Positions 1 to 64,000 of a DNA stretch of 64,000 bases are shown here, in pieces. Made by a program: the position numbers and the translations under genes. Origin of the DNA: a virus; the IMG/VR virus record IMGVR_UViG_3300047318_000369, positions 26,553 to 90,552 of that record, one strand, 5' to 3'. The notes under the pieces were generated by a model that saw only the letters and a program-made list of their open reading frames with translations, ran no database searches and was not told the origin of the DNA. How positions within the stretch are numbered: the stretch's first letter is position 1; each line of letters starts with the position of its first letter.

Positions 1-335
1 GCGTCGTAGGCGGTCAGGATGGACAAGGTGGTCTCCTGGTTCTGGTGGGGCTTCTTCTCGTGGTTGCGCATGCTGGCGGGGGCGCCGACGTAGCCGCAGC
101 CGCGCGGGCACGTCTCCCAGCTTCCCGCCTCGACGGCCGCCTGGGTCACGGACTCGTCCGGGCCGAAGCCGTGCTCGGCGAGCAGTCGGGGCACGGACGC
201 CTCGTAGCGGACGGCCATCAACGCGGCCTCCGCCACCTTGTCGTGGCCCTGGGCGAAGAAGCGGCCGATGCCGATCTCCCTGCCGCAGCCGCACCAGCAG
301 AAGCCATTCGGGATCAGGCGGTTGTTGTTCGTCAT
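1..335 (-). CDS. Partial zinc-finger-like small protein (3' end outside window)
   Basis: An open frame read leftward from an ATG at 335 continues past the left edge, so at least 111 residues are seen and the C-terminus is missing. The N-terminus has a CWCGCG cluster (residues about 13-18) and later a CPRGCGY...H...H arrangement that could bind zinc, as in small phage or plasmid zinc-finger proteins. It lies just downstream of the leftward gene at 347-556 and is probably co-transcribed with it. Function unknown; the family is not recognised. Confidence 0.6.
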   Translation of the reverse strand, partial: MTNNNRLIPNGFCWCGCGREIGIGRFFAQGHDKVAEAALMAVRYEASVPRLLAEHGFGPDESVTQAAVEAGSWETCPRGCGYVGAPASMRNHEKKPHQNQETTLSILTAYD

Positions 336-346
336 GTCTGGCCGCC

Positions 347-556
347 TCAGAGCTTGTTGGACTGGACGTCGAAGGCGATGACCGCGCCACGCACACTGCT
401 GGGGTAGTCGCGCTCGATCTCCTGGCGGATCCTGTTGAACAGGTCGATACGCGTCTCTCCTCGCTCCGGTGTCGTCAGGCCCTGGTAGCTGCCGATGGAG
501 TTGCTCGGCTCCTGGATGACCATCAGCCAGAAGTGGCTTCCTTGCTTGTTCGTCAT
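347..556 (-). CDS. Small hypothetical protein (69 aa)
   Basis: A 69-residue protein starting at ATG 556. It is soluble and mixed in charge, with no Cys pair and no membrane segment. It sits 11 bases upstream of the partial zinc-finger gene and faces away from the rightward genes that begin at 740, so the 557-739 region carries divergent promoters. No family recognised. Confidence 0.5.
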   Translation of the reverse strand: MTNKQGSHFWLMVIQEPSNSIGSYQGLTTPERGETRIDLFNRIRQEIERDYPSSVRGAVIAFDVQSNKL

Positions 557-569
557 GAACCCAAGGTAG

Positions 570-706
570 CAAGTCTTGGGATGTGGTCAAGGGTGAATGT
601 CAAGACTGAAGTGAGGAGTAGCGCATAACGTCTTGCTATGTGCGGGGAGTTGATCTCCCATCAGCCCGTCGATCCCGAGACGTTACCCACGGTAGCCCGG
701 TATAAT
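570..706. promoter_or_regulatory. Divergent control region with GTCTTG/CAAGAC elements and a TATAAT box
   Basis: Three copies of a six-base element lie between the divergent genes: GTCTTG at 573-578, its complement CAAGAC at 601-606, and GTCTTG at 630-635, about 28-29 bases apart. A TATAAT hexamer at 701-706 is well placed for the rightward gene starting at 740, although no good -35 box is visible. This could be an operator set; the binding protein is unknown. Confidence 0.3.
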
Positions 707-739
707 TTCCCATATACAAGCCTACTTTGAGGGGGAGTC

Positions 740-1162
740 GTGAGCGGTAAAACGGTGGTGCGGGATGCCCGCCGCTGGTGGGTGGTTGGCTGTGACGGAT
801 CGATGCTGCACTTCTATGAAGCGCCGACCAGCCGCAGTGCGGTCGCGGCATTCAGGGCCAACCTGGTCGAGATGGAGCGTGGATCTGGCGTCAGCATTCG
901 CGACGCACAGTTCATCGTGCGCGGGCTCCAGCCGCACGTCGTCGAGGGACCCCTGACGACGCAACAGGCATACGAGCTGGACCTCGGCTGGACGTGGGCC
1001 ATTTGCTGGGCGGACGGATTCCACGGAACCTCAGTGTCTCCCGTCGGCCCGATTGACCGCGCAACTGCCGCGTCTCGGCTCGGCGAGCAGACCACGGCGC
1101 GACTGGAACGCTCCGCGCGGGTGCGGTACGGCCTCGACCTGATAGGCGGCAAGGCTGCATGA
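740..1162 (+). CDS. Hypothetical protein upstream of a tyrosine recombinase (140 aa)
   Basis: GTG start at 740 behind a GGGGGAG ribosome site. The 140-residue soluble protein has no recognised domain. Its stop overlaps the ATG of the recombinase at 1159 (ATGA), so the two are translationally coupled. It may be an accessory factor of that recombinase, but this rests on position only. Confidence 0.6.
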   Translation: MSGKTVVRDARRWWVVGCDGSMLHFYEAPTSRSAVAAFRANLVEMERGSGVSIRDAQFIVRGLQPHVVEGPLTTQQAYELDLGWTWAICWADGFHGTSVSPVGPIDRATAASRLGEQTTARLERSARVRYGLDLIGGKAA

Positions 1163-2301
1163 ACGAATCCGACGAGGTGGTCGACGCCGAACTGGTGGAC
1201 GACGACCACCTCCCCGCCCGGGTCGAACCCAGCCCCGCCGCCCGGCCGCTGGTCGACAGGCACACAGTGCTCGCACCCGGCGAACTGCTCGCCCTCGCAG
1301 GCGACGGCCCGACGTACACCGAGGCCGACTTCTACATCTCGCAGGACACTGCCGACCGAGCCGCACGCGCCAAATCCGAGAACACCCGCCGAAACCGCGA
1401 CTACACCGTCGAACGCTTCCAGACGTGGTGCCAGCAGCAAGGCCGAGTCGCGCAGCCGTGCACCACCGCCACCTACACCGAATACGGCGCCCACCTCATC
1501 CGCCAAGGCCTCAAAGCCACCAGCATCAGCGCCTACATGAGCCACATCCGCATGTGGCAGCCCGTCGGCCAACGTCCCGACGCCACCCGCTTCCGCGACC
1601 AGCTCGCCACCTACCGGCGCGAACAGCCGCGCACCAACCGAAAGAAGCAGTCCGAGCCGATCCGGCTGCCCGACCTGATGGCCATGCTCGCCACCTGCGA
1701 CCGCAGCCCCGCCGGACTCCGCGACGCCGCCCTGCTCGCCTGCGGATACGGAACCCTCGCCCGCCGCATCGAACTCGCCGACCTCCTCATCGAAGACCTC
1801 ACCATCAGCGACAAGCGGATCGTCGTCGACTTCATCATCGACAAGACCCACCAAGACGGCGACCTCCCACCGACCCCCATCCCTGACCGGCCCGACATCA
1901 AGCCCGTACAGCGGCTGCGCGACTGGCTGGCGACGCTCGCCAAGCTCGGTGCCACCACCGGACCCGTATTCCGTGCGCTCACCTCCGGCGGCACACTCCA
2001 GACCCGCACCCTCGCCACAGAACGCGGCGACCACATGACCGGCGACGCCATCAACGCCATCGTCAAGAAGCGGGCCATCGCCGCCGGACTGGAGAACGCG
2101 GCCAAGATGACCGCCCACGGCCTCCGCGCCGGACCCACCACCGACCTCCGCAAGGCAGGCGTCACCGGCAAGCGCCTGAACAGGGCGGGCCGATGGGCAG
2201 ACGACTCCCGCATGCCCGAGGTCGTCTACGTGCGCTACGGGGAGGACGAAGAAGGCGATGCCCTGTCAGCGATCCCCGTGTACGAGGAGACCACCGAGTA
2301 G
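1159..2301 (+). CDS. Tyrosine site-specific recombinase (integrase family)
   Basis: A 380-residue tyrosine recombinase. The C-terminal half shows the catalytic set: Arg box around R202-R203 (LARRIEL), HGLR with H320 and R323, a tryptophan at about W346 in place of the second histidine (a known variant), and candidate nucleophiles Y357/Y360. Residues about 60-150 look like a core-binding domain. These enzymes cut and rejoin DNA through a 3'-phosphotyrosine link. It is coupled to the upstream gene. Because a second, unrelated integrase lies at 5456-6682, this one may serve resolution, inversion or a separate integrated piece. Confidence 0.88.
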   Translation: MNESDEVVDAELVDDDHLPARVEPSPAARPLVDRHTVLAPGELLALAGDGPTYTEADFYISQDTADRAARAKSENTRRNRDYTVERFQTWCQQQGRVAQPCTTATYTEYGAHLIRQGLKATSISAYMSHIRMWQPVGQRPDATRFRDQLATYRREQPRTNRKKQSEPIRLPDLMAMLATCDRSPAGLRDAALLACGYGTLARRIELADLLIEDLTISDKRIVVDFIIDKTHQDGDLPPTPIPDRPDIKPVQRLRDWLATLAKLGATTGPVFRALTSGGTLQTRTLATERGDHMTGDAINAIVKKRAIAAGLENAAKMTAHGLRAGPTTDLRKAGVTGKRLNRAGRWADDSRMPEVVYVRYGEDEEGDALSAIPVYEETTE

Positions 2302-2368
2302 GCCCCGCCCCGTGCCACACTGGCCGTGCCCCTGCCGCGCATCCCCCGTCGCGACAGGGGCTCAGTCG

Positions 2369-2566
2369 TCACCGCCCCCACGGCCGCCGCTCGTCGCCCT
2401 GCGCCTGCCTCTCGGCGCCGACCCGACGCCAGCACCCCACGGCCCCCGCCCCGAGCGCGATGACGATGACCAGCTCAACCGGATCCCCGTGCCCAACGAC
2501 GCTCATGACGCCGCCGATGGTGAGCGCGGTCAGGAGCAGGGCGAGCAGCAGCCAGACGAATTTCAC
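2369..2566 (-). CDS. Small membrane protein (65 aa)
   Basis: GTG start at 2566. The 65-residue product has two hydrophobic segments (about 4-24 and 30-47) followed by a basic, charged tail, typical of a small inner-membrane protein. It points toward the recombinase gene and ends 67 bases from it. No family recognised. Confidence 0.55.
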   Translation of the reverse strand: MKFVWLLLALLLTALTIGGVMSVVGHGDPVELVIVIALGAGAVGCWRRVGAERQAQGDERRPWGR

Positions 2567-2594
2567 GGGACCCCCAAGTGGTGAGGGTGGGAAT

Positions 2595-2804
2595 CTAGCG
2601 GACGAGGCATGAGTTTTCCCGGCCGCGTTCTGCCAGACTGATGGTGCGATCGTCGTCTGCTCGTGGGAAACCCGAGCGCCCGGTGTCCCCGGGTCTTAGC
2701 CGACGGCGCAGTCTGGTCGGCACGCCGGTAAGGGCCAGGTACAGGAGCGTGAACACAATCCTGGCCACCAGCACACCGCCTGGCGCCAACCGGGCACGGG
2801 ACAT
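2595..2804 (-). CDS. Possible small membrane protein (69 aa)
   Basis: ATG at 2804 with an AAGGGAG-like ribosome site. One hydrophobic stretch (about residues 10-28) is followed by an Arg-rich tail. It lies 28 bases upstream of the gene at 2369-2566 in the same direction. Weak candidate; the frame could be fortuitous. Confidence 0.35.
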   Translation of the reverse strand: MSRARLAPGGVLVARIVFTLLYLALTGVPTRLRRRLRPGDTGRSGFPRADDDRTISLAERGRENSCLVR

Positions 2805-2821
2805 CTGCTGAGTGCTCCCTT

Positions 2822-2856
2822 GAACGCCCGGCCGGGCTGATACCGGCCGGGCGTTC
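2822..2856. terminator. Perfect 14-bp stem-loop terminator
   Basis: GAACGCCCGGCCGG at 2822-2835 is exactly complementary to 2843-2856, with a 7-base loop. It separates the leftward genes at 2987-3480 from those at 2369-2804 and probably ends transcription from the former. No long U-run is present, as is usual in Streptomyces. Confidence 0.7.
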
Positions 2857-2986
2857 GTGTGCGCCGGCTAGTACTCGCTGAGCCCCGCGTTGTCGGCGAC
2901 GCCCCGTAGCATGGCCAGCATCCATCTTTGGTGGCTATTCGAATGACGCCTCGTCCGGTACAGCGCCCGGGCGGGGCGTCGCGCTG

Positions 2987-3196
2987 TCAGCCCTCCCCGT
3001 GCCGCACGGCCTTCTTGAGCCCCATCTCGACGTCGATCCGCGCCACCGGGTTGCCCGCCTCTTTCGCCTGCTGGACGAACTCGTCGATGCCTTGATGCAC
3101 GGCCTGCGCGGTGTCGACGGTCAACGCTCCGGCCTGGATCTCCTCCCAGGCGCGGGCTTCGAGGGCGAGCAGGTCGGGAGGGAAGTCGATGGTCAC
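2987..3196 (-). CDS. Small conserved-looking helical protein (69 aa)
   Basis: GTG start at 3196. The 69-residue product is acidic and almost entirely helical in pattern, with no Cys and no membrane segment. It follows the gene at 3301-3480 in the same direction and is bounded downstream by the 2822-2856 terminator. Function unknown. Confidence 0.6.
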   Translation of the reverse strand: MTIDFPPDLLALEARAWEEIQAGALTVDTAQAVHQGIDEFVQQAKEAGNPVARIDVEMGLKKAVRHGEG

Positions 3197-3300
3197 CGGG
3201 GGATCCTACGTCGAACATGAAAGCGCCCCCGGGCACCACCCCGAGGGCATGTCGCGTGGACCCACCAGGGCGCCGTCAACCCTGCCAGCGTACCGGCGCC

Positions 3301-3480
3301 CTACGCCGCCTCGGTTACATCCCCGCGCTCGACCTGACGCAGCTCGGCCAGCAGCAGCCGGTACTTCTCCCGCTGCTCGTCCGTCAGCCGCGCATCCCGA
3401 TGCGTGAAAAGGGCACGGATCTCCTCGTTCACCACAGCGGCAGGGCGTAGAGAGCCCGGAGTGGGGGGAGGTGGGGGCAT
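3301..3480 (-). CDS. Very small helical protein (59 aa)
   Basis: An open frame from ATG 3480 to a TAG at 3301-3303. After a Pro-rich start, the product has the pattern VNEEIRALF...LTDEQREKYRLLLAELRQVE, an amphipathic helix pair typical of small proteins carried by Streptomyces elements. It is divergent from the gene at 3546, with 65 bases between them. Function unknown. Confidence 0.55.
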   Translation of the reverse strand: MPPPPPTPGSLRPAAVVNEEIRALFTHRDARLTDEQREKYRLLLAELRQVERGDVTEAA

Positions 3481-3545
3481 GGTCTGATCCTACCGAGGAC
3501 CACTGTCAGAGCGTCTGTTCGGGCGGCTCTGCCATGCTGTACGGC

Positions 3546-3758
3546 ATGAGCGCCGACACCTACAAGGCCCGCTACTGGCGGTACTCCAAGCGGTACGAGG
3601 AAGAGTGCCCCACGCTCGACGAGGCGGTCACCTTCCTCGCCTACGGCTGCATGGACACCGGCGCGTGCGCAGCGGCCGACGTCGTCAGCCCCGACGGAAC
3701 AGTCGTCCTGGAGGGCGAGGAACTGTTTCAGCGCATGTTCGCCCTACTCGACGACTGA
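3546..3758 (+). CDS. Small acidic protein, paralogue of the 54106-54330 product
   Basis: ATG 3546 gives 70 residues; ATG 3534 would add four. The product matches the protein at 54106-54330 in order and spacing: an ARYWRY/ARYYQY start, an acidic helix ending in FLAYG/FLAAG, then D-V-x-x-PDGTV and a final helix. Two copies 50 kb apart suggest an element-specific family. Its end overlaps the end of the convergent GntR gene by 15 bases. Confidence 0.65.
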   Translation: MSADTYKARYWRYSKRYEEECPTLDEAVTFLAYGCMDTGACAAADVVSPDGTVVLEGEELFQRMFALLDD

Positions 3759-4022
3759 TCCGCCCTCCGGCGGCTGTCGGGCGACGAACGATCCGAGCCC
3801 CGGTTCCGTGTAGATGAGCCCTTCGTCCCTCAGCCCGCCGTGCACCTTCTGCGCTGTCGCCTGGGCGATGCCGAACTCGGCACTCAACTGGATGACCGAG
3901 GGCACGCGCGTGCGGGGCGGATAGGTGCCATCGGCAATCCGCTGCCGGATCACCGCAGCTACCTGCTTCCACCTGGGCACATCCGCCTCGAATTCGATCA
4001 CACCGTCAACGTGACACGCCAT
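3744..4022 (-). CDS. GntR-family transcriptional regulator
   Basis: From ATG 4022 the protein is about 92 residues and is almost only a GntR winged helix-turn-helix: PRWKQVAAVIRQRI, then VPSVIQLSAEFGIAQATAQK, then the wing ending in GSFVAR. No effector domain follows, as in the compact GntR (KorSA-type) repressors of Streptomyces conjugative elements such as pSAM2. A perfect palindrome at 4058-4071 lies just upstream and is the likely self-controlled operator. Longer starts (4046, 4175) are possible but would cross the operator. Confidence 0.8.
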   Translation of the reverse strand: MACHVDGVIEFEADVPRWKQVAAVIRQRIADGTYPPRTRVPSVIQLSAEFGIAQATAQKVHGGLRDEGLIYTEPGLGSFVARQPPEGGSVVE

Positions 4023-4057
4023 CCCATGCCACGCGAGCTGTCGCATACGAGGCACGG

Positions 4058-4071
4058 CATAGCATGCTATG
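4058..4071. promoter_or_regulatory. 14-bp perfect palindrome, likely GntR operator
   Basis: CATAGCATGCTATG reads the same on both strands. It lies 36 bases upstream of the GntR start and 80 bases upstream of the divergent gene at 4151, so a bound repressor could control both. GntR repressors of this size usually bind short palindromes beside their own gene. Confidence 0.65.
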
Positions 4072-4150
4072 GCTAAGCTGCTGAAACGAAGCCCCCGCGA
4101 CCGCTCGCACGGCAGTCCGGGGGCGTGGACGACACCGCAGGAGCGCCGCC

Positions 4151-4381
4151 ATGGAAGAGCGTAGAGACGGACCACCCGAGCCGGTAACCCGGCCGCCCGT
4201 CATAGCCTCCGGCGCCGGGACGCTCAGCCCCCTCCAGCAGGCCTACAGCGCCTACGTCACCCACGCCACCGGCTGCGACGACTGCCGGGACATCGACAGT
4301 GCGGCGTGCGAGACCGCGGGGGAGCTGTGGCGGGCCTATCAGGCGACAGGTGATGAGGCGTACCGGCAGATGCCCCGCTGA
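4151..4381 (+). CDS. Small Cys-containing protein (76 aa)
   Basis: ATG 4151 behind an AGGAG site. The second half, LSPLQQAYSAYVTHATGCDDC, then a further Cys and a WRAY helix, could hold a metal through CDDC. It is divergent from the GntR gene across its operator, so the regulator may control it. Small proteins of this pattern are common beside GntR genes in Streptomyces; function unknown. Confidence 0.65.
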   Translation: MEERRDGPPEPVTRPPVIASGAGTLSPLQQAYSAYVTHATGCDDCRDIDSAACETAGELWRAYQATGDEAYRQMPR

Positions 4382-4600
4382 TCGCCCGGCCGCCGCCCAG
4401 ACCCCGCGGCGGTACGGGTCGCACGGGGTGCGAACCGGAACGCTCTGGCCAGAGGGTCGCGGTGGGCTAGATGTTCACATGGGGCGTACAGATTCCACGC
4501 AGATATATGCAGTGGGCACACTTCCCTTACCGTGGGTTTACCTGTTGACTCGAATTCAGCAACGCCGTGCAGCCCAGACCCCGCCGCGCGTCCCCGCAGG

Positions 4601-4840
4601 TCAATTGAGAAGGTCAGTGACGTGGACGCGAAGCGCCTGTGCAAGCAGCAGCAGGTCGGCATACCGGGGATCGGTGACCGCGTTCTCGTACCGCTGCACG
4701 GTCCGCCGCTCGACGCCCATCCGGTCGGCTAACTGCTCCTGGGAGAGTTCGGCGGCGCGGCGGAGGTCGGCGATGCGGTTACCGAGCTGGCGTTGGCGCT
4801 GGCGGATCCAGTCAGGTCTGACGTTGCGGCGGGCTGGCAC
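4601..4840 (-). CDS. XRE-family helix-turn-helix regulator (79 aa)
   Basis: A compact HTH protein: residues about 23-70 carry ADLRRAAELSQEQLADRMGV followed by RRTVQRYENAVTDP, a standard XRE/Cro HTH with the RYE recognition-helix pattern. ATG 4840 gives 79 residues. About 125 bases upstream of its start lie a LexA-like box and a 22-base inverted repeat (4966-4995), which may belong to its control region. Targets unknown. Confidence 0.8.
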   Translation of the reverse strand: MPARRNVRPDWIRQRQRQLGNRIADLRRAAELSQEQLADRMGVERRTVQRYENAVTDPRYADLLLLAQALRVHVTDLLN

Positions 4841-4965
4841 CCGGCAAACGGTCTCGGCCAGGTGATCTTGCGTCAGTACCTAAACTGTCGCTTCCGACCC
4901 TCGTGTACACATGCAGCCTTGCGGGTGTGGCATATGCCGCAGGGCTCGATGTAGTGTCCTAGATT

Positions 4966-4979
4966 CGAACAGGTGTTCA
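4966..4979. promoter_or_regulatory. LexA-like (SOS) box
   Basis: CGAACAGGTGTTCA, preceded by T, matches the actinobacterial SOS box TCGAAC-N4-GTTCGA at 10 of 12 fixed positions. It overlaps the next inverted repeat. If real, it would tie transcription of the neighbouring XRE gene (leftward) or the ORF-less stretch to the right to DNA damage, a usual trigger for mobile elements. Confidence 0.45.
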
Positions 4980-4995
4980 CTCGAAAGAGTGAACA
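4974..4995. repeat. 9-bp inverted repeat, probable operator
   Basis: TGTTCACTC, a GAAA loop, and GAGTGAACA form a perfect 9+4+9 inverted repeat. It shares TGTTCA with the LexA-like box, making a GAACA/TGTTC/GAACA series. It may be an operator (XRE protein or LexA) or an RNA hairpin at the start of a transcript running to 5383. Confidence 0.55.
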
Positions 4996-5356
4996 ACCGC
5001 ATTGACCTGCAACCGTTAGGCAATACGGAAGGTCAGGCACCCAGGAACGTGCCGGGCCCCGTCGACTGGAGCTAGCCCCCCCTCGTTGACGGACCCGGCA
5101 CTCGGGGCGGCCCCCCGCACCCTCGCCAGCGTGGGGCGCGGGGGGTCGCCTGCATCATCTGACGTGCATCAATGAGTAGATCACTTAGGGGATCGATAGG
5201 GGATGACACAGACGCCTAGCAAGGATCTCCGAAGGTTCCGCCAAGGAACTGCCACGGCGAAAGACGGCCCCGCCCACTCCTCGTCGAGGCCGTGATCTGC
5301 GAATATGCACACTCGCCGACTGGTCAGCGCGCTGGTGCAGTAGGGCCCTTCAGCTA
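4996..5356. other. Gene-free structured stretch, candidate att site or non-coding RNA
   Basis: No credible protein gene lies here. It contains GTGCCGGG (5049-5056) with its complement CCCGGCAC some 45 bases downstream, and a near-perfect 17-bp G/C hairpin at 5106-5150. A strong terminator follows at 5357-5383, so a transcript of about 390 bases starting near the SOS-like box could end here. Being next to the 3' end of the integrase gene, the stretch is also where attP is expected. I could not identify a core site or a tRNA end. Confidence 0.4.
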
Positions 5357-5383
5357 ACGGGTGTCTCGATTTGAGACACCCGT
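5357..5383. terminator. Strong intrinsic terminator
   Basis: ACGGGTGTCTC at 5357-5367 pairs perfectly with 5373-5383 across a 5-base loop and is followed on the + strand by TTT. It would end rightward transcription from the 4996-5356 stretch and may also protect the 3' end of the leftward integrase mRNA. Confidence 0.75.
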
Positions 5384-5455
5384 TTCAGCCTGGCTTGCCT
5401 TATGCAGGGCGGTTCGAGGCGCCCGACGGAGATCATTTAGGAGAGATTCCGGAGA

Positions 5456-6682
5456 TCAACTCTCCCAGACATCCCGCCACCCCAGACTCCCCAGCGCCCT
5501 TACGAACAGCTCCTGCAGGCCATCCAGCCGCTCCTGCCGCATCGGCGGCGTCGCATGCTGGTAAGTGCCCTTGATGCCAGGGTACTTGTGCCCCGCCTGC
5601 TCGAACGCCAACACTGCCTTCACCCCGATCTGCGCCTGGTAGGTGTCGTGCGAGTGTCGGAGATCCCGCAGTGTCAGCCCCGGCTTGATCGGCTCCCACG
5701 CATCGGTACGGCCGTCCGCCACCTTGCGGATAAGTTCGGTCAACGTTCCCCGCGGCCACCAGCTGCCGTCCTTGCGCGCGAAGACGAAGTCGTGCGGCCA
5801 CTGGGTCAGGCGCGCTTCCAGCAGGGAGGCCAGGAACGGCGGAACGTCGATATCGCGGGCACTCTGCGCATTCTTCGTGGGCTCCACCCCGCGGAACCTG
5901 ATGCGCCGGCCGTCGTCGCCGTACTTGTAGTACTCGACGAGCGCGCCTGCGTCTTTGTCGATGCGCACGATGGGACAGGTGAACACACCGTCGTCGTGCC
6001 GCTGCCTGCGCTCCAGGAGGGTGTTGTGCCGGCGCAGCCCCAAGGCCTCCTCCACCCGGAGCCCGAGGAAGCCGATCGACAGCACGAGCATCCCGTCGAT
6101 CGGCCCCATCCGCCGCGCCATCTGCAGTACTTCCTCGGGGCGCGCCCACATCTCTTCGTGCTCGGTCTTGCGCTTCTTCGCCGCCTCTGCGGGCAGGCCG
6201 GTCAGGCGGCGCCCCTGAAGCGGGTTGACGGCCAGACAGCGTGCGTCGACGGCACCCATGAGGATCTGCGACATGAGCCTCACGCATATCTTCGTCGTGA
6301 CGTGAGCGCACGTCAGGCTGCGGGCCCACGCCTCTATTTCGAACCAGGTGATGGCGGCCAGCGGAACGTTCTCCCAGCGCGGCAGGACGGTCTGCGTCAG
6401 CCGTTCGCGCCGGTTCATGACGGTCTGGCCACGCGGCCTCTGGGCGGCCATCCACTCCTCGGCGAACTCGCCGAACGTCTTGCGTGAGAGCGCGGGGTCG
6501 ATCCACCGGCCGGCCCGCATGGCGGCCTCCTGCTCCTCGCCCCACTTCTCCGCGGTCCCCTTGGTGGGGAATCCGGGCTCGCTGCCCCACGTGCCGTCAG
6601 GTTTCTTGTACCTGGCACGCCAGGTGTACTTGGTGGTCCTCTTCCCGTCCCTGACCTTGTGGACCTTCTCGGCGTAGGCCAT
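5456..6682 (-). CDS. int: Phage-type tyrosine integrase
   Basis: A 408-residue integrase. Residues about 18-60 form an arm-type DNA-binding region (TWRARYKKPDGTW), about 70-160 the core-binding domain, then the catalytic domain with R209 (FLGLRVEEAL), R342 (LRDLRH), GH at 364-365 and nucleophile Y374. The first histidine of HxxR is replaced by R339. ATG 6682 is the natural start. The next gene upstream ends 21 bases away, so int is probably in an operon with the repressor-type genes at 6704-7732. It would recombine attP with a chromosomal site. Confidence 0.93.
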   Translation of the reverse strand: MAYAEKVHKVRDGKRTTKYTWRARYKKPDGTWGSEPGFPTKGTAEKWGEEQEAAMRAGRWIDPALSRKTFGEFAEEWMAAQRPRGQTVMNRRERLTQTVLPRWENVPLAAITWFEIEAWARSLTCAHVTTKICVRLMSQILMGAVDARCLAVNPLQGRRLTGLPAEAAKKRKTEHEEMWARPEEVLQMARRMGPIDGMLVLSIGFLGLRVEEALGLRRHNTLLERRQRHDDGVFTCPIVRIDKDAGALVEYYKYGDDGRRIRFRGVEPTKNAQSARDIDVPPFLASLLEARLTQWPHDFVFARKDGSWWPRGTLTELIRKVADGRTDAWEPIKPGLTLRDLRHSHDTYQAQIGVKAVLAFEQAGHKYPGIKGTYQHATPPMRQERLDGLQELFVRALGSLGWRDVWES

Positions 6683-6703
6683 GGTGCCCCCTCGCGCGCT
6701 CGG

Positions 6704-7108
6704 CTACTCGGCGCCGGTTTCGCCGTCGTGGTAGCCCTTGGGTACACGCTGCCAGTACGGAGATCGCTCAGTGTCGAGATGGCCGAGGAAGTCGCCGGCG
6801 CGCTGGCTGAGGATCGACGAGTCGATGGTGTATGTGATCGCGTCGGGGCCGTCGTCGACCCCTATGGCGAAGGGGTCGGGCAGGTCGGGTACGCACATCC
6901 AGCGCACTGGGATGACGGGGCCGAGGGGTGATTCGGGAGGGCGGGGGGCCCAGCGTTGCGCCTGCTCGGTGAGGAGCTCGGCGAGCATCTTCGGCCCGTC
7001 TTCGCTGATGTCGTCCGCGTGGATTCTGAACAGGCAGCCGCCTTCGAGATCCACGATCTCTGGCGCTATGTAGTCACCTTGGACGCGCTCAACTTCCATG
7101 ACCCACAT
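6704..7108 (-). CDS. Hypothetical protein between repressor and integrase (134 aa)
   Basis: ATG 7108 has a CGGGGAA site eight bases upstream and gives 134 residues. The protein is acidic and soluble with no recognised motif (no HExxH, so not an ImmA-type peptidase). Its place between the XRE regulator and the integrase in one leftward operon suggests a role in maintaining or controlling integration. Confidence 0.65.
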   Translation of the reverse strand: MWVMEVERVQGDYIAPEIVDLEGGCLFRIHADDISEDGPKMLAELLTEQAQRWAPRPPESPLGPVIPVRWMCVPDLPDPFAIGVDDGPDAITYTIDSSILSQRAGDFLGHLDTERSPYWQRVPKGYHDGETGAE

Positions 7109-7207
7109 GCTCAATTCCCCGATCCGAGCAGTGCCCCCCCTCGGTGACGGTCCGTGCATCGAAGCACAGTTTTGAGTCACCGTCGACCGTCTGGGACCGG
7201 ATCAGGG

Positions 7208-7732
7208 TCAGGATTCTTGTGGGGTGTCTGATTCGCCGGGGATTGCCTGCAACTGGCGGCGCATCTTCCGCCACTTCTGCCAGAGCTCGTCGAGTTGCTC
7301 TTCGCTGAGATCCTCGGACCCCTTGAGGAGAACGATCAACCGGGTGTCGTCGTCGTTCTCGCCGCCGAGATTCACGACGGCGTGGTCGAGGGTCTTGCCG
7401 GAGCGGAGTTCCCGGTCGACGGCCGCCGGCAGGTCCGACTTAGGGTCGGCATCCCACTCGGAAACGGGCTGGGTGGCCGGTTCTGGCTCCTCGCCGCGCA
7501 GGATTCGGGCAGGGGAGTCCTCGGTCCAGCCGACGAGTCGAGCGTAGGCCCGCATAGTGCTGGTGACCTTGCCGTAGGGATTGCCATTGGGCTGCTTGCC
7601 CCGCTCGATGGCCTGGATGGGTGTGCGGGTCACAGACAGGCGTGTGGCGACCTCGACCTGCGTGAGGTCGGCCGCTTTGCGCGCTTCGGCGAACGCCGCA
7701 CCCAGGCGTTCCCAGTCTCGCTCTGACTCCAT
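7208..7732 (-). CDS. XRE-family repressor-like regulator (174 aa)
   Basis: ATG 7732 follows a GGGGAGA site. An N-terminal XRE HTH (AEARKAADLTQVEVATRLSV then TRTPIQAIERGKQ) is followed by an acidic C-terminal region of about 90 residues that may dimerise. It is divergent from a second XRE gene (7949) and an excisionase-like gene, the layout of a temperate-phage or ICE switch. The intergenic region holds paired repeats likely to be its operators. Probably the repressor that keeps the element integrated (inference). Confidence 0.82.
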   Translation of the reverse strand: MESERDWERLGAAFAEARKAADLTQVEVATRLSVTRTPIQAIERGKQPNGNPYGKVTSTMRAYARLVGWTEDSPARILRGEEPEPATQPVSEWDADPKSDLPAAVDRELRSGKTLDHAVVNLGGENDDDTRLIVLLKGSEDLSEEQLDELWQKWRKMRRQLQAIPGESDTPQES

Positions 7733-7754
7733 GTCTCCCCATCTTGCCCTACCT

Positions 7755-7847
7755 CCATGCAACCACCTAGCCGGGTTCAGGCCTTTTGACCTGCGACTGA
7801 GCGCACAAAAAGAGCGTTTGGGTTGCATGGGGCGTGTTACGCGTAAC
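7755..7847. promoter_or_regulatory. Switch region: paired CCATGCAACC/GGTTGCATGG sites and a palindrome
   Basis: CCATGCAACC (7755-7764) and its exact complement GGTTGCATGG (7821-7830) stand 56 bases apart. A perfect palindrome, GTTACGCGTAAC, follows at 7836-7847, and near 7885-7901 AGTGC...GCACT forms another inverted pair. They lie between the divergent XRE genes and are probable operators for one or both regulators. Confidence 0.55.
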
Positions 7848-7948
7848 GCCACGTGAGCGACAGATGGCCCACCGTGGGCACTAAAAAAGTGCTATCAAGG
7901 CACTCGCAAGGCTTGCCCAAAGCACTCACAGGGGCTAGCTTTTGAGGC

Positions 7949-8149
7949 GTGAGACCGCACTCCAGCGCTATCCGCTTCAGAAGGAGGGCTCTAAAAATGA
8001 GCCTGCCCACGCTCTCCGTCAAGACGGGGATCCACAAGTCGCACCTCTCCCGAGTCGAACGCGGACTCGTCGGCCTGAGCGACAAGAACATCGAGAAAGT
8101 CGCGGACGCACTGGGTGTCACCCCCAACGACATCACCCACCAGGAGTAA
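7949..8149 (+). CDS. Small XRE-family regulator (Cro-like, 66 aa)
   Basis: The GTG at 7949 is preferred because the HTH begins at once (IRFRRRALKMSLPTLSVKTG, then KSHLSRVERG). ATG 7997 would delete helix 1. It is the first gene of the rightward early operon, 2 bases before the excisionase-like gene, and divergent from the larger XRE regulator. This is the position of a Cro-type antagonist. Confidence 0.8.
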   Translation: MRPHSSAIRFRRRALKMSLPTLSVKTGIHKSHLSRVERGLVGLSDKNIEKVADALGVTPNDITHQE

Positions 8150-8151
8150 CC

Positions 8152-8415
8152 GTGGCCCCCCGCAAGCTTCCCCCGGTCCGGGAGAACCTTCCCGCACCCA
8201 GCAGTCCCGAGGGCGAGCTCTTCCACTACCAGCCCACTGAGGCTGCGCTCTGGCTCCCCTTCAGCGCTCGCCAGCTCGCCCTGAAGGCGTTCGCCCGCGA
8301 AATCCCCCACGTGAACAACGGCAACAAGATCTGGTTCTCCGGGCTCAACATCCGGGCGATCACGGAGCAGTTCACGGTCCAGCCGTTCAACAAGCCGGCC
8401 CGCGCCGCCGCATGA
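8152..8415 (+). CDS. Excisionase-like DNA-binding protein (87 aa)
   Basis: GTG 8152 follows CAGGAG. The centre, LPFSARQLALKAFAREIPHV then GNKIWFSGLNIRAI, matches the MerR-like winged-helix pattern of actinobacterial excisionases (LPFSxRxLxxxAFAREIPHxxxGxKxxFxxxDIRAI). Such proteins bend attachment-site DNA and turn the integrase toward excision. Here it lies on the induced side of the switch, opposite the integrase operon. Confidence 0.72.
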   Translation: MAPRKLPPVRENLPAPSSPEGELFHYQPTEAALWLPFSARQLALKAFAREIPHVNNGNKIWFSGLNIRAITEQFTVQPFNKPARAAA

Positions 8416-8495
8416 CCGGCAAGGAGAAGGCCGGCCACCAGAGGCGACCGGCCGAAGCGACCCACCTGAACTCACCACAAGAAAGGAGGGGCCGC

Positions 8496-9056
8496 GTGTC
8501 CAGTGTGACAGACCGCGACTTCATCACCGAGATGGCCGAGGCGGTCGAGGGTGCGATTCCCGCAGGTGACTACGTGGCGTCGATGGTTGCCGCCGACCTC
8601 GTGGAGCACCTGAGGGCGCAGGACCCGGAACTGCTGGCCGGGTGGCTGGACTTGAAGGCGGCGGTGATCCTCGCGGACGTCGTGGCCCGCAGGTCGAACA
8701 GCAAGCGGCAGGCGGCCCGGATCGGCGCCCCGCGCAGGGCGTTCGCCGAGGCGGCCCGCAGTTTCGCCGGTGGTGACGTCACGGCGTTGCACCCCTTCGC
8801 CGCCGAGTACGTGGTCGACGAGGACAACACCCGTCGGACGGTGGCGAACATGACCGCCGACGACTGCCGGTTCGTCGCCTCGAAGTACGAGGACGCGGCG
8901 CGGATCTCGAAGTTGGAGGCGGCGTTCCACCGGGCGGTCGGCAAGAAGATCGGCGGCCAGTTGGTCGGCGAGGTCTTCACAGAGGCGCAGTACCTGGAGA
9001 TGTACCGCTCCGTCACCCAGCAGGGACCGCGAGCGATGCCGCGAGCAGCGGCATGA
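8496..9056 (+). CDS. Hypothetical protein preceding the C-rich array (186 aa)
   Basis: The GTG at 8496 is chosen for the strong AAAGGAGGG site at 8483-8491; an ATG at 8412 overlapping the previous stop would add 28 residues. The product is helical and soluble, rich in Ala and Arg, with no recognised domain. It ends at the left border of the periodic C-rich array (9096-9785) and belongs to the same rightward operon as the RAMP-like gene beyond it. Confidence 0.65.
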   Translation: MSSVTDRDFITEMAEAVEGAIPAGDYVASMVAADLVEHLRAQDPELLAGWLDLKAAVILADVVARRSNSKRQAARIGAPRRAFAEAARSFAGGDVTALHPFAAEYVVDEDNTRRTVANMTADDCRFVASKYEDAARISKLEAAFHRAVGKKIGGQLVGEVFTEAQYLEMYRSVTQQGPRAMPRAAA

Positions 9057-9095
9057 CGAAGAGCACCGGCCGACACACCGCGCCTCACACCTCCT

Positions 9096-9785
9096 CGACT
9101 ATTCACGCCCAGGCGTTTCCACCCCACTCGGAACGACTTCCCGACGCCACGCGACCGCACCTCATCCCAACTCTTGCCGACTTTTCTTTTCGCCACCGCG
9201 CCAGCCTCCACACCCCATGCCGACGGATCAACCCGGGCCGTTACTTCCCGCCCCTCGTCGACTACGCGCCCCTACGCAGGGCTTCCCGCTGCCGCCCCAC
9301 CCAGCCGACTTTTCTGCCCCCTCCTGCCCCGCGCAGTTCAGCGCTACCCATGCCGACTATCCGTCGCTTCACCAACCAGCCCGCTCTGACTCGCGTCGAC
9401 GTGCCAAGCCCACCCTCACCACGCCGTACCGACTGCCCGACACGAGGCCCGGCCACCCACCCCATCCCGTGCCGACTTCCCAATCCGGCTCGTCGCCGCA
9501 CAGTCCGAGCCAAGCCCTCCGACACCCCCGCCCCGGCCTGGACCAGCCACCCCGGCCCAGCTCCGACCGACTACCCGGTCCGGCTCGCCACCTCGCCACA
9601 CATCACGACTCGCTCCAACCGACATGCCATCTCGATCCGCCTCGACCCGAGCCCGCCCGCAACGACTGCTCTTCCCGTCTCGCCTCGGCGCCCACCGTCC
9701 CATGACGACTTGCCAACCCTCCGCAGGCCAGGCCTAGCCGACTACCCATTCCAACTCAGCCCACTCCGCCGCAGCCCACACGACC
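9096..9785 (+). repeat. C-rich periodic array: CGACT element about every 43 bases (17 units)
   Basis: CGACT, usually within GCCGACTNYCC, occurs at 9096, 9134, 9178, 9259, 9306, 9354, 9430, 9473, 9568, 9606, 9663, 9706 and 9739, with one-base variants at 9221, 9397, 9519 and 9781. Intervals are 33-57 bases, mean about 43. Three 60-base lines counted by hand had 28-30 C and only 11 G each, so a rightward RNA would be C-rich and largely unstructured. Elements fall in all three reading frames, which argues for selection on nucleotides, not protein. The next gene encodes a RAMP-like RNA-binding fold. It is not a classical CRISPR: the repeats are too short and degenerate. Confidence 0.7.
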
Positions 9786-9813
9786 GCCCAGGTCACCGAA
9801 AGGAACTCACCAC

Positions 9814-10485
9814 ATGACCAGCATCTTCGCCAGCTTCACCGACAAGGCGTGGCCCCACCGCTTCCACGGCACCATCCGCGTGAAGAACATCGCAGGCGGC
9901 ACGCCGACTGACCCGAAGGTCGCCGAGGGCTGGCTGCGAACCAAACTCGCCGACAAGGACGACCTGATCCGCGAGATGGTCGCCCAGACCATGGTCGACC
10001 GAGGCGTCACCGCCGACGAGGCCGCGAAGCTCGTCGACACCAACAAGCACCTCAACGGCTTCCGTCGCGACGAGGACGGCTTGTACATCGAAGGCCGCCA
10101 GTTGAAGGCCGCGATCAAGGAAGCCGCGTCCGTCGCCCGCTCCGTCGACAAGCTGAAGTCCCGCTGGGGCTCCACCAACAAGGGCGTCCAAGGCTTCGTC
10201 GCCGAACACATCATGGTCGTCGAGGACAAGCTCCACCTCGGCGTCACCGAGCCCACCGGCGTCCTCCAGTCCTTCCCGAAGAACCCGCGCACCGGCCAAA
10301 CCGGTATCCAGTACACGGAGTTCATCGAGACCGCCGAGTTCGACTTCACGGTCATCTCCGACTACGCGTTCACCGACGAAGAGTGGGCCATGCTCTGGCT
10401 CACCGGCGAACAGCAGGGCGTCGGCGCTTCCCGCTCGCAGGGCTTCGGCAGGTACGAGGTCATCAAGTGGGAGGCCACCGCATGA
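9814..10485 (+). CDS. RAMP-superfamily (Cas7-like) protein next to the periodic array
   Basis: ATG 9814 behind AAAGGA; 223 residues. The C-terminus carries GVGASRSQGFG (residues 202-212), an exact fit to the RAMP glycine-rich loop GhGxxxxxGhG, followed by a beta strand. Residues 89-106 (LYIEGRQLKAAIKEAA) resemble the IPGSSLKGALR segment of Csm3/Cmr4-type proteins, and 170-181 (FIETAEFDFTVI) the strand before the loop. RAMP proteins bind single-stranded RNA, often as filaments. No Cas10, Cas6 or Cas1/2 is in the window. It heads a coupled operon (ATGA with the next gene) directly after the array. RAMP fold likely; role unknown. Confidence 0.7.
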   Translation: MTSIFASFTDKAWPHRFHGTIRVKNIAGGTPTDPKVAEGWLRTKLADKDDLIREMVAQTMVDRGVTADEAAKLVDTNKHLNGFRRDEDGLYIEGRQLKAAIKEAASVARSVDKLKSRWGSTNKGVQGFVAEHIMVVEDKLHLGVTEPTGVLQSFPKNPRTGQTGIQYTEFIETAEFDFTVISDYAFTDEEWAMLWLTGEQQGVGASRSQGFGRYEVIKWEATA

Positions 10486-10721
10486 GCGACCAGACCCCCG
10501 CGTCGGACGACACCACCGCCGTGATCAAGCACCTGTGTGCCGAGCTCGGCATCAACACCATCCCCTATACGGACGAGGCGGGTGTCTCGCACGTCGAGAT
10601 CGACGTGATTCACGTGGCCAGCCTGATCGAGGCCGGCACTCTCGCCGCCCGCGCCGAAGACCACCCGCCGTTCGTGGAGTTCGCCCGCCGCCTCGGCATC
10701 ACGCTCGGTGGTGCGGCATGA
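10482..10721 (+). CDS. Small hypothetical protein (79 aa)
   Basis: ATG 10482 overlaps the stop of the RAMP-like gene (ATGA). The acidic 79-residue protein has a single Cys and no known motif; its end (FVEFARRLGITLGGAA) is helical. Translational coupling to the RAMP gene on one side and the 10718 gene on the other suggests a shared function. Confidence 0.65.
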   Translation: MSDQTPASDDTTAVIKHLCAELGINTIPYTDEAGVSHVEIDVIHVASLIEAGTLAARAEDHPPFVEFARRLGITLGGAA

Positions 10722-11149
10722 GCGACACCCAGATGACGCCGGAGCGCATCGCCGAGATCAAGGACTTGCTCAAGTACGAGTCCTCCATCGCCTTCTACAG
10801 CAGCCGGGCGAAGGAGTCGATGCTCCTGCTCGTCGAGGAGGCCGAGGAGGCTGCACGTCTCCGCAAGCAGGCGGCGATCGTCGAGAAGTTCGTGGCCGAC
10901 CGCGCCGACTACATCACCGCGATCCGTAACTGCCACCCCGACAACGGCCACGACTACGACCGCTGGCAGGGGCACGCCGAATCCCGACGGCAGCTCGCCG
11001 AGCAGCTCGGCCTGCCCGTCGCATGGCCCGCCAAGGAGGCTCCCGCGCCGCAGCACTACGACAAGACGCCGGACCCGCTGGACGGATGCCACTGGTGCGC
11101 GTGCGGCAACCCCTGGCCCTGCGAGCACGCCAAGGCGGTGACGGTATGA
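10718..11149 (+). CDS. Hypothetical protein with C-terminal Cys/His cluster (143 aa)
   Basis: Starts at ATG 10718 inside the previous stop. Residues about 1-65 form a long helix or coiled coil (ERIAEIKDLLKYE...EEAEEAARLRKQA). The end, GCHWCACGNPWPCEHA, is a likely zinc site. Third gene of the RAMP-led operon. Function unknown. Confidence 0.68.
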   Translation: MSDTQMTPERIAEIKDLLKYESSIAFYSSRAKESMLLLVEEAEEAARLRKQAAIVEKFVADRADYITAIRNCHPDNGHDYDRWQGHAESRRQLAEQLGLPVAWPAKEAPAPQHYDKTPDPLDGCHWCACGNPWPCEHAKAVTV

Positions 11150-11457
11150 CCGCCATCATCTCGGCCGAGGTCGTTGCGAAGCTCCGCGCGCTGCGCAAGA
11201 TCCGGAAGGTCTCGGCGCAGCAGCTATCCGACCGGATGGCGGAACTCGGTTACCCGGTCGCGCGCACGGTGATCGCCAATCTGGAGAATGGCCGCCGCGC
11301 CGAGGTCTCTATCGACCACGTAGTCATCGCGGCGCAGGCGCTCGACACGACAGTCGAGGCCCTCCTTACCGAGCCGGTTCGCTGCCCGTCTTGCAAGGGT
11401 GAGCCGCCCGCCGGGTTCACCTGCAACACCTGCGGCCAGGGCGGTGAGGCCGCATGA
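11146..11457 (+). CDS. XRE HTH protein with C-terminal zinc ribbon (103 aa)
   Basis: ATG 11146, coupled by ATGA. Residues about 10-65 form an XRE HTH (LRALRKIRKVSAQQLSDRMA then ARTVIANLENGRR). The tail CPSCKGEPPAGFTCNTCG is a four-Cys zinc ribbon. The same architecture occurs at 32077-32406, so this is an element family. Probably a regulator; target unknown. Confidence 0.78.
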   Translation: MTAIISAEVVAKLRALRKIRKVSAQQLSDRMAELGYPVARTVIANLENGRRAEVSIDHVVIAAQALDTTVEALLTEPVRCPSCKGEPPAGFTCNTCGQGGEAA

Positions 11458-11924
11458 ACGCCGAGACCTTCAACGCCCTGCACCCGGTCGGCACTCCGGT
11501 GCTCGCCTACCCCGGCGCCCGGCCGCATGGCGGCCCGAGTGACGAGATGCTGATCACCCGCACCCGTACCGAGGCCCTGCACTCCGCCAGCGGCGACGGC
11601 GTCGTCTGGGTCGACGGCCACGGCGCCTACATCGCCCTCACCCACGTCGACCCGGTCACCGAGGAGGAGTGGCAGCAGGCGCGGATCGACCGCGATGCGA
11701 CCACGGCGGCCCGGCGCGCCTCTCTCCTCGACGCCATCCGCGCCTACCCGGGCGGTGGTTGGACGCCGGACCGTGCGGCCTTCGCTGCGAAGCGGGCCGG
11801 ATTCGGCTGGGCCGGTACGCGCACAGCGACCGCCGACCTTGAAGCCCTGGTCGCCGAGGGGCACCTGACGCCGGTCACCAAGGTGGTCATCAGCCACTAC
11901 GACCTGACGGCGGCCACGTCATGA
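11454..11924 (+). CDS. Hypothetical protein (156 aa) with beta-rich N-terminal domain
   Basis: ATG 11454 overlaps the preceding stop. The first 70 residues (FNALHPVGTPVLAYPGAR ... VVWVDGHGAYIALTHVD) look like a compact beta domain often seen in actinobacterial mobile elements; the second half is helical and could form a winged helix (GWTPDRAAFAAKRAG...LEALVAEGHL). Function unknown. Confidence 0.65.
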   Translation: MNAETFNALHPVGTPVLAYPGARPHGGPSDEMLITRTRTEALHSASGDGVVWVDGHGAYIALTHVDPVTEEEWQQARIDRDATTAARRASLLDAIRAYPGGGWTPDRAAFAAKRAGFGWAGTRTATADLEALVAEGHLTPVTKVVISHYDLTAATS

Positions 11925-12175
11925 CCCGCCCGATCGAAGACCTCGACGCCCCGCCGACGCTGCGCGACCGGATGGCCGCCCTGGTGGCCCGGCAGAAGGT
12001 CGACGCCTCAGCCGAGCGCCTCCGTCTGCTGCTGGCCGACCCGCAGGCCGGTGTTCACGGCCAGCACGCCACATCCGGTGAGGGCGCCGAAATGCGGCAT
12101 CTGCTCTACGACGCCGACTCCGACGCCAGCGTCCCCGCCTTCCCCTACCCGACCGCCCAGGAGGCGTCGAAGTGA
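11921..12175 (+). CDS. Small hypothetical protein (84 aa)
   Basis: ATG 11921, coupled to the previous gene by ATGA. Helical N-terminal half (LRDRMAALVARQKVDASAER), then an acidic, probably unstructured tail. No known motif. Confidence 0.6.
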   Translation: MTRPIEDLDAPPTLRDRMAALVARQKVDASAERLRLLLADPQAGVHGQHATSGEGAEMRHLLYDADSDASVPAFPYPTAQEASK

Positions 12176-12381
12176 CTGCGATCTCGCTCCTCTCCATCAA
12201 GGTCGACTCACCGCCCGAGCAGCTCAGCCTCGACCCCGAGTACGGGCTGCTGCTGCGCCTCGAAGTCGGCGTCCACCTCAACCTGTCGGACGCGTCGGAA
12301 GCGACCTGCCGCACCATGGCCCGGCTCCTCATGCAGGCCGCCCGCATCAAGGCCAGCCAGACGCTGAAGCAGGTGGCCTGA
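12172..12381 (+). CDS. Small hypothetical protein (69 aa)
   Basis: GTG 12172 overlaps the previous stop (GTGA). Two beta strands around residues 5-35 are followed by a helix (SEATCRTMARLLMQAARIKA). No known family. Confidence 0.58.
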   Translation: MTAISLLSIKVDSPPEQLSLDPEYGLLLRLEVGVHLNLSDASEATCRTMARLLMQAARIKASQTLKQVA

Positions 12382-12382
12382 C

Positions 12383-12574
12383 ATGGCGACCGCCGTGGAC
12401 CCCCGCCCGCTGGCCGACCTGGAGATGGACGCCCTCGTCCGCGTCGAGCAGGAGATGGAGCGCCGCGCGCACGGCGTCCGGCCGTGGTCGATCGCCGACT
12501 ACCTCGACCAGAACGCCGCCGAACACGCACGGTTCGAAGTCGCACGCCGGGTCCGGCTCGGGCGGGTGGCGTGA
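12383..12574 (+). CDS. Small hypothetical helical protein (63 aa)
   Basis: ATG 12383, one base after the previous stop. Charged, helical, with LADLEMDALVRVEQEMERR. Its stop overlaps the next ATG (TGATG). Function unknown. Confidence 0.58.
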   Translation: MATAVDPRPLADLEMDALVRVEQEMERRAHGVRPWSIADYLDQNAAEHARFEVARRVRLGRVA

Positions 12575-12771
12575 TGACCGCTTCCCTTGACGCGATCCTC
12601 GCCGCCTCCTCAGAGACGGGCGCCGTGGTCACGATCCCCGGCCTCCTCCACTGGCTCGGCCGTGAAGCCAGCACCCCCGACCCCGACTTCACGGCCTCGA
12701 TCGAGAGCGGATTGACCGAGGGCTATGAGGCCTACTGCGAGCGCATCAGCCGGACGGAGGCGACGTCATGA
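12574..12771 (+). CDS. Small acidic hypothetical protein (65 aa)
   Basis: ATG 12574 overlaps the previous stop. The short acidic protein (LDAILAASSETGAVVTIPGL ...) has no Cys and no membrane segment. Part of a run of coupled small genes. Confidence 0.55.
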   Translation: MTASLDAILAASSETGAVVTIPGLLHWLGREASTPDPDFTASIESGLTEGYEAYCERISRTEATS

Positions 12772-13019
12772 GCGGCCGGGAACTGGACCAGTACGTGCTG
12801 GCCGTCGGCGCCCCCACCGCCCGGCAAACCCGTGCCGCAGCCGTGCACGTCGCGGACCGGATCGCCGCCGAGCACCCGCACCCGCTCGACGACGTCATGC
12901 CGAAGCTCGCCGGCAGGCAGCTCGCCAAGGACCCGGCCATCGCCGCCGGGGTGCTCGAACTCCTCGACGTGCTCGGGCTCATCACCACACGGCGGCAACC
13001 GGAAGGGGCCGAGTCGTGA
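12768..13019 (+). CDS. Small helical protein, possible winged helix (83 aa)
   Basis: ATG 12768, ATGA-coupled. Alternating helices (RQTRAAAVHVADRIAAEH ... AGVLELLDVLGLITTRR) resemble a small winged-helix unit, but the match is weak. Function unknown. Confidence 0.58.
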   Translation: MSGRELDQYVLAVGAPTARQTRAAAVHVADRIAAEHPHPLDDVMPKLAGRQLAKDPAIAAGVLELLDVLGLITTRRQPEGAES

Positions 13020-13132
13020 CCTCCGCCTTCCTCGCATGCGTCATCGCCGCCCTGCTGTGGGCCGCCGCCTACGACGCCTGCCGCAACAACGACCAACGCA
13101 TTGCCGCCGAGAACGACGAGGAGCAGCAGTGA
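13016..13132 (+). CDS. Tiny membrane protein (38 aa)
   Basis: GTG 13016 overlaps the previous stop and the stop overlaps the next GTG, so it fits the coupled operon exactly. One hydrophobic helix (FLACVIAALLWAAAYDA) is followed by a short charged tail. Confidence 0.55.
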   Translation: MTSAFLACVIAALLWAAAYDACRNNDQRIAAENDEEQQ

Positions 13133-13578
13133 CCCTCACCGACCTGATCCCTTCCCTGACCGGCAAGCCGAGGCCCCGCAAGGCGAACCGCATCGAGGCC
13201 AGGCTGCGCAAGGCCCAACTCCACCTGGCTGCCGTCCGCGAGGACAACGCCAAACTCCTCGACCGGCAGACCGCCGCCGACGACTTCTTCGCGATCCTCA
13301 TGCACGACGTCGTCACCACCAACGCCGCGCTCGGCCTGGAACAGCAGTTGCGCGCCGAAGCCGAAATCGACCGCGACGAGTGGCGGGACGAAGCGCTCGC
13401 CCTGCATGCCCGGTTCAGTGCGCAGATCGCCGCCGAGGCCAACGCAACCGCGGTCGACGTGCCGCCCCTGAAGCGCATCGGCTGCGACGACGACACCGCA
13501 TCCGTCGACGTCACCACGCTCTGGGAAGCCGCCGAAGCGGGCCTGCTGCCCGGCTGCGGTCCAGGGCGCCTCACCTGA
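13129..13578 (+). CDS. Coiled-coil hypothetical protein (149 aa)
   Basis: GTG 13129, coupled. Residues about 20-110 have a heptad-like charged pattern typical of a coiled coil (IEARLRKAQLHLAAVREDNA ... LRAEAEIDRDEWRDEALAL). Last of the coupled run; a stem-loop follows at 13633-13657. Function unknown. Confidence 0.6.
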   Translation: MTLTDLIPSLTGKPRPRKANRIEARLRKAQLHLAAVREDNAKLLDRQTAADDFFAILMHDVVTTNAALGLEQQLRAEAEIDRDEWRDEALALHARFSAQIAAEANATAVDVPPLKRIGCDDDTASVDVTTLWEAAEAGLLPGCGPGRLT

Positions 13579-13632
13579 ACCCGCCGGCGCGGGCGATGAC
13601 TCGCTCTCGCCTCGCTGGCGCCCAAGAAGAAA

Positions 13633-13657
13633 CCCCGCACGCGGCTGGCATGCGGGG
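13633..13657 (+). terminator. Intergenic stem-loop before the 13688 gene
   Basis: CCCCGCA (13633-13639) pairs with TGCGGGG (13651-13657) over an 11-base loop, 30 bases upstream of the next start. With no clear promoter after it, it may be a leaky terminator or an mRNA processing site. Confidence 0.5.
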
Positions 13658-13687
13658 GCCCACCACCAGCATCTCAGAAGGAATCCG

Positions 13688-14485
13688 ATGCCCCAGATCA
13701 GCTTCCCCCTCGACAAGGCGCACCAGGCGCTCGACGAGTTCCTGACCGGCGAGGACGCCGTCGACCACCTCGGCAACCGGTACAGCCGCCACATCTACGA
13801 CGACAAGGAGAACGGCGTCGCCGTCATCCTCAGCGACGAGGAGTACCGCACCTACCTGACCGGCTACCAGGCCTGGCAGGACTCGCAGGAGCCCACCGAC
13901 TCCCCGGACCTTGAGCCCGGCTACCGGCCCTACGTCCACTCGCCCGAGGCGACCGTCAACCGGCTCCTGCCGCATGAGCCGCTCCACGCGCCCCTCGCCC
14001 ACGCCATCTACAAGAAGGACTACGACGAGCTGGAGCAGCGCGACCAGGACTTCATCGTCGGCGTCGCCATCAACTGCCTGCTCCGCACCACCCTCGACCC
14101 CGACACCCAGGGCGCCGTACCGATCCTCATGCTCAGCCACAACGGCGACGACCCCGAGTCCCGCACGTTCTGGCAGCTCGCCTACAAGACCGACGTCGAC
14201 GGTCTGTTCCTGCGCGCCACCGGCAACGGCTTCTTCGGCGACGAGTGGGCCATCGTCACCGGCTCCGGATTGCGCCTCGCCAAGGGCTGGTGGTCGAAGG
14301 ACGACGCGGCCCGCGCCGCTGCTGCGATCGCACGGGTCCTGCCCTACATCGACTGGATGTCCGCGGACGCCGCGAACTTCACCGACAAGTCGAAGGCGGC
14401 ACTGAAGGCGACGATCCGCCGCTACCACTTCGCTGGCCTCCGCGAGGACGCGCCGGAGCCCGAGCCGCTCACGGCCGAAGTCTGA
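13688..14485 (+). CDS. Hypothetical protein (265 aa)
   Basis: ATG 13688 after AGAAGGA. Soluble, acidic protein of 265 residues with mixed helix and strand and no recognised motif. Directly upstream of genes leading to the exonuclease/ATPase pair, so it may belong to the DNA-recombination block. Unrecognised. Confidence 0.65.
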   Translation: MPQISFPLDKAHQALDEFLTGEDAVDHLGNRYSRHIYDDKENGVAVILSDEEYRTYLTGYQAWQDSQEPTDSPDLEPGYRPYVHSPEATVNRLLPHEPLHAPLAHAIYKKDYDELEQRDQDFIVGVAINCLLRTTLDPDTQGAVPILMLSHNGDDPESRTFWQLAYKTDVDGLFLRATGNGFFGDEWAIVTGSGLRLAKGWWSKDDAARAAAAIARVLPYIDWMSADAANFTDKSKAALKATIRRYHFAGLREDAPEPEPLTAEV

Positions 14486-14497
14486 GGAGGGACCGCC

Positions 14498-14839
14498 ATG
14501 TCATCCACCACCCACGAAGTCCGCGCCAGCCAGACGGATGCCCCGGTCCTCGTCCAGGCCATCGAGCCCGTGCCCGGCCTGTTCGTGTACGAGCAGCCCG
14601 AGGAACTCCGCAGGCCTCTCGACGACTGGTATCCGTGGCGCCTCGGCCACCACTCCGGGCTGATCGTCGCCGCCGCCATGTATGAGGACGACGCCATCCG
14701 CGGCGCACAGAAGATCGCCGACCGGGCCGACTGGACGCAGGACGTCGAGGAGTTGCGGACCGCGATCGACGCCGACGGCCTGTACACGGACCTCAGCTGG
14801 TCCTCCTGCGAGCACCCCACACTCGCCCGCCTCATCTGA
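14498..14839 (+). CDS. Hypothetical protein (113 aa)
   Basis: ATG 14498 with a GAGGAGG site, 12 bases after the previous gene. Acidic and soluble; a central helix (GLIVAAAMYEDDAIRGAQKI) is the clearest element. No known family. Followed by a strong stem-loop. Confidence 0.62.
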   Translation: MSSTTHEVRASQTDAPVLVQAIEPVPGLFVYEQPEELRRPLDDWYPWRLGHHSGLIVAAAMYEDDAIRGAQKIADRADWTQDVEELRTAIDADGLYTDLSWSSCEHPTLARLI

Positions 14840-14890
14840 CCAACAACCCCACAGCCGCGGCGCGTTGAGCCCCCACTCCGCGCCGCACCA

Positions 14891-14935
14891 GGGCAGCTCG
14901 CCCCGCACCACCCCCCTGGTCGGGGCGAGCTGCCC
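14891..14935 (+). terminator. Perfect 15-bp stem-loop
   Basis: GGGCAGCTCGCCCCG (14891-14905) is exactly complementary to 14921-14935, with a 15-base loop. It lies 29 bases upstream of the next start codon, so it is either a terminator with read-through or a leader structure. Confidence 0.68.
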
Positions 14936-14964
14936 GCCCATTACGACACCCGAAAGCGAGTCCC

Positions 14965-15192
14965 ATGAGCACCGAAAGCACCACAAAGCCTGTCACGCCA
15001 CTGCGGTGCACCCGCTGCGGCGACGAGGACGGGCCGTTCACCGCCGACGGCCTGTGCGAGGAGTGCGACCCCGAGGCGCGGCTGCTGTCCGCACTGGAAG
15101 ACGGCGGCTGGCTGGGGGACAACGCCCGCCGGCTCATCGACGCCTACGCGGCAGTTGTCGTCCACCGGGCGCGGGCGGGGGCTGCGCGATGA
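14965..15192 (+). CDS. Small zinc-ribbon protein (75 aa)
   Basis: ATG 14965. CTRCGDEDGPFTADGLCEEC is a four-Cys zinc site near the N-terminus, followed by a helical tail. Its stop overlaps the ATG of the HNH gene; before that insertion it probably overlapped the exonuclease start instead. Confidence 0.65.
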   Translation: MSTESTTKPVTPLRCTRCGDEDGPFTADGLCEECDPEARLLSALEDGGWLGDNARRLIDAYAAVVVHRARAGAAR

Positions 15193-15683
15193 CCGCCGCG
15201 GTGGAGCAAAGTCTGCGCGCCTGGGTGGAGGTCCCGGCATTGGACTCGGGAACCCAAGTGACAGTCCTTGTGGACGTCGATGACTACATAGCCCTCGATG
15301 GGCGGCGCCTGTCCATCGGCTCGCACGGCTATGCCCAGATCTGGGCGCGCCCCGGGCTGCGCCTTCTGCACAAGTGGATCATGGGCGTCCCAACCGGCAC
15401 CCGGTACCGCGTAATCGTCGACCACATCAACCGCGACACGCTCGACTGCCGCCGTTCGAACTTGCGCCTAGTCACCCCGACGCAATCGAACCTCAACAGG
15501 GTGGTCGCGGCCCGGGATCTTCCCATCGGCGTCTATCGCACCCGCAATGGCAAGTTCGACGCCCGCATCAAGCGGGCGGGCGTCGCGCATCACCTCGGAG
15601 TCTTCGATAGCCCGGAACAGGCCGCCGACGCGGTCAGTGTCGCTCGCGCCCTTTTCGACGCCCCTGCGGAGCGTGCCGCATGA
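15189..15683 (+). CDS. HNH homing-type endonuclease with AP2-like domain
   Basis: A 164-residue protein. HNH core around residues 55-100: HKWIM...VDHINRDTLDCRRSNLRLVT, with the VDHINxD and N-x-R-x-V-T pattern of phage homing nucleases. An AP2-type DNA-binding segment follows (IGVYRTRNGKFDARI). Its first six codons, ATGACCGCCGCGGTGGAG, match those of the next gene (15680) at 17 of 18 bases, as if insertion had duplicated the target's 5' end. Such nucleases cut an allele lacking the insert and spread by repair. Confidence 0.88.
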   Translation: MTAAVEQSLRAWVEVPALDSGTQVTVLVDVDDYIALDGRRLSIGSHGYAQIWARPGLRLLHKWIMGVPTGTRYRVIVDHINRDTLDCRRSNLRLVTPTQSNLNRVVAARDLPIGVYRTRNGKFDARIKRAGVAHHLGVFDSPEQAADAVSVARALFDAPAERAA

Positions 15684-16513
15684 CCGCCGCAGTGGAGGCG
15701 CCGGCCGAGGTCGAGCCCGGCGTGTACGACATCGACGCCGAGCTGTACCACTCGGACCCAGTTCCGGGCGGCAGTCTCTCCTCGACCGGAGCCCGCACGC
15801 TGGTCTCTCAGTGCCCGGCGAAGTTCCGGCACAGCCTGGACCACGCCGAGCCCTACAAGGCCGCCTTCGACTTCGGCACCGCCGCACACAAGGTCGTCCT
15901 CGGCGACGGGCCCGAACTGGTCCTGGTCGACGCTGCCCGCTGGGACACCAACGCCATCAAGGCCAAGGTCGCGGAGATCCGCGAAGCCGGAAACATCCCG
16001 CTCAAGCGGCCCGACCTCGAACGCGTCCACGACATGGCGACCGTCCTCAGCCAGAACGCCGAGGCCGCCGACCTTCTCGCCCCGGGCAGCGGCACCGCAG
16101 AGCAGTCCCTGTTCTGGAAGGTCGGCAACGTCTGGTGCCGGGCCCGCATCGACTGGCTCCGCCCCGACGACTTCGTCGACTACAAGTCCTGCCGCTCAGC
16201 CCACCCGGACGCCATCCAAAAGGCGGTCCAGGACCACGGCTACCACATCCAGGACTACTGGTACCGGCGCGGCGCCATCGCCCTCGGCCTGATCCACCCC
16301 CAGGCGCCGTCCCACTTCATTTTTCAGGAGAAGGAACCGCCCTATCTGGTGACGGTTGCCCGCCTCGACCTCTGGCACCCCATCGCCTACCAGGCCTGCG
16401 AGCGCGCCCTGTTCCTCTACGAGACCTGCCGCGCCGCCGACGACTGGCCGGCCTACACCACCGAAACCGCATACATCTCGCCGCCCGCCTGGCTTGAGCG
16501 CCAGTTCGCCTAG
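15680..16513 (+). CDS. PD-(D/E)XK exonuclease, RecE-like
   Basis: A 277-residue nuclease. SSTGARTLVSQCPAKFRH (about residues 34-51) and DFGTAAHKVVL match the N-terminal motifs of phage RecE/exonuclease VIII-like enzymes; the active site is D158...D167-Y-K169 (VDYKSC), with Q at about residue 190. It should resect double-stranded ends to give 3' single strands. It is followed within 11 bases by an AAA ATPase, together forming a recombination pair. ATG 15680 overlaps the HNH stop. Confidence 0.85.
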   Translation: MTAAVEAPAEVEPGVYDIDAELYHSDPVPGGSLSSTGARTLVSQCPAKFRHSLDHAEPYKAAFDFGTAAHKVVLGDGPELVLVDAARWDTNAIKAKVAEIREAGNIPLKRPDLERVHDMATVLSQNAEAADLLAPGSGTAEQSLFWKVGNVWCRARIDWLRPDDFVDYKSCRSAHPDAIQKAVQDHGYHIQDYWYRRGAIALGLIHPQAPSHFIFQEKEPPYLVTVARLDLWHPIAYQACERALFLYETCRAADDWPAYTTETAYISPPAWLERQFA

Positions 16514-16523
16514 GAGAAACCAG

Positions 16524-17480
16524 ATGAGTCAGCTTCCCCCGCCCGTCCGCACCGGCCGCCAGCAGCCACAGGCCGACCAGTACGACGACGCCCCGTTCAC
16601 CTTCCGCCCGGCCACCAAGGACGGCTTCACCGCCACCGTCGCCATCCAGGGCCCCTCCGGATCCGGCAAAACCTGGACCGGCCTCTCCATCGCCAGCGGT
16701 CTCGCCGAAGGGCAGCGGTTCGGGGTCATCGACACCGAACGCCGCGCCGCCAGCCTCTACATGCGCGACATCGACGCCACCTTCGACACCCTGCCGATGC
16801 ACCGTTACGACCCGCGAGACCTCCAGAAGGCGCTCGCCGCCGCCGCCCAAAACGGCTATCCCGTCGTGATGGTCGACTCCCTCAGCCACTTCTGGAAGGG
16901 CACCGACGGCACCCTCGACCAGGTCGACAAGGCCAAGTCGAAGTACGGCGGCAACAAGTTCGCGGGGTGGAAAGACGGCACCCCCATGCAGAACGAAATG
17001 ATCGAAGCGCTCATGTCCTACCCGGGGCACGTCGTCGTCACGATGCGGTCCTACGTCGACTGGGTCCTCGTCGACAAGAGCCCCGTCAACCAGGGCATGC
17101 GCGCAGAGCAGCGCCGTGGCATCGAGTTCGAGTTCGGTGTCGCCGCAGAGATGGACTCGGCCAACCGCCTGCGGTTCATCAAGTCCCGCTGCCCCGCCTT
17201 CCGTGGCCTGCTCCTCGACCAGCCGCACGGGGCGCGCGACATCGCCAAGCCGTACCTGGACTGGCTACGCGACGGCGGCAAGGAAACCGACTCCAGCGTC
17301 TGGATCGACGCGGCCAGCTCGTCCGAGGCCACCGCCGACAGCCTCCTGTCGCTGTACCGCGACGTCGAAGCGGCCAGCGCCCTCGCCACCCCACTGATGC
17401 ACCCGCAGACCGGCCAGCCGACCAATCTCGGCGACTTCATCAAGGAGCGCGGCAAGGCGCTCAAGAACGCCCAGCAGTAG
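16524..17480 (+). CDS. AAA-type (RecA-like) phage ATPase
   Basis: ATG 16524 behind AGGAG; 318 residues. Walker A GPSGSGKT at 43-50 and Walker B VVMVDS with D118. The fold resembles the phage AAA_24/Sak4-like group that works with single-strand binding or annealing in recombination. Its position right after the RecE-like exonuclease supports this role. The C-terminal 60 residues are helical. A strong terminator follows. Confidence 0.82.
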   Translation: MSQLPPPVRTGRQQPQADQYDDAPFTFRPATKDGFTATVAIQGPSGSGKTWTGLSIASGLAEGQRFGVIDTERRAASLYMRDIDATFDTLPMHRYDPRDLQKALAAAAQNGYPVVMVDSLSHFWKGTDGTLDQVDKAKSKYGGNKFAGWKDGTPMQNEMIEALMSYPGHVVVTMRSYVDWVLVDKSPVNQGMRAEQRRGIEFEFGVAAEMDSANRLRFIKSRCPAFRGLLLDQPHGARDIAKPYLDWLRDGGKETDSSVWIDAASSSEATADSLLSLYRDVEAASALATPLMHPQTGQPTNLGDFIKERGKALKNAQQ

Positions 17481-17492
17481 CCCACCCCGTTC

Positions 17493-17527
17493 GGCGGCCG
17501 GCCCTACCCGAAATAGGGCCGGCCGCC
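17493..17527 (+). terminator. Perfect 14-bp terminator hairpin
   Basis: GGCGGCCGGCCCTA (17493-17506) pairs exactly with 17514-17527 across a 7-base loop. It lies 12 bases after the ATPase stop and 20 bases before the next start, so downstream genes need read-through or a promoter not evident here. Confidence 0.72.
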
Positions 17528-17547
17528 ACCAGACAGGAGACCACAGC

Positions 17548-17841
17548 ATGCCTGACCTTCTCGTTCAGATCGGCGGCGAGACCTTGCCGCTCCGGTCCTG
17601 CCACTGGGTTCTCTTCGGCCCGAACGACTGCGCCTACGGCTCCGAGTACGGAGACGGCGCGGTCGATGCCGAGCAGGCCCACAAGAACCTGCGGCCCTAC
17701 AAGCGCGACCGCGACCGGGAGATCAAGCAGGGCTACCGGATCGAACTCCTCAGCAAGACGCAGTGGCAGGACCAGGCCGCGGCCTGCTTCTACGGCACCT
17801 GCACCCACCAGCCCCTCCGACGTGCGGCGGTGGCCCAGTGA
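17548..17841 (+). CDS. Hypothetical protein (97 aa)
   Basis: ATG 17548 behind AGGAGA. Small mixed-charge protein with scattered Cys (SCHW, NDCAY, CFYGTCTH). No recognised family. Coupled to the following ASCH gene by overlapping stop and GTG. Confidence 0.6.
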   Translation: MPDLLVQIGGETLPLRSCHWVLFGPNDCAYGSEYGDGAVDAEQAHKNLRPYKRDRDREIKQGYRIELLSKTQWQDQAAACFYGTCTHQPLRRAAVAQ

Positions 17842-18233
17842 AGGCCCTCACCGTCCGGCAACCGTGGGCCGGCGCGATCGCCCATCAGACGAAGAGGGTC
17901 GAGAACCGCACCTGGCAGCTTCCGTCGAAGCACTGGGGTGCCCGCATCCTCATCCACGCCGGAGCGCAGCGGGACCGGTTCGCGGTCGTCTACGGAGACC
18001 ACCTCGACGTGTACTCCGCGATCGTCGCCGTCGCCACGGTCACCGGCTGCCACTACTCGGAGGACGGCCGCTGCTGCGGTCCGTGGGGCGAGGAGAACGT
18101 CTACCACTGGGAGCTGGCCGACGTCACCGCGCTGCCCGAGCCCGTCCCGGCCAAGGGGGCGCTCGGGTTCTGGACGCCCGACGAGGAGACCGTCAACGCC
18201 GCACTCCGGCAGGACACGGGGGTGGCGTGGTGA
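17838..18233 (+). CDS. ASCH-domain protein (131 aa)
   Basis: GTG 17838. The opening KALTVRQPWAGAIAHQTKRV then ENRTW is the signature of ASCH/PUA-like domains, and ILIHAG and GALGFW fit later strands. ASCH proteins bind RNA or modified nucleosides; one branch hydrolyses N4-acetylcytidine. Substrate here unknown. It lies in the same early region as the RAMP-like gene and the methyltransferase. Confidence 0.82.
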   Translation: MKALTVRQPWAGAIAHQTKRVENRTWQLPSKHWGARILIHAGAQRDRFAVVYGDHLDVYSAIVAVATVTGCHYSEDGRCCGPWGEENVYHWELADVTALPEPVPAKGALGFWTPDEETVNAALRQDTGVAW

Positions 18234-18991
18234 GCCGCTGGTACGTCCGCCAGTCGACGAAGCGCGGCGGCATCCACCCGCCTCGCACCGCCCTCAACCG
18301 CGTCGGTGAGCCGTCGTCGGCGATGCGCCGCCAGGAAGGGCGCATCCGCGAAAAGCAGATCCTCGCCAACTATGTGCAGCTCAAGCCCGGCGTCCTCGTC
18401 ATCTGGGACCGGCAGCCGCACCGCGTTGTCGAACTCGCCGAACGCCCCCTCGACCTGTGGGGCGACAAGCACGAGATGCGGTACGCCACCGCCCTTGAAC
18501 GCTGGGAGCGTCTCGGACATAGGGGCGATCGGCCCGAGAAGGCCACCTGGGACGGCCGCCCCTATGTCTTCGTCCTCCAGCCCGACGGCAAGCCGCACGA
18601 GGAGCCCATCCACCTCATCGGCCCGGCCGACACATCGTGGGACGTCCTCCCCGAGCACTACGCGATCTGCTCGGCCTGCGGCGAACTCCCGCCCTGCCGC
18701 GACGAGCTGAACGAACGCGAAGCCGACCAGCAGGCAGCCAAAGCAGACGTCGTCATGGACATCCCGCCCGGCCACTGCCTCGGCTGCGGCGAGTTCGTCA
18801 CCACCCGCCAGAACGCGGCCCGCTTCCCCGGCCCCAACCTGTGGCGCCCCGACCTGCCCGAAAACTCCGCGGTGTTCCACGCCCGGCAGGAGTGCTCCGG
18901 CGAAGTCGAACGCTACCGGCGCCAGTGGGAAGCCCGCGGCAACAACGACACCCAGCCCAGCCTCTTCGCCGACGAGGAGCCCACCTCATGA
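18230..18991 (+). CDS. Hypothetical protein with two Cys pairs (253 aa)
   Basis: GTG 18230, overlapping the previous stop. A basic N-terminal 100 residues are followed by CSACGELPPC and then CLGCGEF, which together could form zinc sites, and an acidic C-terminus. No family recognised. Coupled on both sides. Confidence 0.62.
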   Translation: MSRWYVRQSTKRGGIHPPRTALNRVGEPSSAMRRQEGRIREKQILANYVQLKPGVLVIWDRQPHRVVELAERPLDLWGDKHEMRYATALERWERLGHRGDRPEKATWDGRPYVFVLQPDGKPHEEPIHLIGPADTSWDVLPEHYAICSACGELPPCRDELNEREADQQAAKADVVMDIPPGHCLGCGEFVTTRQNAARFPGPNLWRPDLPENSAVFHARQECSGEVERYRRQWEARGNNDTQPSLFADEEPTS

Positions 18992-19395
18992 CCCACATCC
19001 AGCCCGCCTTCGACGGCCCGCACCTCGCCGCCGCAGCCCCGGCCGCCACCCGCCGCGTCATGGACGACTACGAGGCGTGGATCGACGAGGTCACACCGTT
19101 CTACGAGGCCGCCGCCGACACCCGCCAGCCGTTCACGATCGACGAGGTCGCGAGCCGCCACCACCTGCCGGATCCGCCGAAGCCGAAGAGTATGTGGGGC
19201 AGTCTGCCGCGGCGCCTCCTCGACGCCGGGATCATCCAGCACGCCGGCGCCTCCACCTCCGCCCGCGCCGGCTACTCCATGGTCCACCGGTGGATCGGCG
19301 TACCCGCCGCCCACCGCGAAGCCGTCGCCCGGCTGCGGAAAGAGCAGAAGAAGGCCGCCCGGACCGCACGCATGGACGGGCGGAGGGCCGCCTGA
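18988..19395 (+). CDS. Probable winged-helix protein (135 aa)
   Basis: ATG 18988, coupled. The segment QPFTIDEVASRHHLPDPP ... LPRRLLDAGIIQHAG ... SMVHRWIG has the helix-helix-wing order of a small DNA-binding winged helix, ending in a basic helix (RLRKEQKKAARTAR). Could bind DNA during replication or recombination; not identified. Confidence 0.6.
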   Translation: MTHIQPAFDGPHLAAAAPAATRRVMDDYEAWIDEVTPFYEAAADTRQPFTIDEVASRHHLPDPPKPKSMWGSLPRRLLDAGIIQHAGASTSARAGYSMVHRWIGVPAAHREAVARLRKEQKKAARTARMDGRRAA

Positions 19396-19754
19396 TGAAG
19401 AAGACCATCCGCGACAACTACCGCCTCGAAGTCACCCCCGAAACCTGGGGCTACGGCACCCGCGTCACCGACAGCCACGAAGCCATGCAGCGCCTGCTCA
19501 CCGACCTGGCGAAGGCCGTGACACGGCACGTCGACGGCGTCGAGCAGACCGTGCCGCGCTGGGACACCCGCCAGGAGTGCTCCTTCTGCGGCCTCGGCTG
19601 GGAGGTGCTCACCGCCAAGGAAGCGGCGGACCCGCGCAGCCAGGAAGACGAGCACTCGGTTGAGGGCGAGCCCGTCTGCTGCGAGAAGGCCATCGACGAG
19701 TTCCGGGCCGAGCGCGGGATTCCGGCGCTCGCCGAGACGGGCGGTGCGGCATGA
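19395..19754 (+). CDS. Hypothetical Cys-containing protein (119 aa)
   Basis: ATG 19395. CSFCGLGW in the centre and CCEKA later could form a metal site. No family recognised. Its stop overlaps the next ATG. Confidence 0.6.
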   Translation: MKKTIRDNYRLEVTPETWGYGTRVTDSHEAMQRLLTDLAKAVTRHVDGVEQTVPRWDTRQECSFCGLGWEVLTAKEAADPRSQEDEHSVEGEPVCCEKAIDEFRAERGIPALAETGGAA

Positions 19755-19885
19755 GCCTCGCCGCACACATCGACCCCACCGACCCGCTGCTGGTCGCCAT
19801 CGCCGTCGGCGCCTGCTTCGCCGCCGGTGCAGGCCTCGGCTGGCTCATCAACTGGGCGTACAGGGCCGTCGGGAGGCGGACGTGA
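19751..19885 (+). CDS. Tiny membrane protein (44 aa)
   Basis: ATG 19751 to TGA 19883-19885. A single hydrophobic helix (LLVAIAVGACFAAGAGLGWL) with a basic C-terminal end. One of three consecutive coupled membrane proteins. Confidence 0.55.
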   Translation: MSLAAHIDPTDPLLVAIAVGACFAAGAGLGWLINWAYRAVGRRT

Positions 19886-20031
19886 GCCACAACGGCACCC
19901 TCCCCACCGTCGCCAACTGGTACGTCAACCAGCTCGCCACCTACGGCTGGCCCGTCCTCGTCGTCACCGCCATCGCGTGGACCGCCGCCTGGTGCGGCCT
20001 CGGCGTCCTCCTCAACGGGGGGCGGTCATGA
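19882..20031 (+). CDS. Tiny membrane protein (49 aa)
   Basis: GTG 19882, coupled. One membrane helix (WPVLVVTAIAWTAAWCGLGV). Second of three consecutive membrane genes. Confidence 0.55.
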   Translation: MSHNGTLPTVANWYVNQLATYGWPVLVVTAIAWTAAWCGLGVLLNGGRS

Positions 20032-20330
20032 ACCCCGACCTGTACGGCGCGTGGCTCACCGCCGGCAACAACCTGCAGCCCGTCGGGGCGTGGCTCGGCC
20101 GGAACTGGATCTGGCTCGCCGCCGCAGTGGTGGCCGCCGGATTCGCCTGGTGGGCGCTGCGGCGGGAACTCCGGGCCGCTGGCGAGCACGTCGCGGCCAT
20201 CCTCGCCGGTCAGCGGCAGCCCGGCACCGACACGGGGCTGTACCTCAAATGCGTCGCCATCTACGGCGACTGCGACGAACTCGACCGACTCCGCGATGCC
20301 ATCGACCAGCACCGGAAGGACATGCCGTGA
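20028..20330 (+). CDS. Small membrane protein (100 aa)
   Basis: ATG 20028, coupled. A central membrane helix (IWLAAAVVAAGFAWWAL) is followed by a soluble C-terminal tail with two Cys. Third of the membrane trio, directly before the WhiB genes. Confidence 0.57.
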   Translation: MNPDLYGAWLTAGNNLQPVGAWLGRNWIWLAAAVVAAGFAWWALRRELRAAGEHVAAILAGQRQPGTDTGLYLKCVAIYGDCDELDRLRDAIDQHRKDMP

Positions 20331-20710
20331 GCCGCTACGACTGGATGGACAGCGCGGCCTGCGCGCAAGTCGACCCCGAAATCTTCCACCCCACCGGCAA
20401 CCCCACCCGGCAGGCCAAGAACGTGTGCGCCCGCTGCCCCGTCCAACGCCAATGCGCCAGCTTCGCCCACGCCGTCGAAGGCGAAGTCAGCCACCCCCAC
20501 CGGCACGGACTGTGGGCCGGAATGTCCGCCCGCGACCGGGCCGGCCGCGCCGTCGAAGACGCCCGGCTCAAGCGCGACGACACCATCTGGCGGCTCCACA
20601 CCCGCGGCGGCATGACCGCCGACGAAATCGGGGTGGCCGTCGGCTGCGACGCACGCACCGTCTACCGCGTCCTCAAGCAGACCCGCGGCTCCTACAAGGA
20701 GGCCGCGTGA
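20327..20710 (+). CDS. WhiB-family iron-sulfur regulator with C-terminal HTH
   Basis: GTG 20327; 127 residues. WhiB pattern: first Cys in DSAACAQ, then CARCPVQRQC, then HGLWAGM (the G[VI]WGG turn, here altered). The last 45 residues (DDTIWRLHTRGGMTADEIGV then CDARTVYRVL) form an extra HTH, unusual for WhiB. WhiB proteins hold a [4Fe-4S] cluster and act with the housekeeping sigma factor; many actinophages carry them. Tandem with a second WhiB. Confidence 0.85.
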   Translation: MSRYDWMDSAACAQVDPEIFHPTGNPTRQAKNVCARCPVQRQCASFAHAVEGEVSHPHRHGLWAGMSARDRAGRAVEDARLKRDDTIWRLHTRGGMTADEIGVAVGCDARTVYRVLKQTRGSYKEAA

Positions 20711-21084
20711 ACACCGCCGACTGGCGCCACCTCGCGGCCTGCCTCGACCACGACCCCGAACTCTTCTTCCCCGTCGGCGACTCCAATGCCGCCCGCCTAC
20801 AGGCAGAGGACGCCAAGAGGATCTGCCACACCTGCCCCGTCGTCGAGCAGTGCGCCCAGTGGGCCATCGACAACCGCATGGAGACCGGCGTGTGGGGCGG
20901 CCTCGACGAAACCCAGCTCCGCAACATCCGCCGCCACCGCACCCCATCACGACGCACACCCGCCCGCTGCGGCACACGGCCCGGCTACAAGCGCCACCAC
21001 CGCGAAGGCACACCCGTCTGCCAGCCCTGCAACGACGCCAACCGGGCTTACGCCAACCAACGACTCCAGAAGGAAGCCGCCTGA
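20707..21084 (+). CDS. WhiB-family iron-sulfur regulator with extra Cys motif
   Basis: GTG 20707; 125 residues. Cluster cysteines in LAACLDH, then CHTCPVVEQC, and the canonical GVWGG turn. The C-terminal part holds CGTRPGYKRHHREGTPVCQP plus C, a probable zinc knuckle beyond the normal WhiB length. Coupled to the first WhiB, while its stop overlaps the methyltransferase ATG, so all three are one unit. Confidence 0.88.
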   Translation: MNTADWRHLAACLDHDPELFFPVGDSNAARLQAEDAKRICHTCPVVEQCAQWAIDNRMETGVWGGLDETQLRNIRRHRTPSRRTPARCGTRPGYKRHHREGTPVCQPCNDANRAYANQRLQKEAA

Positions 21085-22553
21085 TGATCACCCTGACCGA
21101 CCTGTTCTGTGGGGCTGGCGGCTCCTCCACGGGCGCCATCCAGATCCCGGGCGTGGAAGTCGTCATGGCTGCGAACCACTCCCGGCACGCCATCGACACC
21201 CACCAGGCCAACCACCCCGAAACCCGACACGACTGCGCCGACATCAGCCAGGTCGTCCCCGGCCGCTACCCCGCCACGGACATCCTGTGGGCCTCCCCGG
21301 AGTGCACCAACCACTCCGTCGCGAAGGGCAAGAAGCGGGACCACGGCGAGTGGGACGACGGCCTGTTCGCCCCCGACGGCGTCAGCGAGGCAGAGATCCG
21401 CTCCCGCGCCACCATGTGGGACGTCCCACGCTTCTGCGAAGAGCACGCATACCGCATCGTCATCGTCGAGAACGTCGTCGACTCCCGCTGGTGGGGACCC
21501 AAGTCACGGCCCGGAGCGATCTACGAGTCGTGGCTGCACACCATGCGGCACGGCCTCGGCTACTCCCACAAAGCCGTCTACCTCAACAGCATGTTCGCCG
21601 CCATGCTCGGCGACGGCGCCGCCCAGTCCCGCGACCGCAAGTACGACGTGTTCTGGCTCCCCGAGAAGGTCGAGCACGCCCCCGACTTCGACAAGTGGCT
21701 GCGGCCCACCGCCAGCTGCCCCATGCACGGTCCAGTCCGGGCGATCCAGTCCTGGAAGACAACGAAGATGTGCTCGCCAACCCGACCGTGGGGCCGGTAC
21801 GGCAAGACCGGCCAGTACATGTGGCGCTGCCCGCAAGTCGCCTGCCGCAACGCCATCGTCACCCCCACAGTCCGGGCCGCCTCCCAGATCATCGACTGGG
21901 GACTGCCCGCCCGCACCATCGGCGAACGCAAGGGCACCAAAGACGAGTTGGCGGCCAACACCCTGCGCCGCATCAACGCCGGATACGAGAAGTTCTCCCG
22001 CCCATTCCTCGTCCCGAACGAGGGCCGCGAGAAGCCCCCGATGGACATCCTCGACCCGCTGCGCACCGTCACCACCCGCAACGAGACCGGCGTCGCCCTG
22101 CCGCCCTACATGGTGGAACTCCGCGGCGGCGGATCCTCCCACCGCGCCATCACCGAACCGCTGTCCACAGTCACCGCAGGCGGCAACCACCACTTCCTGG
22201 TGAGCGCCCCCGACATGGTCCTGCCGTACTACAGCAGCAGCATCGCCCAGCCGGCCGCGCAACCACTCGGCACCGTCACAACCGTCGAGGGCCACGCCGC
22301 GGTGTATGGGGGCCGGGTGCGATCGGTCGACGACTGCCGCTACCGGATGTTGGAGCCGCACGAGTACCAGGCGGCGATGCACTTCCCCAAGGGGTACATC
22401 CTCACCCCGGCCGATAAGCGCACCAAGGTCAAGATGCTCGGCAATGCCGTCACGCCGAACGCCGCCCGCGACCTAGTCGCGATGGCCGTCGAAGCACTCA
22501 CCGGCGAAGACATCGAGTGCCCCACCGCGCCGCAACTCGCAGCCGCCGCATGA
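21084..22553 (+). CDS. Cytosine-C5 DNA methyltransferase
   Basis: 489 residues from ATG 21084. Motif I DLFCGAGGSS (6-15); catalytic C74 in SPECTNHS (in place of the usual PCQ); ENV at 129-131; QSRDR at 181-185; GNAVTP at 453. The wide gap between motifs VIII and X is the target-recognition domain. It transfers a methyl group from SAM to carbon 5 of cytosine. No cognate restriction gene is nearby, so it probably masks the element's DNA from host restriction or acts on expression. Last gene before a terminator. Confidence 0.93.
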   Translation: MITLTDLFCGAGGSSTGAIQIPGVEVVMAANHSRHAIDTHQANHPETRHDCADISQVVPGRYPATDILWASPECTNHSVAKGKKRDHGEWDDGLFAPDGVSEAEIRSRATMWDVPRFCEEHAYRIVIVENVVDSRWWGPKSRPGAIYESWLHTMRHGLGYSHKAVYLNSMFAAMLGDGAAQSRDRKYDVFWLPEKVEHAPDFDKWLRPTASCPMHGPVRAIQSWKTTKMCSPTRPWGRYGKTGQYMWRCPQVACRNAIVTPTVRAASQIIDWGLPARTIGERKGTKDELAANTLRRINAGYEKFSRPFLVPNEGREKPPMDILDPLRTVTTRNETGVALPPYMVELRGGGSSHRAITEPLSTVTAGGNHHFLVSAPDMVLPYYSSSIAQPAAQPLGTVTTVEGHAAVYGGRVRSVDDCRYRMLEPHEYQAAMHFPKGYILTPADKRTKVKMLGNAVTPNAARDLVAMAVEALTGEDIECPTAPQLAAAA

Positions 22554-22636
22554 CCGCCCGCCCCCCACCGGCGCGCCGGGCCCTGACACCCATCCCGCAC
22601 ACCAGCCGGACATGCACCCCAAGGCAGACATAGCGA

Positions 22637-22656
22637 AGCCCCGCCGAGGCGGGGCT
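22637..22656. terminator. Terminator between methyltransferase and antitoxin genes
   Basis: AGCCCCGCC and GGCGGGGCT form a compact G/C stem (22637-22656). It lies between convergent genes, the rightward methyltransferase and the leftward antitoxin, and can serve both. Confidence 0.7.
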
Positions 22657-22675
22657 GGGAGGAGACGAGGTGACG

Positions 22676-22963
22676 TCAGTCGGAAGTGCCGGCCATGACG
22701 CCGTCGTACAGGTCGGCGTAGTGCGCGCGGAAGGTGTTCGCGACCGACGTGTCCTCGTCGAAGACGGTGCGGAGCTGGGCAACCAGGGCCGCTTGAGCCT
22801 TCGCCTGCTCGTAGAAGTCCATGCCGACCAGGACGACGACCTGCTTGCCGCGGGACGTGAGCACGGTCGTCTCGTCGAAGTAGCGGGCCCTCTCGATCGC
22901 CTCAGCGAGCGAGTTCCGTACCTCGGCGATCGACTTCTGGTGCTCCTTCTTCGGCGCGGTCAT
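22676..22963 (-). CDS. Phd/YefM-type antitoxin, solitary
   Basis: ATG 22963 is preferred; an upstream ATG-rich frame runs to 23095 but crosses the operator repeats. The 95-residue product has the Phd/YefM order: an N-terminal segment SIAEVRNSLAEAIERARYFD, strand TVLTSRGKQVVVLVGMDFYE, then an acidic tail. Such proteins bind their own promoter and neutralise a toxin. No toxin gene adjoins it, so it may act as a stand-alone repressor or counter a host toxin. Confidence 0.78.
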   Translation of the reverse strand: MTAPKKEHQKSIAEVRNSLAEAIERARYFDETTVLTSRGKQVVVLVGMDFYEQAKAQAALVAQLRTVFDEDTSVANTFRAHYADLYDGVMAGTSD

Positions 22964-22971
22964 GTCCGGAG

Positions 22972-23025
22972 TGTACCTCAGGATCATGGTGTACATGAGC
23001 GCGTTCAACGCTATGATGTACATGA
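22972..23025. promoter_or_regulatory. TGTACATGA direct repeats, antitoxin-gene operator
   Basis: TGTACATGA occurs at 22990-22998 and 23017-23025 (27 bases apart), with a related TGTACCTCA at 22972-22980. Each contains the palindrome TGTACA. They lie immediately upstream of the antitoxin start and fit autorepression by a Phd-type protein; they may also affect the rightward gene at 23121. Confidence 0.5.
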
Positions 23026-23120
23026 ACCCGTGATGCATGGGACGGGAGTCCTCATGCCCCCGTAGGCGGCGCAACTTTCCCTGCCCTACGACCAATGCGA
23101 ACTCCCGAGAGAAGAGACAG

Positions 23121-24023
23121 ATGGGTTACGAGCTGCGCCGGCAAATGCGCGAAGCGCTGGGGCCGGAGATCACTGGTCTTCAGCGTGCTGTCGCGCTGGA
23201 GATCGCCGACGACGCGAATGAGCGGACGCGGCGCAGCTGGGTGGCCCTTGAAGACCTTGCCCGCTGGACCGGCGCCAAGGACGGCAGCGTCGTCCGCAAC
23301 GCCCTCAAGCGGCTCGCCGCAGCCGGATGGGAGTTCCGCGTGCCGATCGGAAAGGGGAAAGACGGACGCGCGCTGTACGCCGTACCCGGCACCCGGATGA
23401 CCTTCTTGGTGCCTCACTTCGAAGGGGGAGCAGGGGCTACCCCTTCCGTGAATAAGGGAGAGCCAGGGCTACCCCAAGGGGGAGCCGCCGCTACCCCTTC
23501 GAAGCCACAAGGGGGAGCAGGGGCTCACTCAGAAGGTGCCACGGCTCCTTCAGAAGGTGCCGTGGCTCCCCCCTTCTCCTCAGACTCCTCAGACTCAAAG
23601 AAGCTAGCTAGCCAGCAGGCCGCCGCGAGTGAACCCGACTACGGCATCCCGGATGAGGTCCGGCCGCTCATCAACGGCATCGCCGCCGCAGGAGTCAACG
23701 TTCGCTGGCCCTTCCGCGGCAACGACTGGTTCCCGCTGATCGCGCTCATCCGGAAATCCGGCGCCAGCGCGATGGTCGACGTTGCAATCAAGATCGCCAA
23801 GCGCACATCCGTCGACTCGGCCCGCTACTTCCTCCCCGCCTGGACGGACCTGGCGCCGCTGCCCCCCGCCGACTTCCCCCGGCCAGTCCTGCATGCCGTA
23901 CCCGACGAGCACCTGTCCACAGCAGACCAGCGTGTCGCTGTCGGCCAGGCCCTCGCCGCCAAGTTCCGCGAGGAAGAACGCCTCGCCCTAGAAGCCGGCC
24001 ACGCCAATCAGGAGCCCGCATGA
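23121..24023 (+). CDS. Replication-initiator-like protein with internal iterons
   Basis: ATG 23121 behind AGAGA; 300 residues. An N-terminal winged helix (residues about 15-90: LQRAVALEIADDANERTRRS ... SVVRNALKRLAAAGWEFRV) resembles phage O/DnaD-type initiators. A Gly/Pro-rich linker (about 102-155) is encoded by a set of iteron-like repeats, and a helical C-terminal domain follows. It precedes a loader-like gene and a helicase-like gene, matching the lambda O-P order. Role inferred. Confidence 0.68.
   Translation: MGYELRRQMREALGPEITGLQRAVALEIADDANERTRRSWVALEDLARWTGAKDGSVVRNALKRLAAAGWEFRVPIGKGKDGRALYAVPGTRMTFLVPHFEGGAGATPSVNKGEPGLPQGGAAATPSKPQGGAGAHSEGATAPSEGAVAPPFSSDSSDSKKLASQQAAASEPDYGIPDEVRPLINGIAAAGVNVRWPFRGNDWFPLIALIRKSGASAMVDVAIKIAKRTSVDSARYFLPAWTDLAPLPPADFPRPVLHAVPDEHLSTADQRVAVGQALAAKFREEERLALEAGHANQEPA
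23422..23577. repeat. Six iteron-like repeats inside the initiator gene (candidate origin)
   Basis: Units begin at 23422, 23454, 23476, 23509, 23533 and 23554. The first four share AAGGGGGAGCNGGGGCTACC, the last two a shorter AAGGTGCC-N-GGCTCC. As in lambda, where the origin lies inside gene O, they encode only a flexible linker. An AT-richer stretch follows (23581-23612). Confidence 0.5.
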
Positions 24024-24262
24024 CCCTCGCCGAAACCGCCGACCTGCTGTCGATCGCAGCCGCAGTCGATAAGCGCACGCTCGGCGAATCCGACGTCCGC
24101 GCCTGGCAGATGGTCCTCGACGACATCCCCCTTGACGCCGCGAAGGAAGCCCTCCGCGCCCACTACCGCGAGACCACGAAGCACGTCATGCCGGCCGACA
24201 TCGTCCGCCGCGTGAAGCCCAAGTCCGGTTACGAGTCCAACGTCGAGAAGGGGATCTTCTAA
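24020..24262 (+). CDS. Small protein resembling helicase loader/inhibitor (80 aa)
   Basis: ATG 24020 overlaps the initiator stop. All-helical 80-residue protein (ETADLLSIAAAVDKRTLGES ... AWQMVLDDIPLDAAKEALRA, then HVMPADIVRRV). Size, helix pattern and position between initiator and helicase fit the G39P-type loader family. The identification is by pattern and context only. Confidence 0.55.
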   Translation: MTLAETADLLSIAAAVDKRTLGESDVRAWQMVLDDIPLDAAKEALRAHYRETTKHVMPADIVRRVKPKSGYESNVEKGIF

Positions 24263-25585
24263 GTGCCCGACGATCTCGACTCCGACTTCGGCGTCCCGTT
24301 CGAACGTGTCCCGCCGCACGACGCTTACGCCGAACAGGCAGCGCTCGGCGCCTGCATGCTTTCGCCGGCCGCCTGCGCCGAAGTCCTTGCCGCCGTCGCG
24401 CCGGAAGCGTTCTACCGGCCGCAGCACGTCACGATCTACCACGCGGTCGCCAACCTGTTCCTGGCCGGCGAGCCAGTCGATCAGATCACCCTGGCGAAAT
24501 ACCTCGGCGACTGCGGGGACCTCACCCGGATCGGCGGCCCCGCCTACCTGTCCGAGCTGGTGCGGGCCGTACCAACCGCAGCGAACGGCGAGTACTACGC
24601 CGACATCGTTCAGGACCGCGGCCTGCGCAGGTCCGTGATCGAACTCGGTGCGCGTCTCGTACAGATGGGCTACAGCCCTGACGGCGAGACCGCCGAGATC
24701 ATCGAACGCGCCGTGACGATGTCCCGCGAACTCCGTGACCGCAGCGGCGAGGACGACGACCTTCCGGCCGAGGACATCCTCGACTTCGTCCAGCACGAGG
24801 ACACCTACGACTGGATCGTGCCCGGGCTGCTGGAGCGCATGGATCGCATGATCCTTACGGCGGGCGAGGGTGGCGGGAAAAGTGTTTTGCTTCGGCAGAT
24901 CGCCGTCACGCTCGCCGCGGGCATCCACCCGTTCGAGACGTGGAAGACGATCGACCCGATCAGGGTGCTGGCTCTCGACTGTGAGAACGGTGAGGCCGCG
25001 TCCCGCCGCAAGTTTCGGCCGCTGCTCGACGCCGCCGCCAGCCTTGAGCGCCCCGTCGGCCGCGGCCAGTTCCACATCCGCTGCCGGCCCGAAGGCCTCG
25101 ACCTCACGCGCCCGCAGGACCGGTCGTGGGTGATGCGCCGTGTCGAGGACTTCAAGCCCGACCTGCTGATCGTCGGCCCGATCTACCGCCTGCACGCCGG
25201 CGACCCCAACTCGGAAGAGCTCGCCCGCAAGGTGTCCGTCGTCCTCGACGAAGCCCGCGCCACCGCGGGCTGCGCCGTGTTCATGGAGGCCCACAGCCCG
25301 CACCACAACGGCTTCGGGCAGCACCGCACCCTGCGCCCCGTCGGCTCCTCGCTGTGGATGCGCTGGCCCGAGTTCGGCTTCGGGCTGCGGCCCGTCGAGG
25401 ACGCGAAGTCCGCCGAAGACGGCGACGGCGCCCGCGGCCGGCGCTTCCTGCCCTGGCGCGGCATGCGCGACGAGCGCAACTGGCCGCAATTCATCAAGCA
25501 GGGCGAGAAGTGGCCCTGGATGTCCTACCGCCCCGTCGACACCAACGAATTCACGGGCCACTCCGAGACAGGAGCCATCTGGTGA
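24263..25585 (+). CDS. DnaB-N / RepA-type replicative ATPase
   Basis: GTG 24263; 440 residues. Residues about 18-120 match the DnaB N-terminal domain (AYAEQAALGACMLSPAACAE ... LGDCGDLTRIGGPAYLSELV). The second half is a RecA-like ATPase with Walker A GEGGGKS (201-207) and Walker B-like DLLIVGPI, closer to RepA/AAA_25 helicases than to canonical DnaB. Likely the element's replicative helicase, loaded by the two preceding products. Confidence 0.83.
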   Translation: MPDDLDSDFGVPFERVPPHDAYAEQAALGACMLSPAACAEVLAAVAPEAFYRPQHVTIYHAVANLFLAGEPVDQITLAKYLGDCGDLTRIGGPAYLSELVRAVPTAANGEYYADIVQDRGLRRSVIELGARLVQMGYSPDGETAEIIERAVTMSRELRDRSGEDDDLPAEDILDFVQHEDTYDWIVPGLLERMDRMILTAGEGGGKSVLLRQIAVTLAAGIHPFETWKTIDPIRVLALDCENGEAASRRKFRPLLDAAASLERPVGRGQFHIRCRPEGLDLTRPQDRSWVMRRVEDFKPDLLIVGPIYRLHAGDPNSEELARKVSVVLDEARATAGCAVFMEAHSPHHNGFGQHRTLRPVGSSLWMRWPEFGFGLRPVEDAKSAEDGDGARGRRFLPWRGMRDERNWPQFIKQGEKWPWMSYRPVDTNEFTGHSETGAIW

Positions 25586-25851
25586 CCGACTTTCCGCCCT
25601 ACAGCGACACCTGCGAGGAATGCCTCGCCGCCACCCGCACCGTCGTGCGACCCGCCATGGCACTGCCGGACGGTGACGGCGGGCTCATAGCCGCCTACCG
25701 CTGCCCGGCCTGCGGCCACACCTGGACCTGCTCCTGGGGGCTCCAGGCCGGCCCCCGCCCACCGGAAGTGCCCGCGGACCCGGTCGGCCTGGAAGACCTC
25801 GTCGCGCAGCTCCACATCCGACTGGCCACCCAACCGCCGCGCACCGCCTGA
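25582..25851 (+). CDS. Small zinc-ribbon protein (89 aa)
   Basis: GTG 25582, coupled to the helicase gene. CEECLAA near the start and CPACGHTW at about residue 43 form a four-Cys zinc ribbon. Function unknown; a replication accessory role is suggested only by position. Confidence 0.63.
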   Translation: MTDFPPYSDTCEECLAATRTVVRPAMALPDGDGGLIAAYRCPACGHTWTCSWGLQAGPRPPEVPADPVGLEDLVAQLHIRLATQPPRTA

Positions 25852-25861
25852 GAGGGATGCC

Positions 25862-26584
25862 ATGACCGACACGATCATCACCTGGCCCGCCCACACGCTG
25901 GAGCCGATCCCCGTCCCGCTGCCACGTCTCGGCTTGTGCGGCCCGTGCGGGCAGGAGGTCCGCCTCCGCAACAACGGCCTGCTGTACGCGCACCCCTGCT
26001 ACGACGACACCCAGCGCATGCCCACCGCGGTCCTGCGGCCGACGTTCGCCCGCTGGCTGCACGCCCAGTCGAAGCGCCGCGACGACTACACGAACCGGCT
26101 GACGCTGCTCGCCGGCCGCCTCTTCCGGGGCTGCACCCGGGCGCGCAAGTTGGACCCGGGCGACATGGAGTGGGCGACCGCCGAGGAGCTGCACGGCCAC
26201 ATGCACCTCGTGCAGCTGGCCCGGACTGGCAGCGATCTGCGCAGTCCTCAGGCGGGGGAGCGATGCGACTCGATGTGCCGGGACATCGTCGAAGCTGACG
26301 CCGTCTACCAGCAGTTGATTGCCGACGCCGGTGACTCGATCGACGTCGCAGCCGGCCCGATCGTCCGCGTCCGCTACCACCCGACCGGCTGGGTGATGCG
26401 CGACTACACCGACCTGGAGTCGTGCACCAGCAACCACTTCCGCGCCCAGGACGGCCGCCCGGCCTGCACCACCCGAGCCGTGTGGAAGGTCGTCGAGGAC
26501 CACGGCATGCACCTGACCCTCAGCTTCTGGTGCGACGCCGACCTGCCCGAGCAGCACAAGGCGCAGCAAGGGGTGGCCGCATGA
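25862..26584 (+). CDS. Hypothetical protein (240 aa) with N-terminal Cys pair
   Basis: ATG 25862 behind AGAGGGA. CGPCGQEVRLRNNGLLYAHP, then C, suggests a zinc site; PTFARWLHAQSKRRDDYTNR resembles the start of YozE-type SAM-like domains, which bind DNA. The C-terminal half is unrecognised, with further Cys. Function unknown. Confidence 0.62.
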   Translation: MTDTIITWPAHTLEPIPVPLPRLGLCGPCGQEVRLRNNGLLYAHPCYDDTQRMPTAVLRPTFARWLHAQSKRRDDYTNRLTLLAGRLFRGCTRARKLDPGDMEWATAEELHGHMHLVQLARTGSDLRSPQAGERCDSMCRDIVEADAVYQQLIADAGDSIDVAAGPIVRVRYHPTGWVMRDYTDLESCTSNHFRAQDGRPACTTRAVWKVVEDHGMHLTLSFWCDADLPEQHKAQQGVAA

Positions 26585-26829
26585 CCGACCAGCCCACCGT
26601 GGCCATGAGCCCCGACGAACTCGCCATCGAACTCTTCACCACCAGCCAAGTCGTCACCGGCCGAGGCGAAGCCGAACGCCTGCTGAGGCAGGTCAAGAAC
26701 CGGCACGCGCACGAACTCGCCGAGCAGCAGCGGACCGATGCCGCGCTCCGCGGCACCGAAGGCGAGACCGAACTCGCCGAGTACGGCCGCGAACTGGCCG
26801 ACCTCATCGACCCGGAGGCCGCCCGATGA
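26581..26829 (+). CDS. Small helical acidic protein (82 aa)
   Basis: ATG 26581, coupled. Strongly helical and charged (AERLLRQVKNRHAHELAEQQ, then ELAEYGRELADLI), possibly a coiled coil. No known family. Confidence 0.58.
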   Translation: MTDQPTVAMSPDELAIELFTTSQVVTGRGEAERLLRQVKNRHAHELAEQQRTDAALRGTEGETELAEYGRELADLIDPEAAR

Positions 26830-26897
26830 CCCCCGCCACCCCCGCCCCGCACCGCGACAGCACCGCCGCCTGACCACCCACCGAAGGAGAAATCCGC

Positions 26898-27320
26898 ATG
26901 GCCGAGACCGAGACCACACCCCGCCTCGCTACAGCCCTCACCGTCTGGCAGGCGTGGTGGGAGGACCGCGACATGTGGGACGGCAACGAGATGTACCTCG
27001 ACTTCGACACCGCCAAGACTCATGCCGCGTTCAGCTACGAGGCCGACGAATACCCCGAGCCCGAGGACCGCGACGAGACCGTCCGGCCCGACTTCTCGTG
27101 GGAGTTCGGCTACGGCCAGTGGATGCTCCTCGACCACGGCAAAGACACCCTCGTCCGCGTCTCCCGCCGAACCGTGTACCGCCCGGCAACCGAGCGGGAG
27201 GTTCAGCAGCAGGACGCGCTGATGGCTGCCGAGCGTGACGCCCGGGTCGCCTACCCGCACCTGCCGACACGCGAGGCGATGGCGGCCATGCAGCCGACAA
27301 GGCGGCTTGCTGATGCCTGA
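26898..27320 (+). CDS. Hypothetical acidic protein (140 aa)
   Basis: ATG 26898 behind AAGGAGA. Trp- and Asp-rich first half (VWQAWWEDRDMWDGNEMYLD), basic tail. Soluble. No family recognised. Confidence 0.62.
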   Translation: MAETETTPRLATALTVWQAWWEDRDMWDGNEMYLDFDTAKTHAAFSYEADEYPEPEDRDETVRPDFSWEFGYGQWMLLDHGKDTLVRVSRRTVYRPATEREVQQQDALMAAERDARVAYPHLPTREAMAAMQPTRRLADA

Positions 27321-27519
27321 CCGCGCAACCCGCACCCCGCCTCCCCGCCGCCAGTCGACGCGCAAGTACTTGACGCCCGCAGCCGAGCGGATCATCGCCG
27401 ACTGCCACCCCGGCCAGGTGCTGGCTGCCGTCATCGAGCGGGCGGTGCGCCTGATGGCGGTGCGGGACGGGCTGCTGACGCCGAAGACGGGCAAACCGCG
27501 GGCGAAGGGCGGCGCTTGA
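27313..27519 (+). CDS. Small basic protein (68 aa)
   Basis: ATG 27313 overlaps the end of the previous gene. A basic N-terminus (RQSTRKYLTPAAERIIADC) leads to a helix and a Lys/Arg-rich tail; may bind nucleic acid. Function unknown. Confidence 0.55.
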   Translation: MPDRATRTPPPRRQSTRKYLTPAAERIIADCHPGQVLAAVIERAVRLMAVRDGLLTPKTGKPRAKGGA

Positions 27520-27740
27520 TGGCCGGCCGCGCGTGGCTGCGTCACCCCCCGTTGACGGTCGGCCGCCCCGCGCGGTGCCCGATAGCCCTGCCGCGGTTCG
27601 CGTCGGTGGGGGTGGCGTCGCAGGCGGAGATCACGTCGGCGTTCGCGTCGGGGTGGCGGCGGGACGTGGTGGCGTGCGGGCGTTGCGGTGGCGCGCACAT
27701 CGTGCCGGTGGCCGTCGAAGCCCCGTCCGCGCCGCCGTAG
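27519..27740 (+). CDS. Small CxxC protein (73 aa)
   Basis: ATG 27519 shares a base with the previous stop. One CGRCGGAH pair near the end; rest unremarkable. Codon bias fits neighbouring genes. Unrecognised. The gap to the next gene (27741-27874) holds no clear feature. Confidence 0.5.
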   Translation: MAGRAWLRHPPLTVGRPARCPIALPRFASVGVASQAEITSAFASGWRRDVVACGRCGGAHIVPVAVEAPSAPP

Positions 27741-27874
27741 CGGGGTCAGGAGCGCCGCGCAGGCCGTCGAGGCCCCCCGCGTCCTCCCGGACGCTCCTGG
27801 CGGCTCCTAGGGCCGCCTGCTGGCTTCCAGTCCCGATCTGAAACCCCGATCAACTCACCGACAGGAGAGGCCCA

Positions 27875-28171
27875 ATGACCACAAACCCGAGCATCACCAC
27901 CGACCGAGTCCTGCAGGAAGTCCTCGCCGAACGCATCCAGCAGGACGGCAAGTGGGGCGAGCAGAACGGCCACGACTTCGAGTGGGTGTCGATCCTGACC
28001 GAGGAGGTCGGCGAGTCGGCCCAGGCGGCGAACGAGGCGAACTTCAAGTCCGGCAAGACGCGCGGCGACTTCAGTCACCTGCGCGCCGAACTCGTGCAGG
28101 TCGCCGCCGTGGCCGTGGCGTGGATCGAAGCCATCGACCGTCGTACCGCCCGCACGACCGAGGCCGCCTGA
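27875..28171 (+). CDS. MazG-like nucleotide pyrophosphohydrolase
   Basis: ATG 27875 behind AGGAGAGG; 98 residues. ILTEEVGESAQAANEANF carries the EExxE metal-binding helix of MazG/all-alpha NTP pyrophosphohydrolases, and HLRAELVQVAAVAVAWIEAI supplies the second acidic helix. Enzymes of this type hydrolyse NTPs or alter (p)ppGpp; phages use them to manage nucleotide pools. Followed by a gene one base later. Confidence 0.78.
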   Translation: MTTNPSITTDRVLQEVLAERIQQDGKWGEQNGHDFEWVSILTEEVGESAQAANEANFKSGKTRGDFSHLRAELVQVAAVAVAWIEAIDRRTARTTEAA

Positions 28172-28443
28172 TGGCCCGCCACATCCGCGCCGCCGACGTC
28201 GACGCCGTCCTCGCCTACAACGGCTACGAGCCCTCCGAGTACGACCCCGGCACGCAGACGTGGGATCCCGGCTACCGCACCGCCCAGGAAGGCCGGCGGC
28301 AGGTCAACGTCTTCCACGACGGGCCCGGCGAGACGGACGGCCTGGAGCGGTACCGGCTGGAGTTGCAAGCCGCCGGATTCTGCGTGATCCCCGACCAGCA
28401 GCCCGGCGGGGGTCGGCGACGGCTGCACGTCAGCAAGCCGTGA
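28171..28443 (+). CDS. Hypothetical protein (90 aa)
   Basis: ATG 28171 overlaps the MazG stop. Small alpha/beta protein beginning ARHIRAADVDAVLAYNGYEP, with a basic C-terminus. No known family. Confidence 0.6.
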   Translation: MARHIRAADVDAVLAYNGYEPSEYDPGTQTWDPGYRTAQEGRRQVNVFHDGPGETDGLERYRLELQAAGFCVIPDQQPGGGRRRLHVSKP

Positions 28444-28510
28444 GCCGAGCCCGCCCCCGCAGCCCACACCACCCCGCCCCACCCACCCGACAGAACGGAA
28501 ACACGGACAA

Positions 28511-28882
28511 ATGACCGCCGCTCCCGAGCCCACCATCCAACCCACCCGCTACGTCATCTCCTGCCTGCCCGAAGGCCACGACGAGCGGTTCACGTACACC
28601 GTGCAGGTCGAGTACCGGTGCGACGACCTGTGGGCCGTGCGCTGCCGCAGCCGATTCCTCGGCGCCGACGGCACCTGGTCGCACGGCTTCGCCTGGAGCG
28701 AGGGCCCCGACGAGCCCGCCACCGAGGCCGAGATGGACAGCTTCGACACGGAGCAGGCCGTCTGGCTGGCCGCGCACCGCTTCGACCACGACACGGCACT
28801 ACGGCTGGCCAGGGAGCAGGCGCCGCTGCTCGTGTACTGCGGACGCACCGTTGCCGACGCCCTCGCCGCCACCCCCGTCTGA
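28511..28882 (+). CDS. Hypothetical protein (123 aa)
   Basis: ATG 28511. Beta-rich first half (FTYTVQVEYRCDDLWAVRCR), acidic helical second half. No recognised domain. Confidence 0.6.
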   Translation: MTAAPEPTIQPTRYVISCLPEGHDERFTYTVQVEYRCDDLWAVRCRSRFLGADGTWSHGFAWSEGPDEPATEAEMDSFDTEQAVWLAAHRFDHDTALRLAREQAPLLVYCGRTVADALAATPV

Positions 28883-28936
28883 GCCTGTTCCCGTCGCACC
28901 CCAACCCGCCCAACCAGCCGGAAGGAACCACCCACC

Positions 28937-29263
28937 ATGACCAGCACGCCCGCTCCCGACACGTCGCTCGCCGCCGCAGTCTCCGAAGGCCTCGCCCACG
29001 CCGCCCACCTCGTCGGCCGCTTCGGCTGGCACCCGCCCGGCCCGAACGACAGCCACCTCAACATCGGCACCACGCTGAACCTGGCCGCCTGCAAGACCGC
29101 CCCACTGCATGGCCAGCCGGTGCACGACGTGCAGGCGGTCATGGCCCACAGGCTCAGCCGCCATCTCGGCTGCGGCCTTGTCGAGTGGGAGGACAGCGAC
29201 GGCCTGAACGTGGCCCGCGTGGTTGAGGCGCTCCGGGATGCCAGCCGGAAAGCCCCCGCCTGA
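28937..29263 (+). CDS. Hypothetical protein (108 aa)
   Basis: ATG 28937 behind GGAAGGA. Soluble, mixed composition, ending in a helix (VARVVEALRDASRKAPA). No known motif. Confidence 0.58.
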   Translation: MTSTPAPDTSLAAAVSEGLAHAAHLVGRFGWHPPGPNDSHLNIGTTLNLAACKTAPLHGQPVHDVQAVMAHRLSRHLGCGLVEWEDSDGLNVARVVEALRDASRKAPA

Positions 29264-29324
29264 CCCACACCCCGCCCCAACCGTCGTCTTCCCGGCGGCG
29301 GCCGGCCCCACCCGAAGGAGCAGC

Positions 29325-31022
29325 ATGACCACCGACCCGCAGACCGCCCGCTTCCGCCACCGCACCGCCGAAGTCGAAGCCGTCCAGTGGACCGGCAGCA
29401 ACGCCGACCAGTTGCGGGCCTTCTGTGGCCGCGACTTCGACGGCATGGACCCGATGGAGCCCGGCGACTGGGTGGTGAAAGCCGACGAGGACTTCCTCGT
29501 GTTCAGCCCGGTCGACTTCGCCACGTACTACGAGCCCGCCCCCGCCGTGGCCGCACCCGCAGAGACCGCACTACGCGACCGGATCGCCGCGCTCGCGGAA
29601 GACCTCCGGTACGTCCTCGACTACCGGGGCCCCCGCCACGCCCACGAACGCCCCGGCGTGTGGGACACCTCCGGTAAGCCGTGCGAGCACTGCGCCCGGC
29701 TTGCTGTCGTGCGGAAGAATTTGGACGCCTACGACGCGGACCCGGATGCGGTCCTGGCCGCGCTGCCCACCGCCGACCGGCCCGCCGGGGAGGCGTACCG
29801 TCTCGCCGTCTCGGCTGCGCTCCGTCTCGGTACGGGGGCGACCTGGGAGGCGATCCGCGACCGGGCCGAAGATTTGGCGGCCGAGGTCGAGGGGCTCACC
29901 GAGGCGAGCCGTCGACTCCTGGAGCAGCGGCAGGAGATGGCTGCCGAGCGGTTCGCGTGGCAGGAGCGTGGCGATCGGGCGGAGGCTCGCGTCCGGCAGT
30001 TGGAGGCCGCCGCGTCCGTCGACCGCGCCCGCATCCTCAACGAAGCCGCTGACCATCTGGCCCGCCAGGCGGCTGACGCGTCGCCAAGCGCGCGGGACGT
30101 GATCCTCGCGGACGCCGACGAGTTGCGTCGCATGGCCGTCGAGGCGCAGCAGCAGACCGGTTCGGGCTCGCTTGAACTTCCTGGCCTGAAGTTCAAGGAA
30201 AACGCCGAAAGCTTGAATGGGGCCATCGAGACGCCGGACTGCCCCGACCCGATCGAGTGCGGGCACGAAGCCGCACTCGGACAGGCCCGCGCCACCAACC
30301 GCCGTCTCAACCTGCGTGCCCAGGGCCTGGAGTCCGAACTCGCCGCCTACCGTCGCGCGGTCGGCCAGTGGGAAGTCGGCAAGCGCGGGACCTACGTGCC
30401 GCTGCGCACGATCGCCGCCATCGCGAAGGCGGCAGGCCGGGACATCGAGACCCCGCAGTGGCTGCTGCACTACCAGCGCGTCGAGCAGGCCGAAGCGGCA
30501 ATCGAGCGAGTGCGTCGACTGCATGACTCACTGGAGCAGGAGACCGACCTGAGCGAGCCCGACGACCTGATCACCAAGGGGTCGGCCGCCCGCCGGATCG
30601 CGACCGCGCTCGACGGACCGAACCCTGCCGGGCTCCCGTCCTGCGACGTCGAGTTCGAGGGCGGCGGCCACTGCGCGAAGCCTGCCGGGCATCGGCCGCC
30701 GGGCAGCGACGACCCGCACGCGCCCGCCGTTGTCCCGGCCGGGGCTGGCGAGGAACCGGCAGACGAGACGCGCGAGGCCGAGGGCGAGTGCACCGAGAGC
30801 GTCGTCTACGAGGTTGTCGGTGACTGGGGTGTCGACGGCGCGGACAGCGCCGAGGGTGCGCGCGCGGCCGTGGCCAAGTGGCTGCGCGCCTACCCGAAGT
30901 GCGGGGCGTATGCGCAGCAGCGGATCGTCCGCATGTGGGACGACGGGTCGGAGTTCTACGGCCCGTGGACCGACTTGCCGGAGCCCACCGACGCCGTGTC
31001 CCAGCCCGGCAAGGAGCACTGA
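29325..31022 (+). CDS. Large coiled-coil protein with phage-type N-terminal domain (565 aa)
   Basis: ATG 29325 behind GAAGGAG. Residues about 8-70 (RFRHRTAEVEAVQWTGSNAD ... EPGDWVV ... FATYYEP) match the whole protein at 55866-56126, a small beta domain common in actinophages. Residues about 170-290 form long heptad-like helices (AEVEGLTEASRRLLEQRQEM), and a late region holds a CDVEFEGGGHCAKPAGH zinc-like site. Looks like a fusion of separate small modules. Function unknown. Confidence 0.65.
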   Translation: MTTDPQTARFRHRTAEVEAVQWTGSNADQLRAFCGRDFDGMDPMEPGDWVVKADEDFLVFSPVDFATYYEPAPAVAAPAETALRDRIAALAEDLRYVLDYRGPRHAHERPGVWDTSGKPCEHCARLAVVRKNLDAYDADPDAVLAALPTADRPAGEAYRLAVSAALRLGTGATWEAIRDRAEDLAAEVEGLTEASRRLLEQRQEMAAERFAWQERGDRAEARVRQLEAAASVDRARILNEAADHLARQAADASPSARDVILADADELRRMAVEAQQQTGSGSLELPGLKFKENAESLNGAIETPDCPDPIECGHEAALGQARATNRRLNLRAQGLESELAAYRRAVGQWEVGKRGTYVPLRTIAAIAKAAGRDIETPQWLLHYQRVEQAEAAIERVRRLHDSLEQETDLSEPDDLITKGSAARRIATALDGPNPAGLPSCDVEFEGGGHCAKPAGHRPPGSDDPHAPAVVPAGAGEEPADETREAEGECTESVVYEVVGDWGVDGADSAEGARAAVAKWLRAYPKCGAYAQQRIVRMWDDGSEFYGPWTDLPEPTDAVSQPGKEH

Positions 31023-31023
31023 C

Positions 31024-31494
31024 ATGGCCACCGGACTGCCCGACCACTTCGTCGACTACCTGATCAAGCGGGACGCCCAACGAGCCGACCGTGTCCGCGA
31101 CTTCCTCGACAGCCTCACCAGCTACGAGCGCGGCCTCGTCCACGACGTCGCCGTCATGGGCTACGTCCAAGGCCTCATGCGCGACCGCAGCGAGGGCGTA
31201 CCGAAGGACTCGCAGATCATGGCCCTGGTCATCGACGCCTGCTTCGCACACGACGACATGTACCCGACCGTCAACGGCGAGTTCGACAAGCGCGACAGCG
31301 TCGTCGAGTACTTCGTCCAGTGCCAGCAGCCCGACGGTTCGTGGGCGCAGTGCAGCAGCAACTCGCCAGCCGCCGACTACATCGTCCAGCAGCGGGACGC
31401 GCACCGCCGTAAGCATCCCGAGTTCGCCTACCGGCTCGCCCGCCGCACTACTCGCTTCGTCGTTGAGGCCGAGCGCACCCCGGAGTCGGAGTGA
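31024..31494 (+). CDS. Hypothetical protein (156 aa)
   Basis: ATG 31024, one base after the preceding stop. Helical soluble protein (ADRVRDFLDSLTSYERGLVH, then YVQGLMRDRSEG). No known family. Stop overlaps the next GTG. Confidence 0.62.
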   Translation: MATGLPDHFVDYLIKRDAQRADRVRDFLDSLTSYERGLVHDVAVMGYVQGLMRDRSEGVPKDSQIMALVIDACFAHDDMYPTVNGEFDKRDSVVEYFVQCQQPDGSWAQCSSNSPAADYIVQQRDAHRRKHPEFAYRLARRTTRFVVEAERTPESE

Positions 31495-31814
31495 CCACCC
31501 CGCAGCTCGTCGCCGAGGCTCTCGCCACGATCCCTGTCCTGCTGCGTGCGGGTGCGATCTGGCTGCTCCTGCTGTGCGGGGTAGCAGGGCTGGCCGTGTA
31601 CGCGGCCGGTGTTGTGGCGTGGTGCGGCTGCCGGTGGGTGTGGCGGGCCGTTCGCGGTATCTGGGCGCCCGCTGGGGGGCCTGAGGGGGGCTCGGGGCTC
31701 CCGGGCGACCTCCGGGCGGCTCCTGAGCCCGCAGAGACGCTCTCAGGGCGTCCAGGGCCGAGCTGGGCGCGCTGCGACACCGATGACCAACCCGAGATTG
31801 AGGAAGCCGCATGA
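31491..31814 (+). CDS. Membrane protein with disordered tail (107 aa)
   Basis: GTG 31491. Two hydrophobic stretches (about 9-27 and 29-45) precede a Gly/Pro-rich, acidic tail. Coupled on both sides. Function unknown. Confidence 0.58.
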   Translation: MTTPQLVAEALATIPVLLRAGAIWLLLLCGVAGLAVYAAGVVAWCGCRWVWRAVRGIWAPAGGPEGGSGLPGDLRAAPEPAETLSGRPGPSWARCDTDDQPEIEEAA

Positions 31815-32080
31815 CCGACATCCCGCCCGCCATCCTGGCCTTCGCCGAAGGCAAGAACGCCGAAATCGAACGCCATCACCTCGCAGCCCGCATCGGCGAC
31901 TACCAGGGCACGCGCGTCCAGAACGTGCGCGACATCCTCGATGGCTGGGCGCCGACCGAAGGAACCCCGCTCCACGCCCTCTGGACCCAAATCCACACCG
32001 CCATCACTCAGTACCAGACCGAGATCAACAACATCCGGCAGGAAGCAGACCGCGACATCCCCGGCATCGAGGCGCCATGA
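31811..32080 (+). CDS. Small hypothetical protein (89 aa)
   Basis: ATG 31811, coupled. Helical, acidic; no Cys or membrane segment. Precedes the HTH/zinc-ribbon gene. Unrecognised. Confidence 0.57.
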   Translation: MTDIPPAILAFAEGKNAEIERHHLAARIGDYQGTRVQNVRDILDGWAPTEGTPLHALWTQIHTAITQYQTEINNIRQEADRDIPGIEAP

Positions 32081-32406
32081 CCGACACCCGCCGCGACGCC
32101 GTCTCCCTGATCGTCGCCAACAACATCACCGCCGCCCGACGACGCCTCGGATGGCGACTCGCAGACGTCTCCGACCGCACCGAGAAAGCCGGAAAACGCG
32201 TCGGCGTCAGCACCCTCTCCCGCATCGAGAACGGCCGCGACGGACACCGCACCGTCGTCATCTCCGTCGACGACCTCGCAGCCCTCGCCGCCGCATTCGA
32301 GACCAGCCCCGAAGACCTGCTCACCGAACGGACACCGAACTGCGCCGCCTGCATGGACGCCCCGCCACCCGGGTTCGCATGCCGAACCTGCGGAGCCGAA
32401 GCGTGA
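32077..32406 (+). CDS. XRE HTH protein with C-terminal zinc ribbon (109 aa)
   Basis: ATG 32077. HTH at about residues 15-75 (AARRRLGWRLADVSDRTEKA ... VSTLSRIENGRDG) and a tail CAACMDAPPPGFACRTCG nearly identical in layout to that of the 11146-11457 protein. Two copies suggest duplicated regulators within the element. Confidence 0.75.
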   Translation: MTDTRRDAVSLIVANNITAARRRLGWRLADVSDRTEKAGKRVGVSTLSRIENGRDGHRTVVISVDDLAALAAAFETSPEDLLTERTPNCAACMDAPPPGFACRTCGAEA

Positions 32407-32633
32407 GCGCCGAAGACGACCTCCGCGCCCAGGTTCGCGCCGAGCTCGGGAAGGCCAACCTCAGCCAGGCCGAAGCCTGTTACCGGCTCTGCTGCTCCAC
32501 CAAGCACATGAACCAGATGCTCCAAGGCCACGCGCCGCTGAGCCTCAGCTGGGCCGAACGCATCCTCGCCCTCTGCGGCAAACGTCTTGTCATCACCGTC
32601 CGACGGGCGCCGAGGGAAGCCCCCGATGCGTGA
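32403..32633 (+). CDS. Small HTH protein (76 aa)
   Basis: GTG 32403, coupled. ELGKANLSQAEACYRLCCST then KHMNQMLQGHAPLSLSWAER has the XRE-type helix order used for DNA binding. Directly after another HTH gene. Target unknown. Confidence 0.65.
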   Translation: MSAEDDLRAQVRAELGKANLSQAEACYRLCCSTKHMNQMLQGHAPLSLSWAERILALCGKRLVITVRRAPREAPDA

Positions 32634-32802
32634 GCCGCCCCCGGACTGCGAGCCCCTCTGGCACGACGACGACCGGGACCTCGCCCCCGTCGACCCCCGC
32701 CTCCACGACCTACGCGGACAAGGACGCCACGGCGAACCGCTCACCGAAGACGAGCTCCGCGCCATCACCGACATCACGATCAGCCGACAGGAGTACCTGT
32801 GA
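32626..32802 (+). CDS. Small acidic protein (58 aa)
   Basis: ATG 32626 overlaps the previous gene by 8 bases. Acidic, with no motif; ends in ELRAITDITISRQEYL. Its stop overlaps the next GTG. Confidence 0.5.
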   Translation: MREPPPDCEPLWHDDDRDLAPVDPRLHDLRGQGRHGEPLTEDELRAITDITISRQEYL

Positions 32803-33086
32803 CCAGCGCCAGCGACGAACTCCGAGCCGCAGCAACCCGGTTGCGTGAGCGTGCCCAACGAGCCGGACAGGGGATCGGCACCGTGATCCGCAAAGGCACC
32901 CGCGACCTCTTCGGAAACGTGCGCCCCGACCCGGCAGCCATGGACCCCCACGTCGGCACACTCCTCGCCGACGTCTTCGAAGCATGGGCGCGCATCGGCG
33001 AACTCGACCCCGACCTCCTCAACCGCGTCGGCGGACCCGAGACACTCGCCATCGCCCGCGCCATCAACACCGGAGGCCAGCCGTGA
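32799..33086 (+). CDS. Hypothetical protein (95 aa)
   Basis: GTG 32799, coupled. Arg-rich helix at the start (LRAAATRLRERAQRAGQGIG), acidic helical end. No known family. The following HNH gene starts within its stop. Confidence 0.58.
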   Translation: MTSASDELRAAATRLRERAQRAGQGIGTVIRKGTRDLFGNVRPDPAAMDPHVGTLLADVFEAWARIGELDPDLLNRVGGPETLAIARAINTGGQP

Positions 33087-33592
33087 CCGTCACCAGCAGC
33101 CCGGCCGGCGAACACGCCAACTCGGGCCAGTTCCGGTCTTCAGCAACGCCTGAAGAGAGATTTCGTAACCTGACCAACAAGACCGACACTTGCTGGCTGT
33201 GGACCGGGCGTCCGACCCCTCAGGGCTACGGCAGTTTCCAAATCGCCGGTAAGTACATACCGCCGCACCGGTGGGCCTACGAGCACTTCATTGGACCTAT
33301 ACCTGATGGATTGCAGATAGACCACGTGTGCCACAGCGAGGACTCAACATGCCCAGGCGGCAACGTTTGCAGCCATCGGCGGTGTGTGAATCCCGCGCAC
33401 CTCGAAGCCGTCACCGCTGCGGAAAACTCGCGAAGGGCGCGGTCGGCGAACCGTGACAAGACGCACTGCCCACGTGGACACGAGTACTCGTCGGCAAACA
33501 CATACGTCAATCCGCGCACGCGTAGGCGGTTCTGCCGAACCTGCAAGCAAATACGCGGAAGGAAGGCGAAGGTGGCAGGCCGTGAAATCTGA
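33083..33592 (+). CDS. HNH endonuclease (169 aa)
   Basis: GTG 33083. N-terminal ERFRNLTNKTDTCWLWTGRP is the usual opening of phage HNH nucleases; the core is LQIDHVCHSEDSTCPGGNVC then RRCVNPAHLEAVTAAEN, followed by CPRGHEY and CRTCK zinc knuckles. Lower GC here (33150-33330) than in flanking genes points to recent arrival. Likely a free-standing homing nuclease. Confidence 0.87.
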   Translation: MTVTSSPAGEHANSGQFRSSATPEERFRNLTNKTDTCWLWTGRPTPQGYGSFQIAGKYIPPHRWAYEHFIGPIPDGLQIDHVCHSEDSTCPGGNVCSHRRCVNPAHLEAVTAAENSRRARSANRDKTHCPRGHEYSSANTYVNPRTRRRFCRTCKQIRGRKAKVAGREI

Positions 33593-33818
33593 GCACACCC
33601 CGAAGCCCGGCACCCACTGGGAACGCCGCCTCGTCACCAACGGCGAACAGCACGTCCCCGAGTGCACAGCCTCCATCCGCGGCACGTGCCTCGCCGAAGC
33701 CCAGTCCGAGACGGCATGCGACACCGAGGCCGGCGAGTGCATCCACGCCGCCCCCATGCCGTCGTTCGTGCCGCCAGCCAACCGGGAGACACGACGCGCA
33801 GCACGGAGGATTCGATGA
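33582..33818 (+). CDS. Small Cys-containing protein (78 aa)
   Basis: GTG 33582, starting inside the HNH gene. Four Cys (PECTAS, GTCLAE, TACDTE, GECIHA) and a basic tail (NRETRRAARRIR). If the HNH gene is an insertion, this start may have been remodelled. Function unknown. Confidence 0.55.
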   Translation: MKSEHTPKPGTHWERRLVTNGEQHVPECTASIRGTCLAEAQSETACDTEAGECIHAAPMPSFVPPANRETRRAARRIR

Positions 33819-35008
33819 CCGACCCGCGCCAGCTCGCCTACGACGCCGTGTACGAGTACATCCGCAGCCAGCCCCGCGGCTTCCTGCCGACGACCGTCGT
33901 CGGCCGCAACGCCATGATCTGGCGGTCCGTGAATGCCGCCCTCGATGCCCAGCACAGGAGCGCGGAGGTCACCCTCGCCCGCGTCCGCGATCTGGCCGTC
34001 CAGGCCCGTGACCACACCGCGGTCGGTATCGACGAACGCCGCGAGAAAGCCGAGACGGACATGCTCGCCGTGCACCCGCCGGACCAACCCAGCGCCCGCG
34101 CCGACGCCATCGCCTACCGGATCCGCGCCGAACTCGTCTGCTGCCACATCTACGACCGCGTCAACGACACCCACGAACTCACCATCCAGCAGGCCATGGA
34201 AAGCCGAGACTGGCACGACCTCTGCTACTGGGGAGAAGCGTCAGCACGGATCGCCGAAGGTCGCTGCCCCGGCTACAAGACCGAGCCGAACATCTGCCGC
34301 TGCTCGTGCGATGGCTGCAAGAGCAACTGCTCCGCCCACCAAGAAGCGGGGCCCGAATCTTCAGACACAGACCTCACCGCCGAGGAGGCCCGCGATCTCG
34401 CCGACGACCTCGGCCTCCAGCTCTACCGGGCGCAGGACGCCCTCGCGTTCGTCGAAGAATGCTGCGTCATTGCCGAGCGGGAAGGGCGGCCGATCACCGT
34501 GGCCGACGTCCGGACGTGGCTGAAGGGTGCGCAATGCGGGCGGCAGCTGGCGGCCGGCGGGCAGCTGGACGTCGGCCCGGCCTCGCCGCCCGTGCACCTC
34601 GTCACCTGGACCGGGGCCGCGAACAACGCCGAACAATCGCCGCGAACAACTGCGGACAACTCGCCGACCAGCAGCGATACGCCGGACAACTCGGCGCTGC
34701 ACGGCCTCATCCGGCAGGCCATTCACGACGCCGACGAACACTCCTGCCAGGAGCAGGACGGCGTCGACTACGACCAGCTCACCGCCGCAGCCCTCGCCGC
34801 GATCCACCCTCTCGGCAAGTTCCTCGGCGACATGCACCGCGACGCCGAAGCCGACCTGTCCCGCGTCATCGACTTGTACGAGCAGTGGTGCAAGGCCGGA
34901 CCGCCACCCCTCGGCATATCCGTCAGCCGGTGGTGGGATCGGCGGCTCGTCGAACTCCGGCAGGCGATCGTTGAGCCCGTCGAACAGATCGAACAGGAGG
35001 GCGAGTGA
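33815..35008 (+). CDS. Hypothetical protein with Cys-rich centre (397 aa)
   Basis: ATG 33815. Helical N-terminal region, then a Cys-rich patch (GRCPGYKTEPNICRCSCDGC) around residue 160, an acidic stretch, a low-complexity linker (about 268-295) and a helical C-terminus. The linker DNA has short repeats such as CGGACAACTCG (twice). No family recognised. Confidence 0.62.
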   Translation: MTDPRQLAYDAVYEYIRSQPRGFLPTTVVGRNAMIWRSVNAALDAQHRSAEVTLARVRDLAVQARDHTAVGIDERREKAETDMLAVHPPDQPSARADAIAYRIRAELVCCHIYDRVNDTHELTIQQAMESRDWHDLCYWGEASARIAEGRCPGYKTEPNICRCSCDGCKSNCSAHQEAGPESSDTDLTAEEARDLADDLGLQLYRAQDALAFVEECCVIAEREGRPITVADVRTWLKGAQCGRQLAAGGQLDVGPASPPVHLVTWTGAANNAEQSPRTTADNSPTSSDTPDNSALHGLIRQAIHDADEHSCQEQDGVDYDQLTAAALAAIHPLGKFLGDMHRDAEADLSRVIDLYEQWCKAGPPPLGISVSRWWDRRLVELRQAIVEPVEQIEQEGE

Positions 35009-35226
35009 TGGTCAATCTCGACGAGTACCACGTCACCGGCGACGACCCCACCGGCGGACACCCAACCGTCGCCCTCACCTGCGACGCCTGCAACAACAAC
35101 CTGATCGGCGTCGGCGACGTCGGCACCTGGGACACCAACGACGACATCCCGTCCCTCGCCATCCTCATCGCCGCAGCAGAACGCCACGAGAAGAACGGGC
35201 ACCGAGCCGGACAAGGCGGCAAGTGA
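35008..35226 (+). CDS. Small acidic protein (72 aa)
   Basis: ATG 35008 within the previous stop. CDACNNNLIG could be half of a zinc site; ends in a His/Glu-rich helix. Coupled to the next gene. Confidence 0.57.
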   Translation: MVNLDEYHVTGDDPTGGHPTVALTCDACNNNLIGVGDVGTWDTNDDIPSLAILIAAAERHEKNGHRAGQGGK

Positions 35227-35444
35227 GTACCGCCGACTGGATCGCCCTGGCCGTCGGCATCATCCTCGGACCCTCGGCGTATGCCGCCGCCCACACCGCC
35301 AGGCGCTGGATACGGGACGCCATCAACGCCCGGATCTGCCCACTCTGCGGACACGACTGCCCTGCTGGAGCGCCCGAGCGCAGCTTCAGCGACGGGGTAC
35401 GGCAGCTCGGGGAACAACTCGACCAGCAGAAGGAGCAGCAGTGA
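35223..35444 (+). CDS. Small membrane-anchored Cys protein (73 aa)
   Basis: GTG 35223. One membrane helix (WIALAVGIILGPSAYAAA), then CPLCGHDC, a probable zinc site on the cytoplasmic side. Coupled on both sides. Confidence 0.57.
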   Translation: MSTADWIALAVGIILGPSAYAAAHTARRWIRDAINARICPLCGHDCPAGAPERSFSDGVRQLGEQLDQQKEQQ

Positions 35445-35683
35445 CCGACTGGACCCCGCCACCACCCGGCGACCGCCGTGAGCAACTCCCCGACGAAGTG
35501 CTCGCCGCGATCAGCCCTACGGCCTACCTGTCCACCGCATGCCACACCGCGTTCCTCTGCGAGACCACCGAGCCAGCCGCGGTGCTCGACGGCTGGTCCG
35601 AACGCCTCCATGCGCGCTGCCGGACCAACAACAAGTTCACCGGCAAACTGTGCGTCTGCGGATGCCACCGGCAGACGAAGTGA
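35441..35683 (+). CDS. Small Cys/His-rich protein (80 aa)
   Basis: GTG 35441. The end, KLCVCGCHRQ, with earlier Cys, suggests metal binding. Last gene of the rightward run; a terminator and convergent genes follow. Confidence 0.57.
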   Translation: MTDWTPPPPGDRREQLPDEVLAAISPTAYLSTACHTAFLCETTEPAAVLDGWSERLHARCRTNNKFTGKLCVCGCHRQTK

Positions 35684-35703
35684 CCGCGGTGAGACGGCGA
35701 AGC

Positions 35704-35723
35704 CCCGCACCTGATGATGCGGG
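35704..35723. terminator. Terminator between convergent genes
   Basis: CCCGCA (35704-35709) and TGCGGG (35718-35723) form the core of a stem flanked by GAAG/CTTC, in the 56-base gap between converging genes at 35683 and 35740. Confidence 0.55.
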
Positions 35724-35739
35724 CCTTCGTCACGTCCGG

Positions 35740-36060
35740 CTACGGCACGAACAGGTGGTACCCGGCCTTGCAAATCAGCGAGGCGTTGTAGTCCCCCAAC
35801 GCCACCTGGTACCGCTGCACCTGTGCCGCCATCCACAGGCCCCACAGCAGGCCTGCCAGGGCGATCAGCAGGCCGTATCCGAGGCTGCCCGTGACCGCCA
35901 CGTAGATCCCGAAGAAGATGGCGAGCACGCCCAGCCACTGCCGGACGTCCACTTCGTCCGGAGGGGCGTACTTGCTCTTGTTCGGCGACTCCGCCGGAAG
36001 ATCTTGCCAGTAGCCGCGCAGTTGCTGCACGTGCATCGACTTGCAGATCGGGCACTGCAT
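35740..36060 (-). CDS. Zinc-ribbon membrane protein (106 aa)
   Basis: ATG 36060 has a GGGGG site eight bases upstream. The start MQCPICKSMHVQQLRGYW is a zinc-knuckle-like tip; two membrane helices follow (WLGVLAIFFGIYVAVTGSLG, then LLIALAGLLWGLWMA), with a C-terminal ICKAGYHLF that may complete the metal site. Function unknown. Confidence 0.65.
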   Translation of the reverse strand: MQCPICKSMHVQQLRGYWQDLPAESPNKSKYAPPDEVDVRQWLGVLAIFFGIYVAVTGSLGYGLLIALAGLLWGLWMAAQVQRYQVALGDYNASLICKAGYHLFVP

Positions 36061-36219
36061 CCCCAACACCCCCAAGGTCAAAGCGAGTTGACCGGGGGAG
36101 CGTCGCCGGAGGGGCGCGTTCCAGCAAGCCGTGCGCCGGGGTTGTGAGCGGGCTCACCGAGGGCGCGCAACAGGCGGGACGTGTGGGGCGTCAGCTCGCC
36201 CATCACAGCAGGAAGCGCG

Positions 36220-36504
36220 TCACTCGGCGACGGTGATGTAGCCGGCCGCCTCCAGCTCGCTCAGCAACTCGTCGACGTCTTCCGGCTCAAGCCCCGTAGC
36301 CCGCCGCTGCAACTCCTGCGCCCGCGCGGCTTCCACGTCGAAGTCGCCTTCGGTCGCGGTCAGTTCCAGCAGCAGCCCGAGTGCCGACATGCTGATGTCT
36401 CGGCGGTGGATCAACTCGTTGGGGAAGTACGTCATGTCCTCGATTGGGTCGCGGAGGACGCTGTCGAGGATGTCCGGCCGTACTCGAACGATCTTCTTCG
36501 TCAT
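36220..36504 (-). CDS. Small winged-helix-like protein (94 aa)
   Basis: ATG 36504 has an AAAGGAAACC site. DMTYFPNELIHRRDISMSAL then LLLELTATEG and ELLSELEAAGYITV form a helix-helix-wing order typical of replication-initiator-like winged helices. It follows another such protein (36700-37044). Both may regulate or begin replication; inference. Confidence 0.6.
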   Translation of the reverse strand: MTKKIVRVRPDILDSVLRDPIEDMTYFPNELIHRRDISMSALGLLLELTATEGDFDVEAARAQELQRRATGLEPEDVDELLSELEAAGYITVAE

Positions 36505-36699
36505 CGGTTTCCTTTCGATCGCCTCGCGCACGCACGCACTGAGGCCGGGCTGCGCCCTGGAATATTGCTAGCCAGCAGGTTTGGTGGATCCGTATTAGGT
36601 AGCCCGTGTTCTTAATAGGGACCCGCTGGCGGACTGTCCGCGGCGGGCTACCTCCAGCCCGGAGGGTCCGACTCGCGAGGGGTCCGCTGACCGCGTCCT

Positions 36700-37044
36700 C
36701 TAATTGTCTGCTTTGCGAGGAAGGTCGTATGCGGTGAGTACCGTGACGAAGCCGCCCCCGCCAGGCTCTCCGGCAGGAATCTTCTTGGTCTCCCGCGTCA
36801 TGTAGCCGTACTCCTCCAGCTCCGCGAATGCCGTCCGGTAGGCGCGCTTGCCCTCGGCTCGCGGGCCACGGTTCCGGCACGCCTTCTCCCACATCTGCTG
36901 TGCATTCGTCTGCCAGCCGGGCGACCTCGCGATGATCTCGACCAGAACCATCCTGGCCAGCATGCTCAGCCGCTCGTCGAACACCATCTCGTTCGGTGGC
37001 TGTGAAAAACCCTTACGCAGCTTCGAGCGGCGGACTATCAGCAC
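36700..37044 (-). CDS. Winged-helix replication/regulatory protein (114 aa)
   Basis: GTG 37044 behind a G-rich site. RRSKLRKGFSQPPNEMVFDE then LSMLARMVLVEIIARSPGW and AFAELEEYGYMTRE give a winged-helix fold like small plasmid initiators. Upstream extension to 37245 is Arg/Pro-rich and probably not translated. A terminator at 37199-37228 isolates it from the next leftward gene. Confidence 0.62.
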   Translation of the reverse strand: MLIVRRSKLRKGFSQPPNEMVFDERLSMLARMVLVEIIARSPGWQTNAQQMWEKACRNRGPRAEGKRAYRTAFAELEEYGYMTRETKKIPAGEPGGGGFVTVLTAYDLPRKADN

Positions 37045-37198
37045 TCGCCCGCCCCCGTCTGGCAGGCGCGGGCGCAGTTCGCTATCGTCATGGGTAGTGC
37101 TCGGCTTTCTGCTAGGTCGGGAGGCTGCTCGGCTATCTGGCGACGGTCGGTCAGCAGGTGATTGGTGGCAGCGGGCCGGTAACCCGCTCAAAGCGAAA

Positions 37199-37228
37199 AC
37201 GGCCGGACGGTTAACCCCGTCCGGCCGT
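37199..37228 (-). terminator. Strong leftward terminator
   Basis: ACGGCCGGACGG (37199-37210) pairs perfectly with 37217-37228 over a 6-base loop. Read leftward the stem is followed by GTTTTC, a U-run, so it ends transcription of the gene at 37298-37603. Confidence 0.8.
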
Positions 37229-37297
37229 CGCCGTATTGCTGCCAATTCTAGGTGACGCCTGTGTCTTAAGTGGCCTATTCAGGGCGCCAATTGGACG

Positions 37298-37603
37298 TCA
37301 GAACTCGGTGAGTTCGAACGGCTTCGGAAGATCCGGAAGCGGAACCCGGAGCGCCCGCCCGAGCATCGCCCGTGCCGTCAGCTCCCACTCGGCCGCCGGG
37401 CGGTTGGTCGGCTTTACGAAGAACACGGCGTTGTCGCCGCGCACGTAGGCGCCACCGGTGAAGCCCGGCTCGCAGTCCAGCTCGTTCACGCCCACGCCGA
37501 ACTCGGCGAGCAGCTGGTCAAGCGGGGCATCCATGAGGTGGGCGGCAGTGGCCGTGACGTATGACGCAGGCGTCATCGCGGTGTCACGCAGTAAGGTATG
37601 CAT
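37298..37603 (-). CDS. Hypothetical protein (101 aa)
   Basis: ATG 37603 behind GAAGAGG. Soluble; helices at the N-terminus, then a beta-like segment (GGAYVRGDNAVFFVKPTNRP) and an Ala-rich helix. Flanked on both sides by terminators, so it is probably a single-gene unit. No family recognised. Confidence 0.6.
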   Translation of the reverse strand: MHTLLRDTAMTPASYVTATAAHLMDAPLDQLLAEFGVGVNELDCEPGFTGGAYVRGDNAVFFVKPTNRPAAEWELTARAMLGRALRVPLPDLPKPFELTEF

Positions 37604-37661
37604 CTGGCCTCTTCTCTTGCGGGGAGTGGTTACTGATCAGCGAGGTCGCAACTCGCTGGTC

Positions 37662-37696
37662 GAACCGGCCGGGGTGCTCACGCACCCCGGCCGTTC
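37662..37696. terminator. Terminator downstream of the NUDIX operon
   Basis: CGGCCGGGGTGC (37666-37677) and GCACCCCGGCCG (37682-37693) form a perfect 12-bp stem, extended by GAA/TTC outside. It lies about 190 bases past the leftward NUDIX gene. Confidence 0.7.
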
Positions 37697-37883
37697 GCTT
37701 TGTGGGTGCTGGCGCTAGGCCAGTTCCGGCCCCCGTCGGTGCAGTTGGTGCGAGATCAAGACCCCTGCCAATTCGGGGTCCGACCTGTACGGATCGGGGA
37801 GTTGCGCGGTCCGATAGGATTCGTCGCGCTACCGTCCCTGCGCGCGGACATATCGGCCACCGGCTGATCGTGGCCAGAAGACG

Positions 37884-38297
37884 TCAGTGCGGCAGAACCT
37901 CGTCCAAGTACTCCTGCACAGGACCGAACAAGCCGTAAGGCACGTAGGTGCTGATCCTCCCCAGTTCCACCCACTCCACCGCGTCCAACTCGTCCGCGTC
38001 GGCAACTCGCGCCTCGCCCTCGACGACCTCACACGCCGTGTAGAACATCTCCCGGCCCGACTTCGGATGCGAAGCCAGATAGCCGATCTGCCGAATCGCC
38101 TTCACCGTGAGGCCGGTCTCCTCGGCGGTCTCGCGCACCGCCGCGTCAGCCGCCCCCTCGCCGGCCTCGATCGCGCCCGCAGGGAACTGCCAACTGAGTT
38201 CACCCTCCTTCACGCGGCGACGCACCATCAAGACGCGCCCTTCGCTGACGATGATGGCCGCAGAGATGCCCGGCTTCTCGGTGATGGTCTCGGTCAT
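37884..38297 (-). CDS. NUDIX hydrolase (137 aa)
   Basis: A complete NUDIX box, GAIEAGEGAADAAVRETAEE then TGL, fits G-x5-E-x7-REUxEExGU. Such enzymes hydrolyse nucleoside diphosphates linked to another group, using Mg at the Glu residues. ATG 38297 overlaps the stop of the upstream HTH-NUDIX gene, so both are made together. Substrate unknown. A NUDIX protein, Pif, controls redundant transfer in the Streptomyces element pSAM2, which gives a context parallel. Confidence 0.9.
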   Translation of the reverse strand: MTETITEKPGISAAIIVSEGRVLMVRRRVKEGELSWQFPAGAIEAGEGAADAAVRETAEETGLTVKAIRQIGYLASHPKSGREMFYTACEVVEGEARVADADELDAVEWVELGRISTYVPYGLFGPVQEYLDEVLPH

Positions 38298-38938
38298 GCG
38301 ATGGCCTCCAGGGCGCTCAGGATCGGCGGGAAAATCTGGTCTTGCGGAATGAAGCGGGTCAGTGCGGAACGGGGAACCCAGGTCACGTCGACGTTTTCCA
38401 ACTCATCCCGGTTGGATGCCTCTCCGGCCAGGAAATCGCAGAGGTGATAAACGGCGACCACGCCTGTCACGGGGTGAATGCGTTCGCCGAGTTCTTCGCG
38501 AACGGTGCAGTGCACGCCGGTTTCCCCGTGCGTCTCCTGAACGGCGATCATCTCCGCGGCGGCGCCTGGCTTGACCATGCCGGCGGGGAACTGCCAGCGC
38601 AGCTCACCGTCTCCGCGCCGACAGACGAGAAGCACGTCATCCCCGCGGGTCACCACGGCGATGGCGACGCGCAACGACTGCGCCTGCGTCTGGCCGCGGT
38701 CGGCCGGTGGCCGTATCAGGAGGCTGAACCGTCGTTGCACCGCCTCACCTGCCCCTTCGTATGCGATGTCGAGGATCTGCTGAACCTCGGTTCGATGGAT
38801 CATTTCGGGGCTGGCGTGCCACCGGGTGATCGTGCGCGGCGAGATCCCGAGGCGTTCCGCGAACGCCTCGTTCGTCAACCGCATGGCCTCCTGGAGGAGG
38901 CACGCTTTGCGGCCGGTCCATGTGCCGACAACATCCAC
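38294..38938 (-). CDS. HTH-NUDIX fusion with degenerate NUDIX box (214 aa)
   Basis: GTG 38938. N-terminal HTH (LLQEAMRLTNEAFAERLGIS then PRTITRWHASPEM), then a NUDIX fold with GMVKPGAAAEMIAVQETHGE then TGV. The box has lost the first Glu (A instead) and R-E-x-x-E-E is Q-E-x-x-G-E, so catalysis is doubtful. It may be a ligand-sensing regulator. Upstream partner of a complete NUDIX enzyme. Confidence 0.85.
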   Translation of the reverse strand: MDVVGTWTGRKACLLQEAMRLTNEAFAERLGISPRTITRWHASPEMIHRTEVQQILDIAYEGAGEAVQRRFSLLIRPPADRGQTQAQSLRVAIAVVTRGDDVLLVCRRGDGELRWQFPAGMVKPGAAAEMIAVQETHGETGVHCTVREELGERIHPVTGVVAVYHLCDFLAGEASNRDELENVDVTWVPRSALTRFIPQDQIFPPILSALEAIA

Positions 38939-39010
38939 AATGGGGCTCCCGTGCTCGTTGCGCTCGGGTCTGGCGAGGCGGCGACTAGGCCATGTCGCCG
39001 CGGTGTCTAC

Positions 39011-39355
39011 CTACGGCTGTTCTGGCGTTCCGGTGTCGGGGGAGTGTCCTTCTGCCGCGCGCGCGTGGGGCGTTGACTCGGCGGCATGGTCAGTTTTCCC
39101 CCGCCTCGAACTCCGCCCCTTGGCGATGGCTTCCGCCCAGCCGTAGCTACGACCGAACAGGTCACCCACCTCCGCCCACGTGCGTCCTGGGCGCAGCCCT
39201 TGTACGGCGGCCTGCTCAATCGCATAGAGGGCCTGGTCGCTTGTCGCCAGTTGCTGGCGCGCTTCGATGGCGGCCAGGCCCTGCGTGAGCGGATCGTCTA
39301 TGGCTGCTACTTCGGCGACTTTCGCCTCCAGGGACTCCGTGAACGCATCTGTCAT
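39011..39355 (-). CDS. Small regulator-like protein with HTH-type segment (114 aa)
   Basis: ATG 39355. Helical protein; LRPGRTWAEVGDLFGRSYGW then AEAIAKGR resembles an HTH of the kind used to test whether a site is present. It heads the leftward operon with the two NUDIX genes and is divergent from the transfer operon, so it may control it. The tail is disordered. Confidence 0.6.
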   Translation of the reverse strand: MTDAFTESLEAKVAEVAAIDDPLTQGLAAIEARQQLATSDQALYAIEQAAVQGLRPGRTWAEVGDLFGRSYGWAEAIAKGRSSRRGKTDHAAESTPHARAAEGHSPDTGTPEQP

Positions 39356-39397
39356 GTGCCCAGAGTAGAAGCGAACGCGCCACTTCTCAATAGGGTG

Positions 39398-39427
39398 TTG
39401 ACAGACCCTCAGGGGTGCGCTCAGTAT
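39398..39427 (+). promoter_or_regulatory. Possible promoter of the transfer operon
   Basis: TTGACA (39398-39403), an 18-base spacer and CAGTAT (39422-39427) lie in the divergent region before the transfer genes. The spacer holds CCCTCAGGGGT, a possible operator. The -10 is weak. Confidence 0.4.
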
Positions 39428-39504
39428 GGTGTTGAAGCAACCGAGGGACTCCACCCCGAGGGACCTTCACCCGCCGACTCCACCGGCACCCACAACCAAA
39501 AAAA

Positions 39505-39544
39505 GAGGCCCCGACGCAGCGACTCCACCGCTGGCCAGGGCCTC
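39505..39544 (+). terminator. Leader stem-loop before the transfer operon
   Basis: GAGGCCC (39505-39511) pairs with GGGCCTC (39538-39544); an A-tract precedes it and the next start is 29 bases downstream. It may act as an attenuator or leader hairpin. Confidence 0.45.
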
Positions 39545-39573
39545 ACCACCAGGAATCTCTGAAGGGTCCCCTG

Positions 39574-39957
39574 ATGGCTACGAAGAACTCTACCGGTGCG
39601 CCCGAGCGCTCCGTGATCAGCCCCACCGCTCCGCTCCCGACCCCGGCCGTCGCCGCCCTGGCCCGCCTGGAGTTGCGCCTCGCCTTCCCGAAGCCGGTTG
39701 TCGATGCGGTGACCCGCTACGAGTCGGCCGCCCTGCACGCTGCCGAGCTGGCGGCGAAGGCTGCAACCGGCAACGGTCTGCCCGCGCTGGATGTCCGTTC
39801 GTGGGAGTTCGCCGAGGAGCTGATGGCCGGCTCCCGCGCTACCCTCGCCGACGCCGGTCTGCTGCACCTCGTCGCCTCCGACGACCACGCCAAAGCGAAC
39901 GAGCCGCGCCTCCCGCAGCGTCCCCGCGGCCCGCACCCGCAGACGGCAGGTGCGTGA
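39574..39957 (+). CDS. Hypothetical protein, first of transfer module (127 aa)
   Basis: ATG 39574 after GAAGGG. Ala/Leu-rich helices with a disordered C-terminus. First gene of a rightward run of very small coupled genes that leads to the Spd and Tra genes. Unrecognised. Confidence 0.6.
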   Translation: MATKNSTGAPERSVISPTAPLPTPAVAALARLELRLAFPKPVVDAVTRYESAALHAAELAAKAATGNGLPALDVRSWEFAEELMAGSRATLADAGLLHLVASDDHAKANEPRLPQRPRGPHPQTAGA

Positions 39958-40157
39958 TGGGCTGCTTCAGCAAGAAGGACATCGCCGCCGCGGCCACGCT
40001 TCAGGCCGATGCCCGCGGTCGCATCACCGACATCGCCGATCGAACCGAGTCCGCCACTACGGCGGCTGAGCACACGCAGCTCGGTCGCGAGCGGGCCAGC
40101 GCGTTCGGTGACCTGAAGTCTGCGACGTTCATTCTCACCGAGGACGGTGCGTCGTGA
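39957..40157 (+). CDS. Small helical protein (66 aa)
   Basis: ATG 39957 overlaps the previous stop (TGATG). MGCFSKKDIAAAATLQADAR ... a helical, charged protein with MGC at the start. Coupled to the next GTG. Confidence 0.55.
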   Translation: MGCFSKKDIAAAATLQADARGRITDIADRTESATTAAEHTQLGRERASAFGDLKSATFILTEDGAS

Positions 40158-40327
40158 CCGGCCGCAAGGTTCTCGCCACCTCGCCGGCCTCCCACCCGCG
40201 CGGCTCCTGGCCCGCGGAGGAGCAGGCGAAGCAGTTCCGCGACCAGGGCGTCCCGGCGACCGTCGTGCAGGACATCCGTACCGACCGCTTCCTGGTCGTC
40301 GTCCCGGACGGCGGTGACCAGTCGTGA
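40154..40327 (+). CDS. Very small protein (57 aa)
   Basis: GTG 40154, overlapping stops on both sides. Basic start, beta-like end (TDRFLVVVPDGG). No family recognised. Confidence 0.52.
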   Translation: MTGRKVLATSPASHPRGSWPAEEQAKQFRDQGVPATVVQDIRTDRFLVVVPDGGDQS

Positions 40328-40518
40328 CCGCCGACCTGGCCCGTCTGACGGCGGCGCAGGCGAAGGCCGACGAGGTGATCGGCGCGGTCGCCGAGCCTCT
40401 CGACGGCGGCCCGCTGCTGCGGATCGCGGTCACCGACGCTGCGACCGGGCAACGCCTGGCCACCGGCTTCGTCGCCTACAAGGTTGGCGCCCCGCAGTTG
40501 ACGGTGGTGGCGCCGTGA
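40324..40518 (+). CDS. Very small protein (64 aa)
   Basis: GTG 40324, coupled on both sides. A helix followed by beta-like segments (PLLRIAVTDAATGQRLATGF). Unrecognised. Confidence 0.52.
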   Translation: MTADLARLTAAQAKADEVIGAVAEPLDGGPLLRIAVTDAATGQRLATGFVAYKVGAPQLTVVAP

Positions 40519-40703
40519 CTGCCGACCCGTCGCCGGAGGAGGAGTTGGCGGCCAGCGTGGACGAGATCTTCCTCGGCTGGTGGCCCGACGAATTGATGGA
40601 CATCGTCCGTGCCCCGTACACGGGTGGCGCCCTCGCCGCTTATGCACACATCGACGGCGGCAAGTACCTGCCGCCGGACGACGGAGGCGAGTCCGGTGAC
40701 TGA
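40515..40703 (+). CDS. Very small acidic protein (62 aa)
   Basis: GTG 40515, coupled. Strongly acidic (SPEEELAASVDEIFLGWWPD). Overlaps the next tiny gene by 8 bases. Unrecognised. Confidence 0.5.
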   Translation: MTADPSPEEELAASVDEIFLGWWPDELMDIVRAPYTGGALAAYAHIDGGKYLPPDDGGESGD

Positions 40704-40776
40704 CTCAGAGCGCGCCGAGCTCTCCCGGAAGGTCGCCAAGACCAACCACGAGTCCGAGGTCCGGCCGAAGTCCTGA
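40696..40776 (+). CDS. Tiny putative protein (26 aa)
   Basis: GTG 40696 near the previous stop gives 26 charged residues (TDSERAELSRKVAKTNHESE). Kept because of its coupled position; it could be non-coding. The next 108 bases hold no clear feature. Confidence 0.35.
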   Translation: MTDSERAELSRKVAKTNHESEVRPKS

Positions 40777-40884
40777 CCCCCGAGCCGCCGCGCTGGCGGG
40801 GATGACCACCCCCGCGGCCCCCGTCAGCGCGGCTTTCCACCCCGCCCCACCCCCACGTTCTCTGCGACCCGAAAGGTCCCCCTC

Positions 40885-41106
40885 ATGTCCCCGTACATCC
40901 TTTCCGACGCCGATCTGGGCGCCTCCGAGCTCGGCCGTAAGCGCCGCGCCTCGATGCCTGTCGACGCGCAGATCGTCGCCTCCTATCTGGCGGCCCGGTC
41001 CGACGGCGACCGCGAGCACATGCGGCTCCTGCGCCGGAATGCCGCCTCCCTCGACCCGGCCCTCGTCGACGAGCTCGACGGCATCGACTTTCCGGCAGCT
41101 GCCTGA
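40885..41106 (+). CDS. Small helical protein (73 aa)
   Basis: ATG 40885 behind GAAAGG. Charged, helical (AQIVASYLAARSDGDREHMR). Its stop overlaps the next ATG, so it is coupled to the FtsK-gamma gene. Confidence 0.58.
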   Translation: MSPYILSDADLGASELGRKRRASMPVDAQIVASYLAARSDGDREHMRLLRRNAASLDPALVDELDGIDFPAAA

Positions 41107-41324
41107 TGGCCGCCGTGACACCGGAGCTGCTGGCCGAGGCCCGCACCCACGTCATCTACTTCCAGTCCGCGTCGGTGACGAGCCTGCAGCGGCGTCTCCG
41201 AGTCGGCTACCAGACGGCCTGCCGGCTGCTGGATCTGCTGGAGGCGGACGGTGTGGTCGGCCCGGCCCAGGGTGACCTGTCGCGCGAGGTGCTCGTCGCG
41301 GCCGACCCGGGGAGCTACCTGTGA
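41106..41324 (+). CDS. Stand-alone FtsK-gamma-like winged-helix protein (72 aa)
   Basis: ATG 41106. VIYFQSASVTSLQRRLRVGY then QTACRLLDLLEADGVVGPAQ and SREVLV closely follow the C-terminal gamma domain of FtsK/SpoIIIE (S-x-LQRR-x-R-x-GY-x-x-A-x-x-L-x-x-LE-x-x-G-x-VGP). In FtsK this domain reads orienting DNA sequences. As a separate 72-residue protein in a transfer operon it could guide the TraB-like translocase 4 kb downstream or bind its own sites. Confidence 0.85.
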   Translation: MAAVTPELLAEARTHVIYFQSASVTSLQRRLRVGYQTACRLLDLLEADGVVGPAQGDLSREVLVAADPGSYL

Positions 41325-41470
41325 TGTTCGGCCGCAAGCGCGACGACGCGCCCCCGCCACGGAAGCCCGACCCCGCCACGGTCGCCCGCGCCAAGCGTGA
41401 AGCGGACGCCCTGCGCAAGACGGCCCGGAAGCTGCCGAAGATCGACCCCGCCGACGCCAAGTACTGGTGA
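41324..41470 (+). CDS. Tiny basic protein (48 aa)
   Basis: ATG 41324 overlaps the previous stop. Lys/Arg-rich helix (ATVARAKREADALRKTARKL). Last of this coupled group; a stem-loop follows at 41520. Confidence 0.5.
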   Translation: MFGRKRDDAPPPRKPDPATVARAKREADALRKTARKLPKIDPADAKYW

Positions 41471-41519
41471 GCGGCCCCTGATCGCCGGGCGCGGGCCTCC
41501 CCCGTCCCGTATCCGGCTC

Positions 41520-41565
41520 GCCTCTCTCCCGTCGTCTCAATCCCCTACGGCGGCGGGAGAGAGGC
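41520..41565 (+). terminator. 12-bp stem-loop in intergenic region
   Basis: CCTCTCTCCCG (41521-41531) pairs exactly with CGGGAGAGAGG (41554-41564), plus one closing G-C pair, over a 22-base loop. Lies between genes at 41470 and 41655. Confidence 0.55.
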
Positions 41566-41654
41566 ACCCCAGCCCCGGCCCGGCCGAACACGGGCCACGC
41601 ATCAACCGCAGGCCGGGGCGCGCACCGCACCAACCGACTACGAGAGGGATCCGC

Positions 41655-41840
41655 ATGTTCCGCAAGGGCGACAAGGTCACCGTCACCACCGGCGACGCGA
41701 AGGGCAAGACCGGCACGGTCGTCGACGACGGCTCCAAGTCCGGCGGTGAACTCGCCGTCAAGGGCATCGACGGGCGCGTCAAGGAGGCCGTCCTCGGCTA
41801 CCGCGGCTACACCGCCGACGAGCTCAAGCCCGGCAACTGA
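41655..41840 (+). CDS. KOW-type small protein (61 aa)
   Basis: ATG 41655 behind GAGAGGGA. FRKGDKVTVTTGDAKGKTGT matches the KOW motif, a small RNA/protein-binding beta unit found in NusG and ribosomal proteins; the rest forms short strands. Possibly involved in transcription or mRNA control of the transfer operon. Confidence 0.65.
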   Translation: MFRKGDKVTVTTGDAKGKTGTVVDDGSKSGGELAVKGIDGRVKEAVLGYRGYTADELKPGN

Positions 41841-41869
41841 CCGACCCCCAACCCCGAGAGGAGCCCCCC

Positions 41870-42382
41870 GTGCAGGTCAACGCCTACGCCATCGGCCCGG
41901 CCCGACGCCCAGTCCTGGACCGGGTGTGCGCCATTGCCGACCAGGCCGCCGCGCTCGTCGAGAGCGAGATGGGTGTGCGCCTGCTCGGGGTGGAACTCCT
42001 CGTCACCGGCACCTACTTCACCCGCCTCCTCGCCGGTGACGACGACGGCCTGTACGGCTGCACCTTGTACGGCCTCGACCGGGTCCTCGCCGTCGTCAAC
42101 GCCCAAGCCCACCTCTACGACGCGTCCGAGGTCGACAAGACCGTCATTCACGAACTCGTGCACGCCGCGCAGATGCTGCGACCGGGTGTGCGGCGGGTCG
42201 AAAAGTTCCGCACCGAAGAAGCCTTGTCCCGGCTCCCGGCCGCCGAGCTGGAGCAGTACGACGCGCAGTGGGAAGACGGCGAAGCCCAGGCCTGCGAACT
42301 GGAGCGCCTCGCCGCCCACCTCAACCCCGCCGCCGGACCCGTTCGTGTGGCCCGGCGCGCACCCATCCACACCATCGCCTGA
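41870..42382 (+). CDS. HExxH metallopeptidase-like protein (170 aa)
   Basis: GTG 41870 behind GAGAGGAG. VIHELVHAAQ at about residue 92 is a zinc-peptidase signature (HExxH), with E/D-rich residues (about 115-135) able to give the third ligand. No signal peptide is visible, so it acts in the cytoplasm if at all. Proteins like this occur in AICE transfer regions; substrate unknown. Confidence 0.75.
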   Translation: MQVNAYAIGPARRPVLDRVCAIADQAAALVESEMGVRLLGVELLVTGTYFTRLLAGDDDGLYGCTLYGLDRVLAVVNAQAHLYDASEVDKTVIHELVHAAQMLRPGVRRVEKFRTEEALSRLPAAELEQYDAQWEDGEAQACELERLAAHLNPAAGPVRVARRAPIHTIA

Positions 42383-42399
42383 CCCCGAGAGGAGTCCGC

Positions 42400-42696
42400 A
42401 TGCGCCCGTACCTGATCACCGCGAAGCCCGGTCGGCTGCATCTCGCTGCCCGGTTCGCGGGCCGGTGGGCGCTGCGGGCCCTCGCCCTGGCCGTCATGTG
42501 CGCGCTCGGGGCGGTCGTGTTCGCGGTCCGCTGCATGCGTCCGGTCATCAACTACGCCGCCACCCGTATGGCGTGGCTGGAGCTGTGGGCCGCGTCGGTG
42601 ACCGGGATCGGCCCGCTCGGGGCCGCACTCGGCTCCGGACTCACCGACGAGTTCATCCGCGAATTCCACAAGGCGCGCACCAGCGCGCCCGCCTGA
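42400..42696 (+). CDS. Small membrane protein (98 aa), Spd-like
   Basis: ATG 42400 behind GAGAGGAG. Hydrophobic segments at about 24-46 and 57-80 (LALAVMCALGAVVFAV, then ASVTGIGPLGAALGSGL), short charged ends. Position in the transfer operon suggests a spread (Spd) role. Confidence 0.6.
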   Translation: MRPYLITAKPGRLHLAARFAGRWALRALALAVMCALGAVVFAVRCMRPVINYAATRMAWLELWAASVTGIGPLGAALGSGLTDEFIREFHKARTSAPA

Positions 42697-42708
42697 GAGG
42701 AGCCCTAC

Positions 42709-42882
42709 ATGGGCCTGTTCAACCGCAACGTGCCGCAGAACCCGATCCGGCACGACGAGCACATCCGCCGCATCGAGGCGATCCGGGAGGTCAACCCCGA
42801 CGCCGACGCAACGATCGTCGCCACCTGCCTGGAGGTCTCGAAGAGCGAGGCCAAGGCCTACCTGAAGGAAATCGGCGGCTGA
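42709..42882 (+). CDS. Small helical protein (57 aa)
   Basis: ATG 42709 behind GAGAGGAG. Ends in a helix-turn-helix-like pair (DADATIVATCLEVSKSEAKA). May bind DNA. Family not recognised. Confidence 0.58.
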   Translation: MGLFNRNVPQNPIRHDEHIRRIEAIREVNPDADATIVATCLEVSKSEAKAYLKEIGG

Positions 42883-42920
42883 GCAGCCCCCGACCCCACC
42901 CACCCGAGAGGAGCACTCGC

Positions 42921-43385
42921 ATGAAGAAGTACAGCGTGACCTGGCCGACCCGACCCGAGGGCGTCTACACCCAGTTGGTGTACCTGGTGTACGCCGACGG
43001 CCCGACCGACGCGGTCCGGGTTGCCGCCGGACTGGACTGGCCGACCACCGACGGCTACTCAATGGCCTTCGACTACGAGCCCGAGGTGTGGCAACTGCGG
43101 TGGCCGTTCCGGCTCCGCTCGCATCACGTGGCGGGCCCGGACTTCGGCAGCACCGCCGCCAACGCCGTGGCGTTCGTGCCGGAGCCGCTCGACCTCGCAG
43201 CGCTCGCCGCCGAGGTCGTGTCCGTGATCCGCGTTTGCGACGCCCGCGGCAGCAGCAAGGACGAGGTCCGTGCCGCAGTCGGCCAGATCGTCGGCAACTT
43301 GCTCCCCGAGCAGGCCGAGCACGTCCTGGTCATCGTCGCCGCCGAGACCAAGGAGATCAACGCATACACGGGCGGGTGGGCCTGA
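42921..43385 (+). CDS. Hypothetical protein (154 aa)
   Basis: ATG 42921 behind GAGAGGAG. Mixed strand/helix; the C-terminal half is Ala/Val-rich and helical (LDLAALAAEVVSVIRVC). Fourth gene in a row with the same ribosome-site module. Unrecognised. Confidence 0.6.
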   Translation: MKKYSVTWPTRPEGVYTQLVYLVYADGPTDAVRVAAGLDWPTTDGYSMAFDYEPEVWQLRWPFRLRSHHVAGPDFGSTAANAVAFVPEPLDLAALAAEVVSVIRVCDARGSSKDEVRAAVGQIVGNLLPEQAEHVLVIVAAETKEINAYTGGWA

Positions 43386-43513
43386 TGCCGATCACGTTGG
43401 GCGGCAAGAACACACCGCACTACACCCGCAGTTCGACCGGCCGCCGCACCACGTCGTGGAACCTCCCCGGCGGCTTCGGCTGGCGCAAGACGACCCGGCG
43501 GGGGAGGGGCTGA
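43385..43513 (+). CDS. Tiny basic protein (42 aa)
   Basis: ATG 43385 overlaps the previous stop. Basic and Gly-rich (TRSSTGRRTTSWNLPGGFGW). Might bind nucleic acid. Unrecognised. Confidence 0.48.
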   Translation: MPITLGGKNTPHYTRSSTGRRTTSWNLPGGFGWRKTTRRGRG

Positions 43514-43514
43514 C

Positions 43515-43718
43515 ATGTGCCTGAACCGTCTCGTCCTGGTTGCGATCGGCGTCGCATCCGCCCTGGTCGCCTCCGTCACCTTGACCGCCGTCAGCACGCT
43601 CGGCGCCCCCACCGTCGTCACGGTCGCCGCAGCTGTCGCCGTGTTCTACGCGACCGCCTACAGCGCGGCCAACGCCACCGCAACCTTCATCGCCTACCGC
43701 GCCGCCCCGCGCGGCTGA
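43515..43718 (+). CDS. Small two-helix membrane protein (67 aa), Spd-like
   Basis: ATG 43515. Two membrane helices (LVLVAIGVASALVASVTLTA, then VVTVAAAVAVFYATAYSA). Directly before the larger Spd-like gene. Probably part of the plasmid-spread machinery. Confidence 0.6.
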   Translation: MCLNRLVLVAIGVASALVASVTLTAVSTLGAPTVVTVAAAVAVFYATAYSAANATATFIAYRAAPRG

Positions 43719-43736
43719 ATCCGAAAGGACACCATC

Positions 43737-45038
43737 GTGACCACCTCCGTCGAGAAGAAGGTCAACGGCTCGCCGCTGGCCTCGCCCGAGCCGCGGTTCG
43801 ACCCGCGCGCGCTGGCCGAGGCGGAGGCGATCCGCACCCGGGCCGCCGCCGAAGCCGACGCGCTACGCATCAAGGCCGAGGGCGAGGCGAAGGCTGCCGA
43901 GATCCTCGCCGCCGAGCAGGCCGAGAAAGAACGACTCACCAACGAACGAGCCCGCCTGGCCCAGGAGAGGAAGCAGGCCGATCACGACGCCTACCTCGCC
44001 AAGAAGGCCGCTGAGACGGCCCGGTCCGAAGCTGATCGGGAGAAGGCAGACGCGGCCGAGGCTGAGGCGGAAGCTCTGGATGCGCGGATCGCCAAGGAGC
44101 AGAAGCGTTCGGAGCGCTGGTGGAAGTGGGGCGCCCGCGGCATCTATGCCGTCGGCTTGGTGATCGCAGCACCGGTGCAGTTCATGCACTTCTGGGACCC
44201 GCACCGCAAGTTCCTCATCGCTGCCCCGGCACTGCTCGAAGGCTTCGCCCTCGTCCTCGCGTTCGGCGCCGCATGGGCGGTTGCCCACCGGCGCGACGTT
44301 CGCCCCTACCGCGTCGGCATCATGGTTGGCGCCGTGATCGCCGCAGCCGTCAACCTGTACGGCGGCATGACCGACCCGGCGATCGGCCTCAACGCCGGCA
44401 TCATCGGCGCGATCGCCTCCCTCGGTGGACCGATCGTGCTGATGACCTACGAGCACGGCATCGCGCAGAAGGTCGACGGGATCCCATCCGGCCGTGAGCG
44501 CCGGGCTGCCGAGCGCGCCAAGGCCCAGGCGGACGCCGCCCGCGAGAAGGCGCGCGCCGAGAAGCAGGCTGCCGATACGAAAGCGGCAGCCGAGAGGGTG
44601 GCCCGCGAGAAGGCCGCCGAGGAGGAGCAGACCCGCAAGGACGCCGACCGCGAGGCGACGCACGGCGACGTGTGGCAGGTCGCTGACGCGATCCGTTCCG
44701 CGCGCGGTTCCAGGTTCGTCACGGACCAGATCTGGGCCGAGTCCTGGTTCCTCGTTACCGGCTGCAAGACGGTCGGAATCCGTCCCGAAATCGAAGCTCA
44801 GTCGCGCGCCGCACAGGCCCACATGCGGACCGTCACTGAAGCGCCCGTTTTCGGCGAGTTCTCGCTGATCGAATCCCAAAAGGGTCCCCGCTCCAAGCGT
44901 GACCCGAACGCCCCCGACGGGCGCCGCAACAACGGCGGCACTCCGCCCGTCCGACGGGCCGGCGACAGCCAGCCGCCCAGCCCTATCGCCCGCACTCAGG
45001 CACGCCTTGAGCAGAGCACCCAGAAGGACCCGTCATGA
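43737..45038 (+). CDS. DUF2637/SpdB-like spread protein (433 aa)
   Basis: GTG 43737 behind GAAAGGA. Residues 24-125 are a long coiled coil, followed by four membrane helices (about 132-150, 159-183, 192-210, 219-236), a second coiled coil (250-310) and a C-terminal region with a winged-helix-like segment (HGDVWQVADAIRSARGSRFV). This is the layout of the DUF2637 spread proteins that work with TraB to move DNA across hyphal septa in Streptomyces. Its stop overlaps the translocase start (ATGA). Confidence 0.8.
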   Translation: MTTSVEKKVNGSPLASPEPRFDPRALAEAEAIRTRAAAEADALRIKAEGEAKAAEILAAEQAEKERLTNERARLAQERKQADHDAYLAKKAAETARSEADREKADAAEAEAEALDARIAKEQKRSERWWKWGARGIYAVGLVIAAPVQFMHFWDPHRKFLIAAPALLEGFALVLAFGAAWAVAHRRDVRPYRVGIMVGAVIAAAVNLYGGMTDPAIGLNAGIIGAIASLGGPIVLMTYEHGIAQKVDGIPSGRERRAAERAKAQADAAREKARAEKQAADTKAAAERVAREKAAEEEQTRKDADREATHGDVWQVADAIRSARGSRFVTDQIWAESWFLVTGCKTVGIRPEIEAQSRAAQAHMRTVTEAPVFGEFSLIESQKGPRSKRDPNAPDGRRNNGGTPPVRRAGDSQPPSPIARTQARLEQSTQKDPS

Positions 45039-47134
45039 GCCTCGAGATGAACCCGGAACTCCCGCCCGGCTGGGACCTGACGAAGGTGATCCCGGGCGAG
45101 CTCGAAGTCCCCGACGACCTGTCCGGGGAACTCGACGACGACATCGCGCCTGGCGTCCTCCTGCCCTACGAGCCCGCCTACCCGATGCTGCGGAAGACCG
45201 GGTCGGCGGCCATGGTCGTCGCCAAGACCACCGGGCGGGCGGTCGGTCTTTCGGTGCGCGGCAGCTGGACGGCGGCTCGCTGGTTCGGCGCCGGCGCCGG
45301 CGCCGTCTCCTTCCTCGGCTGGAGGTACCTGCGCTCCCACGACTATCAGGAGGCGATCGGCGGCGTCACCTCGTCGACCGACTGGCGCCGCAACACCGAG
45401 ATCCGCCACCGGCGTTGGAAGTTCCTCGGCTGGGGCGCCGCCGCACTCGCCGCACTCAACCTCGCCGGCTGGTGGGCGCTCGTCGCCGAAGCGGGCATGA
45501 CCGCCGCGGACTCGTGGTGGATCACGCCAGGCGTGCTCGCCCTGTCCGTGGCCTCCGCCGTCACCTGGTACGGGCACTACCGGCTCAACAACACCGGCCT
45601 TGCGCCCGAGCAGATCGTCGCCGAGCAGGACGACCCGACCAGCGACGAGCCGTTCCCGCTCGCGGTTGCGCAGTCGCCGGACAAGGTCGAGCAGTGCGTC
45701 ACCCGGGCGCTCGCCTGGGAGGGCATCGACACCCGCGCGGTGCGCGTGCTCGGCTACCGTGGCTGGGGCTGGGAGATCGACGTCGTCCTCAAGGGGGCGG
45801 CGCCGGAGCAGGTCAACGCCGTAATGAGCAAGCTGGACTCCCACTTCGGCATCGGCAAGGGGCAGACCCTGTGCGAGCCGGACCCGGAGGACAACTCCCA
45901 CCTCACGCTGCGTCTCGTGCAGTCGGATCCGTTCGCCGACATGCCCCGGCCGTCGGTGCACTCGCCGAACAGCCTGTCGGTGAAGGATGCGGTGGTGTAC
46001 GGCCGCTGCATGGACGGCACCTTGCTGGAGATGCGCCTGCGCGGAATGTTCATGATGGTCATCGGTTCGTCCGGGTCGGCGAAGACGAAGGGGGCGCTGC
46101 GCTGCCTCGCCGAGGTCATCACCGCATGCCGGGACGCCATCGCCATCGAGATGGACCCGGTCAAGGACGGAATCCGCGAGTTCTCCGAGGTCATGGCGCT
46201 GCCGCCGATCCGTGGACCGAAGGAGTGCACGGAGAAGCTGCGCTGGCTGCGCGACATCGCCTCGGCCCGCAATCAGGTCAAGTCGGCCAAGGAGATGGGC
46301 GACCTGTGGGAGCCCACCCCCGAAGAGCCCGCCATCTTCGGCCTGATCGACGAGTTCATCTTCCTACCCAAGGAAGCCAAGGAACTCGCCATCGAGATCC
46401 TCCGCATCGGCCGCGAGACCGGCGTCTACCTCCTCTTCGCCGCCCAGGAAGCCACACAAGACTCCCTCGGTGACGCCATCGCCAGCGCCGTCACCTACCG
46501 GGTGATGCTCGCCGCGCGCAGCGAGGACATCCCCCTTGTCCTGGGTAAGGGGGCCTCCGCGGCGGGATACCGTCCCGACCGGCTGCGTCCGGCCGTCGAC
46601 GACGAGCGGGTCTACGACGCCGGCAAGTTCTACATCGCTGGCCCTGGCTTCGACCGGCCCGTGCTGTGGCGGTGGAGCCGGTTCGAGCGTGACCAGATTC
46701 GGCAGGCCGTCAAGGACCGCAAGGACGCCGGACGTCCCTGGTTCGACCACGCCAGCCTCGCCGCCGCCAACCTGCTGCACGTGATCCGCCGCGATGGTGC
46801 GGCGGGCGAAGCGTCCCTGGCCGACCGCCTCGTCGCTCTCGACGAGCAGGGCGGTGTGGAGGATGCGGCGACGGTCGCCGTTCTGCTGCGGGCGTTCGGC
46901 GCGAAGACGTTCCTGCCGACGACCGAGGAACTGCTCCCCGCGCTCGGCGAGGCGGGCGTGCAGATGGACGCCAACGGCCTCTCTCAGCTGCTTCGGAAGC
47001 ACGCCCCGTCGGTGACGGCGATCCGTCAGGAGTGGGATGGCCGGGCGCAGGTCCGCGGCTGGTCCCGAGAGTCTGTTGAGCAGGCCGCCGCAGGCCTGTT
47101 GGGCCCGACTATGGCCCGTCTACGGGCCGCCTAA
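45035..47134 (+). CDS. TraB-like FtsK/SpoIIIE-type DNA translocase
   Basis: 699 residues. N-terminal membrane helices lie at about 128-148 and 160-178 after a soluble start; then a beta-rich region and the motor: Walker A GSSGSAKT at 344-351 (the usual last Gly is Ala), Walker B IFGLIDEF with D439-E440, and AAQEATQDS as a Q-loop. The last 100 residues look winged-helix (FLPTTEELLPALGEAG ... LSQLLRKHAP). TraB-type motors pump double-stranded plasmid DNA between mycelia. Tandem 11-bp repeats overlap and follow its 3' end. Confidence 0.88.
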   Translation: MSLEMNPELPPGWDLTKVIPGELEVPDDLSGELDDDIAPGVLLPYEPAYPMLRKTGSAAMVVAKTTGRAVGLSVRGSWTAARWFGAGAGAVSFLGWRYLRSHDYQEAIGGVTSSTDWRRNTEIRHRRWKFLGWGAAALAALNLAGWWALVAEAGMTAADSWWITPGVLALSVASAVTWYGHYRLNNTGLAPEQIVAEQDDPTSDEPFPLAVAQSPDKVEQCVTRALAWEGIDTRAVRVLGYRGWGWEIDVVLKGAAPEQVNAVMSKLDSHFGIGKGQTLCEPDPEDNSHLTLRLVQSDPFADMPRPSVHSPNSLSVKDAVVYGRCMDGTLLEMRLRGMFMMVIGSSGSAKTKGALRCLAEVITACRDAIAIEMDPVKDGIREFSEVMALPPIRGPKECTEKLRWLRDIASARNQVKSAKEMGDLWEPTPEEPAIFGLIDEFIFLPKEAKELAIEILRIGRETGVYLLFAAQEATQDSLGDAIASAVTYRVMLAARSEDIPLVLGKGASAAGYRPDRLRPAVDDERVYDAGKFYIAGPGFDRPVLWRWSRFERDQIRQAVKDRKDAGRPWFDHASLAAANLLHVIRRDGAAGEASLADRLVALDEQGGVEDAATVAVLLRAFGAKTFLPTTEELLPALGEAGVQMDANGLSQLLRKHAPSVTAIRQEWDGRAQVRGWSRESVEQAAAGLLGPTMARLRAA

Positions 47135-47237
47135 CCCCCGTCTTCACCCCGCCTATGGCCCGACTGGGCGATCAAGAGGAACCGCAGGTAGCCGGGCCAT
47201 AGACGGGCCTTAGTCGGGCCAAAGACGGCCCATAGAC
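47107..47237. repeat. Candidate clt locus: tandem 11-bp repeats at the end of traB
   Basis: Four contiguous units occupy 47194-47237: GGGCCATAGAC, GGGCCTTAGTC, GGGCCAAAGAC, GGCCCATAGAC. Inverted copies with one or two changes lie at 47107-47117, 47118-47128 (both inside the traB 3' end) and 47151-47161. In Streptomyces plasmids such as pSVH1, short direct repeats near traB are the translocase recognition sites of the clt. The unit here differs, as expected for another specificity. Confidence 0.72.
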
Positions 47238-47284
47238 ACCCTATTGATCCACATATGTGAAGTTCTTGAGAAGGAGTCCCGATC

Positions 47285-47932
47285 ATGGCAGCGAAGCGTT
47301 CCGCAAGGCGGCCGACCGCCCGCCGCAAGGCCCCGGCGCGCCGCCGCACCACCGCGACCGCCGTCCGGCGCACGCATCCCGCCCGGCGGGTCAAAATCCC
47401 GCGCGGCGGCCCGCTCCACGCCCGCCTCGGCACCTGGCTGGTGCTGCGGGTCATCGCCCCCATGGTCGACACCCACCGCGACGTGACCACCTCCCGCAAG
47501 GCCGCGGCCATCCGCCGCATCACCCACGAGAACTGCACCACCTGCCACGGCAACGGACAGATCGCCACCCGGGCCAAGGACGGAACCCTCACCGGATCCA
47601 AGCCCTGCCCCGCGAAGGGCACCAAGGCCACGGCCAGCAAGTGGGCCGTCTACAAGGCGAGCCGGTTCGGTGCCGACAAAGGCTCCGGCCTGATCGGCTG
47701 GAGCTGCCCCTGCGGCAAAAAGGTGAAGCCCCGCTTCCAGGACGCCAAGAAGGCCACCAGCGCCTTGCGGGCCCACGAGAAGCAGACGCACGGCGGGGCG
47801 AGCGTCGGCGGCAAGTGGTACGCGCAGCAGACCGCCGCAGCCGCCATGGCCCCGTCGCCGCCCACACCCGCACCCAAGACCAGCACCCGCAAGAAGCCGG
47901 CCAAGGCGACCGCCAAGGCTGCCACCCCGTAA
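47285..47932 (+). CDS. Basic zinc-binding protein of the transfer module (215 aa)
   Basis: ATG 47285 behind AAGGAG. Very Arg/Lys-rich N-terminus (KRSARRPTARRKAPARRRTT), then CTTCHGNGQ and GWSCPCGKKVKPR, giving two metal knuckles, and HEKQTH; Lys/Pro/Ala-rich tail. The charge suggests DNA or RNA binding. It lies directly after the clt-like repeats. Confidence 0.68.
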   Translation: MAAKRSARRPTARRKAPARRRTTATAVRRTHPARRVKIPRGGPLHARLGTWLVLRVIAPMVDTHRDVTTSRKAAAIRRITHENCTTCHGNGQIATRAKDGTLTGSKPCPAKGTKATASKWAVYKASRFGADKGSGLIGWSCPCGKKVKPRFQDAKKATSALRAHEKQTHGGASVGGKWYAQQTAAAAMAPSPPTPAPKTSTRKKPAKATAKAATP

Positions 47933-47958
47933 CCACTACCCGAAGGAGACCTCACCCC

Positions 47959-48498
47959 ATGCTCGACCTGCCCGAGCCGACGCCCACCGCCGCCGCGGCC
48001 GGGCAGGCCACGCAAGCCGACCGCGACAACATCCGCCGCCTCTTCGCAGCCCTCGACGAGATCGGCACCGACAAGCCCACCGCCGTCCGCGTCGACGACG
48101 AGAGCATCCCGTCATTCGAGGACGGGCCTCGCGTTGGCACCACCCCGCCCGTCCTGCAGCCCGACAGCCGGATCGTGCCCGCCTGGGCGCTCGGAATCGC
48201 CGTCGGCTCCATCGGAGTCGGTGTCGGATCCATCGGCCTCGGCTGTGCGGTCTGGCTCGCCTGCAAGGGCCTGTCGTCGGTTATCCACAGCCTGTCCACC
48301 GTGACCCTGCCCGGTGTTCTGACCGTTGCCCTCCCGTTCGCCGGTTTCGCCATGGTCGTGACCGCCGTCGGGGGTGCCATCGGCAAGGCCAAGCGGGCCG
48401 TCGTGCCCGACGTGCACCACCACAACGGGCCCGAATATCACGAGCACCACACCACCAACACCCGGGCCGTCTGGGTCAAGAACATCAACCAGCGGTGA
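47959..48498 (+). CDS. Membrane protein, Spd-like (179 aa)
   Basis: ATG 47959 behind AAGGAGA. Membrane helices at about 73-95 (ALGIAVGSIGVGVGSIGLGC) and 110-140, with a His-rich cytoplasmic end (VHHHNGPEYHEHH). The last gene of the transfer operon before a terminator. Confidence 0.65.
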   Translation: MLDLPEPTPTAAAAGQATQADRDNIRRLFAALDEIGTDKPTAVRVDDESIPSFEDGPRVGTTPPVLQPDSRIVPAWALGIAVGSIGVGVGSIGLGCAVWLACKGLSSVIHSLSTVTLPGVLTVALPFAGFAMVVTAVGGAIGKAKRAVVPDVHHHNGPEYHEHHTTNTRAVWVKNINQR

Positions 48499-48515
48499 CC
48501 TGCCCGGGCGCACGC

Positions 48516-48549
48516 AAGCCCCGGCCGGGATCGTCTCCGGTCGGGGCTT
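48516..48549. terminator. Bidirectional terminator ending the transfer operon
   Basis: AAGCCCCGGCCGG (48516-48528) pairs with 48537-48549 with one G-U pair and an 8-base loop. It separates the rightward transfer operon from the leftward gene at 48589-48864. Confidence 0.72.
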
Positions 48550-48588
48550 CCGTGTCGGGTACGGCGCGGGGCGGCCACCGGGCGCCGG

Positions 48589-48864
48589 TCAGCCCTCGGC
48601 GCTGCCCTTCCTTGATGAACGACTGTGTCCACGGGCAATGCCTGACACGCGCTCAGGCTTGACCCTGAGGGCGGGCGCCATGTCGGTGTAGCTGATTCCG
48701 TCGCGTTCATGGAGGGTGCGGACGACGTGCTGGCGCTGCTCCCGCAGCCAGCGTTGAAGGTCGGGGATGGCCTTCAATGCCTCGGTCAGGGCCTGGGCGC
48801 GCTCGATGCTCTCGGGGCCGGTGAGGGTGGTGAGCTGCTGAAACGGCTTGGGTGGAGTGTCCAT
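48589..48864 (-). CDS. Small regulator-like protein (91 aa) divergent from three operators
   Basis: ATG 48864. Helical; residues 35-75 (WLREQRQHVVRTLHERDGIS then YTDMAPALRVKPERVSGIAR) resemble a DNA-binding HTH. The three TGGGTACCCA palindromes lie directly upstream, so this is the likely repressor of its own gene and the divergent 48984 gene. The tail is basic. Confidence 0.68.
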   Translation of the reverse strand: MDTPPKPFQQLTTLTGPESIERAQALTEALKAIPDLQRWLREQRQHVVRTLHERDGISYTDMAPALRVKPERVSGIARGHSRSSRKGSAEG

Positions 48865-48877
48865 GTGTCGAGTGTAG

Positions 48878-48933
48878 TGGGTACCCATGAAAAGATCTAG
48901 TGGGTACCCACTTGACATATTGATGGGTACCCA
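48878..48933. promoter_or_regulatory. Three TGGGTACCCA operators spaced exactly 23 bp
   Basis: The 10-base palindrome TGGGTACCCA occurs at 48878-48887, 48901-48910 and 48924-48933, each start 23 bases after the last. The third lies inside the spacer of the rightward promoter. Regular phasing suggests cooperative binding by a dimeric repressor between the divergent genes at 48864 and 48984. Confidence 0.78.
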
Positions 48934-48940
48934 CTATATT
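48912..48940 (+). promoter_or_regulatory. Near-consensus promoter for the 48984 gene
   Basis: TTGACA (48912-48917), 17-base spacer, TATATT (48935-48940): the best sigma70-type match noticed in the window. Two TGGGTACCCA operators touch it, so the bound protein would block it. Confidence 0.75.
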
Positions 48941-48983
48941 TGAGGTATCGCAAGACGGAACGACACCTCAACAGGGAGTTCAC

Positions 48984-49175
48984 ATGGCGAAGAGCCGGTT
49001 CAGCTTCACCCGCACGACCGAAGACCTGCGCGGCACCACCCTCAAGGAGAACCGCGACGCACTCCGAGAGGGCGGGCTCAGCGTATCGACCAAGATCCAA
49101 GACAACGGGAAGGTCGAATTCAACATCAGCGGCGACGAGGAGACCGTCTCGGTGTGGCGCCGGATGATGGGCTAG
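48984..49175 (+). CDS. Small protein under the triple operator (63 aa)
   Basis: ATG 48984 behind CAGGGAG. Basic N-terminus (AKSRFSFTRTTEDLRGTTLK), then a beta hairpin-like part. It is transcribed alone from the strong 48912 promoter and ends at a perfect terminator, so it is probably made at high level when derepressed. Function unknown. Confidence 0.65.
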   Translation: MAKSRFSFTRTTEDLRGTTLKENRDALREGGLSVSTKIQDNGKVEFNISGDEETVSVWRRMMG

Positions 49176-49182
49176 ACCGAAC

Positions 49183-49216
49183 CGTAGGGGGCCCGGGACA
49201 ACCCGGGCCCCCTACG
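49183..49216 (+). terminator. Perfect 15-bp terminator
   Basis: CGTAGGGGGCCCGGG (49183-49197) pairs exactly with 49202-49216 around an ACAA loop, 8 bases after the previous stop. Confidence 0.82.
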
Positions 49217-49271
49217 TAACGCAACACCCTTGCACCCGAATCAGTCCGGCCCCGCGACGAAAGGTCTCCCC

Positions 49272-49595
49272 GTGGACACGAACACCGCATTCCTCGCCTA
49301 CGGCCTGCACGTCGGATCCGACGGCCAGGAGGTCGAACGGATCGGCGACGTCCTGGACACGATCAAGGACCGGTGCCCCGACGTGTGGTACGTGGCCGGC
49401 GGCTCCAACCAGGGTGAACAGATCTTCCTGGTCGCCTACAGCAAAGAGGTCGAGCCCGGCGAGTACCGGAGCGCGGCGGCCATCCCCCCGGAGCGGCGGG
49501 CCGGCTGGGACATCCAACTCGCGCACGCGATCCAGGCCCTCGGCTACAGCGGCTGGGACCGGCCCGCATGGCTGTGCTTCACCGAACTGTCCTGA
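49272..49595 (+). CDS. Hypothetical protein (107 aa)
   Basis: GTG 49272 behind GAAAGG; the frame opens at 49230 but has no better site. Acidic alpha/beta protein (TNTAFLAYGLHVGSDGQEVE ... DVWYVAGG). Its end overlaps the convergent gene at 49544-49810. No known family. Confidence 0.6.
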   Translation: MDTNTAFLAYGLHVGSDGQEVERIGDVLDTIKDRCPDVWYVAGGSNQGEQIFLVAYSKEVEPGEYRSAAAIPPERRAGWDIQLAHAIQALGYSGWDRPAWLCFTELS

Positions 49596-49810
49596 CCCGC
49601 CCCAAGCTCCCGACTGGCCACCGAAGAGCCCCGGCCGTCATCCTCGACAGCCGGGGCCTTCGTCATGCGCGGGACGGCGCGGGCCATCCAGCCGTTGCCG
49701 ATCGTGTCGACGGGTCGCCGCGCCACCTCTAACCCGGCGTCGAGCAGGAATTGCAGACCGGCCGCCGTCTCCGCCTCGTCATCGCCCTGCACCGTGAAAC
49801 GTAAGGCCAT
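49544..49810 (-). CDS. Small alpha/beta protein (88 aa), convergent
   Basis: ATG 49810. ALRFTVQGDDEAETAAGLQF then LLDAGLEVARRPVDTIGNGW form a compact ferredoxin-like pattern; the last 30 residues look unstructured and overlap the 49272-49595 gene. A G/C stem (49628-49657) lies inside its 3' part. Function unknown. Confidence 0.5.
   Translation of the reverse strand: MALRFTVQGDDEAETAAGLQFLLDAGLEVARRPVDTIGNGWMARAVPRMTKAPAVEDDGRGSSVASRELGAGQDSSVKHSHAGRSQPL
49628..49657. terminator. G/C stem between convergent genes
   Basis: GCCCCGGC (49628-49635) and GCCGGGGC (49650-49657) form a perfect 8-bp stem, 33 bases past the rightward stop; followed rightward by CTT. Confidence 0.5.
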
Positions 49811-49863
49811 ACGGGCAGTGTGGCGCGGGCGGTGGGGGAGCGGGGCGGGAATCGGGAAGCGGG

Positions 49864-50052
49864 CTACGGCTTGGGCCGCTCTGCTGCTAGCTCGCGTTCC
49901 TTCTTTCTGACCCAGTCGTGTACGGCCTCGATGAGGACGTCGGAGCGGGTGCGCCCGTCGGCCTTGACCAGTTCGTCCAGCCTCTTGCGGAGCGAGGTGG
50001 GGGGCCGGAACGAGACGCCGGGGGTCTGGCCTGTGGCGGGCCTGCCTGCCAT
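49864..50052 (-). CDS. Ribbon-helix-helix DNA-binding protein (62 aa)
   Basis: ATG 50052 behind GGAGGA. GVSFRPPTSLRKRLDELVKA then GRTRSDVLIEAVHDWVRKKE is the strand-helix-helix pattern of CopG/MetJ-type repressors or partition proteins. Probably an autoregulated repressor; target may be its own AT-rich upstream region (50070-50113), also facing the 50175 gene. Confidence 0.75.
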   Translation of the reverse strand: MAGRPATGQTPGVSFRPPTSLRKRLDELVKADGRTRSDVLIEAVHDWVRKKERELAAERPKP

Positions 50053-50174
50053 GTTCCTCCTTCGGTTGCTGTCTTACATAAATTATCATCCACCTGCCCC
50101 GACGTATTGACAAGGGGATCCGATGGGCGCATTCTTGTATTACAGAAAGCGGCGGCGAGCAGGGGAGACAGGCC

Positions 50175-50711
50175 ATGGCGCAGCAGTGGTGGACCGACGG
50201 CAAGCAGCACATGAACGAGGTCGCCGCCAGCAACGGCCACACCCTCACCTGGAAGCGCCGCCCCCGCCCCTCGAAGGAATACGCCCTGGTCTTCGAGGGC
50301 ACCTGCACCGACTGCGGAGCCACCGTCTGCATCGACCGTTACTCGTCCAGCACCACCGGTGTCCGTGACGCCCGCAACGCGACCTGCACCGGGGCCGGTA
50401 CCGCCGTGCTCACCGAGATCGAGCAGGGGCACGAGAACGAGCAGGCGGGCGAGATCGTCGGCGAGTACCTCCAGGCCCTGTCCGACGCCGGTATCACCTT
50501 CACCCGCGTCCAGGTCCCGTTCCGCAACCCGCTCGCCGCCGCCGACCAGTGCGGGCTGATGAGCAAGGACGGCTACACCTGCAAACGGCGCCTCAACAAG
50601 CGCGGCACCCACAACGGCAACGAGTGGGGCGGCCCCGACGGCCACGTCGGCACCCACCCCGACGACAACTACACGCGCCCGTTCAGCGACGACGACCTGC
50701 TGATGGCCTGA
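50175..50711 (+). CDS. Hypothetical Cys-containing protein (178 aa)
   Basis: ATG 50175 behind AGGGGAGA. CTDCGATVC in the first third is a zinc-site-like pattern; later DQCGLMSKDGYTCKRRLNKR then GTHNG resembles short His/Cys motifs of nucleases, but no full HNH is present. Function unknown. Confidence 0.6.
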   Translation: MAQQWWTDGKQHMNEVAASNGHTLTWKRRPRPSKEYALVFEGTCTDCGATVCIDRYSSSTTGVRDARNATCTGAGTAVLTEIEQGHENEQAGEIVGEYLQALSDAGITFTRVQVPFRNPLAAADQCGLMSKDGYTCKRRLNKRGTHNGNEWGGPDGHVGTHPDDNYTRPFSDDDLLMA

Positions 50712-50719
50712 CCCGCCCC

Positions 50720-50741
50720 GCCCGGCCTTTCGAGGCCGGGC
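50720..50741 (+). terminator. Terminator with UUCG tetraloop
   Basis: GCCCGGCCT and AGGCCGGGC form a 9-bp stem capped by TTCG (50720-50741), an unusually stable RNA hairpin, 8 bases after the previous stop. Confidence 0.75.
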
Positions 50742-50780
50742 TTCACCACCGAACCGCCGCCCGACTGGAGATCGCAGCCC

Positions 50781-50999
50781 ATGAACCTGAAACGCATCAT
50801 GCCCATCAACACGGTCGGCGGGCTCTCTCTGGGGCGGCGCAGCTGCGGCGTGCACTACGACCCGACGCAAACCCAGCGCGTCATCGGCGAGCACGTCTAC
50901 ATCTTCCGGACCCTGCCGGACCGGATCGACGTATGGCGCTCCGAGATGGCCGACGACCACGGCGGCTACCGCTGGACGCTCGTCCACACCTACCGCTGA
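50781..50999 (+). CDS. Small beta-rich protein (72 aa)
   Basis: ATG 50781 behind GGAG. Beta-like segments (GEHVYIFRTLPDRIDVWRSE, then YRWTLVHTYR). No known family. Confidence 0.57.
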   Translation: MNLKRIMPINTVGGLSLGRRSCGVHYDPTQTQRVIGEHVYIFRTLPDRIDVWRSEMADDHGGYRWTLVHTYR

Positions 51000-51044
51000 C
51001 ACCGCCCCGCCGTCGCCCGCCTCGCCCGATCTCAAGGAACCGAC

Positions 51045-51425
51045 ATGGCCGACGTCAAGCCGAAGATGGACCAGTCCGAGCGTGCCGCCCGCGACCTCCT
51101 CAATCGCAAGGTCCGCGAAGGCGTCATGGAACGCCGGACCGCCAACCAGCTGCTCAAGGTCGCCTTGCCGTTCGTCCGCGCCATGCTCGCTCAGTGGCGG
51201 CGTGAAGGGGCCTCTCCGGAGTGGATCACGGGCGAGTTTCAGAGCAGGTTGACCAAGGCTCGGCAGCAACTCGGCACCGCCACCACCCCGGCCACTCAAC
51301 TGCGCGCCAAGACCACCATCGTCGCCGCCGAAATGTACCTCGCGATCTGGACAGGACTTCAGGCCGACCTCGGCCAGTTCAAGTCTGACCGCCGGTCTGC
51401 CCGCGCGATCGAAGGCAAGCCGTGA
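51045..51425 (+). CDS. Hypothetical helical protein (126 aa)
   Basis: ATG 51045 behind CAAGGAA. Basic, helical (SERAARDLLNRKVREGVMER ... AMLAQWRREGASPEW). No known motif. Coupled to the next GTG. Confidence 0.58.
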   Translation: MADVKPKMDQSERAARDLLNRKVREGVMERRTANQLLKVALPFVRAMLAQWRREGASPEWITGEFQSRLTKARQQLGTATTPATQLRAKTTIVAAEMYLAIWTGLQADLGQFKSDRRSARAIEGKP

Positions 51426-51712
51426 TCGCCCGCCCGCCGCGCACCATCCCCATCCCGGATGCGGTCGCCCTGCTCGCCGGACAGCAACTCCCGTCGCGTG
51501 TACGGGAAGCCGTCGCCGAGGCCGGACTGTGCGGGCGGCTGCCCACCGGGCGGACGCTGGCCGCCTGCCCGGCCGTGGCCCGCGTCGAACCCGCCGTCCG
51601 GCTGCACGCCCGGCTCGGGTGGGCCAACAAGCAACTCGCCGCCTGCAATCCGGGGCTGGTCGTCGGCTGGGGCGACATGCCCGGGCTGAGCACCCGACCC
51701 GAAGGAAACTGA
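51422..51712 (+). CDS. Hypothetical protein (96 aa)
   Basis: GTG 51422, coupled. Pro-rich start, then helices; two Cys. Unrecognised. Confidence 0.52.
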   Translation: MIARPPRTIPIPDAVALLAGQQLPSRVREAVAEAGLCGRLPTGRTLAACPAVARVEPAVRLHARLGWANKQLAACNPGLVVGWGDMPGLSTRPEGN

Positions 51713-51717
51713 ACGCG

Positions 51718-51933
51718 ATGATCTTAGAATCGACTGGCCAATGGTGTGCCGACCGCGACCACCCGTTCATCACCTACAACCCGCACGGTGACCGGAGTTA
51801 CTGCCGTTGTGGCCAACGCCAGGAACCCGGCGCGCAGCCAATGGACTGGGAAGCGAAGCGCGAGATCTTCCACCACTGCAAGCCTGGCGACCCCTGCCAG
51901 TGCTACGTCAGTGGAAAGCCGACCAGGCGATGA
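51718..51933 (+). CDS. Small Cys/His-rich protein (71 aa)
   Basis: ATG 51718. CADRDHPF ... YCRCGQR ... HHCKPGDPCQCYV gives several possible zinc ligands. Function unknown. Coupled to the next gene. Confidence 0.6.
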   Translation: MILESTGQWCADRDHPFITYNPHGDRSYCRCGQRQEPGAQPMDWEAKREIFHHCKPGDPCQCYVSGKPTRR

Positions 51934-52091
51934 GCGCTTCCGTGCCGTTCAACGGCGCCGCCCTCGCCGAGCCTCCGGTCCGCATCCAGGACGGCGTGGA
52001 CATGTCGCACGACTGGGATGAGACCCCGGCCGAGGCCGCCCGCTATGACCGCCGGTGGGGCGACCGCGACATCAACCGAGACGAGGACTGA
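51930..52091 (+). CDS. Small acidic protein (53 aa)
   Basis: ATG 51930, ATGA-coupled. Asp/Glu/Arg-rich, probably disordered. Unrecognised. Confidence 0.48.
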   Translation: MSASVPFNGAALAEPPVRIQDGVDMSHDWDETPAEAARYDRRWGDRDINRDED

Positions 52092-52093
52092 CC

Positions 52094-52402
52094 ATGCGCA
52101 ACCGCGACGAGACGGTGGAAGCCCTCCGGACGGTCATCAAAATCCTGGACACCGACCACTTCCCGTTCGGGCCGCCCGCCACCGACTACGACATCCTCAT
52201 GCGCGCCTGCTACGGGAACCTCCTCGCCCACAACCCGTCCACCGGGCGGTACGAACTCCTCACCCGGCGACTCCGACCCGAAGGCGCCCTCGACCACGCC
52301 CGCGCCCTCACCGCAACCGTCGTCGACCTGCTCGGCGGGGAACGCGGCGCCACCATCGCCGAAGTGCAGACCACACTCGGCAAGCTCACCGAGGAGGACT
52401 GA
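52094..52402 (+). CDS. Hypothetical helical protein (102 aa)
   Basis: ATG 52094. Mostly helical (ETVEALRTVIKILDTDHFPF ... ARALTATVVDLLGGERG). Stop overlaps the next ATG. No known family. Confidence 0.58.
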   Translation: MRNRDETVEALRTVIKILDTDHFPFGPPATDYDILMRACYGNLLAHNPSTGRYELLTRRLRPEGALDHARALTATVVDLLGGERGATIAEVQTTLGKLTEED

Positions 52403-52698
52403 TGGCCTCCCGCCCCCTGTCCGCGAAAGCGGCCCGCACCGTCATCGACGCCGCCGAGATCGTGAAAGCCCCCGACTGGTCGGACACCCGCAACTGGCAT
52501 GCCGTATCCGGCGGGCAGGTGTTGGTCGTCGTCGAACCGTCCTACGGAGGGACTTCACGCACGGGCCGCAACGGGTGGCTGTGGTGGCTCGCCGACGGAG
52601 GCCGCACCCGGCACGCCCCCGAAGCCACCCGGGAGAAGGCCGCCGTTGCCGGGCTGCTCGCCTGGGAACGGCGGGCGACGAGGAAGGAGACCCGATGA
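52402..52698 (+). CDS. Hypothetical protein (98 aa)
   Basis: ATG 52402. Central strands (QVLVVVEPSYGG, NGWLWWLADGG) between helices. Coupled on both sides. Unrecognised. Confidence 0.57.
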   Translation: MASRPLSAKAARTVIDAAEIVKAPDWSDTRNWHAVSGGQVLVVVEPSYGGTSRTGRNGWLWWLADGGRTRHAPEATREKAAVAGLLAWERRATRKETR

Positions 52699-52880
52699 GC
52701 TCCACCGATCGGCCGCACCGTCACGAGTCGACCGACGTCCTCAAGGCAGCCCTCGCGCGCACCAGCGCCGACGCCCGGCGGTACGCCCTGACCGGACCGA
52801 AGCAGCACGAGGACGCCTGCCACACGATCGCCGACCAGTTCCTCGACGAACTGGAGCAACGAGGAGAGCTGGCCCCGTGA
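52695..52880 (+). CDS. Small helical protein (61 aa)
   Basis: ATG 52695, coupled. Charged helices (DVLKAALARTSADARRYALT ... FLDELEQRG). Unrecognised. Confidence 0.53.
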   Translation: MSSTDRPHRHESTDVLKAALARTSADARRYALTGPKQHEDACHTIADQFLDELEQRGELAP

Positions 52881-52977
52881 CCGCCCTACTGCGCCAATGG
52901 CCCGCAATGTCAACCCATGCGGCACCATTGGCTCAGTAGTGCCCCCGTTTCTCGATCCACCGCCGAGGAGCCGCACC

Positions 52978-53685
52978 ATGCACGACCACACCGACGACGA
53001 CTCCGGCTACATCTGGCCGACATGCGTCACCCCCCGCTGCGGCCGGCAGCTGTGGGCCGACGAACTCGACCGGTGGGCTTGCCGGCCCTGCGGCGACGCC
53101 ACCCTGGCCCGCATCGCCGAACTCCCCGCCCTCTTCCGGCAGATGGACACGACCGCGGCGCTGATGCGCGGCGCTCGACGTCCGGGCGGTGGCGGATCCG
53201 GCTCGAAGACCCCGCCGATCCCGCCCCGCCTCGAAGTCCTCTCCCTCGTCGGCCCGGGCGGCGTTGCGGCCCGGTTGTCGGCGATCGAGGACGCGTGGAG
53301 GCAGATGCTCGGCTGGACGGTCGCCCCGTGGCGCGGCAGCCCGGCGCAGGCCGTCCCGCAGCTGGCTGGCTTCCTCGCCAACAACCTGCCGTGGGCGTGC
53401 GGCAGTTACGAGGAGGTCGGGCAGGACATCGACGACCTGCGGCGGCTGCACGGCGAGATGAAGGCCATCGCCGACGACGAGCGGCGGCCCGGCAGGGTGC
53501 AGATCGGGGCGTGCCCGGTGCGGCTCGATGACGGGCCGTGCTGGACGCCGCTCACCGCCCGCGCCGACAGCCACCGCGTCCACTGCCCGAGCTGCAAGAC
53601 GAAGTGGGAGACGATCGGGGAGTGGCGGGAACTGCGGGCCGCACAAGAAGCCGTGCTCGCCGAAGCGGCAGGAGTGGCGGCATGA
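52978..53685 (+). CDS. Hypothetical zinc-binding protein (235 aa)
   Basis: ATG 52978 behind GAGGAG. N-terminal Cys group (CVTPRCGRQLW ... CRPCGDA) and C-terminal CPSCKTKWETIGEWRELRAA give two zinc sites around a helical centre; the end has the look of an HTH recognition tail used by phage DNA-binding proteins. Function unknown. Confidence 0.65.
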   Translation: MHDHTDDDSGYIWPTCVTPRCGRQLWADELDRWACRPCGDATLARIAELPALFRQMDTTAALMRGARRPGGGGSGSKTPPIPPRLEVLSLVGPGGVAARLSAIEDAWRQMLGWTVAPWRGSPAQAVPQLAGFLANNLPWACGSYEEVGQDIDDLRRLHGEMKAIADDERRPGRVQIGACPVRLDDGPCWTPLTARADSHRVHCPSCKTKWETIGEWRELRAAQEAVLAEAAGVAA

Positions 53686-53915
53686 CGGATCGCGACGAGG
53701 CCCGGCAGCGACTGATCGACACCCTCAACGAAGAGCACAACCCCTCCTACTTCGGCGACGATTCACGCGATGCCGAGCAGCTCGTCAACGACTTCGCCCA
53801 CGAACTCGCCGAGCAGATCCGCAACGCACCCGAGCCCTCCCAGGCATGGGACGACCACTACTTCAAGGGCGAGGAAAACGCAGCGAATCTGATCGACCCA
53901 GAGGTGCAGCCATGA
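53682..53915 (+). CDS. Small acidic protein (77 aa)
   Basis: ATG 53682, coupled. Strongly acidic helical protein (AEQLVNDFAHELAEQIRNAP). Unrecognised. Confidence 0.55.
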   Translation: MTDRDEARQRLIDTLNEEHNPSYFGDDSRDAEQLVNDFAHELAEQIRNAPEPSQAWDDHYFKGEENAANLIDPEVQP

Positions 53916-54109
53916 GTGAGCGATCCGAGAACTTCATCTGGACCAGCGGCATCCTGACCCTCGGCCTCGCCGGCTTGGGCACCGGGGCGTGGGTGACTGC
54001 AGTCGGAGGCAGGTACATCGCCCCGGGAGTGTTGGCGATGCTCTGCGGACTCTTCCTGATCTTCATGGCCTTCGCGGGGCGGCGACACGAGGATGGTGTT
54101 GGATCGTGA
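53912..54109 (+). CDS. Small two-helix membrane protein (65 aa)
   Basis: ATG 53912, coupled. Two membrane helices (IWTSGILTLGLAGLGTGAWV, then YIAPGVLAMLCGLFLIFMAF). Function unknown. Confidence 0.57.
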   Translation: MSERSENFIWTSGILTLGLAGLGTGAWVTAVGGRYIAPGVLAMLCGLFLIFMAFAGRRHEDGVGS

Positions 54110-54330
54110 GCGACGACTTCGTAGCCCGCTACTACCAGTACCACCGGCTCTACGAAATGCCCTGCGAGGACATCGAGGACGCGATCGGCTTCCTTGCCGC
54201 AGGAGTCGACAATGGGAAATGTGTTCCGGAGGACGTCACCCAGCCGGACGGGACCGTGATCCTGGACCATGCGCAGACCCTCAGGCGCATCGAGGCGACG
54301 CTCGAAGAGTGGCATCAGGAGACGCCGTGA
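54106..54330 (+). CDS. Small acidic protein, paralogue of the 3546-3758 product
   Basis: GTG 54106, coupled. ARYYQYHRLYEMPCEDIEDA, then FLAAG, then VPEDVTQPDGTVIL: same order as in the 3546 product (ARYWRY, FLAYG, ADVVSPDGTV). Function unknown, but the pair defines a family within this element. Confidence 0.63.
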   Translation: MSDDFVARYYQYHRLYEMPCEDIEDAIGFLAAGVDNGKCVPEDVTQPDGTVILDHAQTLRRIEATLEEWHQETP

Positions 54331-54548
54331 GCGATGTGTACGTCGTCACGGAAGACACTGGATACGACGTCGGCCTCGTCGTCCGTGGCGTGTTCAGCAC
54401 CCGACAGAAGGCCGACGCGTGGATTGAAGCCAGACGCGCCGAGCACGCCCGCAGAGTCCGCGAAGGGAACGCCATCCAGTGGGGCGCTCCGGCGTATGAC
54501 GTCGAGGAGTATCAGGTCGACCCCGGCGCGGAAGGGCAGACGACGTGA
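54327..54548 (+). CDS. Small phage-type protein (73 aa)
   Basis: GTG 54327, coupled. VYVVTEDTGYDVGLVVRGVF then STRQKADAWIEARR matches a small strand-helix domain common in actinophage accessory regions. Function unknown. Confidence 0.6.
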   Translation: MSDVYVVTEDTGYDVGLVVRGVFSTRQKADAWIEARRAEHARRVREGNAIQWGAPAYDVEEYQVDPGAEGQTT

Positions 54549-54745
54549 ACGAGACGAGCCCCGCTAGCCCTGATCAGGCGAACAGCAAGTGCGGCCACCC
54601 GCCCGCGATGGACGTTGAGTGCGTATGCCACTGCGTCCGTTGCGCTGACCCTCGCATCCCGCGCGGGGAGCCGGGCTTCTGCATCTGCCCGCAGTGCACG
54701 ATCTGCCGTGTCGAACCGCACGAGAAGCACGGACATACGCCGTGA
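54545..54745 (+). CDS. Small Cys-rich protein (66 aa)
   Basis: GTG 54545, coupled. Ten Cys in 66 residues (ECVCHCVRCADP ... CICPQCTICRVEPHEKHGH), likely two zinc sites. Function unknown. Confidence 0.57.
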   Translation: MNETSPASPDQANSKCGHPPAMDVECVCHCVRCADPRIPRGEPGFCICPQCTICRVEPHEKHGHTP

Positions 54746-55050
54746 ACGAAGCGAGCCCCAACCAGGGCCTGTTCAGGATCTACGCTGCCGCCTGGCTCAT
54801 GGGTGCCGCCATGGTCGTCGCGGTCGTCTTCACGGCGTCCGACCTGCCCAAGCTCGGCGTCGCTGTCTACCTCTGCATCGGACTGGCCCTGTGGGCGGTC
54901 GACATGGTGCTCACCAACGGCAGGCCCCGAGGCGGGCACGGGCTCTCGCACGCCATGCTCACCGCCGCCTTTGCGCTCATCTGGCCGCTGGTGATCGTGG
55001 GGCTGGTCGTGTACCTCGGAACGGCCGTGGTCCAGGCGGCGAGGCAATGA
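54742..55050 (+). CDS. Small membrane protein (102 aa)
   Basis: GTG 54742, coupled. Three membrane helices (about 10-31, 36-55, 70-95). Position among other membrane and zinc proteins gives no clear role. Confidence 0.57.
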   Translation: MNEASPNQGLFRIYAAAWLMGAAMVVAVVFTASDLPKLGVAVYLCIGLALWAVDMVLTNGRPRGGHGLSHAMLTAAFALIWPLVIVGLVVYLGTAVVQAARQ

Positions 55051-55310
55051 CAGCTCCGCCGTGGGGCCACAAGCCGCCGCCCGTCGACGACGTCACCGCC
55101 TACTGGGATGGCGCCACGCCCGCCATGTCACCGCGCTGCGGCTACTGGCTCACACGCCACCACGAAGGTACCTGGCGGGCCAACCGATGGATTCGGCGCG
55201 AGGGGTACCACGCGGCAGCCGAACGGCTCGGGGTGTGGATCTGGGAGTACCTGCGGGTTATCCGGCCGCTGTTCGACGAGGAAGACGCATCGCGTCCCGT
55301 GAGGGACTGA
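55047..55310 (+). CDS. Hypothetical protein (87 aa)
   Basis: ATG 55047, coupled. Trp- and Arg-rich helical protein (YWLTRHHEGTWRANRWIRRE ... LGVWIWEYLRVIRPLF). End of a coupled run. Unrecognised. Confidence 0.55.
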   Translation: MTAPPWGHKPPPVDDVTAYWDGATPAMSPRCGYWLTRHHEGTWRANRWIRREGYHAAAERLGVWIWEYLRVIRPLFDEEDASRPVRD

Positions 55311-55394
55311 GCTGCGCGATCTACTTGTCAGCAGATCAACGGGCACTGTATCTTCCGTACCGAAGGCTCGAAACCTCCGTCACAAAAGCCACTG

Positions 55395-55427
55395 AGACCC
55401 CCACCGTGAACACACCGGTGGGGGTCT
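55395..55427 (+). terminator. 12-bp terminator hairpin
   Basis: AGACCCCCACCG (55395-55406) pairs exactly with CGGTGGGGGTCT (55416-55427) over a 9-base loop, followed by T; it is 23 bases before the next start. Confidence 0.7.
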
Positions 55428-55449
55428 TCGCGTACCAGCGGGAGGTGTC

Positions 55450-55734
55450 GTGGTCGCCTACCCCAACCCGCCCGCAGACGAGATCCACTTCGAGTCCGTG
55501 CAGAGCGACGAACGCGTGCTCGGCGACCAGCGGCAGGCGGCCCTCGCCGCCGGGGTCAAGCCCGGCACCATCCAGGTCTGGGTGAGTCGCAAGAAGATCG
55601 AGCCGGTCTTCACGGGCCCGACGGGGCCGATCTTCCACCTGCCCACCGTCAAGAAGGCGGCTAAGGGCGGCTCGGCTCACAGGCATCCCACGCCGTGGCT
55701 CAACAGCCAAGGCCCCCACGCCCACGCCGCCTGA
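55450..55734 (+). CDS. Small HTH-like protein (94 aa)
   Basis: GTG 55450 behind GGGAGG. QRQAALAAGVKPGTIQVWVS then RKKIEPVFTGPTGPIFHLPT is the MerR/excisionase-like pattern in which a helix pair is followed by a wing that reads a site. Probably DNA-binding. Target unknown. Confidence 0.63.
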   Translation: MVAYPNPPADEIHFESVQSDERVLGDQRQAALAAGVKPGTIQVWVSRKKIEPVFTGPTGPIFHLPTVKKAAKGGSAHRHPTPWLNSQGPHAHAA

Positions 55735-55865
55735 CGGCCACAGTCTCCTGCGCGCGGTGGCGCAGGCGGGCCTTGAAGCGCCCCGCGCTCGGCCCCACCG
55801 TCCGCCCGGCCCTGGAGGGGACCGGGCGGACGGACAAACCCTCCCCCGACCTGAAGGAGACGGCC

Positions 55866-56126
55866 GTGGGCCGCTACCGCAAGAAGCCGATCGAGATCGA
55901 CGCCATCCAGTTCACGGGCGACAACGTCCACGAGATCTGGGACCAGTTCGGCGCCGACGGCATCTACGGGCCCACCGAGAAGAACCCGGACTGGCTCATC
56001 CTCACCACCGTGCACGGCGACGAAGCGCCCGCACGGAAGGGTGACTGGGTCATCCCGGACGGCAAGCCGGGGACGTTCTACCCCTGCAAGCCCGACATCT
56101 TCGAGAAGACCTACGACGCCATCTGA
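55866..56126 (+). CDS. Small phage-type beta protein (86 aa)
   Basis: GTG 55866 behind GAAGGAGA. RYRKKPIEIDAIQFTGDNVH ... KGDWVIPDGKPGTFYPCKPD then IFEKTYD is a family seen widely in phage genomes, with no assigned role. It equals the N-terminal domain of the 29325-31022 protein. Confidence 0.75.
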   Translation: MGRYRKKPIEIDAIQFTGDNVHEIWDQFGADGIYGPTEKNPDWLILTTVHGDEAPARKGDWVIPDGKPGTFYPCKPDIFEKTYDAI

Positions 56127-56218
56127 GCCCGGGGCTGGCCGCTCATCCGAGTCCCGGACGTTCCGCCGCCCACACCACCCCTGACGCGGGCGGCGGAACA
56201 GCCAACCCGAGGAGCAGC

Positions 56219-56452
56219 ATGCGCCGCCCCGTCATCACCGCCCTGTTCGTCGCCGCGTTCCTTATCGGGCCCGTCGCCTGCACCCACGACGATCCGGCGT
56301 CCACGCCCAGTACGACGCGGCCGACGGCTACCAGGACGCCCACCGTGACGCCGAGCCCCTCGCGCACACCGACCGCGCCGCCAGCCAGTCCGACAACGGA
56401 CCCAAGCCCCAGCGAGTCGACGCCGGCGAGTTCACCGACCGGAGCGTCGTAG
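56219..56452 (+). CDS. Putative secreted, possibly lipid-anchored protein (77 aa)
   Basis: ATG 56219 behind GAGGAG. Basic start, hydrophobic helix (VITALFVAAFLIGPVAC) ending at a Cys at residue 21 that could be a lipoprotein site, though the -3 residue is Pro and the match is imperfect. The rest is a Thr/Ser/Pro-rich linker that should be extended and exposed. Confidence 0.6.
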   Translation: MRRPVITALFVAAFLIGPVACTHDDPASTPSTTRPTATRTPTVTPSPSRTPTAPPASPTTDPSPSESTPASSPTGAS

Positions 56453-56464
56453 GAGGCAAACCGC

Positions 56465-56614
56465 ATGCTCAACGTCCTCTGCTACACGGCCGGGCTCATC
56501 CTCCTGGTGCTCGCGGCCGTCCTCCCGGCGAACGTGCAGCGCGACCGCCTCGCCTACGCCGGGCTCGCGTTCTGGCTGCTGCCGACGACCGTGCATGCCT
56601 TGCAGAACCATTGA
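56465..56614 (+). CDS. Tiny membrane protein (49 aa)
   Basis: ATG 56465 behind TAGGAGG. Two short hydrophobic segments (LCYTAGLILLVLAAVL, then AYAGLAFWLLPTTVHAL). Unrecognised. A two-hairpin element follows. Confidence 0.55.
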   Translation: MLNVLCYTAGLILLVLAAVLPANVQRDRLAYAGLAFWLLPTTVHALQNH

Positions 56615-56631
56615 CCAACCCGCCCCATACG

Positions 56632-56686
56632 CCTGCGGCTTGATCACCGCAGGAAGGAAGCCCCGAGTTCCTGGCTCGGGGCTTCC
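56632..56686 (+). ncRNA. Two-hairpin leader element, copy 1
   Basis: Hairpin 1: CCTGCGG (56632-56638) with CCGCAGG (56647-56653). Hairpin 2: GGAAGCCCCGAG (56656-56667), loop TTCCTGG, CTCGGGGCTTCC (56675-56686). The loop bases TTCCTG can instead pair with CAGGAA (56650-56655), which would break both hairpins. A second copy at 60348-60403 keeps the loop and junction but changes stem pairs jointly. It ends 24 bases before the 56711 start. Confidence 0.65.
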
Positions 56687-56710
56687 GAACAACCAGGAAG
56701 GCCCGCACTC

Positions 56711-57085
56711 ATGACTCCGCCCGACAGCGAACCGATGGCCGCCGACGACCTCTGTGAACACTCCTGGTCGTACAACAAGCCAGCCCACGCCACGGCTTCA
56801 GTCCGCATCTGCTCCCTCTGTCACGCGATCGACGGCGAAGACCTCATGCGGACGCTTAACGAGTACGCGCAGGAGTACGCCAAGCTGTACAGCCCGAAGC
56901 CCGTCAGCCTCATCTATGGGCACTCCGACGGGCAGACGATCAGCGTTGTGGATCAGGACGGCGGCATGCCGAAGGCTCCCCGCGAACGGGCCCTGCTTCG
57001 CGCGCTGCTCATCCACACCCTGCGGGCAGTCGACGAGCGCGACCATCCACTGCGGCTCGTCAGCCTCCCCGCCGACCCGCACTGA
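56711..57085 (+). CDS. Hypothetical protein (124 aa) downstream of leader element 1
   Basis: ATG 56711 behind AGGAAGG. CEHSWSYNKPAHATASVRIC then SLCHA suggests a zinc knuckle at the start; then helices. Its leader carries the two-hairpin element, so its expression may be RNA-controlled. Ends exactly where the convergent 57086 gene ends. Unrecognised. Confidence 0.6.
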   Translation: MTPPDSEPMAADDLCEHSWSYNKPAHATASVRICSLCHAIDGEDLMRTLNEYAQEYAKLYSPKPVSLIYGHSDGQTISVVDQDGGMPKAPRERALLRALLIHTLRAVDERDHPLRLVSLPADPH

Positions 57086-57583
57086 TCAACTGCCGAGCGA
57101 TGCCGCGAACTCCCCGGCCTTCGCCTCGGCTGCCGTCACCGTGATCTGCCCCCGGTGGCTCACCTCGACCCGGTAGAACTTCGAGCCGCCCGGAACATCC
57201 GGCACCCGCACCGGGAACACGCACGCCGCCGCCTTCGGCTTCCCCGTGCCGAGCGCGCCGGTTGCCACGACCTTCCCCGCCGAGTCGTACACCGTCACGC
57301 TCGCACCCGCCGCAATGTCCTCGTAGCCGCTGTACCCGGTGCAGTCCTCGGACGTGTCGCCGACCGGCACGTTGTCACCCGTCAACGTGATCACGCCGGT
57401 GAGCGTGAACGGCTTCGGGGCGGATGAGCCGCCGCCCGACAGGCCCCACGCCAGGCCCACGGCGCACGCACCAACAGCGAGACCAGCAAGGCCAGTTACC
57501 AGCGGATGAGGCCAACGCCCCGCCTTCACAGGCGGCGTCACGGGAATCGGCGGGGTGGCAGGCATATCGGTCGCATCAGACAT
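57086..57583 (-). CDS. Membrane-anchored extracytoplasmic protein (165 aa)
   Basis: ATG 57583. A Pro-rich cytoplasmic start, one membrane helix (about 28-48, VTGLAGLAVGACAVGLAWGL), then a Gly/Thr-rich beta domain with two Cys (EDCTGYSGYEDI and AACVFPV) that may form a disulphide outside the cell. Looks like an exposed surface protein. It is the only leftward gene between 50.1 kb and the right window edge. Confidence 0.65.
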   Translation of the reverse strand: MSDATDMPATPPIPVTPPVKAGRWPHPLVTGLAGLAVGACAVGLAWGLSGGGSSAPKPFTLTGVITLTGDNVPVGDTSEDCTGYSGYEDIAAGASVTVYDSAGKVVATGALGTGKPKAAACVFPVRVPDVPGGSKFYRVEVSHRGQITVTAAEAKAGEFAASLGS

Positions 57584-57674
57584 GCGCCGAATCATGACAG
57601 CGCCAACACCCGGCGTACACGCCAACGGCCAGACCGAACCCGCGCCACGCGGCGCACAACCCGAAGGAGGCCGC

Positions 57675-57806
57675 GTGGCCGACGAACACGTCATCACCCT
57701 GGCCATCGAGGCGTCGGGTGAAGTCACGCCCGCACCCACCACGGAACAGGCAGGCACCAACGAGGCCGAGCCTCGCGACGACGAGGAAGGCATGACCGAT
57801 GGCTGA
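57675..57806 (+). CDS. Small acidic protein before the fibre genes (43 aa)
   Basis: GTG 57675 has a strong AAGGAGG site; the open frame from 57555 lacks one. Acidic, disordered tail. Its end overlaps the next start (57799), so it is coupled to the fibre-like pair. Confidence 0.52.
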   Translation: MADEHVITLAIEASGEVTPAPTTEQAGTNEAEPRDDEEGMTDG

Positions 57807-58197
57807 AGGCCTGTCCACGACGCTGGTGTCCAACTGGCTCAATACCTTGCGTGCTGCGGGCGCGGCTTTCGGCCCGGTCGCCGCCGAGTACGCGCAGCTC
57901 CACACCGCCAACCCGGGTGCGGCCGGCACCACCGCCATCTCCGCTGGCTCCGCGACCCGCGTCATCTTCACGCACGCCGCGTCGTCCGCCGGCTCGGCGC
58001 TCGCGCTCACCGGCACCAACCCGGCGTGGACCAACGGCGGGACGAGCGAAACGATCACGGACATCTCCGTGTGGACCGCGGTGACCGGCGGCACCTTCCT
58101 GTACTCGGTGCAGCTCACCGCCTCGAAGGCGTGGGCGTCCGCCGACACCTTCACGCTGACGAGCCATTCCGTCTCGCTAAGCCCACAGGCGGCCTGA
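57799..58197 (+). CDS. Tail-fibre-like protein (132 aa)
   Basis: ATG 57799. LSTTLVSNWLNTLRAAGAAF ... YAQLHTANPGAAGTT ... ISVWTAVTGGTFLYS ... TLTSHSVSLS follows a small beta protein that annotators of actinophages often call tail fibre. It sits directly before the repeat-rich protein, as the base of a fibre might. Virion role not proven, since no capsid gene is in view. Confidence 0.7.
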   Translation: MAEGLSTTLVSNWLNTLRAAGAAFGPVAAEYAQLHTANPGAAGTTAISAGSATRVIFTHAASSAGSALALTGTNPAWTNGGTSETITDISVWTAVTGGTFLYSVQLTASKAWASADTFTLTSHSVSLSPQAA

Positions 58198-58217
58198 CCC
58201 CCTGACGGGGAGGACTC

Positions 58218-59723
58218 ATGACGTCCTTCGCCGATGACTTCAACCGGGCCAACGGCGCTCCAGGGTCCGGGTGGGTAGATGCGACCGGCCTCTGGACCAT
58301 CGTCTCCAACCAGCTCTCCTCGGGAAGCGCCGGCGGCACGATCATCATTCGTGCCGCCACGGCGATGGCCACCTCGGATAACTCGGCGCAGATCACCATC
58401 GCCGCCACCGGGGCCGTCTCCCACGGCGTGTTCTGCCGCGCCAACACCGGTTCCGGCTTCACCAGCGGCTATCTGTGGCGCAACGATGGCACCTCGTGGA
58501 ACTTGTTCTCGAACGTCGGCAGCTCGTTCACCTCCCTGGGCTCCTTTGCCGGGGCAGCCGTAGCGGGAGACGTCGCCAAGATCACGGCTGTCGGCAGCAC
58601 CATCACGGGCTACGTAAACGGCGTCGCGCGCGTAACGGTCACCAACACGGCCGTCACCACCGGAACCGGCCTAGGCCTTCGCGCCGAGTCGTCGAACGTG
58701 CTCCGATTCGACGATTTCGCCGGGGCAGACGTCACATCCGGCACCACAGGCGACGCGGCGCTGTCCGGCACCGCAACACTGACTGCGGCCGGCCTGCGCG
58801 CCACAACCGGCGGCGGTGCACAGGCGGCGACAGCCAGCCTGACCGCCGGAGGGGTCCGGGCAACTGCCGGCGGCGCAACCGTGGCCCCCACCGCCACCCT
58901 CACAGCCGGCGGCCTGCGGGCCACAGCCGGGGACGCGGGCCTGTCATCCTCGGCGAGTCTGACGGCCGACGGTACTCGTGCCGCGTCCGGGGCAGCGAGC
59001 CTTGCTGCGACGGGGTCCCTGGCCGCCAGCGGTTTCCTCGGCGCCACCGCATCCAGCAGCACGACGGCCACCGCCAGCCTGACCGCAGCCGGACAGGTGG
59101 ACCACCCGGCGCAGGCCGCACTCGCCGCCTCGGCCGGGCTCGCCGCGAGCGGAACACGCGCCACCCAGGCAGACGCGGGGCTTCCCGCCACAGCAGGTCT
59201 GACCGCTACCGGGCAGACGGCGACCGTCGGCGACACCACCCTCACCGCCGCGGCGGTCATCACGGCGACCGGACAGCGAGGCGCCCTCGCCGACGCAGCA
59301 CTCGCCGCTACCGCCGGCCTGGCCGCGCAGGGACAGGTCGCGTACAGCGCCGCCGCCGCCCTGGCAATAGCAGCCACGCTCACGGCTGGAGGAGTCACAG
59401 GCGCGGCTCCCGTGCTCGGCGACGCCGCCCTGAACGCGACGGGCACCCTCACTGCGGCAGGCGCCCGCACGACGGCAGCGGGGGCTGGTCTCAACGCCGC
59501 CGCGACACTCGCAGCAGCAGGGAACAAGGCAACCGCCGGAGCTGCGGCCACCGCCGTCACGGCCATCCTCGCCGCCAGCGGGACCCTGATCTCCACCCGC
59601 GACGACATCGACGTCACCGTCGGCGCCCCCTACAGCCCGTGGTCCGTCGGTGCTCCGCAGCGTGAGACGTGGCCCGTGGCCGAACCGAAGCCCGCACCCT
59701 GGCTCGTCGGCCAACCCCAGTGA
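58218..59723 (+). CDS. Repeat-rich fibre-like protein (501 aa; 14 repeats of 20 residues)
   Basis: ATG 58218 behind GGGGAGG. Residues 1-175 form a lectin/LamG-like beta domain (SFADDFNRANGAPGSGWVDA). Residues about 180-462 hold 14 successive units of 20 residues (one of 23), consensus AALxATAxLTAxGxRATAGD, strongly Ala/Thr/Gly-rich, likely an elongated beta rod. The last 40 residues (SPWSVGAPQRE ... PAPWLVGQPQ) are separate. Resembles a phage fibre or surface adhesin. Confidence 0.78.
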   Translation: MTSFADDFNRANGAPGSGWVDATGLWTIVSNQLSSGSAGGTIIIRAATAMATSDNSAQITIAATGAVSHGVFCRANTGSGFTSGYLWRNDGTSWNLFSNVGSSFTSLGSFAGAAVAGDVAKITAVGSTITGYVNGVARVTVTNTAVTTGTGLGLRAESSNVLRFDDFAGADVTSGTTGDAALSGTATLTAAGLRATTGGGAQAATASLTAGGVRATAGGATVAPTATLTAGGLRATAGDAGLSSSASLTADGTRAASGAASLAATGSLAASGFLGATASSSTTATASLTAAGQVDHPAQAALAASAGLAASGTRATQADAGLPATAGLTATGQTATVGDTTLTAAAVITATGQRGALADAALAATAGLAAQGQVAYSAAAALAIAATLTAGGVTGAAPVLGDAALNATGTLTAAGARTTAAGAGLNAAATLAAAGNKATAGAAATAVTAILAASGTLISTRDDIDVTVGAPYSPWSVGAPQRETWPVAEPKPAPWLVGQPQ

Positions 59724-59734
59724 AGGCGGTGGAC

Positions 59735-60034
59735 ATGCAACTTCCCGCCACCACCACCGAGTTCATTCACGTCCCCGTCACCCCGCCGGTCGGAGTCGAC
59801 GTCACCGGCATCCCGCCCAAGCTGGCGATCCTGCCCGTGAGCAACCGGGCCAACCCGACAGTTGGCGACTGGATGACCGGGACGTGGGGCGCCGGACCGG
59901 AAGCGCTACTCCTCGTCGGGCCCGACGCGGGCGCGGTCACCCTGACCGTCGGCGACTACCGGGTCTACGTCAGCTTCGATCCGCCCGGCAGCGAAAACAT
60001 CGTCCGCCAGTCCGGCTACCTCAGCATCACCTGA
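59735..60034 (+). CDS. Small beta protein after the fibre genes (99 aa)
   Basis: ATG 59735 behind AAGGCGG (a GTG at 59720 overlapping the prior stop is the alternative). Beta-rich (VGVDVTGIPPKLAILPVSN ... AVTLTVGDYRVYVSF), similar in type to small virion or adaptor proteins of phage tails. No exact family recognised. Confidence 0.6.
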   Translation: MQLPATTTEFIHVPVTPPVGVDVTGIPPKLAILPVSNRANPTVGDWMTGTWGAGPEALLLVGPDAGAVTLTVGDYRVYVSFDPPGSENIVRQSGYLSIT

Positions 60035-60049
60035 ACGGAGACCAGAACC

Positions 60050-60328
60050 GTGGCCACCCCGAGCGTCGGCATGACCGTGCACTACGTCAGCTACGGCACC
60101 CCCGGCGGCGAGTACACCTCACAGTGCCGGGCCGCCATCGTCACCGCAGTCCCTGACATCCTCACCGACGGCCTCTACGGCAAGGTCCCCGACGCGCACC
60201 TGTGCGTGCTCAACCCGGAGGGCTTCTTCTTCAACAAGAACGTGATCTACGACGAGCCGCAGCTCGATGAGCACGGCCACCCGGGACTGCGCGGCGGCAC
60301 CTGGCACTGGCCCGAGCGCAGCGAGTAG
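60050..60328 (+). CDS. Small phage-type protein (92 aa)
   Basis: GTG 60050 behind CGGAG. VGMTVHYVSYGTPGGEYTSQ then CRAAIVTAVP and VCVLNPEGFFFN-like text marks a beta domain seen in many actinophage accessory proteins. Function unknown. Followed by the second two-hairpin element. Confidence 0.63.
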   Translation: MATPSVGMTVHYVSYGTPGGEYTSQCRAAIVTAVPDILTDGLYGKVPDAHLCVLNPEGFFFNKNVIYDEPQLDEHGHPGLRGGTWHWPERSE

Positions 60329-60347
60329 ACGGCACCCCCCCATCACG

Positions 60348-60403
60348 CCTGCGGCCAGCTACCGCAGGAAGGAAACCCCGGCGTTCCTGGCGCCGGGGTT
60401 TCC
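60348..60403 (+). ncRNA. Two-hairpin leader element, copy 2
   Basis: Hairpin 1: CCTGCGG (60348-60354) with CCGCAGG (60362-60368). Hairpin 2: GGAAACCCCGGCG (60371-60383), loop TTCCTGG, CGCCGGGGTTTCC (60391-60403). Alternative pair CAGGAA (60365-60370) with TTCCTG (60384-60389). Compared with 56632-56686, a G-C pair became A-T and the stem top changed on both sides together. Ends 19 bases before the 60423 start. Confidence 0.65.
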
Positions 60404-60422
60404 GCACACCCAGGAGACGAAC

Positions 60423-61115
60423 ATGGCCCGCTTGCAGATCCTCCAACTCCCCGCAGGTGCCGGAGACGACCGGCCGCCGTTCGTGCTCGTCGTCGACGAG
60501 ACCGTGCCCCAGCGAGTCGCACTCGGCCCGGACACCCCGTTCCGCGACTACTGGGAAGAACTCGCCCTACAAATCGGGGCGCGAGGCGTCATCGTCACCC
60601 CTGAGACCGTCGACATCCCCGCGAACGAACTGCTTCCGGGCTCGACGGGCGCGCGCGTCTACCTAGGCGACATGGAAGTCGGCAGCGTCAGCAGTACCGA
60701 CTCCACCGACCGGGCGACGGAAGCCGAGTCCAGGCTGAAGGCCCTGGCTGGCGAATATGCCGCGCTTCAGGAGCAGCTCAACGACGCCCGCATGTGGGCC
60801 CGGCATGGCTACGAGATCGGGCAACGCCACTGCGGATGGTCGGACCACGGCGTCGCACCCGACTGGCTCACCGAAGGCTGGCCGTACAGTTTCGACTCCT
60901 GCGAACACCTGAAGCAGGCTGCGGAGTACGACGAAGCGCTGACTCGGGTACGCGGCCTACATCGACCCGTCGAGCATCACGGGCAGACCATCTGTGCGGA
61001 ATGCTCCGGTTATGGAGGGCAGAGCACCGACAACGCGCCTGTCGCCCACGACAAGTGCGGCACACTCCGAGCGCTCACCGTGGATAGTGCAGACGAGCCG
61101 ACGGTAAAGCCGTGA
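60423..61115 (+). CDS. Hypothetical protein (230 aa) downstream of leader element 2
   Basis: ATG 60423 behind CAGGAGA. N-terminal beta region (ARLQILQLPAGAGDDRPPFV), a helix (LKALAGEYAALQEQLNDARM), and a late CAECSGYGG ... CGTL zinc-knuckle-like part. No family recognised. Its leader has the conserved hairpin element. Confidence 0.6.
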   Translation: MARLQILQLPAGAGDDRPPFVLVVDETVPQRVALGPDTPFRDYWEELALQIGARGVIVTPETVDIPANELLPGSTGARVYLGDMEVGSVSSTDSTDRATEAESRLKALAGEYAALQEQLNDARMWARHGYEIGQRHCGWSDHGVAPDWLTEGWPYSFDSCEHLKQAAEYDEALTRVRGLHRPVEHHGQTICAECSGYGGQSTDNAPVAHDKCGTLRALTVDSADEPTVKP

Positions 61116-61387
61116 GGATCCGCCGTCGCAGGCCCGAGCCGCAGCCTGCACCGCCGCGCCCGAACTACACGGCGATCGCCGTGATGGAACACGACGAGTT
61201 CGGCATCCAACCCGAACCCGGAACGGCCGCAGCGTTCGTCATCGGGCTGCGCAAGGCGGTCGCGAACTGCACGGCGCATCAACCCGTCGACACCACACCG
61301 TTCGCCCAGGTTGGACGGCGAGGCGTGTGCACGCGGTGCGGCTGCGACATGGTGCAGGACGGCGACGGCCAGTGGGTCAAGACGTAG
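61112..61387 (+). CDS. Small Cys-containing protein (91 aa)
   Basis: GTG 61112, coupled. Arg/Pro-rich start, then GVCTRCGCDMVQDGDG at the end, a zinc-ribbon half or small rubredoxin-like knuckle. Unrecognised. Confidence 0.57.
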   Translation: MRIRRRRPEPQPAPPRPNYTAIAVMEHDEFGIQPEPGTAAAFVIGLRKAVANCTAHQPVDTTPFAQVGRRGVCTRCGCDMVQDGDGQWVKT

Positions 61388-61414
61388 GCAGACCAGTAGC
61401 GGCCGGAGGATGAC

Positions 61415-61588
61415 GTGGTCGACCTGCACGTCGTACCCGTAGACGACCTCGTCGAGCACGACACCAGCATCGACGCCGCCTGCGTCTGCGTCCCAACCGA
61501 TACGCCCGTCGAGCAGGAAGACGGAACGATCCGCTGGCTCGCCGTCCACCACAGCCTTGACGGGCGTGAACTGTCGGAGGCGACGTGA
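61415..61588 (+). CDS. Very small acidic protein (57 aa)
   Basis: GTG 61415 behind CGGAGG. Acidic, with a CVC pair; overlapping stop/start with the next gene (GTGA). Unrecognised. Confidence 0.52.
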   Translation: MVDLHVVPVDDLVEHDTSIDAACVCVPTDTPVEQEDGTIRWLAVHHSLDGRELSEAT

Positions 61589-61833
61589 GCGACATCGATA
61601 GCAGCTTTGTCCTCGTCACGAGTGAGGCGCCCTACCTGCTCGACTTCACCCCGAAGCCGCAGACGATCACCATCACGGGCGCAGACAACGCTCCGCTCGT
61701 CACCATCCACCCCGACGGCACACTCGACTACGGGCCTGACTACACGCCCGATGCGGCAGCCCACGCATTCTGGGAAGCCATGCGGTGCTACATGCCAGCG
61801 CGGTGCGAACGGTGCGGGCACGAGCTGACGTGA
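61585..61833 (+). CDS. Small beta protein with C-terminal CxxC (82 aa)
   Basis: GTG 61585, coupled. Beta strands (FVLVTSEAPYLLDFTP, TITITGADNAPLVTIHPDGT), then a helix and CERCGHEL. Unrecognised. Confidence 0.57.
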   Translation: MSDIDSSFVLVTSEAPYLLDFTPKPQTITITGADNAPLVTIHPDGTLDYGPDYTPDAAAHAFWEAMRCYMPARCERCGHELT

Positions 61834-62081
61834 AGAAGCACAAGCCACCCAACCGCCAGCCTCGCGGGCCACGCGCCACACTGCCCAAGCCGATGGATGT
61901 CCGGCCGCCGCTGTGCGGACCCAACCCGTACCCCGAGATCAGCGGCGACCCGGCGTGGGCGCACGACCACAACATGTGCGGCTGCTGGCATCAGTACGAC
62001 GAATGCCCGTGCAGCCTCGTTGCGCACGAAGCGGCGCACCTCGCGGCCGGATGCCCCTGCAAGTTCTACGGAGAACGATGA
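61830..62081 (+). CDS. Small Cys/His-rich protein (83 aa)
   Basis: GTG 61830, coupled. Basic N-terminus; CGCWHQYDECPC ... CPCKF with histidines, likely zinc-binding. Unrecognised. Confidence 0.55.
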   Translation: MKKHKPPNRQPRGPRATLPKPMDVRPPLCGPNPYPEISGDPAWAHDHNMCGCWHQYDECPCSLVAHEAAHLAAGCPCKFYGER

Positions 62082-62389
62082 CCGCCAACCCGGCAGGCCT
62101 CACCTACACCCTCCACATGGCCACGACAGACGGACGCCTCGCCATGGTCGACATCACCGAAGCCGTCACCCGCGCCCACTTCGTCGTCACCCAGGCCGAC
62201 GGCACACTTGGCATCACCGGCATCCACGACGCACTCCCCGGAGACGCCGACGCCAGCGCCGCCCACCGCATCATGCTCGTCACCTGCCAGAACCCAGCAG
62301 GCAACGGCCAAGTACCTATGACCGTCGACCCCGAAGCCGCGCGGGTGCTCGACGTCATGAAGGCACAGCGGGCCAACGCCGGACGCTGA
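62078..62389 (+). CDS. Hypothetical protein (103 aa)
   Basis: ATG 62078, coupled. Alpha/beta (FVVTQADGTLGITGIHDALP ... RIMLVTCQNPAGNG). No known family. Confidence 0.57.
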   Translation: MTANPAGLTYTLHMATTDGRLAMVDITEAVTRAHFVVTQADGTLGITGIHDALPGDADASAAHRIMLVTCQNPAGNGQVPMTVDPEAARVLDVMKAQRANAGR

Positions 62390-62409
62390 CGAACGGGTGG
62401 GAGGCAGGC

Positions 62410-62643
62410 ATGGCCGACGATCGAGCAAGCGCCAAGCTGCAACTCCGCACAGCCCCGCGCTCAGCAGGCGGGTACCGGCCGCGCAGCGACTGCCGCACCG
62501 TCCTGGAGTACTGGCTGCGCTACGCCATCAGCGAGCCGTGCGACTTCACCTACTGTGCCCCGCGACGCATCGCGTGCAGCCTCCTCGGATGGCACAACAC
62601 CACCTGCGTCGGACGGTCAGCACCGCACCCACGGAGCTGGTGA
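62410..62643 (+). CDS. Small Cys-containing protein (77 aa)
   Basis: ATG 62410 behind GGGAGG. CRTVLEYWLRYAISEPCDFT then YCAPRRIACSLLGWHNTTC: five Cys, basic. Lies two bases before the HNH gene. Unrecognised. Confidence 0.52.
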   Translation: MADDRASAKLQLRTAPRSAGGYRPRSDCRTVLEYWLRYAISEPCDFTYCAPRRIACSLLGWHNTTCVGRSAPHPRSW

Positions 62644-62645
62644 CC

Positions 62646-63038
62646 ATGCCCAGGCGGACAGGCTGGCGCGTGTGCTCGACACCGGGATGCCCGGAGTTCT
62701 CGCAGGGCGGGAAGTGCGACGACCACCGGCGCGAGGCAGAACAGCGACGCGGCACCGCACGACAGCGTGGGTACGGCAAGCAGCACGAGCAGAGGTTCAG
62801 ACCCGGCGTCCTCGCACGCAACCCGACATGCGTCTGCCCTGACGAAGGCCACGACCACGGCTCACCCTGCGGCCAGCGATCCGTACACGCCGACCACTGG
62901 CCACTCGACCGCAAGGCGCTCGTCGCAGCAGGCCTCGACCCCGACGACCCCAAGCGCGGGCGCGGGCTCTGCGGGCCATGCCACTCCAAAGAGACGGCAG
63001 CCAACCCCGAGCAGCAAGGCGGATGGGCGCGCAGATAG
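62646..63038 (+). CDS. HNH endonuclease of the terminase-adjacent phage type (130 aa)
   Basis: ATG 62646. Zinc Cys (CSTPGCPEFSQGGKCDDH), then RQRGYGKQHEQRFRPGVLAR, then VHADHWPLDRKALVAAGL and GLCGPCHSKETAANPEQQGG: an HNH fold with the HADHxxP and CxxCHSxKT features of nucleases that stand just before terminase genes in many actinophages and cut cos-like DNA with the terminase. No terminase is visible before the window ends, 1 kb later. Confidence 0.88.
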   Translation: MPRRTGWRVCSTPGCPEFSQGGKCDDHRREAEQRRGTARQRGYGKQHEQRFRPGVLARNPTCVCPDEGHDHGSPCGQRSVHADHWPLDRKALVAAGLDPDDPKRGRGLCGPCHSKETAANPEQQGGWARR

Positions 63039-63122
63039 GTGACCGGCAACACCGTTGCCCCGTCCCGCAATTACCCCCGCAATGCGGGCTGACCTGGGAC
63101 AATAAAGCAAGGACCCCGGCGA

Positions 63123-63908
63123 GTGCGTCAACACTCCCGGGGCGTGGCCGAACCTGATGAGAGGTACGACTTGCAGAACGATAGCAAGTGTCTCGCGTGC
63201 GAAGCTCTGCTCCCTGCGAGCAGAGGCAGCCGCCCGCGACGGTGGTGTTCCGACAAATGCCGTAGCTGGGCTCGACTCAATCCCGGGAAGAAGCGACCGT
63301 CGGGCCGGGTGTGTCGAGGGTGTGGCGTCGGCATCGACCACTTGATCACCAAGGCGATCTACTGCACCCAGGCGTGTGGCCAACGGCTGCGCGACACGGA
63401 TGCCAAGGTCCAGCTCCCGACGCGCCCGTGCAGGCAGTGCGGCAGATCGTTCCAGCCTTTCCGGTCCAACAGCTCGTGCTGTTCGGATAGGCACTACAGG
63501 ACGTGGCGCCAGAAGCAGTGGAGCGCAGCGAACCCGAAACTCGTCAGGCTTAGGCGCGCCGAACTCCGCGCTCGAATGACAGAAGAGCAGCGACTCAGGG
63601 AACGGGCGCGACAGCGACTCCTCGCCCAAGTTCGCCGAGCGCAGAAGAAACTCTCGCTGCACTTGCGCTTCACTGACGTGCAACTGGCTCAACGGATGGC
63701 GATGTTCGCTGGCTGCTGGATGTGTGGCGGCCCGTTTGAGCACATTGATCACGTGAAGCCGTTGGCCGCTGGCGGCCCACACATCCTCGCGAACCTTCGG
63801 CCGGCCTGCGCTCCGTGCAACCTGAGCAAGGGGAGTCAGTGGCCGCTGCGGTCGCCGCTGATCATGGCTGGTCGGCGAGTCAGGGATGAGCCCGCAGCAG
63901 CCCTCTAG
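63123..63908 (+). CDS. HNH endonuclease with multiple zinc knuckles (261 aa)
   Basis: GTG 63123 gives 261 residues; TTG 63171 after GAGAGG is an alternative. Repeated Cys knuckles (CLACEALL ... CSDKC; CRGCGVG ... CTQAC; CRQCGRSFQ ... CCSDRHY) precede a basic helical part (TEEQRLRERARQRLLAQVRR) and an HNH core: GCWMCGGPFEHIDHVKPLAA then NLRPACAPCNLSKGS. A free-standing nuclease, perhaps a homing enzyme. The last 90 bases of the window hold no gene, only a short G/C hairpin near 63950. Confidence 0.85.
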   Translation: MRQHSRGVAEPDERYDLQNDSKCLACEALLPASRGSRPRRWCSDKCRSWARLNPGKKRPSGRVCRGCGVGIDHLITKAIYCTQACGQRLRDTDAKVQLPTRPCRQCGRSFQPFRSNSSCCSDRHYRTWRQKQWSAANPKLVRLRRAELRARMTEEQRLRERARQRLLAQVRRAQKKLSLHLRFTDVQLAQRMAMFAGCWMCGGPFEHIDHVKPLAAGGPHILANLRPACAPCNLSKGSQWPLRSPLIMAGRRVRDEPAAAL

Positions 63909-64000
63909 CTCCGAGGTGCGGTCGGGCAGTCGTCGCACTCCGTAGTCAAAAGCCCCCTCTGGACCCCAGGGGGTGACGGTCTAGATGATCCAACCGGGAC

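Follow-up and report, generated by a model that had tools for sequence, protein, structure and literature searches.

A 64,000-nucleotide stretch of viral DNA (hereafter the window), taken from an IMG/VR virus record of 90,552 b, very probably encodes a VIPR-type RNA-guided DNA-recognition system carried by an actinobacterial temperate phage, with a silencing role that we propose by analogy with VIPR. The reading is based on the array format, its conservation, a predicted protein fold and sequence matches between guides and targets. As described in the main text of its report, VIPR (Viral Interference Programmable Repeat) consists of a phage RAMP protein (Vipr), an accessory vap gene and vrRNAs made of 9-16 YNNGG repeats; NN recognises dsDNA with a 1-nt skip, mostly at the codon wobble position, and the targets, which lie in competing phages and other VIPRs, are silenced (PMC13142463, bioRxiv 2026). 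In the window, an integrase gene and a repressor-like gene lie to the left of the array, and the locus has the following features.

8496-9056, + strand: conserved partner gene, a vap-like accessory with an all-helical predicted model; its start codon is uncertain (8412 or 8496).
9091-9794, + strand: putative guide array built of NNNNC pentamers, in which NN is followed by an S-C-C-like scaffold, and interrupted by 18 CGAC phase steps; its C-rich strand coincides with the gene strand.
9798-9804, + strand: probable ribosome binding site of the RAMP gene, read from the sequence, immediately 3' of the array.
9814-10485, + strand: gene for a Vipr-like RAMP protein of 223 aa, with a Csm3/Cas7-like model and a Gly-rich loop GVGASRSQGFGRYEV.

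The sequence-only reading had reported 17 CGACT-type sites over 690 b, more than expected by chance, lying in all three reading frames and separated by C-rich, G-poor sequence. These observations held. Thirteen exact CGACT copies span 9096-9739, with the gaps between them filled by further CGAC sites, and 500 dinucleotide shuffles of 9096-9785 gave a mean of 1.7 exact copies and a maximum of 6. The base composition of 9096-9785 is C 341, G 135, A 113 and T 101. The spacing of 33-57 b was correct for its regular part (33-48 b), and the 57-b gap turned out to be split by a 14-b step at 9606-9620. Beneath this spacing, a C recurs every 5 nt through the array, and each CGAC introduces a 3-nt phase step. 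Twelve of the 17 CGAC spacings measure exactly 5k+3 b, so the spacing of about 43 b is a by-product of the 5-nt register; the remaining five have indel steps. The unit at 9606-9623 measures just 14 b, does not keep the register, and is perhaps a deletion remnant.

The array was parsed by dynamic programming: a step of 5 accepted any base and favoured C as its last, a step of 3 was taken at CGAC, and steps of 4 or 6 were penalised. The parse of 9091-9794 took 125 steps of five and 18 of three, needed 5 indel steps, and had C at 99% of the anchors. Its score of 174.3 compares with a mean of 47.3 (sd 7.9, maximum 72.5) for 200 dinucleotide shuffles, and with 41.2 for the best array-free stretch when 711-b stretches were taken at 350-b intervals along both strands. 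Across 9053-9817, a frame open for 254 codons would fit a protein-coding gene. Most unit lengths shift that frame, however, Pfam and PHROG searches of its translation found nothing, and a related phage (L012) does not align with it at the corresponding place; we therefore give this explanation almost no credence. The array leader GGCCGACACACCGCGCC (9053-9100) is identical in the window, in L012 and in the Streptacidiphilus carbonis prophage (L060), and similar in L014, and the units that follow it differ.

Scans for the RAMP gene recovered 8 loci and then 40, which include those 8 or the same contigs again; a further scan returned nine loci, three of them new (L054, L058 and L059). Among 50,697 annotated phage records, one, Mae-JY09, carries the gene. 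Bacterial genomes yielded no relative with the first query alignment and six RAMP loci with a better one, including S. carbonis (86%) and an Acidimicrobiaceae MAG, where the array format is still present next to a RAMP only 24% identical. Mae-JY09 (L001:6720-7110) has the same C-scaffold array and both genes; it is recorded as a Microcystis phage, a host label that may need checking because its GC-rich sequence looks more like that of an actinobacterial phage.

A C-skewed, CGAC-bearing stretch in the orientation of the RAMP gene was present at 34 of the 36 loci examined, within about 600 b of the gene at 33 and 1.8 kb away at L031; no such array was found at L033 and L035. This criterion is loose, making five other short calls in the 64-kb window, and the 5-nt parse is stricter. 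Hand-delimited arrays of 33 loci and the window all parse as pentamer chains, with C at 79-100% of the anchors, and the format is absent near the RAMP gene of L063 and L064. In these 34 arrays (24,381 b, 752 CGAC), the frequency of C at +8, +13, +18, +23, +28 and +33 from CGAC is.84,.83,.82,.80,.79 and.75, and.30-.55 at the remaining offsets from +9 to +37. In 2385 clean pentamers, the first two positions are near-uniform despite the mostly GC-rich phages (p1: A.27, C.25, G.25, T.23; p2: A.26, C.27, G.25, T.22), and the other three form a scaffold (p3 C.49, G.23; p4 C.62; p5 C.95). The modal unit has 7 pentamers, and TA is preferred in the pentamer that directly follows CGAC (T.51, A.45). The format is thus kept among homologues while the bases between the fixed ones vary, which is what the comparison proposed in the sequence-only reading had looked for.

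The array precedes the RAMP and partner genes in some loci and follows them in others, or it lies on several sides of them. In L034 (3366-3911) and L037 (5693-6217), the partner gene is downstream of the RAMP gene and is followed by the array. A hairpin-like GC-rich stretch lies between the RAMP stop codon and the downstream array in L043 (5840-5880) and L030 (771-830), and may be a candidate processing or attenuation element, judging from its sequence. In the S. carbonis prophage array (L060:7510-7790), a run of N marks a place that was either masked or left as a gap in the assembly. A DNA-binding array, such as the origin, partition or packaging site that had been suggested earlier, would also fit with short sites recurring regularly in noncoding DNA. 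Such a role found no support: the position of the array around the two genes varies while its strand sense is constant, and a 5-nt register with variable NN would have no role there. We regard it as highly unlikely.

Units differ between close relatives. The window and L012 are 86-88% identical in the flanks, and their arrays cannot be aligned. L043 and L047, with flanks about 88% identical, have some units in common in the same order, and others are inserted or replaced; whole units also reappear in different phages at other array positions. We compared 18 unit pairs from different phages that were at least 78% identical over p1-p4 (131 pentamers), excluding pairs of lower identity. Mismatches at p1 to p5 numbered 7, 7, 25, 21 and 9. 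NN thus differs at 14 of 262 positions versus 46 of 262 for p3/p4 (Fisher p 1.4e-5), a value that is indicative only, because one trio accounts for three of the pairs and one pair joins neighbouring units.

The array RNA has no match in Rfam, and no structured 3' tail was recognised between the window units. None of 20 shuffles folded less well than the array RNA (z 1.93), and this weak folding, with the C-rich, G-poor composition, would be expected of a Rho utilisation site or a Rho sponge coated by the RAMP protein. Rho would need neither the exact 5-nt register nor uniform or conserved NN, and a Rho site would not match integrase genes under the skip rule described below; we consider this explanation very unlikely.

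A single model of the 223-aa RAMP protein was predicted with pLDDT 77.9 and pTM 0.72; residues 47-80, which are perhaps a thumb, have pLDDT below 50. Foldseek matched the model to a type VII effector chain with an E value of 1e-7 and a modest TM of about 0.5. VIA-align gave Z 10.8 (rmsd 4.3 over 162 residues) against the type VII chain 8yhd_O and Z 10.3 (rmsd 3.3 over 138 residues) against the Csm3 chain 6nbt_B. Csm3 is a Cas7-family backbone protein, and we take the type VII effector chains matched by the model to be Cas7 as well. Residues G202, G204, R207, S208 and G212 of the G-loop are invariant in 35 homologues. As modelled, the protein appears to have an RRM core and the G-loop without a second RRM, the composition that characterises Vipr. 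By sequence, the resemblance is faint: Pfam searches of the 35 homologues returned no RAMP family, the best PDB match was a Cas5 with an E value of 0.25, and the profile aligned weakly, although collinearly over 139 columns, with SUSP1-clade Vipr (hhalign E 0.0027, probability 11%). Pfam searches of nine window proteins found no cas family.

Of 41 records searched, two of them SUSP1 pieces, 28 have a homologue of the partner gene. Apart from the SUSP1 pieces, 11 records gave none: in seven, the RAMP gene starts less than 400 b from the start of the locus, and in L031, L040, L048 and L049, the partner is truly missing at the search cutoff. The partner stands beside the RAMP gene as an accessory vap gene stands beside vipr. 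Its predicted model is helical (pLDDT 85.9), and a fold search against the PDB found no match (best E 5.2).

For target searches, the first two bases of each pentamer (p1p2) were read with a 1-nt skip between successive dinucleotides (NN-skip-NN-skip). Two window units gave matches in integrase genes.

9310-9354, + strand: unit 6, which has nine pentamers and reads TTxTGxCCxTGxCGxAGxAGxTAxAT; its matches lie in integrase genes of other elements.
9667-9706, + strand: unit 15, which has eight pentamers and reads TGxTTxGTxGCxGGxCCxGTxAT; its matches lie in integrases of a second family.

Unit 6, whose code comprises 18 bases over 26 nt, was chosen from near-hits among 313 guides. In 15 records, the only places with at most two mismatches were two integrase genes (L069 and L075), each matching at 17 of 18 bases; the reversed pattern had one match at that threshold in the same records. 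Exact matches to unit 6 occurred in two stretches of all IMG/VR contigs, both in integrases, where the target lies opposite the codons for RMYLLRHGH with the skips at codon position 3. Exact matches in 297 genomes of the S. carbonis family numbered two, both in integrases at RMYLLRHGH, and the reversed pattern had none. One of the genome matches encodes the same protein as L080, so that three distinct integrases match unit 6 exactly. PHROG confirmed the integrase family of the targets.

Unit 15 had two exact matches in 200 genomes and its control none. Both lie in homologous integrases at ITGPATKQ with the skips at codon position 3. By our own estimate, a 16-base code should match about once by chance in 200 genomes, and the weight of unit 15 therefore lies in the homology, the common site and the wobble phase, and not in the count. 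Two matches alone prove little, because unit 14 also gave two exact matches with none for its control; these lie in unrelated genes, a kinase-like and a regulator-like ORF as judged by eye, and were accordingly treated as chance. Units 3, 7 and 9 had no exact match in 200 genomes each, and unit 11, allowing at most two mismatches in 17 records, had 8 places versus 9 for its control. Near-hits of unit 11 and of L025 unit 3 (15/16) were dropped, as their codon phase was inconsistent. None of the 14 window guides with at least six pentamers has an exact match in its own phage genome; the closest self-matches are 14/18 at best for unit 6, 12/16 for unit 15 and 11/12 overall. Most guides are without a target found in these searches.

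Guides of other phages gave matches of the same kind. L020 unit 1 matches terminase genes of L023 and L038 at 16 of 16 bases over the Walker A codons RGPHGLG, with the skips at position 3. L054 unit 10 matches six rival RAMP genes, out of 42 examined, at 16 of 16 bases; without its first pentamer, it matches 17 RAMP genes, its own included, at 14 of 14, and the skips fall at position 3 wherever the RAMP frame is reported. In 19,700 trials with shuffled guides, seven exact matches to any RAMP gene were obtained, and five or more genes were matched once. The RAMP gene of L054 itself agrees with unit 10 at 14 of 16 bases and fails at the first dinucleotide, a difference that, from the sequence, could possibly serve to spare self. 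L012 unit 2 matches L107 at 14 of 14 bases with the skips at codon position 3, and one guide from L043/L047 had no match in IMG/VR.

The rule was also applied to many guides at once. With the arrays masked, 148 guides of at least eight pentamers were searched against 3.13 Mb on both strands. At skip 1, three guides had exact matches (window unit 6, L020 unit 1 and L054 unit 10), versus 4 in 1776 shuffled guides; the database contained contigs fetched for the unit 6 match, which makes its exact hits there true by construction and leaves two independent guides. Independent evidence for unit 6 comes from the searches of 15 records, of IMG/VR and of 297 genomes. Skips 0 and 2 gave none and skip 3 gave one, L048 unit 25, which was taken for a leftover array copy. 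Exact skip-3 matches in an unmasked scan were likewise set aside, being mostly unmasked copies of the same arrays. In the masked scan, other choices of NN (p2p3, p3p4 and p4p5) were at no point more than one guide above their single shuffled set. Early p1p2 scans with skips 0-3 over 415 kb and 680 kb were underpowered and showed no clear excess over shuffles. Against RAMP genes, 307 guides gave 1, 1, 1 and 0 exact matches at skips 0-3 (shuffled: 0.4, 0.3, 0.2 and 0.3), among which only the skip-1 match, L054 unit 10, has at least seven dinucleotides; against partner genes, the 307 guides gave none. Because an independent count of two is small, the strength of the decoding lies in the homologous genes, the wobble phase and the conserved motifs. 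Four guides (window units 6 and 15, L020 unit 1 and L054 unit 10) match sequences in the manner of the 1-nt skip rule with the wobble base skipped.

The likeness to VIPR, as far as the main text of PMC13142463 describes it, extends to a phage-borne RAMP and one accessory gene beside long intergenic arrays, to pentamer repeats with two hypervariable bases and a conserved triplet, and to a 1-nt skip over the wobble base with targets in rival phages and rival VIPR genes. The scaffold and the array layout differ from those in that text: the triplet here is S-C-C on the gene strand, whereas that of VIPR is GGY, and about 17 short guides separated by CGAC form one tandem array, in contrast to separate vrRNAs of about 100 nt with a 3' tail. 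The helical accessory without a PDB match is a further difference. The report distinguishes seven VIPR types and mentions a 'related consensus' and 'staggered arrays' with its figures; the window system may be one of these types. Neither 'Streptomyces' nor 'integrase' occurs in its main text. SUSP1, our positive control, has GGYNN tracts on the RAMP strand, as do five of the six SUSP1 relatives examined, the tracts being absent from L154. In a relative of the SUSP1 RAMP (38%; L153:1446-3008), several tandem GGCNN tracts flank the RAMP gene on both sides; a T run closes some of them and GGTTAGGCCATTGCGGGCGA others.

The functional guide might instead be the opposite strand of the same system, with the pentamer GG-S-NN and a boundary reading GGGTAGTCGGC. 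Its scaffold would be GGS, in L048 mostly GGC, close to the published GGY/NN, and GGGTAGTTAGTC follows two of four SUSP1 tracts. On the other hand, the RAMP gene and the C-rich arrays point the same way in 33 of 36 loci (in L034 and L037, a C-skewed stretch was called on the other strand too), and the GGY tracts of SUSP1 lie on its gene strand. Because the window array reaches the RAMP ribosome binding site, transcription of the C-rich strand is to be expected in any case. The target matches cannot separate the strands, as the target is double-stranded, and neither can the terminator-like site that follows the L009 array, which scores on each. On balance, we think the opposite strand less likely than the gene strand to be the guide.

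With class 1 CRISPR-Cas (type III-A Csm3 and type VII effector chains), the system shares the RAMP backbone fold and interchangeable guide units. Unlike a CRISPR repeat-spacer array, it has no long direct repeats, and the 5-nt register continues through the units, with a code that reads 2 of 5 nt; near-identical repeats with contiguous spacers are not found, recurrence being limited to CGAC and weakly conserved bases beside it. The sequence-only reading had suggested a guide or decoy array, distinct from CRISPR, for a Cas7-like RAMP. The array format among homologues, the Csm3/Cas7-like fold and some matches to rival genes favour a guide array, but one whose reading unit is 5 nt and not about 43 nt; CGACT, thought to be a filament site, instead marks the boundary between guides, and the content resembles a noncontiguous DNA-targeting code more than a decoy.

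Taking the gene strand as the guide strand, we propose the following mechanism. The 0.7-kb array would be a row of about 17 guides, each a run of NN-S-C-C pentamers in which NN is read and the three other bases form a scaffold for successive RAMP subunits; CGAC would reset the 5-nt register between guides. The array would be transcribed, probably from the gene strand given the operon layout, and presumably processed at CGAC. RAMP subunits would then coat one guide, one per 5 nt, exposing the NN pairs, and the guide, read as NN-skip-NN-skip, would pair with dsDNA, the skipped base being the codon wobble in coding targets. The target would be silenced, as reported for VIPR. Because two window guides aim at integrases of other prophages or integrative elements, the likely effect would be to hinder integration or excision of rivals.

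We advance more tentatively, as somewhat short of an even chance, that this is a distinct VIPR type not yet described in print as far as the main text of PMC13142463 goes. Its code would use a C scaffold, its arrays would be in tandem as in CRISPR, and phages would acquire, lose and exchange whole guide units. The guides would be directed at highly conserved coding motifs of rivals (the integrase RHGH box, the terminase Walker A and the rival RAMP gene), and self would be spared by a single dinucleotide. If true, this would imply some process by which new NN words enter a scaffold that stays fixed.

A noncontiguous pentamer code has thus been recovered independently, in actinobacterial phages and on a different scaffold, and natural guide-target pairs are now available for testing. 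Targets at catalytic motifs with the wobble base skipped would be hard for rivals to escape. The matches suggest a phage that aims at the integrases of its rivals, which would make prophage exclusion RNA-guided. That closely related phages differ in their units leads one to ask how new guides come to be written into a 5-nt scaffold that is itself fixed, a possible step towards CRISPR arrays.

Follow-up and report, generated by a model that had tools for sequence, protein, structure and literature searches.

The window analysed here comprises 64,000 nucleotides of a 90,552-base virus contig, in which a covariance model recovers only two full copies of a two-hairpin leader. They lie at 56632-56686 (copy 1) and 60348-60403 (copy 2) of the window, on the plus strand like the window ORFs given below. 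Direct reading of the sequence confirmed the layout and coordinates reported by a first-pass annotation, and both copies fold as it had claimed, with z-scores of -6.5 (copy 1) and -5.7 (copy 2) against dinucleotide shuffles. In copy 1, hairpin 1 (CCTGCGG-CTTGATCA-CCGCAGG, 56632-56653) has its arms at 56632-56638 and 56647-56653 and its loop at 56639-56646, and is followed by the junction AA (56654-56655) and by hairpin 2 (56656-56686), in which a 12-bp stem GGAAGCCCCGAG/CTCGGGGCTTCC (56656-56667 and 56675-56686) encloses the putative anti-Shine-Dalgarno loop TTCCTGG (56668-56674). Copy 2 has the same order, with hairpin 1 (CCTGCGG-CCAGCTA-CCGCAGG, 60348-60368; loop 60355-60361), the junction AA (60369-60370) and hairpin 2 (60371-60403), a 13-bp stem GGAAACCCCGGCG/CGCCGGGGTTTCC (60371-60383 and 60391-60403) around a second TTCCTGG loop (60384-60390). 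The stems of both hairpins covary across the family described below, as does loop 2 with its partner. Exact matches to a 13-base core, CCGCAGGAAGGAA, occur at these two places only in the window.

Each leader ends shortly before a start codon, at distances of 24 (copy 1) and 19 bases (copy 2), as the first pass had it. What it missed is that loop 2 also complements the sequence directly before each of these start codons. In copy 1 the complementary segment CCAGGAA (56693-56699) overlaps the Shine-Dalgarno (SD) sequence AGGAAGG (56695-56701), and in copy 2 the segment CCAGGA (60410-60415) overlaps the SD AGGAG. The ORF behind copy 1 starts at ATG 56711 and encodes 124 aa (56711-57085), and that behind copy 2 starts at ATG 60423 and encodes 230 aa (60423-61115); neither product has a Pfam or PHROG match. 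A structure prediction for the former was too poor for use (pLDDT 48), and relatives of the latter combine a conserved N-terminus with a mosaic C-terminus. Upstream of copy 2, a phrog_2293 gene (60050-60328) ends with its stop codon 19 nt before hairpin 1. A scan limited to T-tract terminators found none in 56400-60500, and a scan for sigma-70-like promoters, a class that does not include phage-specific ones, returned none in the leader region. Elsewhere in the window, the 501-aa product of an ORF (58218-59723) resembles a virion structural protein (phrog_2804) at its N-terminus and then continues into a long stretch of imperfect repeats rich in Ala, Gly and Thr, and an HNH endonuclease ORF near the window end (63123-63908; Pfam HNH, E 1.9e-9) has no leader.

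The leader family and the genes behind it

Relatives of the leader were gathered by pattern scans of viral contigs, with one scan of genome contigs, and then by covariance models R1 and R2, whose E-values are rough. The family comprises ~60 true copies, found in viruses of actinobacteria, in Streptomyces genomes and in cultured mycobacteriophages of cluster F1. The covariation search suggested by the first-pass annotation might have returned only ordinary terminators with variable loops; it instead recovered, in actinobacterial phages and Streptomyces genomes, a structured family whose loops track the downstream SD and from which true terminators are separable. Within the genus of Streptomyces sp. 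NBC_01549, 10 of 393 genomes match at a score of at least 57 bits (12 copies), and a few further copies occur in other genomes of the same class. About 36 records of cultured Mycobacterium phages, labelled Cheoctovirus in the records themselves and which we take to be cluster F1, carry the leader before an annotated HNH endonuclease (Shauna1 gp107). A direct blastn search of copy 1 against cultured phages gave no match, and consensus queries were needed. The RNA family is previously uncatalogued: the window and eight relatives have sub-threshold matches only in Rfam 15, none exceeding the gathering threshold, and the openly licensed PMC literature contains no description of this leader (subscription journals may hold one).

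Weak model matches in Streptomyces proved to be ordinary terminator-like hairpins, as did matches in the cultured phages Heather, Galactica, TPA4, Schnabeltier, Halsey and vB_MoxS-R1, and the Streptomyces phages Naboo and Tomas have a terminator-like hairpin only. In an assembly from the negative-control phylum, a possible distant copy (L159:1501-1592; 33 bits, 6-bp loop:SD pairing by eye) adjoins a HigBA-like pair.

Across 57 model-aligned sequences, 15 of the 18 stem pairs change on both sides and 98.5% of cells pair, in an alignment that leans towards the covariance model that made it. A MAFFT alignment of 35 sequences gave both-side changes in 19 of 24 pairs, including six loop:SD columns, compared with 2-8 in slid controls. 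Cluster-F1 copies provide a compensated replacement in the lower stem of hairpin 2, where GAGCAG/CTGCTC stands in place of GGAAG/CTTCC. These alignments establish a two-hairpin RNA with covarying stems, and they support the earlier proposal of a structured, riboregulator-like, cis-acting leader RNA with compensatory changes, located near start codons in actinobacterial phages.

Without exception the leader is sense to its gene and stands immediately ahead of the start codon. Measured from the closest stop codon upstream, hairpin 1 begins after a median of 17 nt, a gap that a ribosome terminating there would just fail to bridge with its footprint. Grouped by detectable similarity, the ORFs behind the leader form 18 families and those ahead of it form 30. 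Nuclease domains of the homing-endonuclease type (HNH, endonuclease VII or T5orf172) were identified with Pfam in 22 of the 50 downstream proteins tested, neither of the window cargos among them, and two of the 50 are HTH regulators. One cargo resembles a phage glycosyltransferase (PHROGs) and another (L013:4151-4531, minus strand) is Tad3, which inhibits type I Thoeris defence (Pfam PF25185, E 1.6e-31), given which the leader may mark other anti-defence genes. Most other cargo proteins have no assigned function, including both in the window. In one actinobacterial genome (L156:1591 onwards, plus strand) a leader stands directly before a 500-aa ORF that appears terminase large subunit-like by eye.

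Leader and gene also behave as a cassette. A segment of L168 (~2793-3774) comprising leader and ORF is absent as a unit from L169 and L170, which are otherwise ~90% identical. In the window and in L003 the leaders are 98% identical and the flank after the cargo is common to both, with different genes between and homology resuming at window position 57083. An empty site and the same leader with a different gene thus show a portable leader-gene unit. Among relatives of the gene upstream of copy 2, a strong leader match was present within the fetched flanks of 4 of 80 viral loci.

Covariation of loop 2 with the Shine-Dalgarno region

A switch between alternative folds had been proposed, in which the loop TTCCTG would pair with CAGGAA at the end of hairpin 1. 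That pairing is not conserved: complementarity averages 4.33 within copies versus 4.32 when partners are swapped, and the CAGGAA segment in relatives varies with stem 1, not with loop 2. The conserved pairing, as read from the collected copies, is that of the hairpin-2 loop with the SD region just before the start codon. For 33 distinct copies, loop and own SD region share a mean of 7.5 bp versus 4.9 bp for swapped partners (0 of 20,000 permutations), and 20 further copies unused in building R1 gave 8.1 versus 5.0 bp (0 of 20,000). Weak model matches representing ordinary terminators served as a control, with own and swapped values of 4.76 and 4.65, respectively (7175 of 20,000 permutations). 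By this measure, loop:SD complementarity is demonstrably maintained within each copy.

The claim that loop 2 is identical between copies holds for the window pair (TTCCTGG twice) and fails for the family, in which the loop varies (TTCCTGG, CCAGAGATG, CCCGAGAG, GTCCTCAAG and others) and its SD-side partner varies along with it. Loop and partner read TTCCTGG/CCAGGAA in window copy 1, GTCTCCTGG/CCAGGAGAC in L010, CCAGAGATG/CATCTCTGG in L001, CCCGAGAG/CTCTCGGG in L004, TCTCCAGG/CCTGGAGA in Shauna1, GTCCTCAAG/CTTGAGGAC in L128 and TCCTCTAG/CTAGAGGA in L154, and where one genome has several copies, each fits its SD with a sequence of its own (L053, L056/L121). Copies that are related count as only partly independent, but at least eight different loop sequences occur with matching partners. 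The match is not a model-fitting artefact, because R1 and R2 do not model loop:SD pairing. Poorly paired copies are few, namely L148 (5 bp) and the apparently decayed L049:4389-4472 and L157:1501-1586. Of the latter two, L049 has both hairpins with no matching SD or ORF, whereas in L157 the pairing is disrupted and the cargo is short (75 aa). Mycobacteriophage Aubs (L068:701-760) has kept hairpin 1 and is missing hairpin 2, and also appears to carry a decaying copy.

Our main reading, to which we assign a probability of roughly 0.7, is that the leader is a portable cis-acting element in which an anti-SD apical-loop pseudoknot would lock the translation of accessory (cargo) genes in actinobacterial phages. 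The two hairpins would form in the mRNA ~17 nt after the stop codon of the upstream gene, with the apical loop of hairpin 2 presenting an anti-SD sequence tailored to the SD of the cargo gene behind it. That SD follows hairpin 2 at the end of a short linker, usually of 6 nt, and would pair with loop 2 (5-10 bp in nearly all copies); we infer from the maintained complementarity that this apical-loop pseudoknot forms in the cell, where it would hide the SD from the 30S subunit and repress cargo translation. Hairpin 1, which a ribosome halted at the end of the upstream gene would not quite reach, probably insulates hairpin 2 from that ribosome. Overall, cargo placed in a foreign operon would be translated at a low level, late or only under certain conditions. 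The pseudoknot may be strained because the usual 6-nt linker must span a stem of 12-15 bp, a strain that could ease if stem 2 opened at its GGAA/TTCC base.

A palindromic tetramer (GATC, AGCT, CGCG or GCGC) is present in all 24 distinct hairpin-1 loop segments, against a shuffled expectation of 9.5 and a maximum of 19. These loops are related, and we treat the palindromes as a lead rather than a result because independent loop types number only ~4 or 5. Palindromic loops could allow loop-loop dimers. It is a long shot that the lock keeps acquired genes (homing endonucleases, anti-defence proteins, regulators) silent until late infection, with hairpin-1 loop-loop dimers between transcripts sensing transcript abundance. 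The segment CCTGCGGCTTGATCACC, which by eye looked like a mimic of the 16S 3' end, was dropped since relatives differ in loop 1 and stem 1. ANTAR target RNAs have two hairpins with hexaloops carrying A1 and G4; the present leader, with YTGATC or YAGCTA as loop 1 and a loop 2 that changes along with the SD, departs from that definition.

Alternative readings and known systems

Covariation of loop and SD is silent on whether translation would fall or rise. The pseudoknot might instead be an activator that presents the start region, keeps a competing fold from forming or shields the 5' end of the mRNA, with a precedent in the pseudoknot that is essential for timP translation (PMC11228461). Judged by sequence only, however, the pairing takes in bases of the SD in 55 of 56 copies, and the bare loop:SD duplex, the energy of which takes no account of loop strain, is stronger than SD:16S in 53 of 56 (-14.5 versus -8.5 kcal/mol); this favours repression, and we consider activation unlikely. 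Alternatively, hairpin 2 might chiefly terminate or attenuate transcription and so insulate the cargo from the operon, in which case loop:SD pairing would act as a second lock on read-through transcripts. Such a role draws on the ordinary Streptomyces terminators among the weak model matches, which have the same stem sequence and 3' flank, GGAAGGCCC...GGGCCTTCCGCATGTCC (L131-L143, L145 and L147), and because of this likeness hairpin 2 may descend from a terminator. Those terminators, however, have neither hairpin 1 nor loop:SD pairing, do not stand before a start codon and lack loop:SD covariation, and in the leader no T-tract follows the stem and the 19-24 nt to the start codon are too few for a new promoter. 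A mainly terminating role is quite improbable, and of the attenuator or riboregulator initially suggested, a riboregulator-like leader is supported, whereas nothing found requires transcription attenuation.

The near-perfect DNA palindrome of hairpin 1, with its palindromic tetramer in every distinct loop, would also suit a site acting at the DNA level, either as protein-bound inverted repeats or as a recombination joint for cargo swapping, and nearly identical leaders flanking different cargo may also aid recombination. Yet the stem sequences change with pairing kept, which would be ruinous to a sequence-specific site, the orientation is always sense to the gene and loop:SD covariation needs RNA, leaving a DNA-level function very improbable.

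The SD lock that we favour most closely resembles the mRNA structures of T4-like phages that hide the RBS of the homing endonuclease genes I-TevI, I-TevII, I-TevIII, segB and mobE (PMC2988022); it too is a phage mRNA structure that would hide the SD of genes, many of homing-endonuclease type, on long polycistronic transcripts. In T4-like phages the SD is part of a stem particular to each gene, and transcription from a late promoter yields an mRNA free of the structure (PMC2988022), whereas the actinophage leader is a conserved two-hairpin family in which the apical loop would pair with the SD before 18 unrelated gene families, with no sigma-70-like promoter found. Cluster K mycobacteriophages carry SAS and ESAS, elements that are also repeated at translation starts of unrelated genes in actinobacteriophages, ESAS having inverted repeats upstream (PMC3203893). 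SAS is a fixed 13-bp sequence, and its authors saw little support for ESAS hairpins in mRNA (PMC3203893); in the leader, by contrast, pairing persists through sequence change. The only match in the window to the SAS sequence GGGATAGGAGCCC, which is found at start codons, has 2 mismatches and lies on the other strand; chance alone would give more. The enterobacterial type I toxin mRNA timP shares a 5'-region pseudoknot controlling translation, but there it activates and joins two upstream stem-loops, and it is not part of a phage cassette family (PMC11228461).

The leader precedes many unrelated accessory genes in phages of soil bacteria and probably keeps their translation low or delayed. It is testable now because the ~36 cultured cluster-F1 mycobacteriophage records carry it. 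If the proposed lock is true, the leader would be a sequence tag for unknown accessory and anti-defence genes, one copy lying before an anti-Thoeris gene, and a compact design for expression tuning in Streptomyces and mycobacteria. Actinobacterial phages would then have in common a small RNA module for taming newly inserted genes via a loop matched to each gene's own RBS, and this would account for the insertion of homing endonucleases and other cargo into operons without harmful expression.
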